This document shows positions 1 through 34,553 of a stretch of DNA of 34,553 bases, piece after piece (position 1 is the first letter of the stretch; each line of letters opens with the position of its first letter). The DNA comes from Rhodospirillales bacterium. Lineage in GTDB: Bacteria > Pseudomonadota > Alphaproteobacteria > ATCC43930 > CGMCC-115725. The notes below the pieces were generated by a model that was given only the letters and a program-made list of their open reading frames with translations, was not told the DNA's origin and did no database searches. Where the stretch lies: NCBI GenBank assembly GCA_028288725.1, contig JAQGIC010000041.1, positions 1 to 34,553 of the forward strand, written 5' to 3'. The position numbers and the translations under genes were made by a program.

Positions 1-372
1 CAGCGTATGGGCCAGCACCGCCTCGGCATCCGGCACCATCGAGCGGAACTTCCAGCAGCGGAAGCTCGTCCCGCCGACGCCGATCCGGCGATGGCCGAAC
101 AGGGCCGCACCGCCGTCGCACCGCACCGCAAGCGCGATCGCCAGCAGCAGCGGGCCGAACAGCACGATCAGCGCCGCACTCGCCACCACGTCGAACACCC
201 GCTTGCTGCGCTGCTTCGCCGGGGCCGCCAGGTTCGGTCGCGGCACCTCATGCGGCCGGAAATTGATCCGACCGGCCTCGGCTTCGAACGATGACGCATC
301 GCCGCCCGGGTACCGGTCGCTGAAACCGTCACGGCGCACAGAAGCGTTCAAATTCGAAAGCGAATTCTTCAT
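1..372 (-). CDS. Priming sugar transferase (undecaprenyl-phosphate sugar-1-phosphate transferase), partial
   Basis: This is the N-terminal 124 codons of a bacterial sugar transferase (WbaP/ExoY/PssY-type), cut by the window edge. After a poorly conserved 50-residue head, the protein shows the family entry motif KRVFDVVASAALIVLFG, a hydrophobic membrane segment, then FGHRRIGVGG and WKFRSMVPDAE. The last two are hallmarks of the catalytic domain. Such enzymes move a sugar-1-phosphate from a nucleotide sugar to undecaprenyl phosphate at the inner membrane, the first step of EPS repeat-unit synthesis. The ATG at 372 is preceded by AGGGA five bases away. It is divergent from the beta-barrel/OPX pair, which fits a shared control region. 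The catalytic C-terminus lies outside the window, so integrity cannot be judged. Confidence 0.85.
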   Translation of the reverse strand, partial: MKNSLSNLNASVRRDGFSDRYPGGDASSFEAEAGRINFRPHEVPRPNLAAPAKQRSKRVFDVVASAALIVLFGPLLLAIALAVRCDGGAALFGHRRIGVGGTSFRCWKFRSMVPDAEAVLAHTL

Positions 373-756
373 GGCGATCCCTGCTAAAGTAAATCCACAG
401 ACAATGTTCGCGGATATTCTTGCAGGATCAATGATGGATGCCCGCAGCCAAGTTCGAATTCTCATTCGCATGCGCAGCATGCTAACGACGGAACGAATGG
501 ATGGTTCGGGGCAAAGTTAGGTCATTCGCCGCCTTTGGTTGATTCCCCCGGAAGTTCTTATAAAGTTCGGGGAGAATTTGCGGAGAACGACCGGACGGCG
601 CGGAGCCGGGTAGCGCCCGAAGGTGGCTGGCGTCTTGCAACGCAGCATAGTTGTATCAGAAAACTTTCGTGCCGCTTCAGATTTTTTTTGAGGCCGATGG
701 AATTTTTCCGAAGCAAAAACGTAAAATTGATAGTACCCGCTATAGATCGAACGCCA
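373..756. promoter_or_regulatory. Divergent intergenic region between priming transferase and beta-barrel gene
   Basis: No convincing gene lies here. The stretch from about 640 to 760 is much richer in A+T than the surrounding genes and contains a T8 run near 682-689 and a TATAGA hexamer at 741-746 that could be a -10 element. No good -35 was found at the right distance. CGCATGCG, a small palindrome, occurs near 468. The region must carry promoters for both divergent genes, but exact sites are not resolved. Confidence 0.35.
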
Positions 757-2148
757 ATGTTGCAATGCACAAAAATAAACCCGGTCGATCACGCTTCGGT
801 CCCATCCGTTTCGTTGATTCCAAAGCCGGTCATCACATGGCGCCTCGTACCCTTCCATGGGCGTCTGAGCATGCTCCTGCTCTCCGGCGTCGCCGTGCTG
901 GTGGCGGCGGGGGAGCCCTCATCCGTCAGGGCCCAAACCGCCAGCGCGACCCAGGCCATGGGCAATACGCCGCCCGATGATCTTCGCTCCGATGAACCGC
1001 TGCTGGATCGATTCAATCGGCGCATTACAATCCCAGGAACGCAGGTCGGCGCCGTGTCGTTCCAGGCGCAGGCTGTGGCAGATTTAGGCTTCAATGATAA
1101 CGTCTTCGCCCTGCAAACCGGCGTGAAGTCGGACTTCTTCGTGGACTACGGCGCGCGCTTCGACGCGGACTATCACTATGACGGCTTCCGCGCCAACCTC
1201 AGCCTCAACGGCCAGGAACGCAGCTACCTTTCGCTGTCCAACGAGGATTTCTGGCAGGGGGGTACGCGCCTCCAGCTATCCGATCAGCTCGGCAGGGATC
1301 TGGGCGTGTTCCTGAACGGCGGCGTGCAGCGCCTGTCGGTGCCGCGCTCCGACCCGAACACGATCAACGGCTTCAAGCCGGCGACCTATCTGCTCTACGA
1401 CGCCGAAGCCGGCACGTCGATCGGCAATGGGGCCCATAATCTGGTGACGCTGACGACCGGCTACAGCCAGACGATCTACGACCAGTCGTTCGGAGCGCAG
1501 GGGCTGATCATCACCAACGACCGCAATCGCCAGGAGATCTTCGGCGACGTTCGCTTCGACCATACCTTCTTCGGCAATCAGAAATTCTTCGTCGAGCTCC
1601 GGCCGGACGGACGAAGCTTCGGCCGCGACATCGATGCATCAGGCTTCCGGCGCGCCAGCAACGGCGTGCGCAGCGACACGGGCATCCAGCTCGACCTGGA
1701 CAGCGCGTTCCTGGTCTCGCTCTCGACCGGCTATCAGACCCAGTCCTACGCCGATCCGCGCTTCGGCCAGATCGACGAACCGGACGTCACCGCCGAAATC
1801 CTGTGGTCGCCCACGCAGCTGACCCAGCTCGATCTGAAATATGTCCATGAATATTACGAGGATATCTTCTTCGATAGCCCGGGCTATGTCCATGACATGA
1901 CCTCGGTGACCCTCAGCCACGAACTCCGGCGCGACATCCTGCTGAAGCTCGGTGCCAGCTACGACGATCGCCAATTGGAACGTTCGGTGCGCCACTACGA
2001 TATCCTCACGACCGAAGCCCGCGCCGACTACGAAATCGCCCGCGGGATCACGATCGGCATCGACTATGTGAACCAACATCTCACGTCGAACACCACGCGC
2101 ACCTTCGATGACAACATCGTCATGCTGAGCTTCAAGAAGCAGTTCTGA
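757..2148 (+). CDS. Outer-membrane beta-barrel protein of an EPS export locus (Wzp/BBP2-like porin)
   Basis: The mature part is rich in alternating polar/aromatic strands (for example FFVDYGARFDADYHYDG and LSLNGQERSYLSLSN) and ends in the sequence SFKKQF. The terminal Phe is typical of an outer-membrane beta-signal. A signal peptide core (MLLLSGVAVLVAAGE, then SVRAQ) precedes it. The start is uncertain: ATG 757 gives 463 residues, a TTG at 814 or ATG at 871 would be shorter, and none has a good ribosome site. The gene lies 25 bases before a short OPX lipoprotein gene. It most resembles uncharacterised beta-barrel porins found beside EPS genes, and I infer it forms the outer-membrane pore for the polymer. 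Confidence 0.72.
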   Translation: MLQCTKINPVDHASVPSVSLIPKPVITWRLVPFHGRLSMLLLSGVAVLVAAGEPSSVRAQTASATQAMGNTPPDDLRSDEPLLDRFNRRITIPGTQVGAVSFQAQAVADLGFNDNVFALQTGVKSDFFVDYGARFDADYHYDGFRANLSLNGQERSYLSLSNEDFWQGGTRLQLSDQLGRDLGVFLNGGVQRLSVPRSDPNTINGFKPATYLLYDAEAGTSIGNGAHNLVTLTTGYSQTIYDQSFGAQGLIITNDRNRQEIFGDVRFDHTFFGNQKFFVELRPDGRSFGRDIDASGFRRASNGVRSDTGIQLDLDSAFLVSLSTGYQTQSYADPRFGQIDEPDVTAEILWSPTQLTQLDLKYVHEYYEDIFFDSPGYVHDMTSVTLSHELRRDILLKLGASYDDRQLERSVRHYDILTTEARADYEIARGITIGIDYVNQHLTSNTTRTFDDNIVMLSFKKQF

Positions 2149-2173
2149 GGCCGGACCAGAAGGGAACCCGACC

Positions 2174-2761
2174 ATGCCCCGTACCGTCTCTATCAAGTCT
2201 GCCCGCTCCCCCAAATTCGCCCCGCTGCTGGGCTTGGCCCTTGCGGGTCTGGTCGCCGGCTGCGCCGACGCGCCGCGCCCGGAGGCGGCGACACCGAGCG
2301 ACGCTTCGCTGCTGCACACCGGCGACACGGTCAACATCACCGTGTTCGGCCAGCCGCAATTGACCGGCGAACAGATCGTCGACGACCATGGCGAGGTCTC
2401 GGTCCTGCTGGCCGGGCGCGCCAAGATCGCCGGATTGACCCCGACCGCGGCGGAAGGTGCCCTGAGGGAGCGGCTCGGCAAAGGTGGCATCGTGGTCACC
2501 CCGAGCGTCTCGGTCGTCGTGACCAAGCATCTGCCGGTCTATGTCGTCGGCGAGGTGGCGAGGCCCGGCAGCTACGACTGGTCGGGCGATCTGCGCACCA
2601 TCAACGCGGTGGCGCTGGCCGGCGGCTATACCTATCGCGCCAAATCGTCGGGCCTCCGCGTGATCCGCCATGGCGACCCGCAGCACACCGAGTATGCCGC
2701 GGACCAGACGACCGAGATCGAACCGGGCGACACGGTGATCGTGCCGGAGCGCTGGTTCTAA
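2174..2761 (+). CDS. Polysaccharide export (OPX/Wza-GumB-type) lipoprotein, short form
   Basis: The 195-residue protein has a lipoprotein signal with lipobox LVAGC (Cys30). A Poly_export domain follows (about residues 44-115: LHTGDTVNITVFGQPQL, then VSVVVTKHLPVYVVGEV). A single SLBB-like domain comes next (GEVARPGSYDWSGDLRTINA, ending EPGDTVIVPERWF). It stops directly after this domain, so the C-terminal amphipathic helix that lets E. coli Wza form its own outer-membrane pore is absent. Short OPX proteins of this kind depend on a separate beta-barrel, and one is encoded just upstream. AAGGGA lies eight bases before the ATG. Function: periplasmic/outer-membrane conduit for EPS export, working with the Wzc-like protein at 9607. 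Confidence 0.9.
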   Translation: MPRTVSIKSARSPKFAPLLGLALAGLVAGCADAPRPEAATPSDASLLHTGDTVNITVFGQPQLTGEQIVDDHGEVSVLLAGRAKIAGLTPTAAEGALRERLGKGGIVVTPSVSVVVTKHLPVYVVGEVARPGSYDWSGDLRTINAVALAGGYTYRAKSSGLRVIRHGDPQHTEYAADQTTEIEPGDTVIVPERWF

Positions 2762-2771
2762 CTCTCTCATT

Positions 2772-2887
2772 TCGTCACCCCCGGGCTCGACCCCGGGGGC
2801 CTACGCGGTCGGCCGACGCGTCTTCATGCCCGAGAGCGCGCAGGCGGAGATGCGTGAATGCCCGGATCAGGTCCGGGCATGACGATC
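2772..2887. repeat. Paired inverted palindromic intergenic repeat (copy 1)
   Basis: Two hairpin units face each other. The first has arms 2778-2785 and 2792-2799 (CCCCCGGG/CCCGGGGG). The second has arms 2858-2866 and 2872-2880 (ATGCCCGGA/TCCGGGCAT). The outer ends carry CGTCA and its complement TGACG. The pair lies between convergent genes and may also end transcription in both directions. It belongs to the same architectural class as the pairs at 22487 and 24688. Confidence 0.7.
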
Positions 2888-2895
2888 TCTAGATA

Positions 2896-4089
2896 TCAGA
2901 CCGCCCGCGACGGCGTTCCGGCCGGTTGCCGCGTGATCGCCGTCCGCCGCTCGGCGATCGCGGCGGCGTACAGGGCCTCGGTCTCCGCCGCGATGCGGTC
3001 CCAGCTCGGGATCGCCTGCACCAGATCGATCAGCCCCTGGGACATGCGCGCGCGCGTCGCCGGTTCCGCGACCAGGCGCGCGATCGCCTGGGCCAGCCCG
3101 GCGACGTCGCCGGGCTCGACCAGGAACCCGGTCTCACCGTCGGTCAGGAGTTCGGCAAAGCCGCCGATATTGGACGCGACCATGGGCCGCGCGGTCTTCA
3201 GCGCCGCCATCAGCACGCCGCTCATCTCGATCTCGCGATAGGGAAAGGCCAGCACGTCGGCCCAGCCGAACAGGCGCGGCATTTCCTCGTCGGGCACGAA
3301 GCCGAACTCGAAGCGGATCTGCGGCAAGCCGGCGGCGGCGGCTTCGAGCGGCGCCACATCCATGTAAGGCTTGCCGACGACCAGCACCTCGACGCGGGCG
3401 GCCATCTCGGGCGTGAGGCGCTTCACCGCCTCGATCATCAGATCGATGCCCTTGTAGGGCTTGATCTTGCCGAACAACAGGAACCGCACCGGACGATCGT
3501 CCGCAATCGGCGCGGGGGGTGCCACCGGCTCCGAATCGTCGAGAAAACCGTGGGCGATGCGTTGGACTCGCGCCGGATCGACACCATAGGCCGCCAGACG
3601 CGGTCGCGCCTGTTCGGTATGGATGATGACCCGATCGAACCGCGTCAGCACGGAGGTGGCGCCCAGCCGCTGGACGGCTGCGCCGGGATTGGCGTTGAAC
3701 GGCTGGGAATCATGGCAGGTCACGACGATCGGGGCGATCCGGGCCAACCGGCCCAGAAACGCGCGATCGACCACCGGCAGGGGCAGCCATTGGAAATGGA
3801 TGATGTCGGGCCGCTCCCGCGCCAGGGTGCGCACCAACGATGCCATGGCGCTGACATGGGACACGCCCTTCGCGATTTTGGCGAGCGGTCCGGGCCAGCG
3901 TTCCGTGCCGAGCATCCGCGCGGCGGCGTAGAAATGCTGCCGCAAGGGCACGGTCGCCGGCACCGGGTCGCGGGCGCCGAGCGCCTTGCCGAAGAAATCG
4001 ATCCGATGCCCCCGGCGCTGCAGCGCCGCCGCCAGCTTCTCGTCATACGGCAGGGTGAAGAGCGACGGGTCGATCATCGCGACGCGCAT
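2896..4089 (-). CDS. GT4-type glycosyltransferase
   Basis: A 397-residue GT-B enzyme of family 4. The N-terminal Rossmann part starts MRVAMIDPSLF. The donor-binding part carries VRFLLFGKIKPYKGIDLMIEA and ends with VASNIGGFAELLTDGETGFL. In the usual E-x7-E position the sequence is EMSGVLMAA, so the second Glu is replaced by Ala. Related enzymes with this change exist, so it is not proof of inactivity. ATG 4089 is preferred over ATG 4095 or more distant starts because AAGGGA lies six bases upstream. It follows the GT8-like gene by only a few bases, so the two are an operon. Expected role: cytoplasmic addition of one sugar to the EPS repeat unit; donor and linkage cannot be read from sequence. 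Confidence 0.85.
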   Translation of the reverse strand: MRVAMIDPSLFTLPYDEKLAAALQRRGHRIDFFGKALGARDPVPATVPLRQHFYAAARMLGTERWPGPLAKIAKGVSHVSAMASLVRTLARERPDIIHFQWLPLPVVDRAFLGRLARIAPIVVTCHDSQPFNANPGAAVQRLGATSVLTRFDRVIIHTEQARPRLAAYGVDPARVQRIAHGFLDDSEPVAPPAPIADDRPVRFLLFGKIKPYKGIDLMIEAVKRLTPEMAARVEVLVVGKPYMDVAPLEAAAAGLPQIRFEFGFVPDEEMPRLFGWADVLAFPYREIEMSGVLMAALKTARPMVASNIGGFAELLTDGETGFLVEPGDVAGLAQAIARLVAEPATRARMSQGLIDLVQAIPSWDRIAAETEALYAAAIAERRTAITRQPAGTPSRAV

Positions 4090-4099
4090 GGCCATTCCC

Positions 4100-5014
4100 T
4101 TACTGTGCCGCAATCGACAGGCCGACCGGCGCCATCTTGGACGCGGTCTTGGGTGCCGCACCATAGCGGATCATGGCCGTGAACTCGCCGCCGCCGGTCC
4201 GCTTGATGCGATAGGCCGTGCGCTTGCCCGGCCCGGCCAGGTGCAGCGCCGAAATCGTGCGGTACGGCTGGTAGGGCCGGCAGAAGGCCCCGGCCTCGTC
4301 GTTCCACATCGGCACGCCCCGATCGCAGATCCAGTTGGCGCCGGCATCGAGCAGCCGGGTCGGCAGCCGGTCCTGATAAATCGCCTGATTGAGCGCGAAC
4401 TGGTCATGGGGCGTGATCTTGCCGGTGCGCCGGATCGCGGCGTCATAGCGGCGCGCCCAGGCCGCCCAATGGGGCGCGCCCGCGCGGATCGCGAACATGC
4501 CGGCGTTCAGATGCGGCTTGGCCAGCAGCCAGGCGGCGCGAAAGGGGCCATAGCCCAACAGGAAATGCTTGGCCGTCCACAGGAACAGAAAGCGCTGGAA
4601 GCGGTAGGCGCGCTCGTTCTCGTGCGCGATCGCCATGCCCTCGCTCCGGGCGCCCTCGACCAGGGCCAGCACGGCTTCTTCGTTCTGCAGCCAGACGTCC
4701 GAATCGATCCAGCAATAGACCTCGAAATCGGGGAAATATTCCGGCAGGAACGGCCGGACCAGGAAGGCCAGTTCGAGCGGCTTATCGACCGACCCGGCAC
4801 CCATATGGGGCCGGGGCGTCTTGATGATGGCATCGCGTTCGGCCAGCCAAGCCCGATTCTCATCGCTCAGGCCCAGATCCAGGATGCCGAGCGCATAGGA
4901 CGGCAACGCGCTGGCCGGCAGACGCGCCAACCGTTCCAGCGACAGGATCATGTCCTTCAGCAGGCCGAAGAATTTCGTGTCGGACGAACTGACGATCAGA
5001 AGCTTGGCAGGCAC
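4100..5014 (-). CDS. GT8-like glycosyltransferase (nucleotide-diphospho-sugar transferase fold)
   Basis: The 304-residue protein has the DxD metal/nucleotide site in CWIDSDVWLQN (about residue 103) and the downstream motifs HLNAGMFAIR and HDQFALNQAIY. These are typical of GT-A enzymes related to families 8 and 77. The GTG start at 5014 is supported by GAGGAGAG eight bases upstream. A six-base hairpin (5026-5031 with 5039-5044) overlaps that ribosome site on the transcript and could tune translation. It is the first gene of a two-gene minus-strand operon with the GT4. Role inferred from context: EPS repeat-unit assembly in the cytoplasm. Confidence 0.72.
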   Translation of the reverse strand: MPAKLLIVSSSDTKFFGLLKDMILSLERLARLPASALPSYALGILDLGLSDENRAWLAERDAIIKTPRPHMGAGSVDKPLELAFLVRPFLPEYFPDFEVYCWIDSDVWLQNEEAVLALVEGARSEGMAIAHENERAYRFQRFLFLWTAKHFLLGYGPFRAAWLLAKPHLNAGMFAIRAGAPHWAAWARRYDAAIRRTGKITPHDQFALNQAIYQDRLPTRLLDAGANWICDRGVPMWNDEAGAFCRPYQPYRTISALHLAGPGKRTAYRIKRTGGGEFTAMIRYGAAPKTASKMAPVGLSIAAQ

Positions 5015-5348
5015 GGGTTATCTCTCCTCGCGATCGATGCGAGGCACCAAGTGCGGCCCGCGATGGCAAGATTCTCGGTCCCGGCGCGGCGCAGCCGTGG
5101 TGGCGAACGGCAAAGCGCAAGATTCTGGAAGGATGCATTCTCGAATGCTGCGCTGCAGCATAAGGAGAATTCCGCGCCACGCCCACAAGTGAACGGCTGA
5201 TCCTGCCGGTCGTTCCCGCGTTGCACGCGTGTCTTTAAAAGGATTTTCACCGCAATTGATGGAAACTTGCGCGACAGATCGGGACCGTTCGACTAGTCTT
5301 GGACGTTAACCAGCAGTACCTTGCCCCCTTCCCGCTGCTGGATGATCC
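5015..5348. promoter_or_regulatory. Divergent intergenic region between two glycosyltransferase operons
   Basis: A 334-base stretch without a convincing gene. Short open frames on both strands here lack family motifs and ribosome sites. Apart from the small hairpin 5026-5044 next to the GT8-like start, I see no clear promoter hexamers. It must hold promoters for the minus operon and for the plus-strand GT2/acyltransferase pair. Confidence 0.4.
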
Positions 5349-6314
5349 ATGATGACTGGCGCCACACCACGGGTCTCCGTCGTGATGCCGATCTATAACG
5401 GCGCCGAATTCCTGGCGCTCTCGATCGACAGCGTGCTGGCGCAGACCCTGCCGGATTTCGAACTGATCCTGGTCGATGACGGTTCGACCGACGGCACGGC
5501 CGAGATCATCCAGCGTTATGCCGCGCGAGATCCGCGCATCGTGCCGGTCGCCAAAGCCAATTCCGGCATCGCCGACACGCTGAACCGGGGCCTGGCGGTC
5601 GCCCGGGCCGAGTGGATCGCGCGGCTCGATTCCGACGACCTGATGCTGCCGCAGCGGCTGGAACGGCAATTGGCCTTCTTCGCGGCGAACCCCGACCTGA
5701 TTGCCGCCGGCAGCTATTACGAGATCATCGATCCTGCCGGCGTGAGCCACGGCACCCGCCTGCCGCTGCCGCGCACGCGCGACGAGCTCGCGGGTTTTCT
5801 TGCGACGCGCGAACCCCTGAGCTTCCTGCATCCGAGCATGATGTTCCGCCGTCAGACCGCGCTCGATCTGCACGGCTACGACAAGCGGACCGAGCCGGCC
5901 GAGGATGCCGACCTGTTCGCCCGCATGCTGGCGACCGGGGCTCCGATCCTGATCCAGCCCGAGGTGCTGCTGCGCTATCGCGTCCATTCGAACACGGTCT
6001 CGGCCAAGTCGGCGACCAGACAGTTCATGATGGTGGCCTGGACCTATCATAATTTCCATGCCGCCCGGGACGGCGCTCCGACCTTGTCCTTTGACGCCTT
6101 CGTCGAGCATCAGCGGCGTCGGCCCTGGACCGAGCGGCTGGCGCTGCGCATCCGGCTGTTGTCGGACGGGCTCTATCGGCGCTATGCCGCCGCCCTGGTC
6201 GGTGGCCACAAGGCAACGGCCCTCGCCTATCTGGCGGCGGCCTCGGCGCTTCGGCCGGCCAAGGCGCTCCGCCGGGCGCTGCGCCGTCCGGCGCCGATCG
6301 GCGTGCGTTCCTGA
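5349..6314 (+). CDS. GT2 family glycosyltransferase
   Basis: A GT-A fold family 2 enzyme of 321 residues. VSVVMPIYNGAEF opens the nucleotide-binding domain, VDDGSTDGT gives the first Asp pair, and ARLDSDDLML is the DxD-type metal site. FLHPSMMFRR and EDADLFARML (acceptor-side, with the ED catalytic-base region) follow. Two adjacent ATGs (5349, 5352) are possible. The stop codon overlaps the ATG of the following acyltransferase (TGATG), so the two are translationally coupled. It probably adds a hexose to the lipid-linked EPS repeat unit; the exact sugar is not deducible. Confidence 0.88.
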   Translation: MMTGATPRVSVVMPIYNGAEFLALSIDSVLAQTLPDFELILVDDGSTDGTAEIIQRYAARDPRIVPVAKANSGIADTLNRGLAVARAEWIARLDSDDLMLPQRLERQLAFFAANPDLIAAGSYYEIIDPAGVSHGTRLPLPRTRDELAGFLATREPLSFLHPSMMFRRQTALDLHGYDKRTEPAEDADLFARMLATGAPILIQPEVLLRYRVHSNTVSAKSATRQFMMVAWTYHNFHAARDGAPTLSFDAFVEHQRRRPWTERLALRIRLLSDGLYRRYAAALVGGHKATALAYLAAASALRPAKALRRALRRPAPIGVRS

Positions 6315-7477
6315 TGGCCCATTCCGTCAAGCTGGCGCCCTGCCAGATCGACTATCTCAACCTGGTCCGCGCGCTCGCGGCGCAGATCGTGCTGCTCGGC
6401 CATAGCACGGCCTATTTCCTGGCCGGCCACGATCGGGGCGGGCGCTGGGAAACCAGCGGCGTGCTGGTGTTCTTCCTCTTGTCGGGCTTCCTGATCGCGC
6501 TCAGCGTCCAGCAGAAGCGCGACCGGACCGACTATGGCTTCGGCCATTACCTGATCGACCGGTTCTGCCGGATCTTTTCGGGCTATCTGCCGGCACTGGT
6601 GCTGGTCGCGATCGTCGATGGCCTGATGCGCGACCAGCCCACCTATCCCTATGCCGCCAGTTCGACGCCGCTGCAGTGGCTCGGCAATCTGGCCATGCTA
6701 CAGGAATATCCCGTGTTCCAGATCCTGCGCCGGCTGGGCATGGCCGAGCGGCCCTGGTTCATCGAGGCGTTCGGTTCCGGCCGGCCCTTCTGGACCGTGG
6801 CCATCGAATGGTGGATCTATCTGTTCTTCGGCTATCTCGCCTTCTTCGTCGCGCGGCGCAAGCGCTTGAATCGGCGAGATATTCTTGTCCTGGCCGCGGT
6901 CGGAATCGTGCCGATCTACAACGCCATGGGCGGCGTCGGCCAATGCCTGAGCTTCGTCTGGATGATCGGCGCCGGCGCCGCTTGGGCACAGGATCGCCTG
7001 ATGCGCCGGGGCGGTCCGCAAGCCCTGCCCGGCCGGCGCCGCTGGGCATGGGGTATCGCCGGGCTGATCCTGTTGTCGACGGTGCTGCTCGCCGGCCGGC
7101 TGCTCGCGACCGAGGGACGGATCTATGATCTGCAGTTCGCCCTGTTCGCGGCCGGCGCGCTGTTCGGCCTGTTCTTCCTGCTGGGCCTGTCGCCGATCAC
7201 CGTGCCCCGCTGGATCAGCCGTGCGATCGATCGGATCGCCGACTACAGCTATTCGCTGTATCTCATCCACTACACGGTGCTGATCTGGTTCGTCGTGCAC
7301 CGGCCTTCAGCCGATCATTACGATATCGGAACATTCGTCGAGATCTTTCTGATCGCGAACGGCGCCGCCTGGGTCTTCTGGTTCCTGTTCGAACGGCACT
7401 ACCATCGCATCGCCGGTGCCGCGAAGCTGCTGCTCGACCGGCGGCATGAGACCAGGGCCCTGTCGCCCAGAACCTGA
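6314..7477 (+). CDS. Acyltransferase 3 family membrane protein (EPS O-acyl modification)
   Basis: A multi-pass inner-membrane protein of 387 residues with the Acyl_transf_3 pattern: IDYLNLVRALAAQIVLLGHS (conserved Arg and His of the first helix), VFFLLSGFLIALS, and FWTVAIEWWIYLFFGY. About ten hydrophobic helices follow, ending with YSYSLYLIHYTVL. Members transfer acetyl, succinyl or similar groups to sugars across or at the membrane, as in NodX, OafA and EPS acetylases. It overlaps the GT2 gene by one base. With a second member at 16726, the polymer probably carries more than one acyl substituent, an inference from gene count. Confidence 0.88.
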   Translation: MAHSVKLAPCQIDYLNLVRALAAQIVLLGHSTAYFLAGHDRGGRWETSGVLVFFLLSGFLIALSVQQKRDRTDYGFGHYLIDRFCRIFSGYLPALVLVAIVDGLMRDQPTYPYAASSTPLQWLGNLAMLQEYPVFQILRRLGMAERPWFIEAFGSGRPFWTVAIEWWIYLFFGYLAFFVARRKRLNRRDILVLAAVGIVPIYNAMGGVGQCLSFVWMIGAGAAWAQDRLMRRGGPQALPGRRRWAWGIAGLILLSTVLLAGRLLATEGRIYDLQFALFAAGALFGLFFLLGLSPITVPRWISRAIDRIADYSYSLYLIHYTVLIWFVVHRPSADHYDIGTFVEIFLIANGAAWVFWFLFERHYHRIAGAAKLLLDRRHETRALSPRT

Positions 7478-7551
7478 TCGCCCATTGCCCCGAACGCTCC
7501 GGGACCTAATTCGTGATAGGGTGCGTGCAATCGCCTCTCGCGGAGGGTGCC

Positions 7552-7707
7552 ATGACGAAGCTTGGAAGCGTCGGAGTTCGCCTCGCGGGCGTGCTGATCG
7601 GACTGGTCTTGCTGGGCGGCTGCATGGACAGCCGGAAAATGCAGGACTCGCTCAAACTGTCGGGGCCCTGCGCACCCAATTACGTGAGCTTGGCTCTGCA
7701 GTTCTGA
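7552..7707 (+). CDS. Small putative lipoprotein
   Basis: A 51-residue open frame with a clear lipoprotein signal: basic N-terminus, hydrophobic core GVLIGLVLLGGC, lipid-acceptor Cys24. GGAGGG lies four bases before the ATG at 7552, which supports real translation. The mature part is only about 28 residues, with a second Cys in SGPCAPNY, and I do not recognise a family. Its 3' end overlaps the end of the convergent polymerase gene by 56 bases. It could be a genuine small accessory lipoprotein or a remnant of a longer one. A longer in-frame start at 7513 exists but lacks a good ribosome site. Confidence 0.5.
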   Translation: MTKLGSVGVRLAGVLIGLVLLGGCMDSRKMQDSLKLSGPCAPNYVSLALQF

Positions 7708-8965
7708 TGGTCCGGGCGATCACGTCGCGCGGCCGGTTCTGCAGCACGACCAGCACCAGGATCAGCACCTGCAGGCGCGCATCGACCAGATTGCCGCCGA
7801 GCAGCAGATAGTTGATGAACAGGGCGGCCGCGAGCCAGGTCGAGCGCGCGCCGGCGAAAAAGCAATAGCCGACATAGGCGGCGAACGGCAGCGCGCCCAG
7901 GAAGCCATATTCGAAGATCAGCTTGCCCCAGGTCGGATCATGGATCAGGTAGGCAGTCTTCAAGCTATAACCTTCGATCGTCCCCGGCCCCATGCCGAAC
8001 AGCGTCGTGGACGCGTCCGGATAGAGATAGTCCCGGAACAGATAGAACGGCGACAGGAAGCGGGCGAAGCCGCTCGACTGGTCCGAGCCGAATTCCTGCA
8101 GCCGCTCGATCAGCAGCGCGATTTTGGGTCCGGCCAGCAAGGCGCTCAGGGCGATCAGCGCCGGCACCACGACCAGCAGGACGCCGCCCCGGCCGCGGTT
8201 GAGCAGCATCAGCGGCACGATCGCCAAGAACAGCACCATGCCCGTGCCGGAAAACGACAGCGCCAGCGCGGCCGCCAGCACCAGGATGCGCCAGGACGGC
8301 TTGAAGAATTCCAGTTCGATGATGATCGCGATGGCCATCATCTGCGACAGGCTGGACGGTTCCAGCAGGAAGAAGCCGTTCGCCTTGTTGAGGCCGCCCA
8401 GGCCGGGCGCCGGAATGACATAGTTGAAGCCGTGGCTGATGACGGCGCGCGGGAACGTCGTGTCCCAGGTAAAGAGGAACGGCGCCTTGACCGCAATCTG
8501 GGCGAAAAACTGGACGATGCCGCAAAAGCCGATGATCAGCAGCAGCCGGCGCGTGAGCCGGACCGCCCATTCGAACTGGCGATCGTCCGGCACCACGAAC
8601 ATCCAGGCGGCATAGAGCAGCACGAGATTGGCGAACGACAGGTAGGACGGTTGGACGGCACCGCCCAGCAGCAGCGACAGCAGCAGGGTCGCGGCCGCGA
8701 CCGCGAACAGGCCGGCGCGCGTCGGGCTGATCCGCACCGCACCGGTCAGCACCAGCAGCGCGGTTCCGACCAGCACCACGACCAGCGCAAGGGACAGTTC
8801 GCTATGGCCGAGCGTCAGCGCGAAGCGCGTCAGAAACAGGGTCGAGGCCAGCATGGTCGCGAGCACACCGGACACCAGGGACGAGCGATCCGCCGCGAGG
8901 CGGGCCCAACGGCGTTCTATGCCCGCGCTTGCAAACGTTGCATCCATCGATCCCGCTCTCGTCAT
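7652..8965 (-). CDS. Wzy/O-antigen-ligase-type EPS polymerase
   Basis: A 437-residue protein with roughly eleven to twelve hydrophobic segments and little sequence conservation, as usual for Wzy polymerases. Between the later helices is a long periplasmic loop (about residues 275-345: FGSDQSSGFARFLSPFYLF, LFGMGPGTIEGYS), the place where O-antigen ligase/Wzy proteins hold their conserved Arg and the G-x-G-x-G stretch. It would join flipped repeat units on the periplasmic face. The ATG at 8965 has AAGGG nine bases upstream; ATG 8947 is an alternative. The last ten residues overlap the small lipoprotein gene on the other strand. Confidence 0.75.
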   Translation of the reverse strand: MTRAGSMDATFASAGIERRWARLAADRSSLVSGVLATMLASTLFLTRFALTLGHSELSLALVVVLVGTALLVLTGAVRISPTRAGLFAVAAATLLLSLLLGGAVQPSYLSFANLVLLYAAWMFVVPDDRQFEWAVRLTRRLLLIIGFCGIVQFFAQIAVKAPFLFTWDTTFPRAVISHGFNYVIPAPGLGGLNKANGFFLLEPSSLSQMMAIAIIIELEFFKPSWRILVLAAALALSFSGTGMVLFLAIVPLMLLNRGRGGVLLVVVPALIALSALLAGPKIALLIERLQEFGSDQSSGFARFLSPFYLFRDYLYPDASTTLFGMGPGTIEGYSLKTAYLIHDPTWGKLIFEYGFLGALPFAAYVGYCFFAGARSTWLAAALFINYLLLGGNLVDARLQVLILVLVVLQNRPRDVIARTIRTAEPSSRNWVRRAPTV

Positions 8966-9049
8966 CCGCTTAAGCCCTTGTCAACGTCTAGCGATGCAAA
9001 CTCGCTCCATCATGGGTCAATTTTTTGATCGAAGCCTTTTCCGATGGAT

Positions 9050-9066
9050 GGCCGATTAAATCGGCC
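9050..9066. promoter_or_regulatory. 17-bp perfect palindrome upstream of the 9083 gene
   Basis: GGCCGATT-A-AATCGGCC is symmetric around a single central base. It ends four bases before the GGAG ribosome site of the next gene. This is a good shape for a dimeric repressor/activator site, or for an RNA hairpin near the ribosome site. No factor can be assigned. Confidence 0.4.
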
Positions 9067-9082
9067 AATGGGAGCCAGAAGC

Positions 9083-9508
9083 ATGTCGTGGGCCGCCGAG
9101 GCGACTGTCATAGAAGGTCGGGCCGAATACCGAGCTGAACCGGAAGCGGAGATCCTGCTGCCGCAATCCAGCGATCTCGATCCTTTTTTCAAGGTTCTGG
9201 CCAACCGCTGCGGCCCGTCGATCGCGGGTTCGTTCACGCCCGGCCAGTTTGCCGCACTGAAGCGCGCCTTTGCGACCCGCGCGATCGACCCGCATCCCAT
9301 CGATATCCGCGACAGCTATTCCTTCTTCGGCTTTTCCTTTTACATGGTCCTGCTGATGGGCCGCGAACATCGCTCGGCCGCCCGTCGCCGGTTCGAGGGG
9401 CCGACCGGCGTCGCCCGCGTGCTTCGAGGTGGCATGAAGGCGCTCTGGTGCGGTAGCGTATTCGCCGCCTGCGCCATAATTGTCATTGTGTGCAGCGCAA
9501 CGAATTAG
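9083..9508 (+). CDS. Small conserved-looking membrane protein of the EPS locus, function unknown
   Basis: The 141-residue protein has a soluble N-terminal region of about 115 residues and one C-terminal membrane helix (ALWCGSVFAACAIIVIVC), so it is probably tail-anchored in the inner membrane. The middle carries the block DPHPIDIRDSYSFFGFSFY then LLMGREHRSAARRR. I recall a similar pattern in small unnamed proteins near EPS genes of other alphaproteobacteria, but no function is known to me. ATG 9083 is chosen because GGAG lies eight bases upstream; starts at 9044 and 9068 are weaker. It sits 98 bases before the Wzc-like gene and likely shares its transcription, so a role in chain-length control or export is possible but unproven. 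Confidence 0.6.
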   Translation: MSWAAEATVIEGRAEYRAEPEAEILLPQSSDLDPFFKVLANRCGPSIAGSFTPGQFAALKRAFATRAIDPHPIDIRDSYSFFGFSFYMVLLMGREHRSAARRRFEGPTGVARVLRGGMKALWCGSVFAACAIIVIVCSATN

Positions 9509-9606
9509 GGCTACCATCGTTTACGCGGGGTGAGTAGAAACAGCGCCCCGGCTCAGAGCCCGTCGTACCAAGCTCCTTCCGCTGTTGTCGAGATAGGAAC
9601 TTGCGC

Positions 9607-11832
9607 ATGACCGATGCGACCTCCAATGGCAGTGGGCTGCCGTCTGCCCCGATTTACCGTCGCGGCGCCCTCATCGAACATCCGGTCCTGGAAAGCTTCG
9701 CGCCGCCGCCGGCCGAAACCACGACCATCCTCGGCATGGGCGCCCTGTTGTGGCGCCGGCGCTGGATCATCTGCGCCGCGATCCTCGCCGCGATGGTTGT
9801 GGCCGTGCTGGTCGGCAAGATGCTGACGCCCAAATACGCCGCCGACGGCGCGGTCGTGGTCGCCACGCGCAAGATGTCCATCCCCGAGCTGGAAACCCTG
9901 GTGACGCCGACCGGCGATCAGGCGCTGGTCCGCAGCGAGATGGCGGTGGTGAGCTCGCGCCAGGTGCTGACCTCGGTCGCGGCCAAGCTGCACCTGGACC
10001 AGGTGCCCGAATTCAATTCGCGCCTGAAGCCCAAGGACGACAGTCTTTGGACCGAGATCAATCCCATCCCCTGGATCCAGCGCGTGATCCGTGGTCCGCA
10101 GCCGGTGGTCGGCGACGAGCGGGCGGCGATCGATGACGAGGTGCTGAACACGCTCGTCAAGAATCTCGATCTGGTCAACGACGGCCGCGACTACGTGATC
10201 AACATCACCTACAAGAGCGAAACGCCGGAAATCGCGGCCAACGTCGTCAATACGATCATCCAGACCTATCTGTCGCAATACGCGTCGGAAAACCTGGCGG
10301 CCACGATCGAGGCGAATCAGTCGCTCGACCAGCGCGGCGAGGAGCTGCATCGCCAGCTGCTGCTGGCCGAACAGAGGGTCCAGGACTTCACCAACAAGAC
10401 CGGTCTGCTGGTGACGCCGCAGGGCACCATCGCCGGCCAGGCGGTCGCCGACCTGAATTCCCAGCTGACGACCGCGCGCGCCGACCGGGCCGCGGCCGAG
10501 GCCAAGTATAATCAGGCACTCGCCGCCAAGCAGTCCGGCATCGCCGCCAATACGGATGTTCTGGCCTCGCCGGTGATCCAGCAATTGCGGACCCAGGAAG
10601 CGGAGGCCGCGCGCAACCAGGCCGACCTAGCGAGCCGCGTGGGTCCGAACCACCCAGACCTGAAGGCGGCCAACCACCAAGTCGCCGGCGTGCGTCAGGC
10701 GATCGGCGGGGAAATCAACAAGGTGGTGAGTTCGCTCAAGGGCCAGGTCGACGTGACCCGTGCGCGCGAGCAAAGCCTGGTTCAGCAGATCGCCGAATTG
10801 AACGGCAAGGCCACCTCCAGCTCCGCGGCCCAGGACACGCTGAAACGCCTGAACGACGACGCCCAAAGCCGTCGCAAGGTCTATGACGAGTTCATGGTCC
10901 GCGTGGCCCAGACGGCGAAGCCGCAGGATCATCAGCAGACCAATGCCCGCATGATCTCGGCCGCGATCGTGCCGCTGCATCCGTCGAGCCCCAAGATCAC
11001 GCTGATGGCGCTGCTCGCGGGCTTCGCCGGGGGCCTGATCGCCGTCGCCGGCGCCATCCTCTATGCCCAGTTGGATCACGGCTTCGAAACGCTGGAGCAG
11101 GTCCGCACCGTAACCGGCCTGCCCGGCCTCGCCGCGATCCCGCTGGTGCGCAACCTGGGCCGCAAACGCCTGCCGCACCGCTATGTGGTCGACAACCCGA
11201 CCTCGCCGGTCGCCGAAACGCTGCGCGCGTTCCGCGCCAAGCTGCGCTGGGCGTCCGAGGGCCGGCCGTTGAAAACCATTCTGGTCAGCTCCGCCGTGCC
11301 GGCCGAGGGCAAGACCTCGTTCGCCCTCTCCTTCGCCAGGCTCGCCGCCCGGGACGGCTGTCGCGTGCTGCTGATCGAGTGCGATTTCCGCCGGCCGACG
11401 CTGGAGACCGTGCTGCCGTCACCGGTCCGTCCGGGCCAGCCGAGCTTCCTCGACGATCCGGCGAGCTGGCGCGACTGGGTCGGCGTCGATGGCCTTACGG
11501 GACTGAATTACCTGACGGCAAGCGGGGATTCGAACAGCATGGTCCCGATGCTCGAAGCCGACGGCATGGGCTCCATCCTGCGCGATGCGCGGCGCGAGTA
11601 TGATTATATCGTCATCGACTCGCCGCCGATCATGCGCGTGCCAGACGGCATGCTGCTGGCCCGCTCGGTCGATGCGGTGGCACTGATCGTCTCGTGGAAG
11701 CGCACCCGCCAGACCGTCGTGCGCGAGGCGCTACGCCGCCTGGCGCTCGATCCGGACATGCCGACCGGCATCATCCTGACCAAGGTCGACGGCGCCCCCG
11801 CCCAGGACATGTATTCAGGCTACAGCCGGTAG
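9607..11832 (+). CDS. Wzc/ExoP/GumC-type polysaccharide co-polymerase with BY-kinase domain
   Basis: A 741-residue protein. A Wzz domain (first helix about residues 48-68, RRRWIICAAILAAMV) precedes a long periplasmic coiled-coil region (about residues 220-450). A second helix near 465-488 (TLMALLAGFAGGLIAV) leads into a cytoplasmic tyrosine-kinase/ATPase domain. The nucleotide site shows Walker A SSAVPAEGKTS (Lys569), Walker A' LLIECDFRRP (Asp593) and Walker B YIVIDSPP (Asp671). The C-terminal tail is short, with only two tyrosines (736 and 739, in MYSGYSR) instead of the Tyr-rich cluster of E. coli Wzc. AGGA lies eight bases before the ATG. It sets chain length and couples polymerisation to export through the OPX protein. 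Confidence 0.93.
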   Translation: MTDATSNGSGLPSAPIYRRGALIEHPVLESFAPPPAETTTILGMGALLWRRRWIICAAILAAMVVAVLVGKMLTPKYAADGAVVVATRKMSIPELETLVTPTGDQALVRSEMAVVSSRQVLTSVAAKLHLDQVPEFNSRLKPKDDSLWTEINPIPWIQRVIRGPQPVVGDERAAIDDEVLNTLVKNLDLVNDGRDYVINITYKSETPEIAANVVNTIIQTYLSQYASENLAATIEANQSLDQRGEELHRQLLLAEQRVQDFTNKTGLLVTPQGTIAGQAVADLNSQLTTARADRAAAEAKYNQALAAKQSGIAANTDVLASPVIQQLRTQEAEAARNQADLASRVGPNHPDLKAANHQVAGVRQAIGGEINKVVSSLKGQVDVTRAREQSLVQQIAELNGKATSSSAAQDTLKRLNDDAQSRRKVYDEFMVRVAQTAKPQDHQQTNARMISAAIVPLHPSSPKITLMALLAGFAGGLIAVAGAILYAQLDHGFETLEQVRTVTGLPGLAAIPLVRNLGRKRLPHRYVVDNPTSPVAETLRAFRAKLRWASEGRPLKTILVSSAVPAEGKTSFALSFARLAARDGCRVLLIECDFRRPTLETVLPSPVRPGQPSFLDDPASWRDWVGVDGLTGLNYLTASGDSNSMVPMLEADGMGSILRDARREYDYIVIDSPPIMRVPDGMLLARSVDAVALIVSWKRTRQTVVREALRRLALDPDMPTGIILTKVDGAPAQDMYSGYSR

Positions 11833-11960
11833 GAGCGCGATGACATGAGGCCTGCCGACGAGCTTCGCTCGCGGCTGATCGGCCTCATGTCTAAGTCGAC
11901 GACATCCTGTCGCGACCAATCGCACTCTAAATCATACGTCAGAGCCTGATCTCTTGCGTT
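11831..11960. repeat. Hairpin repeat, family B copy 1
   Basis: Perfect 11-bp arms GACATGAGGCC (11842-11852) and GGCCTCATGTC (11881-11891) enclose a loop with a smaller hairpin (CGAGC/GCTCG, 11859-11871). Further on is AATCGCACTCTAAATCA. The same order, GCGCGATGAyATGAGGCC ... GGCCTCATrTC ... AATCGCACTCTAAATCA, recurs at 26714-26770. The two copies are diverged in the loop and share outer sequence, so they are members of one dispersed element. Confidence 0.65.
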
Positions 11961-11988
11961 CGTCGTTCCCGCCTCGGCGGGAACGACG
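11961..11988. repeat. Single palindromic unit between convergent genes
   Basis: CGTCGTTCCCGCC and GGCGGGAACGACG form 13-bp complementary arms separated by two bases. The unit resembles one half of the paired CGTCATTCCCGC elements elsewhere in the window. Lying just after the end of the Wzc-like gene and just beyond the 3' end of the convergent methyltransferase, it could act as a terminator in both directions, although no T-run follows. Confidence 0.65.
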
Positions 11989-12000
11989 TTCCAAATTCGC

Positions 12001-12717
12001 TTAAATCTTCTCGAAGAAATGAAAGTCCGCGAACGACGTCTCGTCCGGATCGGCCGGATCGAACGGATATCGGTTCGGTACCTTGCCGGCGTAACGCCAG
12101 TCCGGTCGATAGGTGGCGACCCAGGGCGTAAAAGCGCGGTGGCGGACATGCGGCGACGGGCCGGCCGCATCTTGGTCGCTGGCGTAGATCACCACATGGG
12201 CACCCGCATGCTCGAACAAGCCGTGCATATAGAGGTCGAAGGTGGTGTCTTCGACCAGATGATAGATGACGTCTAGCGACAGCGCCAAATCGAACGGTCC
12301 GAAAGGCTCCGGCAGATTGTCCGCCAGCAAAAACCGCTTGGTGGCCTCGCCCCGAAATTTTTCGCTACAGAGCGCGACCGCCGCCGGCGACACGTCGATG
12401 CCGACATACTGGGGATAGTCGGCCAGCGCCAATTGCGCCCCGTCGCCGCTGCCGAATTCGACGACCGAGCGGATCGCCCGCCTGCGCACGAATTCGTTCA
12501 GCACTTCGGCCTTGAAGGCGGCAAGCCGGCCATAGGAGCCGGCGCCGGAATTGCCCCCGGCCCGATAGCGCGCATCCCAATAGGCGGCGGAGCCCCTGAA
12601 GCCCAGGCGGCGGCGCATGCGTTCGACCAGGGGCGCGCGCGCCAGGCCGCGGGCGAGCGGGCCGATCAGGGGCGTATGTTTCACCAGAGTCGCGAGCGGA
12701 CTTTTGGCATCGGTCAT
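12001..12717 (-). CDS. Class I SAM-dependent methyltransferase
   Basis: A 238-residue protein with the Rossmann-fold SAM site VVEFGSGDGAQLAL (motif I), QYVGIDVSPAAV (motif II acidic region) and FDLALSLDVIYHLVED (motifs IV/V). Past residue 155 it continues HVVIYASD and ends in a Phe-rich tail. ATG 12717 is preferred over 12750 because AGGTG lies eight bases upstream. Located inside the EPS locus and opposite to its neighbours, it may methylate a sugar of the repeat unit, or cap chains. That role is inferred from position only; the domain itself does not reveal the substrate. Confidence 0.75.
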   Translation of the reverse strand: MTDAKSPLATLVKHTPLIGPLARGLARAPLVERMRRRLGFRGSAAYWDARYRAGGNSGAGSYGRLAAFKAEVLNEFVRRRAIRSVVEFGSGDGAQLALADYPQYVGIDVSPAAVALCSEKFRGEATKRFLLADNLPEPFGPFDLALSLDVIYHLVEDTTFDLYMHGLFEHAGAHVVIYASDQDAAGPSPHVRHRAFTPWVATYRPDWRYAGKVPNRYPFDPADPDETSFADFHFFEKI

Positions 12718-13021
12718 CGAGTAGCACCTGCTGTTGGGGACTGAGGACATTACCCGGAGAAAACGACAGGTCGTCGGTCGTCACCATCGATGCCCCATAG
12801 AAGCCACAGCCGGGGAGGCCGCATTCTGGTCACACACCAGACGGAACTGTTTGTTCTCCTGCTCCGTTCCCTGGGTTGAGCGAAATCCGCGAAAACACGA
12901 ACCCGATCAAGTCGGTCGCGACCTTTGTTCCGCCGCAGATCTTGGGGCGCGGGGCGCCGCACCTTTCGAGGCCCGCCCCGCGGGCCGCCTCCAACCGGTG
13001 CCGAAGGATGCTCGACCCTAG
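12718..13021. promoter_or_regulatory. Divergent intergenic region upstream of the flippase operon
   Basis: No gene is supported in this 304-base stretch. It contains a GC-rich hairpin at 12970-12986 (GGCCCGC-CCC-GCGGGCC) 36 bases before the flippase start. This could be a leader structure or part of an operator. Clear -35/-10 elements were not found. It should carry promoters for the methyltransferase (minus) and for the flippase-GT2-GT4-acyltransferase run (plus). Confidence 0.4.
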
Positions 13022-14467
13022 ATGAGCCTGCGCGTCAAAGCCCTGAAGTCGGTCCGTTGGACCGCGGCCACCACCGCGTCCAACATCGCCGCGCGCTTCG
13101 GCGTCACCCTGGTCGCGGCCCACATGCTGCCGCCGTTCCAGCTCGGCCTGTTCGCCATCGTCAATCTGGTGCTGGGCTTCGCCTATATCTTCGCCGATGC
13201 CGGCGTGACCCAGGGCATCATCGCCAAGCAGGATGCCGGTACCGAGCAGCTCTCGAGCCTCTATTGGTTCAATCTGCTGTTCGGCTGCGCCGTCGCGGCC
13301 GGCTTCGCGCTGCTGTCGCCGGTGCTGGCCTATGCCTATGGCCAGCCGGAGCTGACCGGCATGCTGCTGGTCGCCGCGGCCAATTTCGCCGTCGCCCCGA
13401 TCGGCCAGACCTTCCAGGCGGTGCTGCAGAAGAACCTGCGGTTCGAACGGCTGGGCAAGGTCGAGCTCGGCGCCAATCTGTTGAGCGCCGCCAGTGCGGG
13501 CGCCATGCTATGGGCCGGCGTCGGCATCTATGCGCTGATCTGGTCGCAGCTGCTGACCGCGATGCTGCGCAGCCTGTTCCTATGGATCGCCGGCCGCGAC
13601 CTGCTGCGACTGCAATTCCGCCTGCGCTACGGCGAGATCCGCCACTTCATGCGCTTCGGCATGTTCCAGGTCGGCGACCGGGCGGTGAACTACGTCAACC
13701 TCAGGCTCGACCAGTTCCTGATCTCGTTCCTGCTGGGCCCGCAGCCGCTCGGCTATTACAACATGGCCTGGATGCTGATCGTCGAGCCGGTCTATCGCAT
13801 CAACCCGATCATCACCAACGTCGCCTTCCCGGTCTTCGCCAAGAAGCAGAATGATCCCTCGGCGCTGAAGCGCGGCTTTCTGGTCGTGACCAAGCTGCTG
13901 TCGACGACCAACGCGCCGCTGCTGTTCGGCTTTGCCGCGATCGCGCCCCACGCGGTGCCGCTGCTGCTGGGCGACAAATGGCTGCCGGCGGTGCCGCTGG
14001 TCGAGCTGTGCTCGATCATCGCCATGGCGCGCACGATCAACAATCCGGTGGGCTCCCTCGTGCTGGCCGTCGGCCACGCCGATCGATCGTTCTATTGGAC
14101 GCTCGCGCAATTCGTCCTCCAGGTGCCGATCTATGCCGCGTGCCTGGCCTGGTTCGGACTGATCCCGGCGACCATCGTGCTGTGCGCGATCAACGTCGCC
14201 GTGGTGCCCGCGGTCTATCGCTGGCTGATCCGGCCGATCCTGGGCCCGGTGTTCGGCGAATATGTCGCCTCGTTCGCGCCCGCGATCGCACTGGCGCTCG
14301 GCATGGCGGCGCTGGTCCGGCTGCTCGATCACCAGGGGCTGCTGGCCGGCATTCCGCTGCTGGCGGCCGAACTGGTGCTGGGCGCCGTCGCTTATGCCGG
14401 CCTGACGCTCGCGTTCCGCCGCAACGACGTCGGCCTGATCGCCGGCATTCTCACCTCCCGCGCCTGA
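13022..14467 (+). CDS. Wzx-type polysaccharide flippase (MOP/PST family)
   Basis: The 481-residue protein has about twelve to fourteen membrane helices and family features such as RWTAATTASNIAARFGVTLV at the start, GLFAIVNLVLGFAYIFADAG, and NLRLDQFLISFLLGPQPLGY between helices. This is the oligosaccharide flippase pattern (WzxC/ExoT-like, MOP superfamily). It would move the lipid-linked repeat unit to the periplasmic face for the polymerase at 7652. The ribosome site is weak (AAGGA about thirteen bases upstream). It is the first gene of a tight run with the GT2 gene eleven bases downstream. Confidence 0.9.
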   Translation: MSLRVKALKSVRWTAATTASNIAARFGVTLVAAHMLPPFQLGLFAIVNLVLGFAYIFADAGVTQGIIAKQDAGTEQLSSLYWFNLLFGCAVAAGFALLSPVLAYAYGQPELTGMLLVAAANFAVAPIGQTFQAVLQKNLRFERLGKVELGANLLSAASAGAMLWAGVGIYALIWSQLLTAMLRSLFLWIAGRDLLRLQFRLRYGEIRHFMRFGMFQVGDRAVNYVNLRLDQFLISFLLGPQPLGYYNMAWMLIVEPVYRINPIITNVAFPVFAKKQNDPSALKRGFLVVTKLLSTTNAPLLFGFAAIAPHAVPLLLGDKWLPAVPLVELCSIIAMARTINNPVGSLVLAVGHADRSFYWTLAQFVLQVPIYAACLAWFGLIPATIVLCAINVAVVPAVYRWLIRPILGPVFGEYVASFAPAIALALGMAALVRLLDHQGLLAGIPLLAAELVLGAVAYAGLTLAFRRNDVGLIAGILTSRA

Positions 14468-14478
14468 GAGAGACTCCG

Positions 14479-15477
14479 ATGTCCGAAGCCCCCCTCGTCT
14501 CGGTCGTGATCCCGAGCTTCAATCGGCTGCATTGCCTGCCGCGCGCCGTTGCCAGCGTCTTGGCGCAAAGCCACCCGGCGATCGAACTGATCATCGTCGA
14601 CGACGGCTCGACCGACGGCACCCGCGACTGGGCGGGCGGCTTCAAGTGCCCGGTGCCGTTCATTTTCCATCCGCTGGAGCACAACATGGGCGCCGCCGCC
14701 GCGCGCAACCGCGGCGTCGAGCTGGCCCAGGGCACCTATGTCGCGTTTCTGGACAGCGACGACATCTGGCATCCGGAAAAGATCGCGCGCCAGGTGGCCG
14801 CCATCGCCGCGGCAGGGCCGAAATGCGGCGCCGCCTACACCGGCATCGCCAGCCTGACCGAGGCGGGAGCGCCCTGCGGCGTCAGTCGGGCGACCGAGGC
14901 CGGGGACATCCGTCTGGCGCTGATCAATCACAACGTCGTCGGTTCGACCTCCTGTGCGCTGGTCCGACGCGATCTGCTGCTCCAGGTCGGCGGTTTCGTG
15001 CCGACCCTGAAATCCTGCCAGGATTGGGAGCTGTGGCTGCGGCTGGCCGCGATCACCCGGTTCGCCTGCGTGCCGGAGCTGCTGACGACGCTTTATATCG
15101 CGCCCGCTGGCCGCATCACATCGAGTGGCCGCAGCCGGCTTTCCGGCCATCTCTACATGTACCGCACCCATCTCAGGCCCCATTTCCGCGACGGCACGGT
15201 CGATGCCGGCCTGTTCACCGGAACGATGGGCGAGATCTTCATGCAGATGGGCCGGCCGGGCTATGCCGCCCGCCTGCTCGGCCGCAACTGGCGCGCCAAG
15301 CCGCGCTCGCTGAAACGGCTGGCGCTCTATCTGCTGGCGCGGGCCGGCGTCGGCAAGGCACGCTATTTCGCCGTGGCGGAATGGCTCAACAAGCTCGAGG
15401 AGCGGCTGCGGCCGACGGCGGTCAAGGCGCCGGATCCGGCCTTGCCCGGCGGCCTGCCGGCGACCGCGAGCCATTGA
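14479..15477 (+). CDS. GT2 family glycosyltransferase
   Basis: A GT-A family 2 enzyme of 332 residues. VSVVIPSFNRLHCL opens the domain, then VDDGSTDGTRDW, NMGAAAARNRGVELAQG, the metal-binding AFLDSDDIWHPEKIA, and CQDWELWLRLA with the ED/QDW catalytic-base region. The N-terminal domain is complete, and the C-terminal third is basic and probably membrane-associated. The start ATG 14479 lies eleven bases after the flippase stop. Its stop overlaps the next ATG by one base, so the following GT4 is translationally coupled. It transfers one sugar of the EPS repeat unit. Confidence 0.9.
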   Translation: MSEAPLVSVVIPSFNRLHCLPRAVASVLAQSHPAIELIIVDDGSTDGTRDWAGGFKCPVPFIFHPLEHNMGAAAARNRGVELAQGTYVAFLDSDDIWHPEKIARQVAAIAAAGPKCGAAYTGIASLTEAGAPCGVSRATEAGDIRLALINHNVVGSTSCALVRRDLLLQVGGFVPTLKSCQDWELWLRLAAITRFACVPELLTTLYIAPAGRITSSGRSRLSGHLYMYRTHLRPHFRDGTVDAGLFTGTMGEIFMQMGRPGYAARLLGRNWRAKPRSLKRLALYLLARAGVGKARYFAVAEWLNKLEERLRPTAVKAPDPALPGGLPATASH

Positions 15478-16748
15478 TGCCGCGCGACGGAACCCAGCTC
15501 AGCATCGCCCTGCTGCTCGACAATTATCCGGCGGTGTCGGAGACCTTCATCGACAATCAGATCCTGTCGCTGATCGATCGCGGGATCGCGGTCACCATCC
15601 TGTCGTTCGGCCGGGGCACGCCCGATACCGGCAATCTGCACGAAACGACCCGGCGCATTCTGGCGGCAGCCACGCTCATCCGCGTGCCCGTGCCGCGCCC
15701 CAGCGCCCGGCGGCTGCTCGACCTGGCCTATCTGGGATCCCATCCGATCGCCAGCCTGCGCATCCTCGTCCGCGCGCTCAAGGCCGGCTCGTTGCCGTCG
15801 CCCTATGATTTCATCCGGCTGGTCATGGCGGCGGTGACGCTCGGCGGCCCGGCGCGGGCGTTCGACCATGTCTTGTGCCATTTCGCGCCCAATGGACAGT
15901 TCGGCACCTGGCTGCGCGACCTGGACCTGATCGGCGGCCGGCTCGTGACCTTCTTCCACGGCTATGATTTCTCCGAACGGGTCCAGGCCCAGGGGCCGGA
16001 CCTGTATCGACGTCTGTTCGAGCGCGGCGATATTTTCATCGCCAACACCAACTACACGCGCGGCCGCATCCTCGACATCGGCGCGCCCGCGGCCAGGACG
16101 GTGAAGCTGCCGGTCGGGCTCTATCCCGATCGCTTCCCGTTCCGCGCCCGGATCGATGCCGTCGGCCGACCGGTCCGGTTCCTGTCGATCGGCCGCCTGG
16201 TCGAAAAGAAGGGCCATATCCATGCGATCGAGGCGCTGGCCCTGGTCCGGGCCGCCGGCGTGGACGCCGACCTCGCCATCATCGGCGAGGGGCCGACCCG
16301 GAGCGCGCTGGAAGCCGCGATCGATCGGCTCGGCCTCGGCGCCCATGTCCGCCTGCTGGGCCGCCGCACCCAGGAAGAGATCGCGTGCCTGGCCGATGCC
16401 GCCGACATCTTCGTGCTGGCCAGCACATCGGCCGCGTCGGGCGATGTCGAGGGCCAGGGACTGGTACTGCAGGAGGCGCAGGCGCTGGGCATGCCAGTCA
16501 TCGCCAGCAATCACAATGGCTTTCCCGAAGGGCTGATCGATGGCGAGACCGGTTTGCTGGTGGCCGAGCGCGACCCGCCGGCGCTGGCCCGGGCGATGAT
16601 CGAGCTGGCGCGGGCGCCCACGCGCTGGGGCCCGATGGGCACCGCCGGCAGCCGTTGGGTCCGCCGCCATTTCGACCAGGCCTATCTGACCGAACAATTG
16701 CTCGTCCTGCTGGGGGAGGTGCCGCATGCCGCCGTCAAACGCGCCTGA
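15477..16748 (+). CDS. GT4 family glycosyltransferase (WcaL/AmsK-like)
   Basis: The 423-residue GT-B enzyme begins with ALLLDNYPAVSETFIDNQI, the SETFI motif typical of colanic-acid and amylovoran enzymes of the WcaL/AmsK group. It continues with TFFHGYDFSE, LSIGRLVEKKGHIHAIEAL and the donor site EGQGLVLQEAQALGMPVIAS, which holds a complete E-x7-E. The real start is the ATG overlapping the GT2 stop (ATGA-type junction at 15475-15479); a longer open frame upstream is only read-through in another frame of the GT2 gene. The 3' end overlaps the following acyltransferase by 23 bases. It is expected to finish or extend the repeat unit in the cytoplasm. Confidence 0.9.
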   Translation: MPRDGTQLSIALLLDNYPAVSETFIDNQILSLIDRGIAVTILSFGRGTPDTGNLHETTRRILAAATLIRVPVPRPSARRLLDLAYLGSHPIASLRILVRALKAGSLPSPYDFIRLVMAAVTLGGPARAFDHVLCHFAPNGQFGTWLRDLDLIGGRLVTFFHGYDFSERVQAQGPDLYRRLFERGDIFIANTNYTRGRILDIGAPAARTVKLPVGLYPDRFPFRARIDAVGRPVRFLSIGRLVEKKGHIHAIEALALVRAAGVDADLAIIGEGPTRSALEAAIDRLGLGAHVRLLGRRTQEEIACLADAADIFVLASTSAASGDVEGQGLVLQEAQALGMPVIASNHNGFPEGLIDGETGLLVAERDPPALARAMIELARAPTRWGPMGTAGSRWVRRHFDQAYLTEQLLVLLGEVPHAAVKRA

Positions 16749-17913
16749 CACCCGGAACGACAATCCGGCCGCCGGCAAGCTGGACGTCATCAACGGGCTG
16801 CGCGGCGCCGCGATCATCGCGGTCGTCTGGCATCACCTGTTCGGGCTCTATTTCAAGCCCGACAGCGTGATCGCGCTGGCGCCGGAGATCACGCACCGGC
16901 TGTTCTTCCTGTCCTACGGCTGGATCGGGGTGCAGCTGTTCTTCGTGCTGTCGGGCTTCGTGCTCTATCTGCCGTTCGCCCGTGGCAAGGCCGGGATGGA
17001 GACCCGCGCCGATTGGAAGCAATTCTATCTGCGCCGCGCCGCCCGGCTGCTGCCGCTCTATTACCTGGTGGCGCTGTTGTGCCTGGTGCTGAACCAGGTG
17101 CCGCCGGTCCATGACCTGCGCCTGCCGCTGGAACTGGTCTCGATCGCCGGCGCGCTGTTCACCTTCGCGCCCCACGGCTTTCAGCCGCATCTGAATCCGC
17201 CGCTCTGGTCCTTGGGCGTGGAGATCTGGTTCAGCATCCTGTTCCCCGCAATGATCCTGGCATTCCGCCGCTGGGGCCCGGTTCGAACCCTGCTGGCCGC
17301 GACCGCGCTCAGCTGGGTCTCGCGCGGCCTGGGTCTCGCGCTCTCGCCCGGCCACCAGATCCTGCCGCTGACCATGGGGCTGAGCGCCAATCTGGAGATT
17401 TTCGCGCTGGGCATGGCGCTGGCCCAGACTTATGTCGCCGGCGTCAGGGTGCGCTGGCCGCAGCTGGTGACGCTGGGCGGCGCGGCGCTGGTGGCGCTCT
17501 CTCTGATTACGGCCGAGGCGGCCGGCCGCTGGGTTCAGATCCCGTTCTCCGACATGGTGGCGCTGGGCTTCGCCGCCATGATCGCCGGGCTGTTGTCGCT
17601 CGAAGCCGGCTGGCTGCGCGCCGCCTTCGCCAACCGGCCGATCCAGGTGTTGGGCATGATGTGCTTCAGCCTGTACGTCTGGCACGAGCCGCTGCTGCGC
17701 CACGTGTTCGAAGCGGACGCCGCTCCCCTGGACGATCTGGCGCGCACGCTGCCGCTTTATCTGTTTCTGCTGCTGGGGGTGGCGGCCCTGTCCTACCGCT
17801 TCATCGAATTCGGCCGCAGTGCCAATTGGCGGGCCCTGTTTCTGATCGACCGCCCGGCCGCACCGGTTCCGGTGCCGACGATCACGGTCCCGCGCGACGC
17901 AGATCTCGGGTAA
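16726..17913 (+). CDS. Acyltransferase 3 family membrane protein (second copy in locus)
   Basis: A 395-residue polytopic protein with the family signatures LDVINGLRGAAIIAVVWHH (Arg and His), VQLFFVLSGFVLYLPF, FYLRRAARLLPLYYLVAL (R-x10-type motif), and PPLWSLGVEIWFSILFP. It differs clearly from the copy at 6314, which lacks the FYLRRAARLLP form, so the two probably modify different positions or use different acyl groups. GGGGGAGG lies upstream of ATG 16726 inside the GT4 gene. It is the last gene of the flippase operon. Confidence 0.9.
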   Translation: MPPSNAPDTRNDNPAAGKLDVINGLRGAAIIAVVWHHLFGLYFKPDSVIALAPEITHRLFFLSYGWIGVQLFFVLSGFVLYLPFARGKAGMETRADWKQFYLRRAARLLPLYYLVALLCLVLNQVPPVHDLRLPLELVSIAGALFTFAPHGFQPHLNPPLWSLGVEIWFSILFPAMILAFRRWGPVRTLLAATALSWVSRGLGLALSPGHQILPLTMGLSANLEIFALGMALAQTYVAGVRVRWPQLVTLGGAALVALSLITAEAAGRWVQIPFSDMVALGFAAMIAGLLSLEAGWLRAAFANRPIQVLGMMCFSLYVWHEPLLRHVFEADAAPLDDLARTLPLYLFLLLGVAALSYRFIEFGRSANWRALFLIDRPAAPVPVPTITVPRDADLG

Positions 17914-18232
17914 TCACGGCCAAGACTTTGCGATGAAAGGGACGCTGCGTTCGGAGCGCTGCCAAATACGAGAATTTCTCTTGTCTGATTCTCGTAGAAT
18001 AATATTTATACTATGTGATTTTCCTATAATGCTTCATATTTTAAGTATTATACCCGACTTAGAATTCAGAGTCCTTTAACCGGCAAAAGACATTTTTATC
18101 CCGCAAGTGATGGCTTGCGGTATTAGAGTATTTTATTGCGTTGACCCAGATAGAATCTATCGATCTGGCCGAGTGCGATCGACTCTTCAAGCCCGCAGGC
18201 CTCACATCTTTTTTTTGATGGGCTGACGCGGC
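17914..18232. promoter_or_regulatory. A+T-rich leader with inverted repeats before the PA14-glycosidase gene
   Basis: This 319-base stretch is far richer in A+T than any other part of the window. It holds an inverted repeat TACGAGAAT (17967-17975) / ATTCTCGTA (17988-17996), a perfect -10-like TATAAT at 18025-18030 without a good -35, and a hairpin CCGCAAG/CTTGCGG (18101-18120). A T8 run at 18209-18216 lies 16 bases before the start codon. The features suggest a regulated or structured leader, and possibly horizontal origin of the leader-gene unit. No coding gene is supported. Confidence 0.5.
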
Positions 18233-20713
18233 ATGAACAGCAAATTTCGCACGCTCGCGAGCGTGATCGCTCTTTCCTTGTCCGCACTTTCCGCATCGGC
18301 GGGGCTCAGCCCGGCCTCGGCACAAGGCGTTCTTTGGGGCGGTTTCGTCGGACAATATCAACCGGGACTGAGCGGTGTCACGGCGCCGAGCTTCCAGCGG
18401 CGCGATGCCCGCATCGATTTTTCCTGGACCGCGGTCGGACCCGGTGGTTCCCTGTCGCCGGAGTTCAGGACCGCCGGCTGGTCGACTTTTTCAGGCAGCT
18501 GGACCGGCCAGGTCATGCCCTCGACGACAGAGACCTATACGTTGACCGTAAAGACGGCCGATGGCGTAGCGCTCTATTATCGGCCGACCGGCACGACGAG
18601 CTGGACCCCGCTCTATACCAATTATTCGACCGGCAGCAAGACCGGACAGAAGAGCGTGGCCCTCGTCGCCGGGACCTCCTACGACATTGCCGTCCATTAC
18701 TGGCAGCATGCGGCGAGCGGCCGGCTGCAGCTTGGTTGGTCGAGCCCGACCATCGCCTATCAGGTGATCGAGGCGGCGACGCCGGTCGGCATCAACGGTT
18801 CGCCGGCCCTGCCGGGCGAGCCCGGCAACATGTTCGCCGATATCGTCAAGCAGGGTCGCGCCTACACCAGCTATTCGAGCACAACGACCGCCGCGGCGCT
18901 TGATACGAATGGTGCGCCCCTGGCGGATGCCACCCTGCCACTCTGGTCCAGCGGACGCGAGCTGGATGGCGTCTATCAGGTGAGCTTCACCGGCCAGGCC
19001 AAGGTGACCGACTGGGCCACGCTCGGCAGCTTCTCGGTCGGCGGCGTCTCCTACGGCACGGTGCTGCCGGCGGGGGTCGGCTACGACGCGACCAGCAATA
19101 CGACCAGCTTCCTCTGGACGGTCGCCGCCGCGTCCACGCCCACCGCGGCGAGCCTCGGGTTCGGTCAGACCCTCCGCACGGCCGCGTCGGCGACCGGCTC
19201 GGGCATCACCAATCTTTCGATCATGCGGCCGGTGGCCCCCGGCTCGACCACGACGCATGCGCCGGGCGAGTTGTTCAGCGCCCAGTACAAATCCTATCTG
19301 TCCTATTTCACCGGCGTCCGCTTCATGGACTACATGGCGACCAACGGCAACAAGCAGGCCCATTGGTCGGATCGGGTGACCCCGGCCGCCCCCAGCCAGT
19401 ACCAGCCGGTGTCGGGGTATGGCTGGCAGGGCAAGGGCGCGTCGCTCGAATATCTGGTGGCGCTCGCCAACGAGACCGGCAAGGACGCCTGGATCAACGT
19501 CCCGCTCTATGTCGACGACGACTATGTGACGAAGCTCGCTCAACTGCTGGCCTATGGCAGCGACGGCACGACCCCCTATACGAGCCCCCAAGCGAACCCG
19601 GCCTATCCGCCGCTCAATTCCAACCTCAAGGTCTATCTCGAATATTCCAACGAGCTCTGGAACACCGCCTATCAGCAGAATGCCGGCAATCTGGCGCTCG
19701 CCCAGGCCGAGGTCGCGGCCGGCGGCTCGCCGCTCAATTATGACGGCTCGACCGACAGCGCCGTCTGGGCCAAGCGCCGGGTCGTCAATCGAACGGTGCA
19801 GATCAGCAATCTGTTCCGCACCACCTGGGGCGACGGCGGCATGATGACCCGCGTCCGGCCGGTCTTCGAATGGCAATATGCCAACTCGAACAATACGGCG
19901 GCCATCGGCCTCACCTTCCTCGAGAATTACTATGGCAACGCCGACGGCAAGAGCCATGTCGCGACGCCGCACCAGGCGAACTACTATCTCTGGGGCGGCG
20001 GCGGCGGCTGGTACGTGAGTGTGAAAAATTCCGGCGCCTCGACGATCGGCGCCATGTACGCCTCGGGCGAGACCACGCCCTCGACCGAAGGCGACGCGAT
20101 CTGGGCCTATGGGTTCGGTCTGCACGAGATGGGCTACGAGGGCGGCTTCGAGGTCGGCGGCGACAATCCGTACAGTCTCCAGCTGGCGGCCAACCTCGAC
20201 CCCGGCGCCCAGGCCGCCGAGACGACCGCCATCGACAAATTCTTCCAGCTGGGCGGCGGCACGCCGTTCGTCTTCAACGCGGCGGGCTCCTCCGCCTACG
20301 GCGTAGCGAGCCCGACCATCAACGACCAGGCGACGCCGAAGATGCAGGCGGTGCTGCAAGCCATCTCCACCCAGCGTCCGGCGAGCGCCTTCGCCTGGCC
20401 GCTTCCGATCGATGCGGGCAACATCCCGGTCTCCTTCTCGATGGGCGTCACGCCTTCGGGAACCGCGACCGGCACGCTCGCCAACATCGGCGACTATGTC
20501 AGCTGGACCGTATCGGTGACCCAGCCCTGCAACTTCACCATCACGACGGATGCGGCGACCCCGTCGGCGGTGCAGATCCTGGTCGACGATACTGTGGTCG
20601 GCACGGGCAGCTGGACCGGCCCCCTCACCGTCGGATTGCATGGTATCCGCGCCCGCAATCTCAGCTCGAGCGGCGCCACCCTCACCAAGGCCATCGTTAC
20701 CAAGGCACCCTGA
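18233..20713 (+). CDS. Secreted PA14-domain protein with glycosidase-like domain (putative EPS hydrolase)
   Basis: An 826-residue exported protein. The signal peptide runs to about Ala30 (PASA|Q). A PA14-type carbohydrate-binding beta-sandwich follows (about 33-185: SGSWTGQVMPSTTETYTL, VALYYRPTG). After a linking module (about 200-345) comes a domain (about 350-710) with KVYLEYSNELWN, where Asn473-Glu474 match the NE acid/base pair of clan GH-A glycosidases. LHEMGYEGGFEVGG follows, and Glu636 in the GYEGG motif is a plausible nucleophile. The last 90 residues resemble an Ig-like/CBM module. No known family could be assigned. At the end of an EPS locus it may cut or remodel the polymer, an inference from position and fold hints. 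Confidence 0.7.
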   Translation: MNSKFRTLASVIALSLSALSASAGLSPASAQGVLWGGFVGQYQPGLSGVTAPSFQRRDARIDFSWTAVGPGGSLSPEFRTAGWSTFSGSWTGQVMPSTTETYTLTVKTADGVALYYRPTGTTSWTPLYTNYSTGSKTGQKSVALVAGTSYDIAVHYWQHAASGRLQLGWSSPTIAYQVIEAATPVGINGSPALPGEPGNMFADIVKQGRAYTSYSSTTTAAALDTNGAPLADATLPLWSSGRELDGVYQVSFTGQAKVTDWATLGSFSVGGVSYGTVLPAGVGYDATSNTTSFLWTVAAASTPTAASLGFGQTLRTAASATGSGITNLSIMRPVAPGSTTTHAPGELFSAQYKSYLSYFTGVRFMDYMATNGNKQAHWSDRVTPAAPSQYQPVSGYGWQGKGASLEYLVALANETGKDAWINVPLYVDDDYVTKLAQLLAYGSDGTTPYTSPQANPAYPPLNSNLKVYLEYSNELWNTAYQQNAGNLALAQAEVAAGGSPLNYDGSTDSAVWAKRRVVNRTVQISNLFRTTWGDGGMMTRVRPVFEWQYANSNNTAAIGLTFLENYYGNADGKSHVATPHQANYYLWGGGGGWYVSVKNSGASTIGAMYASGETTPSTEGDAIWAYGFGLHEMGYEGGFEVGGDNPYSLQLAANLDPGAQAAETTAIDKFFQLGGGTPFVFNAAGSSAYGVASPTINDQATPKMQAVLQAISTQRPASAFAWPLPIDAGNIPVSFSMGVTPSGTATGTLANIGDYVSWTVSVTQPCNFTITTDAATPSAVQILVDDTVVGTGSWTGPLTVGLHGIRARNLSSSGATLTKAIVTKAP

Positions 20714-20809
20714 CCGGGCCGATAAAATCGACGAGGCTGCCTCAATGCTAACCCGTCATTAATCCGTCGGGCGCAGCCTGTAGATCCTCCTCATCGACTT
20801 GAATGACTT

Positions 20810-20849
20810 CAGGCGGAGGGCCCAAAAGGCCTCTCCGCCTGTTTTTATT
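20810..20849 (+). terminator. Rho-independent terminator of the PA14-glycosidase gene
   Basis: A GC-rich stem CAGGCGGAGGGCC / GGCCTCTCCGCCTG (20810-20822 with 20828-20841, one bulged base) is followed directly by TTTTTATT. It lies about 100 bases after the stop codon and works in the plus direction only. Confidence 0.85.
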
Positions 20850-20918
20850 GTGCGGGACGCGCCTCAGCGCGAAACGCCCAGAATCTCGCGAATGCCTGGC
20901 CGACGATCGGAGGCGGAT

Positions 20919-20950
20919 TGCCATGCCGCCCGATTCGCAGCGGCATGGCA
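20919..20950 (-). terminator. Strong hairpin after the aldehyde dehydrogenase gene
   Basis: Arms TGCCATGCCGC (20919-20929) and GCGGCATGGCA (20940-20950) pair over 11 bases with a 10-base loop, starting 13 bases past the minus-strand stop codon. No U-run follows, so it may protect the 3' end or act with Rho rather than being a classical terminator. Confidence 0.45.
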
Positions 20951-20963
20951 TCTCGCAGGAGGA

Positions 20964-22460
20964 TCACCCGAGATTGAGGATGATCGTCTTCTTGGTGGTG
21001 AAATGCTCGAGCATGCTTTCGAGCGAGGCTTCCTTGCCCAGGCCCGACTGCTTCACGCCGCCGTAGGACATGTTGGGCTGCACCACCAGGTTCTGGTTGA
21101 CCTGGACCAGGCCGGCCTCGAGCCGCTGGGTCGCATCCAGCGCGGTCTTGAGGTCCTTGGTCCAGATCGACGCGGCCAGGCCGTACTCGGTGTCGTTGGC
21201 CTGACGGATGACATCCTCGTAATCGGTGAACTTCACCACGGCGGTGACCGGTCCGAAGATCTCTTCCTTGCAGACGCGATGATCGTTCGAGAGGCCGACG
21301 AACACGACCGGCTGCACGAACAGGCCCTTCGCCAGCTTCGGATCGGTCGGCATGGCCGAGCAGCGCAGCGTGGTGGCGCCGGGTGCCGCCTCGCCCAGCT
21401 CGATATAGGACTTCACCTTGGCGAACTGCTCGGGCGAGATGATCGTGCCGATATCGGTCTTTTCGTCGAGCGGATCGCCCATGACCATCTCGTCGACCTT
21501 GGCCTTGAGCTTCGAGACGAACTCGTCATGGATCGAGGCATGGACGAACATGCGGCTGGCCGCCGTGCAGCTCTGGCCCTGGCGGGTGAAGCGCATGCCG
21601 GTGATGGCGCCGGCGACGGCCCGATCGACGTCCGCGTCGCCCATGACGATCATCGGGCTCTTGCCGCCCAACTCCAGCGTGACCGGGATCAGCTTTTCGG
21701 CGGCGGCGCGATAGACGATCCTGCCGGTCTCGACCGAGCCGGTGAAGGTGACCTTGCCGACCTTCGGATGCGAGACCAGCGGGGCGCCGGCGCCCGGACC
21801 GTCGCCCGAGATCATGTTGAACACGCCCGGCGGCAGCACCTGGTTCATGATCTGCGCCACGCGCAGCACCGCCAAGGGCGCCTCTTCGGCCGATTTCACC
21901 ACGACCGTGTTGCCGGCGACCATGGCCGGCGCGATCTTGAGCGCCATCAGCAGGAGCGGCACGTTCCAGGGAATGATCGCGCCCACGACGCCGATCGGCT
22001 CGCGCTGGGTGATGGTGATGCTGTCGGTCTTGAACGGCACGCTCTCGCCCTTCAGCTCCGAGCCCAGGCCGCCGAAGAACACGAACACGTCGGCCAGCAC
22101 GCCGGCCTCGACCCGGCTTTCGGTGCGGAGCGCCTTGCCGGTCTCGAGCGCCACCAGCTTGGCGATTTCCTCGACATGGGTGTTGAGCAGGCGGCCGCAT
22201 TCGGAGATCAGCCGGCCGCGCTCGCGCGGGTGCAGTTTGGCCCAGGTTTTCTGGGCCTTGGCCGCAGCCTGCACCGCCAGATCGACGTCGGCGGCGATGC
22301 CGTCGGCCGCCTGGCCGATCGCCTCGCCGGTCGCGGGATTGATCACCGGGAAGCGCTTGCCCGAGAGCGCCGGCACCAGCTTGCCGTCGATCAGCAGCTT
22401 GTTCGACAGCGCGTCGGCGAGCGCGAAAGGATCGAGATTCTGTTCGAGGGACTGGGTCAT
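20964..22460 (-). CDS. NAD(P)-dependent aldehyde dehydrogenase
   Basis: A 498-residue ALDH-superfamily enzyme. IIPWNVPLLLMALKIAPAMV and VVVKSAEEAP form the cofactor-binding part, FTGSVETGRIV the Rossmann loop, LELGGKSP holds the general base Glu263, and GQSCTAASR the nucleophile Cys298. The start ATG 22460 is set by AGGAG eight bases upstream, removing eight residues of the longest frame. It is the last gene of an operon with 3-hydroxyisobutyrate and acyl-CoA dehydrogenases. It lacks the features of methylmalonate-semialdehyde dehydrogenase (MmsA) I would expect for the valine pathway, so it may oxidise another aldehyde. Substrate unresolved. Confidence 0.9.
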   Translation of the reverse strand: MTQSLEQNLDPFALADALSNKLLIDGKLVPALSGKRFPVINPATGEAIGQAADGIAADVDLAVQAAAKAQKTWAKLHPRERGRLISECGRLLNTHVEEIAKLVALETGKALRTESRVEAGVLADVFVFFGGLGSELKGESVPFKTDSITITQREPIGVVGAIIPWNVPLLLMALKIAPAMVAGNTVVVKSAEEAPLAVLRVAQIMNQVLPPGVFNMISGDGPGAGAPLVSHPKVGKVTFTGSVETGRIVYRAAAEKLIPVTLELGGKSPMIVMGDADVDRAVAGAITGMRFTRQGQSCTAASRMFVHASIHDEFVSKLKAKVDEMVMGDPLDEKTDIGTIISPEQFAKVKSYIELGEAAPGATTLRCSAMPTDPKLAKGLFVQPVVFVGLSNDHRVCKEEIFGPVTAVVKFTDYEDVIRQANDTEYGLAASIWTKDLKTALDATQRLEAGLVQVNQNLVVQPNMSYGGVKQSGLGKEASLESMLEHFTTKKTIILNLG

Positions 22461-22486
22461 GACGAACTCCTGATCAGATTTCATTT

Positions 22487-22568
22487 CGTCATTCCCGCGC
22501 AGGCGGGAATCCAGGGCGGCCGGCCAAGGTGCCTGTTGCTCTGGATCCCCGCCTCCGCGGGGATGACG
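22487..22568. repeat. Paired inverted palindromic repeat (copy 2), inside the catabolic operon
   Basis: Unit A (22487-22514) and unit B (22541-22568) are 28-base hairpins facing in opposite directions and differ at three positions. Two of the differences (T/C and A/G) are on opposite arms of the same stem and keep it paired. Between them is a short 26-base spacer. The pair occupies most of the gap between the hydroxyisobutyrate dehydrogenase stop and the aldehyde dehydrogenase ribosome site, so it could change mRNA stability in the operon. Confidence 0.85.
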
Positions 22569-22577
22569 GTTGGGGCC

Positions 22578-23480
22578 TTACAAAAAGTCGCAGAGCCTGC
22601 CCGCGAGATAGGGCAGCACCACCGAGAAGTCCTTGGCGCCGCCGCCGGCGGCCGACAACAGCTGATAGACGGTCATCGCCTCCGCGCCCAGCGGGGTCAC
22701 GGCGCCCGACGCCTGGGCCGCCTGCTGCGACAGCTTCAGGTCCTTCAGCATCATGTCGGCGGTGAAGCCCGGCGCGTAGCCGCGGTTGGCGGGCGAGGTC
22801 GGCACGGGCCCGGGCGTCGGGCAATATGTCGTGAGCGACCAGCATTGGCCGGACGATTTCGAGCTGACGTCGTAGAGCTTCTGCGCGTCCAGACCCAGCT
22901 TCTCGGCCAGCGCGAAGGCTTCCGATACGGCGGCCATCGAGATGCCCAGGATCATGTTGTTGCAGATCTTGGCGGCCTGGCCGGTGCCGGCGCCGCCGCA
23001 ATGGACGATGGTCTTGCCCATCTGGGCGAGATACGGGTTCGCCCGTTCGACCGCCGCGTCCGGGCCGCCGACCATGAAGGTGAGCGTGGCGGCGGCGGCG
23101 CCGCCGGTACCGCCCGAGACCGGCGCGTCGATCATGGCGAAACCGCGATCGCTCGCGGCGGCCGCGACCGCGCGGGCGCTGTCGACGTCGATGGTCGAGC
23201 AATCGATCATGAGCGCGCCCGGCCTGGCGCTGGCCAGGATGCCCTCGCCGTCGAGATAGGCGCCGCGCACATGCGGGCCGGCCGGCAGCATGGTGACGAC
23301 CACCTCGGCATCGGCGAGCGCCTCGCCCGTCGACCGGGCGGCGATGCCGCCGTTCTTGGCGAAGGCCTGGACCGACGCCGCGGCCATGTCGAAGCCGGCG
23401 ACCTCGTGGCCCGCCTTGACCAGGTTCTCCGCCATGGGGCGGCCCATATTGCCGAGGCCGATGAATGCGATCTTGCTCAT
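22578..23480 (-). CDS. mmsB: 3-hydroxyisobutyrate dehydrogenase
   Basis: A 300-residue beta-hydroxyacid dehydrogenase. IAFIGLGNMGRPMAENLVKA is the N-terminal dinucleotide fold, IDAPVSGGTGGA the substrate-binding signature, and GTGQAAKICNNM carries the catalytic Lys. It oxidises 3-hydroxyisobutyrate to methylmalonate semialdehyde in valine breakdown; related enzymes act on similar hydroxyacids. The start ATG 23480 lies four bases after the acyl-CoA dehydrogenase stop, so it is translationally coupled; the longer open frame starting at 23618 is read-through. The neighbouring isobutyryl-CoA-type dehydrogenase supports the valine assignment. Confidence 0.88.
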   Translation of the reverse strand: MSKIAFIGLGNMGRPMAENLVKAGHEVAGFDMAAASVQAFAKNGGIAARSTGEALADAEVVVTMLPAGPHVRGAYLDGEGILASARPGALMIDCSTIDVDSARAVAAAASDRGFAMIDAPVSGGTGGAAAATLTFMVGGPDAAVERANPYLAQMGKTIVHCGGAGTGQAAKICNNMILGISMAAVSEAFALAEKLGLDAQKLYDVSSKSSGQCWSLTTYCPTPGPVPTSPANRGYAPGFTADMMLKDLKLSQQAAQASGAVTPLGAEAMTVYQLLSAAGGGAKDFSVVLPYLAGRLCDFL

Positions 23481-23484
23481 GATG

Positions 23485-24627
23485 TCAGGCCTTTTCCAGC
23501 AGGCGGCGCGCGATGATGACGCGCATGATTTCGTTGGTCCCTTCGAGGATCTGGTGGACGCGCAGATCCCGCAGGTACCGCTCGATCGGATATTCCTTGA
23601 TGTAGCCGTACCCGCCATGGAGCTGCAGCGCGTCGTTCACCACCTTGAAGCCGACATCGGTCGCAAACCGCTTGGCCATGGCGCAGTGGGTCGTCGCTTC
23701 CGGATGCTTGGCGTCGAGCGAGGCGGCGGCACGGTGGATCATCAGCCGGGCGGCCTCCAATTCCGTCGCCATGTCGGCGAGCTTGAACTGCAGCGCCTGG
23801 AAGTCCGACAGGGTTTTGCCGAACTGCTTGCGCTCGCCCATGTAGGTGCGCGCCGCCTCCAGACAGGCGCGCGCGCCGCCCAAGGAGCAGGCGCCGATAT
23901 TGACGCGGCCGCCGTCCAGCCCGGCCATGGCGATCTTGAAGCCCTCGCCCTCGGCACCGATCCGGTTGGCGACCGGCACGCGGGCATCCTCGAAGATCAC
24001 CTGACAGGTCGGCTGCGAGTTCCAGCCGAGCTTCTTTTCCTGCTTGCCGAACGAGAGCCCGGCCGTGCCCTTCTCGACCAGCAGGCACGAGATGCCCTTG
24101 GGGCCGGGGCCGCCGGTGCGGACCATGACCGCATAGACCTCGCTACGCCCACCGCCCGAGATGAAGGCCTTGGCGCCGTTCAGCACATAATGGTCGCCGT
24201 GGCGCTCCGCCTTGGTCGAGAGCGAGGCCGCGTCGGAGCCCGAACCCGGCTCGGTCAGGCAATAGCTGGCGAAATGCTCCATCGTCACGAGCTTGGGCAG
24301 GAAGCGTCCGCGCACGCCATCGTCGCCGAACCGGTCGATCATCCAGGCGACCATGTTGTGGATCGAGAGATAGGCCGCGGTCGACGGATCCGCCGCCGCC
24401 AGTTCCTCGAAGATCAGCGCCGCGTCGAGCCGGGCCAGGCCGGAGCCGCCGATGTCGTCCCGCACATAGATGCCGGCGAAACCCAGAGCGGCGGCCTGGC
24501 GCAATTCAGCCTCGGGAAAATGCTTCTCCTCGTCCCAGCGCGCGGCACCGGGCAGCAGCACGTCGCGGGCGAACGCCCGCGCGGTTTCCTGAAACGCCTG
24601 CTGGTCTTCCGAAAGCTCGAATTCCAT
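23485..24627 (-). CDS. Acyl-CoA dehydrogenase, isobutyryl-CoA dehydrogenase-like
   Basis: A flavoprotein of 380 residues with the three-domain ACAD order: [20 protein letters not shown] (FAD/substrate site), [21 protein letters not shown], and [17 protein letters not shown], where the Glu of the EGTNE stretch is the region of the catalytic base. The C-terminal pattern matches isobutyryl-CoA dehydrogenase (human ACAD8 type) better than short-chain or isovaleryl enzymes. ATG 24627 has GGAG nine bases upstream, whereas a TTG five codons earlier is less likely. It is the first gene of the minus-strand catabolic operon, divergent from the LysR gene at 24896, and would form methacrylyl-CoA from isobutyryl-CoA. 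Confidence 0.9.
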
Positions 24628-24687
24628 CCCTTGTCGCTCCAAGCATATTGGTCTTTTTCGCAGATCCTAGCGCGTTCACCATCCTGT

Positions 24688-24796
24688 TGTCATTCCCGCG
24701 TAGGCGGGAATCCAGCAAGAGCCGCGTCCGCGGCGATATAGCTCTTTTCCGCGCTGGCGCGCGTAATGCCGGATTCCCGCCTGCGCGGCAATGACG
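24688..24796. repeat. Paired inverted palindromic repeat (copy 3)
   Basis: Unit A at 24688-24715 and unit B at 24769-24796 are inverted copies of the CGTCATTCCCGCG-type hairpin, separated by 53 bases. They lie in the divergent region between the catabolic operon and the LysR gene. The spacer differs from that of the copy at 22487, so only the hairpin units are conserved. Whether the unit affects the divergent promoters is unknown. Confidence 0.8.
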
Positions 24797-24866
24797 CGGA
24801 AAGGTATTGTCCCGACGTCAACTCACCGCACGAATGTCATCTTCCGGCCGGTTCTGGTATGTGGAT

Positions 24867-24876
24867 TTCTGCAGAA
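24867..24876. promoter_or_regulatory. Candidate LysR-type operator
   Basis: TTCTGCAGAA is a perfect 10-base palindrome located 20 bases before the LysR start codon, in the region divergent from the catabolic operon. Such a place fits autoregulation. The canonical T-N11-A form is not clearly present, so confidence is low. Confidence 0.3.
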
Positions 24877-24895
24877 CCAATGTGCCGAGTCTCGC

Positions 24896-25801
24896 ATGGC
24901 CATCGAAGACGGGTTCGACTGGGATCATTTGCGCTATTTCCTGGCGGTGGCGCGCACCGGCCGGCTGACCGCGGCCGCCGCCCGGCTGCGTCAGGATCAT
25001 ACCACGGTCAGCCGACGCATCGCGGCGCTGGAGCGCGCGCTGTCGACCGCCTTGTTCGAGCGTAGCCCGCAGGGCTATGGCCTGACCGCGTCCGGCCGGC
25101 GCCTGCTGGTCACCGCCGAGGCGATGGAGCGCACCGCGCTGGCCGCCCACAAGGAGATCCAGACCGACGGGCCGCTCGTCTCCGGCACGGTGCGGATCGG
25201 GGCGCCCGACGGCTTCGGCAGCTATTTCCTGGCCCCGCGCATCGGCGGGCTCTGCCGGGAATATCCGGAACTTCGGCCGGAACTGGTGACCATGCCCCGC
25301 GTATTCAGCTTATCCAAGCGCGAGGCCGATATCGCCATCAGCCTGTCGCGCCCGACAGAGGGCCGGCTCTATGCCCGCAAGCTGACCGACTATCGCCTGG
25401 GCCTCTATGCGACGCCGGCCTATCTGGCGGCCCATCCGCCGATCGGGGCGCCGGACGATCTCAAGGCCCAGGTGCTGATCGGCTATGCCGAGGATTTCAT
25501 CTTCACGCCGGAGCTGGATTATCTGCCGCTGATCGCGCCCGGCGTCGTGCCGCAGTTCCGCAGCTCGACCCTGGTGGCCCAGCTGCAGGCGACCCTTGCC
25601 GGTGCCGGCCTGTGCGTGCTGCCCTGCTTCATGGCGGCGGCCCATCCGGGCTTGGTGCCGGTGCTGGGCGCGGTCTCGATCGAGCGGACTTTCTGGCTGA
25701 TCACCCATGCCGACCTGCACGACCTGCCGCGCATCCGGGCGACCAGCGATTTCATCGCGCGGGAGGCCCGCGTAGCGCGCGCATTGTTTCTGCCGGAGTA
25801 G
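24896..25801 (+). CDS. LysR family transcriptional regulator
   Basis: A 301-residue regulator. The helix-turn-helix is in residues about 8-66 (LRYFLAVARTGRLTAAAARL, then DHTTVSRRIAALE, LFERSPQGYGLTASG). The effector-binding periplasmic-binding-protein-like domain follows (GTVRIGAPDGFGSYFLAP, ADIAISLSRP). ATG 24896 is preferred; the open frame runs upstream but without family sequence. It is divergent from the isobutyryl-CoA dehydrogenase operon, and control of that operon is the natural inference. The inducer is not deducible. Confidence 0.92.
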   Translation: MAIEDGFDWDHLRYFLAVARTGRLTAAAARLRQDHTTVSRRIAALERALSTALFERSPQGYGLTASGRRLLVTAEAMERTALAAHKEIQTDGPLVSGTVRIGAPDGFGSYFLAPRIGGLCREYPELRPELVTMPRVFSLSKREADIAISLSRPTEGRLYARKLTDYRLGLYATPAYLAAHPPIGAPDDLKAQVLIGYAEDFIFTPELDYLPLIAPGVVPQFRSSTLVAQLQATLAGAGLCVLPCFMAAAHPGLVPVLGAVSIERTFWLITHADLHDLPRIRATSDFIAREARVARALFLPE

Positions 25802-25836
25802 TCTTAGCGGTTGTGAGGGAATGACGGGAAATTGGT

Positions 25837-26646
25837 CTATCCCGCCGTCCCATCTGCCAGGTGATGCAGCACGATCCCGCTGGTCGTGGCCACGTTCAGG
25901 CTGTCGAACCCACCCGCCATCGGGATCGCCACCGTGCGGGTCCGCGCCAGTAGCGCCGCCGGCAGCCCCGGCCCCTCGGTGCCGAACAGGGCGGCGACGC
26001 GGGGCGGCCGATGGAGGCTGGATAAGGGCGTGGCACCGGCCGGGCTGAGCGACAGGGTCTCGAACCCGTGGCGCGCCAGCAGGGCGACCGCATCCTCGCC
26101 GAGAGCCAGCCGGGCGAAGGGCACGATCAGGCTGGCGCCGACTGAAACGCGGATCGCCTTGCGGTAATGCGGGTCGCAGCATTCGCCGTCGAGAATGACC
26201 GCATCGGCGCCGAACGCGGCGGCATTGCGGAAGATGCCGCCGATATTGTCGTGGTTGGTGATGCCGAACAGCAGAACGACGAGCGCGCGGGGCCCCATGG
26301 CGGCCAGCAGACTCTCGGCGGATCGCGCGGCCTCGCGCCGGCCGATCGCCAGGATGCCGCGATGCATGGGAAATCCCGCGATGCCGTCGAACACGGCCTG
26401 TGGCGCGCGATAGAGCGGGATGTCGCCGGGCAGATCGGCCAGCAGGGGCCTGAGCCCGTCCGCGCGCTTGTCGACCACGAGAACCGACACCATGCGGTGC
26501 CGCGCGCTGGCGGCCAGCACTTTCAGCACCACCTCGCCCTCGGCGATGAAATGACCGTCGCGGCCGACCAGATCGCGCTCGCGGATATTGCGATAGGCCG
26601 CGATGCGGGGGTCGTCCGGGTCGTCGATCGGGATGAAGGTGGCCAC
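25837..26646 (-). CDS. SPOUT-class RNA 2'-O-methyltransferase (TrmH/SpoU family)
   Basis: The 269-residue protein has the three SPOUT motifs in order: NHDNIGGIFRNAAAFG (motif 1), ALFGTEGPGLP (motif 2) and IPMAGGFDSLNVATTSGIVL (motif 3). It also has an N-terminal substrate-binding region. It would methylate ribose of a ribosomal or transfer RNA nucleotide using SAM bound in the trefoil knot. The start is GTG at 26646 without a strong ribosome site. The gene is followed on its upstream side by the hairpin-rich region 26655-26870. The exact RNA position modified is unknown. Confidence 0.92.
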   Translation of the reverse strand: MATFIPIDDPDDPRIAAYRNIRERDLVGRDGHFIAEGEVVLKVLAASARHRMVSVLVVDKRADGLRPLLADLPGDIPLYRAPQAVFDGIAGFPMHRGILAIGRREAARSAESLLAAMGPRALVVLLFGITNHDNIGGIFRNAAAFGADAVILDGECCDPHYRKAIRVSVGASLIVPFARLALGEDAVALLARHGFETLSLSPAGATPLSSLHRPPRVAALFGTEGPGLPAALLARTRTVAIPMAGGFDSLNVATTSGIVLHHLADGTAG

Positions 26647-26654
26647 GCCCGATT

Positions 26655-26870
26655 TCTAGCGCGCTTTCCGTTCGAATGGAATCATTCGAACGACAAAGAA
26701 TTCGCGCCGGACTAGAGCGCGATGATATGAGGCCTGCTCGGCCTCATATCTGAATCGCACTCTAAATCAAATATTTAGAGACTGATTCACCGATCAAGCC
26801 AAGCAGGCTTGATCGGTGAATCAGTCTCTAGTGATGCCTGAGCATGGTTCGATTGCTCGCAATCGAACCT
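26655..26870. repeat. Cluster of five hairpins (includes family B copy 2)
   Basis: Five inverted repeats follow one another: CGTTCGAATG/CATTCGAACG (26669-26692); GATATGAGGCC/GGCCTCATATC (26724-26750) with further pairing outward to AGAGCGCGAT and ATCGCACTCT; CTCTAAAT/ATTTAGAG (26760-26780); a 25-bp perfect stem with a 5-base loop (26776-26800 with 26806-26830); and GGTTCGATTG/CAATCGAACC (26846-26869). None is followed by a T-run. The second resembles the element at 11831. The first resembles hairpin elements common in alphaproteobacterial intergenic DNA. Confidence 0.8.
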
Positions 26871-26926
26871 TTAAGGGCGACGGGTCGCGGCACTTCGTAC
26901 CGCCCGTTCGACGAGGCCTCACTATT

Positions 26927-26974
26927 GCATGAAACGCCTGGTGCATGAAGCGCCTGGTGCATGAAGCGCCTGGC
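26927..26974. repeat. Three tandem 16-bp repeats before cynS
   Basis: The unit GCATGAAGCGCCTGGT occurs three times head to tail (26927-26942, 26943-26958, 26959-26974). The first has one changed base (AAA for AAG) and the third ends in C. There are no spacers, so this is not a CRISPR. It ends 43 bases before the cynS start and might be binding sites or slippage-made. Confidence 0.85.
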
Positions 26975-27017
26975 CGGCCGACCGGACAATCCACGGCATT
27001 TTGAGGAGCATCGTTCC

Positions 27018-27506
27018 ATGAACCGAGCCGATCTGACCGAGAAGATCCTGGACATCAAACGCGACCGCGGCCTGACCTGGGCCGGGATCGCCGAGGCGAT
27101 CGGCGGCTATTCGCCGATCTTGATCACGGCCGCGTGCCTCGGTCAGATGAAGCTGACCAAGCCGCAAGCCGCCAAGGCGGCCGCGCTGTTCGGCCTGACA
27201 CCATCCGAGGCCAGGCTGCTGAACGAACCGCCCTATCGCGGCTCCATCCCGGCGATGCCGCCGACCGATCCGCTGATCTACCGCTTCTACGAGCTGGTCA
27301 TGGTCTATGGCACGACCTTCAAGGAACTGATCCAGGAGGAATTCGGCGACGGCATCATGTCGGCGATCGATTTCGACATGACCATGGAGCGCCAGCCGAG
27401 CCCGAAGGGCGACCGGGTCAAGCTCAGCATGTCGGGCAAGTTCCTGCCGTATAAATATTACGGCAATGACGAGGAAACCCCGGAATACGGGTTCAAGAAT
27501 CCATAG
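27018..27506 (+). CDS. cynS: Cyanate hydratase (cyanase)
   Basis: A 162-residue protein. The N-terminal part (about 1-80) is the helical HTH-like domain, and the C-terminal part carries the catalytic site. Arg89 and Glu92 in LIYRFYELVMVYGTTFKEL and Ser115 in FGDGIMSAIDF match Arg96, Glu99 and Ser122 of E. coli cyanase. It converts cyanate and bicarbonate to ammonia and two CO2, working as a decamer. ATG 27018 with GAGGAG upstream is the start; the earlier ATG at 26961 falls in the repeat region. The protein has about a dozen extra C-terminal residues (YGNDEETPEYGFKNP) beyond the E. coli end. No carbonic anhydrase gene is adjacent. Confidence 0.95.
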   Translation: MNRADLTEKILDIKRDRGLTWAGIAEAIGGYSPILITAACLGQMKLTKPQAAKAAALFGLTPSEARLLNEPPYRGSIPAMPPTDPLIYRFYELVMVYGTTFKELIQEEFGDGIMSAIDFDMTMERQPSPKGDRVKLSMSGKFLPYKYYGNDEETPEYGFKNP

Positions 27507-27515
27507 GTCTTTCCA

Positions 27516-27544
27516 GCCCTCTCCCGCAAACGGCGGTAGAGGGC
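27516..27544. terminator. Hairpin between convergent genes
   Basis: GCCCTCT (27516-27522) pairs with AGAGGGC (27538-27544), and an inner CCGC/GCGG extends the stem. It lies between the cyanase stop and the convergent thioesterase stop, so it may terminate both. There is no T-run, and the sequence also resembles a common alphaproteobacterial intergenic palindrome. Confidence 0.5.
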
Positions 27545-27553
27545 AAGAGCGCG

Positions 27554-27958
27554 TCACCGATACCGGAACGAGCCCTGGCCCATGGCGAGCAGTTTTCCGG
27601 CCTCGTCGCGCACCTCGGCCCGGGCGAAGAAGATCTTGCGGCCGCCGCCGCTGACCGTCGCCACGGTGGTCAGCCGCCCGGCGAGCGCCGGGGCCACGAA
27701 ACTGGTCATGAGGTCGAGCGTCACGCATAGGCGCGCGCCGTCGGTCGCCTCGGTCCAGGTGCCGGCATAGCCGCAGGCGACGTCGAGCAGGGTCATCAGC
27801 ACGCCGCCATGGACGACGCCGCTGCGGTTCAGATGATCGCCGGTTACGTCGAGTTCGACCGTGGCCCGGTCGAGGACCCAGTCGACGAGCCGGATGCCCA
27901 GCGCCTGATTGAACGCCGACGGCCGGGCGACGATGGTCTCTCTGGTCTCACCGGTCAT
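27554..27958 (-). CDS. PaaI-type hot-dog thioesterase
   Basis: A 134-residue protein of the hot-dog fold. The central motif HGGVLMTLLDVACGYAG is the PaaI/YbgC-like helix with the conserved His-Gly-Gly. VTLDLMTSFVAPALAGRL and ARAEVRDEAGKLLAMGQGSF make up the sheet. Such enzymes hydrolyse acyl-CoA or aryl-CoA thioesters, and the preferred substrate is not evident. ATG 27958 with GGAG nine bases upstream is preferred over the ATG at 27979. It is convergent with cyanase and divergent from the hydrolase-OsmC gene. Confidence 0.88.
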   Translation of the reverse strand: MTGETRETIVARPSAFNQALGIRLVDWVLDRATVELDVTGDHLNRSGVVHGGVLMTLLDVACGYAGTWTEATDGARLCVTLDLMTSFVAPALAGRLTTVATVSGGGRKIFFARAEVRDEAGKLLAMGQGSFRYR

Positions 27959-28127
27959 CGATCTTCGCTCCGCATCCATTTCTTGGGCGAGGCATCCTCG
28001 CCCACCGGCAGATCAAATGCCATCCCCGCGGGGCGGCGCGACGTCGCTCGATAACCCGATGGACGCGTCCGCCTATTCCATCGATAAATTCCTTCGACGG
28101 ACGCCAACCGCCCAAAGGGGAAAAGCC

Positions 28128-29348
28128 ATGCCGGTCGAACGGTTCGAGTTTCCAAGCGCCGAGGGCCATCCGCTGGCCGCCCGCCTGGACCTGCCCGAGG
28201 GGCCCGTGCGGGCCTACGCGCTGTTCGCCCATTGCTTCACCTGCGGCAAGGACATCCATGTCGCGGCCCGGATCGCGGCGGCCCTGGCCCAGCGCGGCAT
28301 CGCCACCGTGCGCTTCGATTTCACCGGCCTGGGCGGCAGCGGCGGCGATTTCGCCAACAGCGATTTCAGCTCCAACATCGCCGATCTTCGGGCGGCGCTG
28401 GCCCATATGCGCGACAAGAACCAACCGGCCGGCCTGATGATCGGCCATAGCCTGGGCGGGGCCGCGGTCCTGGCCGTGGCCGGCGAAGCTCCGGAAGTGC
28501 GCGCGGTCGCGGTGATCGCGGCGCCGTTCGATGTCGCCCATATCGTCGAACAGTTCCATGACCAGGTCGGCGAGATCGAGGCCGCCGGCGAGGCCAGGGT
28601 CAATCTGGCCGGACGCCCCTTCACCATCCGCCGCAGCTTCCTCGACGATGCCCGCGCCCAGGATCAGAAGCAGCGCATCACCCATTTGGGCCGCCCGCTG
28701 CTGGTGCTGCATTCGCCCGTCGACCGGATCGTCGATGTCGATAATGCGCGCCAGATTTTCACCGCCGCGAGGCATCCCAAAAGCTTCGTCTCGCTCGATC
28801 GGGCCGACCATCTGCTGACCCGTCCCGAGGACGCGCGCTATGCGGCAGCCCTGATCGCCGAATGGGCGGCGCGCTACCTGCCCGACGAGGCCCCGACCTC
28901 CCCCGCAGCGCCAACCGAGCTCGGCCTGGTCGTGGTCGAGGAAACCGGCCACGGTACGCTGGAACAGCGCATCGCCGCCGGTAGCCATACCTATCTGGCC
29001 GACGAGCCGGTCGCGGTCGGCGGCGGCGGCGCCGGACCCGGCCCCTATGATTTCCTGCTGTCGGCGCTCGGATCCTGCACCTCGATGACGCTCCGGCTCT
29101 ATGCCCAGCGCAAGCAATTGCCGCTGACGCGCATCCGCGTCGCCCTGCGCCACCGCCGGGTGCATGTCGAGGATTGCGTCGGCTGCGAAACCAGGGACGC
29201 CCGGCTGGAGGTGATCGAGCGCGAGATCACGCTGACCGGCGACCTCGACGCGGCGACCCGTGCCCGCCTGATGGAGATCGCCGACAAATGCCCGGTGCAT
29301 CGCACGCTGATGTCGAAGCTCGAGATCCGGACGGTGGAGGTGTCCTGA
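28128..29348 (+). CDS. Alpha/beta hydrolase fused to OsmC-like domain
   Basis: A 406-residue two-domain protein. The first part (about 1-255) is an alpha/beta hydrolase with oxyanion region FAHCFTCGKD, nucleophile elbow MIGHSLGGAA (Ser108), Asp in VLHSPVDRIVDVD and His in DRADHLLT. The second part (about 265-406) is OsmC-like, with LSALGSCTSMTLRLYA (Cys317) and DKCPVHRTLMS (Cys388), the peroxidatic and resolving cysteine arrangement. A second CxxC-like pair is present in EDCVGCETRDA. AAAGGGG precedes ATG 28128; the longer upstream frame is not coding. This fusion recurs in Proteobacteria, and its substrate is unknown, with a detoxifying/peroxide role plausible. Confidence 0.92.
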   Translation: MPVERFEFPSAEGHPLAARLDLPEGPVRAYALFAHCFTCGKDIHVAARIAAALAQRGIATVRFDFTGLGGSGGDFANSDFSSNIADLRAALAHMRDKNQPAGLMIGHSLGGAAVLAVAGEAPEVRAVAVIAAPFDVAHIVEQFHDQVGEIEAAGEARVNLAGRPFTIRRSFLDDARAQDQKQRITHLGRPLLVLHSPVDRIVDVDNARQIFTAARHPKSFVSLDRADHLLTRPEDARYAAALIAEWAARYLPDEAPTSPAAPTELGLVVVEETGHGTLEQRIAAGSHTYLADEPVAVGGGGAGPGPYDFLLSALGSCTSMTLRLYAQRKQLPLTRIRVALRHRRVHVEDCVGCETRDARLEVIEREITLTGDLDAATRARLMEIADKCPVHRTLMSKLEIRTVEVS

Positions 29349-29408
29349 GCACGCGGGTCGTCGCGACCGAATTGCACAACTTCGTCTCCGGCCGGCAGCG
29401 CCGGGAGA

Positions 29409-30470
29409 TCACCGGCGCGGAAGCGCCTCGCTATCGGACGGGCTGAGGCCCCAGAAGCGGGCGATATGGGTCACGGCGGGGACACCGGCATCGAGCACCC
29501 ACGGCCCCGGCCGACCGCCGCCGGGCGCCTTGGCATCGACCGGGAAGCCATGGCCCATCTCCGCGAGGGTCCAGAGTTCGACCGACGCCCGGCGCGCGGT
29601 GCCCCACAGACGGCGGCGCAGGCCCGGCGCCGGCTCGGTATCGGCGAGCGGCGGCGGGGCGAGGCCGTTTACCGCGCTCCATTGCGCCGCCAGCATCTCC
29701 GCGTTGACCGGATCGACGGTGCGGTCGCCCGCGCCGTGCCAGATCGACAGGCGCGGCCAAATCCGGCTTTGGCTTACTGGTGCTGCGCGGCGAACGGCAT
29801 CGGCGAGGGCGGTTCGGCTGCGGCCGGGGTCGGCCCGGCGCATGCGGGCCAACGCCTGCAGCGACCCGGTGGCGGTACCGAGCGCCATTCCGGCCGACAC
29901 GGCGCCGGCGGCGAACACGGTCGGGTAGGCCGCGAGCAACGCCACGGCCATGGCACCACCGGCCGACAATCCGGCGACGAAGACCCGGCGCGGGTCGGAG
30001 CCAAAAAGCTTGCTGGCGGTCCGCACCATCTGGCGGATCGACAGCAATTCGCCGCCACCGCGCTTGACGTCCGCCGGCTGGTACCAGTTGAAGCAGCGGC
30101 CGCGATTGTTCGCGGCGACCTGCTCCGGCAGCACCAGGGCCGCGCCGATCCTTCGTGCCAGCGCCAGCCATCCGGCATTCTCGGCAAAGCCCGCCGCATC
30201 CTGGCCGCAGCCATGCAGCACCACGATCAAAGGGGCGCGCAGGGGCAAGGGTTCCGGCGGCGCATAGACGAACATCCGCAAGGCGCCCGGGTTGGAGCCG
30301 AACTTCGCGATTTCGCTGATGCGGCCGGACGAGCCGGCCCAGGTGGTGGTCGCCAGACGGCTGGGCGTCCAGGCGAGCGACAGCAGCGCCGAACTCGCCG
30401 TGGCCGCGAGACGCCAGCCGGCCGACGATCGCGCGCGGCGCAGCCGCTTGACCGCGGTCGACAGTTTCAC
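29409..30470 (-). CDS. PHB-depolymerase-type esterase
   Basis: A 353-residue alpha/beta hydrolase of the esterase-PHB family. PLIVVLHGCGQDAAGFAE contains the oxyanion hole, RCFNWYQPADVKRGGGE follows, and the elbow is VAGLSAGGAMAVALLA with Ser169. IWHGAGDRTVDP gives the Asp, and EMGHGFPVDA the His. The first 70 residues are basic with a weak hydrophobic stretch. The GTG at 30470 is the best start (15 bases after the stop of the small upstream gene), but its ribosome site is weak and more upstream starts would overlap that gene. It could hydrolyse short polyhydroxyalkanoate or other esters; a phasin or PHA synthase is not nearby. Confidence 0.82.
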   Translation of the reverse strand: MKLSTAVKRLRRARSSAGWRLAATASSALLSLAWTPSRLATTTWAGSSGRISEIAKFGSNPGALRMFVYAPPEPLPLRAPLIVVLHGCGQDAAGFAENAGWLALARRIGAALVLPEQVAANNRGRCFNWYQPADVKRGGGELLSIRQMVRTASKLFGSDPRRVFVAGLSAGGAMAVALLAAYPTVFAAGAVSAGMALGTATGSLQALARMRRADPGRSRTALADAVRRAAPVSQSRIWPRLSIWHGAGDRTVDPVNAEMLAAQWSAVNGLAPPPLADTEPAPGLRRRLWGTARRASVELWTLAEMGHGFPVDAKAPGGGRPGPWVLDAGVPAVTHIARFWGLSPSDSEALPRR

Positions 30471-30484
30471 CGCGACGACGCCCG

Positions 30485-30730
30485 CTACCGGGCCGCCTTC
30501 CGCGGATCGATTCCGGCGCGGCGCATTTCGGCCGGCAACTCCTCGACGTTGCCGCCGCCGCCATTGCCTTCGGTCGCTCCGGTCGCCGCGATCCGGTCCG
30601 CATCGACATCGAGATCCATGATCTTGGCCCGGTCGCGCATTCCGGCCTCGTAAGGCGCCCGGGAGCCGGCATCGACACCGTCCGGCGCGCGTCCGGCCAC
30701 GATCGCCTTCTGCTTTGTATCGTTCGACAT
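30485..30730 (-). CDS. Small hydrophilic protein of unknown function
   Basis: An 81-residue protein with a good ribosome site (GGGAG seven bases before ATG 30730). It is charged, Gly-rich in the middle (TEGNGGGGNVEEL) and has no membrane helix or known motif. The gene is divergent from the S9 peptidase and ends 14 bases before the esterase start, so the two form an operon. Role unknown. Confidence 0.65.
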   Translation of the reverse strand: MSNDTKQKAIVAGRAPDGVDAGSRAPYEAGMRDRAKIMDLDVDADRIAATGATEGNGGGGNVEELPAEMRRAGIDPRKAAR

Positions 30731-30804
30731 GCCGGCTCTCCCGAAAGTGATCGTCGAGAATAGAAATACTTGAGGGGGCGCGGGGTTCCGGCGGAGGGCA
30801 TTCT

Positions 30805-32901
30805 GTGAATAAACTCTCGCCCTCCTTCGAACGCCCCTCCGAGACCTGTCCCATGCCCTCCAAGCACGCCATCACCACCGAAGATCTTTGGGCCCTGAAG
30901 CGGATCGGCCCCGCCGCCGTCTCGCCCGATGGCCGCTGGGCCTGTGCCGCGGTCACGCGCTACGACATGGAGGGCAACGAGGGATCGAGCCAGCTGTGGC
31001 TGCTGTCGACCGACGGCAAGACCCAGAAGCAGTTGACCCGCGGCAAGTCGGACGGCGAGCCCGTCTGGTCGCCCGACGGCCAATGGATTGCCTTCGTCTC
31101 CAAGCGCGGCGAGGGCAAGGCGGCGGACGAGACCGGCCAGATCTATCTGATCGCGGCCGATGGCGGCGAAGCGCGGCGCCTGACCCAGATCGCGACCGGA
31201 GCATCCGGCCTGCGCTGGTTTCCCGACAGCCGCCGCATCGCCTTTTCATCCTGGGTCTGGCCGGAGCTCGATAGCGAAAAGGCCCAGGCCAGGCGCCTGA
31301 AGGAAGACAAGGACGACAAGGTCACGGCGACGGTGCTCGAGCATAATAATTATCGCTATTGGGACCATTGGCTTCCGCGCGGCCGCCAGCCGCATCTGCA
31401 TGTGGCCGACATTGCGACCGGCAAGACCCGCGACCTGTTCGCCGGCATGAAATTCCATCTGTCGATGCAGGAACCCGGCCCCCATGGCTATGACATCAGC
31501 CCGGACGGCAAGGAAATCGTGTTTTCCTACGATTTCGATCCGGACCCGAAGCTGGGCGCGCCGGACATCGTCGCCCTGGAGCTCAAAAGCGGCAAATGGA
31601 CCAAATTCACCGACGATCGCGGCCATGCCGACGAGGCGCCGCACTATTCGCCGGACGGCAAATGGATCGCCTTCGTGTCGTCCGACATCGGCAAAGCCTA
31701 TAACGAGCAGGCGCGCCTCTGGCTGATCGAGCGGGCGACCGGCAAGGTCACCGGCCTGACCGACAGCTGGGATCGGGGCGTCAATGCCCCGCTGGTCTGG
31801 GCGGCCGATAGCCGGGCGTTGTATTTCACCGCCGAGACCGAGGTGGCCCAGCCGATCTGGCGTCTGGGTCTGGACGACGCGGTGCCGACGGAGCTGATCC
31901 GCGGGCCGGGCCATGGCGGCACCGCCGGCGATCTGCGCCTCAACGCCGACGGCACCACCCTGGTCTATTCGCGCGCGGCCCAAGCCCATCCGCCGACCCT
32001 GCTGGCGGCCGCGATCGACGGCACCGGCGAGCGGCCGATCGAGCGCTTCAACAAGAAGCTGCTGGGCGCGCTGAAACTGGGCGCGTCCCAATCGGTCACG
32101 ATCAAGGGATTCGACGGCAATCCGGTCCAGATGTGGATCCTGACGCCGCCGGATTTCGATGCCGACAAGCCGGGCAAGGCCAAATGGCCGCTGATGCAGG
32201 TCATCCACGGCGGGCCGCACACCTGCTGGAACGACACTTGGCACTGGCGCTGGAACATGCAGCTGTTCGCCGCCGGCGGCTATGTCGTGGCGGCGGTGAA
32301 TTATCACGGCTCGACCGGCTGGGGGCAGCGCTTCGTCTCGTCGATCAACGGCGACCTGGGCCGGCGCGAGCTGGCCGATGTCGAGGCCGGCACCGACCAT
32401 ATGCTGGCGACCGGCTATATCGATCCCGGCCGCGTGGTCGCGACCGGCGGCAGCTATGGCGGCTATATGGTCGCCTACATGAACGGCAACGTGCCGGGCG
32501 ACCGCTACAAGGCCTATGTCTGCCACGCCGGCTGTTTCGACTGGGTCGCGATGATGGGCTCTGACGGCTATTTCTGGATCCAGCCGGAACTGGGCGGTTT
32601 CGCCTGGGAGGACGAGGCGCGGGTCCTGAAGCAGTCGCCGCATCACTATGCCGCCAATTTCGCGACGCCGACCCTGGTGATCCACGGCGAGTTGGACTAC
32701 CGCGTACCCTATTACCAGGGTCTGGCCTATTACAACACGTTGCGCGCCAAGGGCGTGCCGTCGCGCCTCGTGTTCTTCCCGGATGAAAATCACTGGATCT
32801 TGAAGCCGCAGAATTCCGTGCTCTGGTACAAGGAATTCATGGGCTGGTGCGATCGACACACGCTGCCCAAAAAGGCGAAGCGCAAGCAGGACGGGACATG
32901 A
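30805..32901 (+). CDS. S9 family prolyl oligopeptidase-type peptidase
   Basis: A 698-residue enzyme. An N-terminal seven-bladed beta-propeller (repeats such as VWSPDGQWIAFVSKRG and PHYSPDGKWIAFVSSD) precedes a C-terminal alpha/beta hydrolase domain. The catalytic set is GGSYGGYMV (Ser550), GELDYRVP (Asp631) and ENHWI (His663). No signal peptide is obvious, so it is probably cytoplasmic and cleaves small peptides. GTG 30805 has GGAGGG six bases upstream, much better than ATG 30853. The stop overlaps the next start (ATGA), so the following lyase homologue is translationally coupled. Confidence 0.9.
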   Translation: MNKLSPSFERPSETCPMPSKHAITTEDLWALKRIGPAAVSPDGRWACAAVTRYDMEGNEGSSQLWLLSTDGKTQKQLTRGKSDGEPVWSPDGQWIAFVSKRGEGKAADETGQIYLIAADGGEARRLTQIATGASGLRWFPDSRRIAFSSWVWPELDSEKAQARRLKEDKDDKVTATVLEHNNYRYWDHWLPRGRQPHLHVADIATGKTRDLFAGMKFHLSMQEPGPHGYDISPDGKEIVFSYDFDPDPKLGAPDIVALELKSGKWTKFTDDRGHADEAPHYSPDGKWIAFVSSDIGKAYNEQARLWLIERATGKVTGLTDSWDRGVNAPLVWAADSRALYFTAETEVAQPIWRLGLDDAVPTELIRGPGHGGTAGDLRLNADGTTLVYSRAAQAHPPTLLAAAIDGTGERPIERFNKKLLGALKLGASQSVTIKGFDGNPVQMWILTPPDFDADKPGKAKWPLMQVIHGGPHTCWNDTWHWRWNMQLFAAGGYVVAAVNYHGSTGWGQRFVSSINGDLGRRELADVEAGTDHMLATGYIDPGRVVATGGSYGGYMVAYMNGNVPGDRYKAYVCHAGCFDWVAMMGSDGYFWIQPELGGFAWEDEARVLKQSPHHYAANFATPTLVIHGELDYRVPYYQGLAYYNTLRAKGVPSRLVFFPDENHWILKPQNSVLWYKEFMGWCDRHTLPKKAKRKQDGT

Positions 32902-34430
32902 TGCAGCTCGACCTGGACGGCGGCCCCGTCAGCCTGCGCCGGATCGCGGATCTGGCGCGGGGACCGGCCGAGATCCGCCTGTCCGGCGGCGTGCGGGCGC
33001 GGCTCGCCCAGGCCAGGACGGTCGTCGAAAGCTATCTCGCCGACGGTTCGGTGCCGGTCTATGGGCTCAATACCGGCCTCGGCGGCAACGTCAAATATCG
33101 CTTGAAGCCGGAAGAGATCCAGCCGTTTCAGGAGCAGATGATCGTCGGCCGCTGCATCGGCATGGGCCCGCCGCTGGCCGAACCCTTGTGTCGCGCCGTG
33201 CTGGCGGCCCGCATCGTCGGGCTGGCCCAGGGCGGTTCCGGCCTGTCGCCCGCCCTGCTCGACCTGCTGATCGCCATGCTGAAGGCCGGCGTCACGCCGG
33301 TCATCCCGTCCCGGGGTTCGATCGGCGCCGGCGACCTGGGCCTGGTCGCCCATCTGGGCGCGGTCGTGATCGGCCGGGGCGAGGCCTGGTTCGGTGGGAC
33401 GATCCTGCCGGGTGCCGCGGCGCTCGCGGCCGCGGGACTGGCGCCGGCGACGCTTGGCGCCAAGGACGGGCTGGGATTGCTGAACGCGAGCCCGGTCACC
33501 ACGGCCCATGGCGCGCTGACGCTCGCGGCACTGGAAGACCTGCTGCTGCAGGCGGCCGCGACGGCGGCCTTGTCGATGGAGGGCTATGCCGCCAATCCCG
33601 CGATCTTCGACGCGCGCCTGGCGGCGGCACGGCCAGCCGGCGGCCAGGTCGCGGCCACGGCGCTGTTCCGCGCGCTGCTGGCCGACAGCGCGCTCCAGGC
33701 GCCGAATGCCGCCCGCGCGATCCAGGACGCGCTGTCGTTCCGCACGCTGGGACCGATCTTCGGCGTGGCGTTCGCAGCACTCGCCCGGGCCGCGCGCGAA
33801 ATCGAGGTCGAACTGAACGGCGCCGTCGACAATCCGCTGGTGCTGATCGACGACGGCGTGATCCTGTCGACCACCAATTTCCATACACCGGCGATCGCAC
33901 TCGCGTTCGACGCGCTGGCGATCGCGCTCAATCACCTGGCCAGCGCCGGGGTGCAGCGCATCCAGAAGCTGATGACGCCCCATCTCAGTGGCCTGCCGAA
34001 ATATCTCTCGCCGATCGGCGGCGCCAGCAACGGCTTCAACAGCCTGCAAAAGACCGCATCGGCGCTCTATGGCGAGATCCGGCTGAAGGCGGGCCCCGCC
34101 AGCCTGGATGCGGTGCCGGTCTCGGAAATCGTCGAGGACCATGCGCCGCAAAGCCTGCTGACGATATCGAAGTTGGCCGAGCAGATGGATCTCTTCCGCA
34201 TGCTGGTCGCGATCGAGGCCATGGTCGCGGCCCAGGCCGCCGACCTGCGCGGGTTCCACCCGCTGGGCGCCGGATCGGGCCTGATCCATCAGGCGGTCCG
34301 AAGCATCGTGCCGGCGCTGGACACGGACCGCGAGACCGGCCCGGACGCGATGAAGGTGCTGGCGACATTGACGCCGGCGCTGGCGGAGCGACTGAGGCCG
34401 TTGGCACAACCGACCGGGTGCTTGTTCTAG
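32898..34430 (+). CDS. Histidine/phenylalanine ammonia-lyase family homologue lacking the MIO triad
   Basis: A 510-residue protein with the whole HAL/PAL fold. Conserved items are Tyr55 in VYGLNTGLG, Asn196 in GLLNASPVTT, Arg282 in QDALSFRTLG, Asn327-Phe-His329 in TTNFHTPA, and Glu413 in VEDHAPQSL. Where the MIO cofactor should form, family enzymes read GSVGASGDL but this protein reads GSIGAGDLGL (Ala144-Gly145-Asp146), one residue short with no Ser. The reading frame is intact, so it is not an obvious error. It could use other chemistry, be regulatory, or be inactive. AGGACGGG precedes the adjacent ATGs at 32898 and 32901. No hut genes are nearby. Confidence 0.85.
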   Translation: MMQLDLDGGPVSLRRIADLARGPAEIRLSGGVRARLAQARTVVESYLADGSVPVYGLNTGLGGNVKYRLKPEEIQPFQEQMIVGRCIGMGPPLAEPLCRAVLAARIVGLAQGGSGLSPALLDLLIAMLKAGVTPVIPSRGSIGAGDLGLVAHLGAVVIGRGEAWFGGTILPGAAALAAAGLAPATLGAKDGLGLLNASPVTTAHGALTLAALEDLLLQAAATAALSMEGYAANPAIFDARLAAARPAGGQVAATALFRALLADSALQAPNAARAIQDALSFRTLGPIFGVAFAALARAAREIEVELNGAVDNPLVLIDDGVILSTTNFHTPAIALAFDALAIALNHLASAGVQRIQKLMTPHLSGLPKYLSPIGGASNGFNSLQKTASALYGEIRLKAGPASLDAVPVSEIVEDHAPQSLLTISKLAEQMDLFRMLVAIEAMVAAQAADLRGFHPLGAGSGLIHQAVRSIVPALDTDRETGPDAMKVLATLTPALAERLRPLAQPTGCLF

Positions 34431-34553
34431 AGCCGGATGAGATTTAGCTGAATCGCTTTCTGCGGTTTTGGCTTTTCAAGATGTTGTGTTTCTGATTCAA
34501 GAATCGAGCTGGATATGGAGGCCAGCTCGCATGGGACGACCTTATTCCATGGA
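34431..34553 (+). mobile_element. Left end of an IS630-type insertion sequence, partial
   Basis: The DNA character changes right after the lyase stop codon TAG. The first bases GAGCCGGATGAGATTTAG after a TA dinucleotide look like an IS630-type terminal repeat, a family that inserts at TA. A hairpin (34506-34512 with 34522-34528) and GGAGG lead to the transposase start at 34531. The right end lies outside the window, so termini and target duplication cannot be confirmed. Confidence 0.55.
34531..34553 (+). CDS. IS630 family transposase, N-terminal fragment
   Basis: Only seven complete codons, reading MGRPYSM, are visible. This matches the usual start of IS630-type transposases (MGRPYSxDLRERV pattern). 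A GGAGG lies nine bases upstream. The rest is past the window edge. Confidence 0.6.

Follow-up and report, generated by a model that had tools for sequence, protein, structure and literature searches.

A histidine ammonia-lyase-fold protein without the Ala-Ser-Gly triad is a predicted MIO-independent C-N lyase related to ergothionase

What does an ammonia-lyase homologue do when the residues that form the MIO cofactor are missing? The question is raised by P0001, a protein encoded in the window, the whole 34,553-nucleotide stretch of contig JAQGIC010000041.1 from a Rhodospirillales bacterium analysed here. The gene, its upstream neighbor, and the altered motif are located as follows.

30805..32901, + strand: S9 prolyl-oligopeptidase family gene, upstream of the lyase, overlap ATGA (ORF call, profile matches)
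32898..34430, + strand: MIO-less HAL-fold lyase P0001, 510 amino acids (ORF call, homology, profile match, AlphaFold2 model)
33315..33335, + strand: GSIGA-GD, site of the absent Ala-Ser-Gly triad, one residue deleted (alignment and DNA)

The lyase frame is whole from 32898 to 34430, as the original prediction held, and the product belongs to the aromatic lyase superfamily, matching Pfam Lyase_aromatic (PF00221) with an E value of 5.6e-128 and 428 bits (cut-off, 27.3). The NCBIfam HutH equivalog/subfamily cut-offs are not reached (376.3 against 539.15 bits and 390.8 against 524 bits). The AlphaFold2 model of P0001 (pLDDT 84.4, pTM 0.87) has low confidence at residues 56-65 and 403-415, beside Tyr55 and Glu413. 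When this model was compared by VIA-align, ergothionase (6s7j_C; Z 39.2) came first but tied with histidine ammonia-lyase (HAL; 1gkj, 38.9), so that the structural comparison decides nothing between them.

Alignment with HAL bears out the absence of the triad, P0001 reading GSIGA-GDL where HAL has GSVGASGDL, and the DNA at 33309-33347 shows that the loss is in frame and amounts to one residue. All 17 other aligned members of the P0001 subclade are also one residue short (18/18 with P0001; 14 rows in one alignment and 4 in a second), as is the ergothionase of Treponema denticola (SSIGE-GDI). Being common to the subclade and ergothionase, the loss is inherited and beyond chance. An ordinary HAL gene carrying a sequencing or assembly error is virtually excluded, and we rule it out, as the frame is intact and the identical gap recurs across independent genomes; moreover, the window's genome has a separate HutH elsewhere, with Ala-Ser-Gly, His83, and Tyr280, that is 58% identical to P. 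putida HAL. The loss is not, however, unprecedented, as first thought: ergothionase, with the same fold and the same missing residue, is described in a paper that cites the original work (PMC13405746) as devoid of MIO and yielding trimethylamine. The principle of a MIO-free lyase is already known.

Pocket residues were mapped by alignment to P. putida HAL, and five of them are listed here.

33060..33062, + strand: Tyr55 (HAL Tyr53; alignment)
33150..33152, + strand: Arg85 at the HAL His83 position (alignments)
33732..33734, + strand: Leu279 replacing HAL Tyr280 (alignments)
34050..34052, + strand: Lys385, common to ergothionase (alignments)
34134..34136, + strand: Glu413 (HAL Glu414; alignment)

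The active-site residues said earlier to be kept are indeed present, with Tyr55, Asn196, Arg282, Glu413, and Phe328 (in the NFH motif) corresponding to HAL Y53, N195, R283, E414, and F329, and Gln276 corresponding to Q277. As judged from model and alignment, P0001 has the HAL/PAL fold and keeps most of the HAL pocket, sharing the fold and these six residues with P. putida HutH (1gkm/1b8f), whereas HutH carries the Ala-Ser-Gly triad, Tyr280, and His83. Three pocket changes, Arg85, Leu279, and Lys385, had been overlooked in the original prediction. Arg takes the place of HAL His83 in 18/18 subclade members, while ergothionase and HAL rows have His; HAL Tyr280 is replaced by Leu or Ile, again in 18/18; and Lys385 is found in 17/18, where HAL rows have Val, sometimes Ile. 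In these alignments, the triad loss is accompanied by linked pocket changes (Tyr280 to Leu, and Lys385). The T. denticola ergothionase (PDB 6s7j/6s7q) resembles P0001 in its fold, its one-residue loss, Leu at HAL 280, Lys at 385, and Glu at HAL 414, but differs in having His at HAL 83 and Ser at HAL 195, where P0001 has Arg85 and Asn196. The MIO-dependent PAL, TAL, and aminomutases share superfamily and fold with P0001 but score lower, and the three PAL/TAL-like rows have the ASG triad and Gln at HAL 414.

Overall pairwise comparison does not place P0001 closer to ergothionase than to HAL, giving 31-32% identity to ergothionase and 35% to P. putida HAL, phmmer scores of 251.8 and 261.9 bits, and BLAST scores of 274 and 259 bits, respectively. 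A profile made from 11 subclade members ranks ergothionase 6s7j first, at 447.8 bits versus 395.7 for HAL. In an unrooted tree lacking the motif and pocket columns, one branch separates 22 triad-less rows from 11 ASG/ACG rows (100/98). In a tree rooted on three rows taken as PAL/TAL-like, with motif columns removed, one clade (99/98) unites 20 triad-less rows, P0001 and ergothionase among them, so that P0001, with a HAL fold (from the predicted model only) and no triad, shares a clade with the T. denticola enzyme but lies in a separate subclade. Within this clade the ergothionase branch has support of 100/99, and the P0001 subclade's own branch only 81/90. The grouping of the subclade with ergothionase rests on the three-row outgroup; with a midpoint root on the unrooted tree, the ASG rows would adjoin the P0001 subclade rather than ergothionase. 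In a wider tree including L099, L100, and L112, long branches meet, and support for one split setting every triad-less row apart from every MIO row is only 52/79. Proteins of the ergothionase branch from Polaromonas JS666 (L051), Paracoccus (L052), and S. meliloti (L053) resemble P0001 in lacking the triad and having Leu at 280, but are 31-34% identical to it and have His at HAL 83, as do 4/4 rows of that branch.

We think it fairly probable that P0001 is an ergothionase-like C-N lyase that works without MIO, predicted to expel a group that already leaves well, such as trimethylamine. As the cofactor loss of the branch is common to ergothionase, the compound split is probably not histidine but some uncommon derivative of an amino acid. 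Its alpha-nitrogen would already be a good leaving group, most likely in a trimethylammonium betaine. Arg282 and neighboring residues would bind the carboxylate, and Tyr55 would take the beta-proton, as in HAL; departure of trimethylamine would then give an alpha,beta-unsaturated acid, and with so good a leaving group MIO would be dispensable. Recognition of the side chain would fall to Arg85 and Glu413; this side chain probably differs from the thione ring of ergothioneine and may be anionic. An ABC transporter would import the substrate, and a cyclodeaminase-family enzyme would serve the same pathway.

Of the two outcomes first envisaged, new chemistry or ligand binding without lyase activity, the former fares better. 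The lack of ordinary MIO, the intact frame, and the largely kept pocket make chemistry other than His, Phe, or Tyr deamination probable. That P0001 is a pseudoenzyme or binding protein, as the disappearance of the cofactor-forming residues might suggest, is improbable, since 18/18 subclade members conserve the positions of Tyr55, Gln276, Arg282, and Glu413 and 17/18 that of Phe328, and a relative that shares the loss is, on the account of PMC13405746, catalytically active. Ergothionase proper, converting ergothioneine to thiourocanate and trimethylamine, would account for the missing residue, Leu at 280, Lys385, Glu413, and the common clade. The window's genome also has a single member of PF10017, the methyltransferase family to which EgtD belongs, but this is weak evidence because the control E. 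coli matches too. Nevertheless, we regard this assignment as quite unlikely, given Arg85 throughout the subclade versus His in the ergothionase branch, the separate subclade, and the low identity; a second urocanase, a sign of thiourocanate use, was sought in the window's genome, and only a single urocanase was found. Arg85 suggests that the substrate is not ergothioneine itself. In place of the His kept by ergothionase, it also counts against the ergothionase-type reading, as does the single urocanase.

The S9 peptidase gene had been proposed as the lyase's functional partner, with a one-base overlap. With ATG at 32898 the overlap is four bases (ATGA); a one-base overlap would require translation to start at the second ATG (32901). 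Loci of 16 of the 17 other members were scanned (G110, a short stretch only, was left out; the upstream sequence of L003 is limited to about 1.3 kb, and L109 begins at a contig end). The S9 gene lies beside the lyase in the window's genome and in 0/16 of these loci, and the peptidase partnership was dropped.

In the relatives, the lyase is associated with an ornithine-cyclodeaminase-family gene, often with ABC transporters. This gene occurs in 12/16 loci, in copies 62-81% identical to that of L036; the Polaromonas L051 cluster likewise has one (73% identical to the L036 copy), together with a PhnD-like gene. Among 240 genomes of the class, the subclade lyase is present in 5, all of which have the partner, while the partner (E at most 1e-80) is present in 13/240 (one-sided P of 2e-7, rising to 3.7e-6 when the window's genome is left out, kinship of species ignored). 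The two genes are on different contigs in 4/5 of these genomes. An exclusive partnership is ruled out, as 8/13 genomes carry the cyclodeaminase-family gene without a counted subclade lyase. In the window's genome, contig C109 has an operon of cyclodeaminase, PhnD-like, and SBP_bac_5 genes, two permeases, and two ATPases, without the lyase. At L104 (G238) and L106 (G126, with the lyase on another contig), the cyclodeaminase-family gene adjoins a gene that resembles, by eye, an aminotransferase gene.

Betaine-type OpuAC binding proteins occur in 7/16 loci, and a dipeptide-type (SBP_bac_5), not betaine-type, transporter in L003, L005, L044, and the C109 operon; the locus scan found neither type in L004, L035, L045, and L108-L110. 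The dipeptide-type transporters, the loci with neither type, the frequent placement of lyase and partner on separate contigs, and the genomes with the partner but no counted subclade lyase count against the favored ergothionase-type reading. A secondary or N-substituted amine, such as an opine- or metallophore-like compound, might instead be split together with the cyclodeaminase-family enzyme. The dipeptide-type binding proteins, an LLM enzyme of L038 that passes the cut-off for the NtaA/DmoA type, and the partner's sub-threshold scores with the SbnB and EutC families are consistent with such a substrate, which we consider unlikely in view of the OpuAC transporters and the kinship with a trimethylamine lyase. 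The Rhizobium clusters L042 and L043 additionally contain a CoA transferase, a MaoC dehydratase, and an SDR, a set that would fit an enoic acid as the product.

As a special case of the predicted betaine elimination, P0001 might act on an oxidized or anionic ergothioneine relative or another anionic betaine, with Arg85 binding the anionic group. This lesser possibility draws on the conservation of Arg85, on YeiH-family (putative sulfate exporter) genes in 3/16 loci (L004, L042, and L043) and adjoining the L051 lyase, and on LLM monooxygenases in 4/16; against it, the argument extrapolates from a single residue and loose neighbors, and both YeiH-family genes in the window's genome lie on contigs other than that of the lyase. 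At these frequencies, LLM and YeiH genes are ruled out as core partners.

A search of the open-licence literature found no description of the subclade or of the lyase/cyclodeaminase pair. We tentatively propose, from sequence comparisons, that the Arg85 subclade may be an undescribed group of MIO-independent lyases of soil- and plant-associated bacteria, databased as hutH, that would act on a non-ergothioneine betaine (possibly sulfonated or otherwise anionic) with a dedicated cyclodeaminase-family enzyme and ABC importer. Such a branch would show the purpose of the cofactor, which is required for amines that leave poorly; with Arg at the position of substrate choice, the substrate question is open to direct test, and the pathway can also be approached through the partner gene.

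Some genes databased as hutH or histidine ammonia-lyase have no cofactor-making residues; public records of five of the plasmid loci examined, L038, L039, L040, L042, and L043, are labeled in this way. Across the 240 genomes, HAL-like places found at E 1e-60 number 90; 14 of them lack both Ala-Ser-Gly and any near variant there, or 15 if a frame missing the whole segment is counted, in at least three different forms.

The HAL-fold protein P0001 matches the Pfam family Lyase_aromatic (E = 5.6e-128) and is encoded as follows.

32898-34430, plus strand, intact open reading frame of P0001, 510 aa

As originally predicted, P0001 lacks the Ala-Ser-Gly (ASG) triad from which the MIO cofactor is made, the triad being gone via a one-residue in-frame loss (GSIGA-GDL). 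The proposed mapping of active-site residues also held and, beyond it, alignment to HAL places Arg85 at HAL His83 and Leu279 at HAL Tyr280. Residue letters were checked in the alignment, on HAL numbering whose active-site positions we take as given. Curated HutH cut-offs are missed by P0001. The ATG start at 32898 shares four bases (ATGA) with the S9 peptidase gene directly upstream, where an overlap of one base had been claimed. Elsewhere in the window, a single frame at 27909-29348 combines a serine-hydrolase (S33-like) domain with a C-terminal OsmC domain.

The same gap, for which homologues were to be searched, is found in all 18 aligned subclade members including P0001, each one residue short. 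An identical motif recurs in the closest homologues found (~60% identical), which come from Acidisoma (L004) and a Rhodospirillales MAG (L003). One residue is also missing in an Acetobacteraceae MAG (L005), in L017/L035 and L018/L036, from two relatives of the window's organism, and in all eight plasmid loci examined (L038-L045, from 60 matches listed of 854); five of the plasmid copies carry the annotation hutH or histidine ammonia-lyase. Throughout the subclade (18/18), Arg occupies the His83 position, Leu or Ile the Tyr280 position, and Tyr53, Gln277, Arg283, and Glu414 are kept. Lys385 is present in 17 of 18 members (Leu in G074) and Phe329 likewise in 17 (Tyr in G144), while the Asn195 position varies among Asn, Ser, Val, and Ala. 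In contrast, the HAL rows of the alignment have ASG, His83, and Tyr280, and their Lys385 column holds Val. A second lyase in the window's genome has ASG, His83, and Tyr280 and is 58% identical to Pseudomonas putida HAL.

Overall pairwise comparison does not decide between HAL and ergothionase as kin of P0001. Against HAL the identity is 35% and the BLAST score 259 bits; against ergothionase they are 31-32% and 274 bits. A single-sequence search of the PDB gives as best relatives P. putida HAL (E = 1.2e-76) and Treponema denticola ergothionase 6s7j (E = 1.4e-73). An AlphaFold2 model of the P0001 monomer (nine rows; pLDDT 84.4, pTM 0.87; confidence is low at residues 56-65 and 403-415) matches both equally (Z = 39.2 for 6s7j, 38.9 for HAL); in the HAL/PAL family several chains together form the active site. 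When the PDB is searched with a profile of 11 subclade members, ergothionase comes first (447.8 bits versus 395.7 for HAL), and the T. denticola enzyme has the same missing residue (SSIGE-GDI), with position 280 being Leu and 385 Lys. The unrooted tree was built with the motif columns, HAL 83, HAL 280, and column 385 omitted, and the rooted one likewise leaves out the motif columns. In the unrooted tree, with 15 subclade rows, one branch parts 22 triad-less rows from 11 ASG/ACG rows (support 100/98). When three rows taken as PAL/TAL-like, with Gln at HAL 414, serve as outgroup, a single clade (99/98) unites 20 triad-less rows, ergothionase and 13 subclade rows among them; inside it the subclade has its own branch (81/90) and ergothionase another (100/99). 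The placement of three further, more divergent triad-less rows (L099a, L099b, L100) is unsure, and a single split over all rows has only 52/79 support.

To examine gene neighbors, 16 of the 17 other subclade loci were scanned (L003, L004, L005, L035, L036, L038-L045, and L108-L110; G110 omitted), with flanks of varying length (~1.3 kb upstream in L003; L109 starts at a contig end). The S9 peptidase gene occurs in none of the 16 and is rejected as partner of the lyase; of the original prediction, the missing triad thus stands and the peptidase partnership does not. An ornithine-cyclodeaminase-family gene, hereafter the partner, occurs in 12 of the 16, a count inflated by related Rhizobiaceae loci.

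Position of the partner gene relative to the lyase gene
Overlapping or adjoining: L003, L038-L041, L045, L108
One gene away: L036, L042, L043
About 2 and 5 kb away: L035 and L044

Whereas the lyases compared are 34-59% identical to one another, the partner copies are 62-81% identical to that of L036. Other neighbors are an OpuAC betaine-type binding protein and a PhnD-like protein (7/16 each), an LLM monooxygenase (4/16), and SBP_bac_5 and a YeiH-type exporter (3/16 each); in L042 and L043, genes for a CoA transferase, a MaoC dehydratase, and an SDR stand beside the lyase.

In the window's genome, a partner orthologue, 75% identical to the L036 copy, lies on another contig (C109), first in a set whose other members are a PhnD-like protein, SBP_bac_5, two permeases, and two ATPases. 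Because nearly the same set surrounds the lyase in L044, and likewise in L003 without the PhnD-like gene, the window lyase beside its peptidase looks, from gene content, like a displaced member of a C109-type system.

Co-occurrence was assessed in 240 genomes of the class. At a profile threshold of E = 1e-60, 90 places in 67 genomes match. All 90 were examined, two of them (in G202 and G110) being fragments without letters at the motif. A subclade lyase is present in five genomes from five families (G000, G126, G110, G074, and G144), and all five have the partner, which is found in 13 of 240 overall at E = 1e-80 (one-sided p = 2e-7, or 3.7e-6 excluding the window's genome, shared ancestry being ignored). 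Of the five, four carry lyase and partner on separate contigs. The partner occurs with no counted subclade lyase in eight genomes, among them G202, whose longer stretch (L174) holds an uncounted HAL-like frame in which the His83 position reads as Arg by eye and the motif stretch is missing through decay, deletion, or assembly fault. In G125 and G161, the partner has other HAL-like genes nearby that lack a normal triad: two in tandem at L099:12042-15106 (aligned site LGMDGE or MGMDGE) and a very divergent triad-less one at L100:5277-6842, each within a few kb of the partner.

In HAL, MIO makes the poor leaving group ammonia a better one. Ergothionase is reported to do without MIO and to release trimethylamine (PMC13405746). 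P0001 shares with ergothionase the triad loss, the predicted fold, and the linked changes, and probably works like it: Tyr55 would remove the beta-proton of the substrate, and a quaternary or otherwise activated amine would depart to leave an alpha,beta-unsaturated acid. The neighboring CoA transferase, MaoC dehydratase, and SDR genes of L042 and L043 would fit further degradation of an acid of this kind. Arg85 lies at the position that governs substrate choice in HAL and TAL (one PDB title names the RsTAL variant His89Phe), and the substrate side chain is therefore probably unlike that of ergothioneine. A concrete substrate candidate can be taken from the title of one published ergothioneine-sulfonate pathway, as a lead rather than evidence. 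P0001 should not be filed as an ergothionase, because it lacks a pocket feature of that enzyme.

Further triad-less HAL-like types were seen. A separate branch of 11 loci (L006-L016; rhizobia, Paracoccus, and Streptomyces) has GSMGQ-SDMS at the triad and Met at HAL Glu414. Another type (L123, L137, L157, L161, and L162) has GSVGY followed by a three-residue gap and Tyr at the Lys385 column, and in L168/L176 and L169 the site reads GSIGCA-DI, HAL 83 is His, and 385 is Lys. Within the ergothionase branch, a triad-less lyase on a Paracoccus saliphilus plasmid (L052:7911-9599) follows immediately after a hut operon that has an ASG HutH of its own, and one on Sinorhizobium meliloti pSymA (L053:7929-9569) lies near an ABC transporter and a gene carrying the annotation dimethylsulfoniopropionate lyase.
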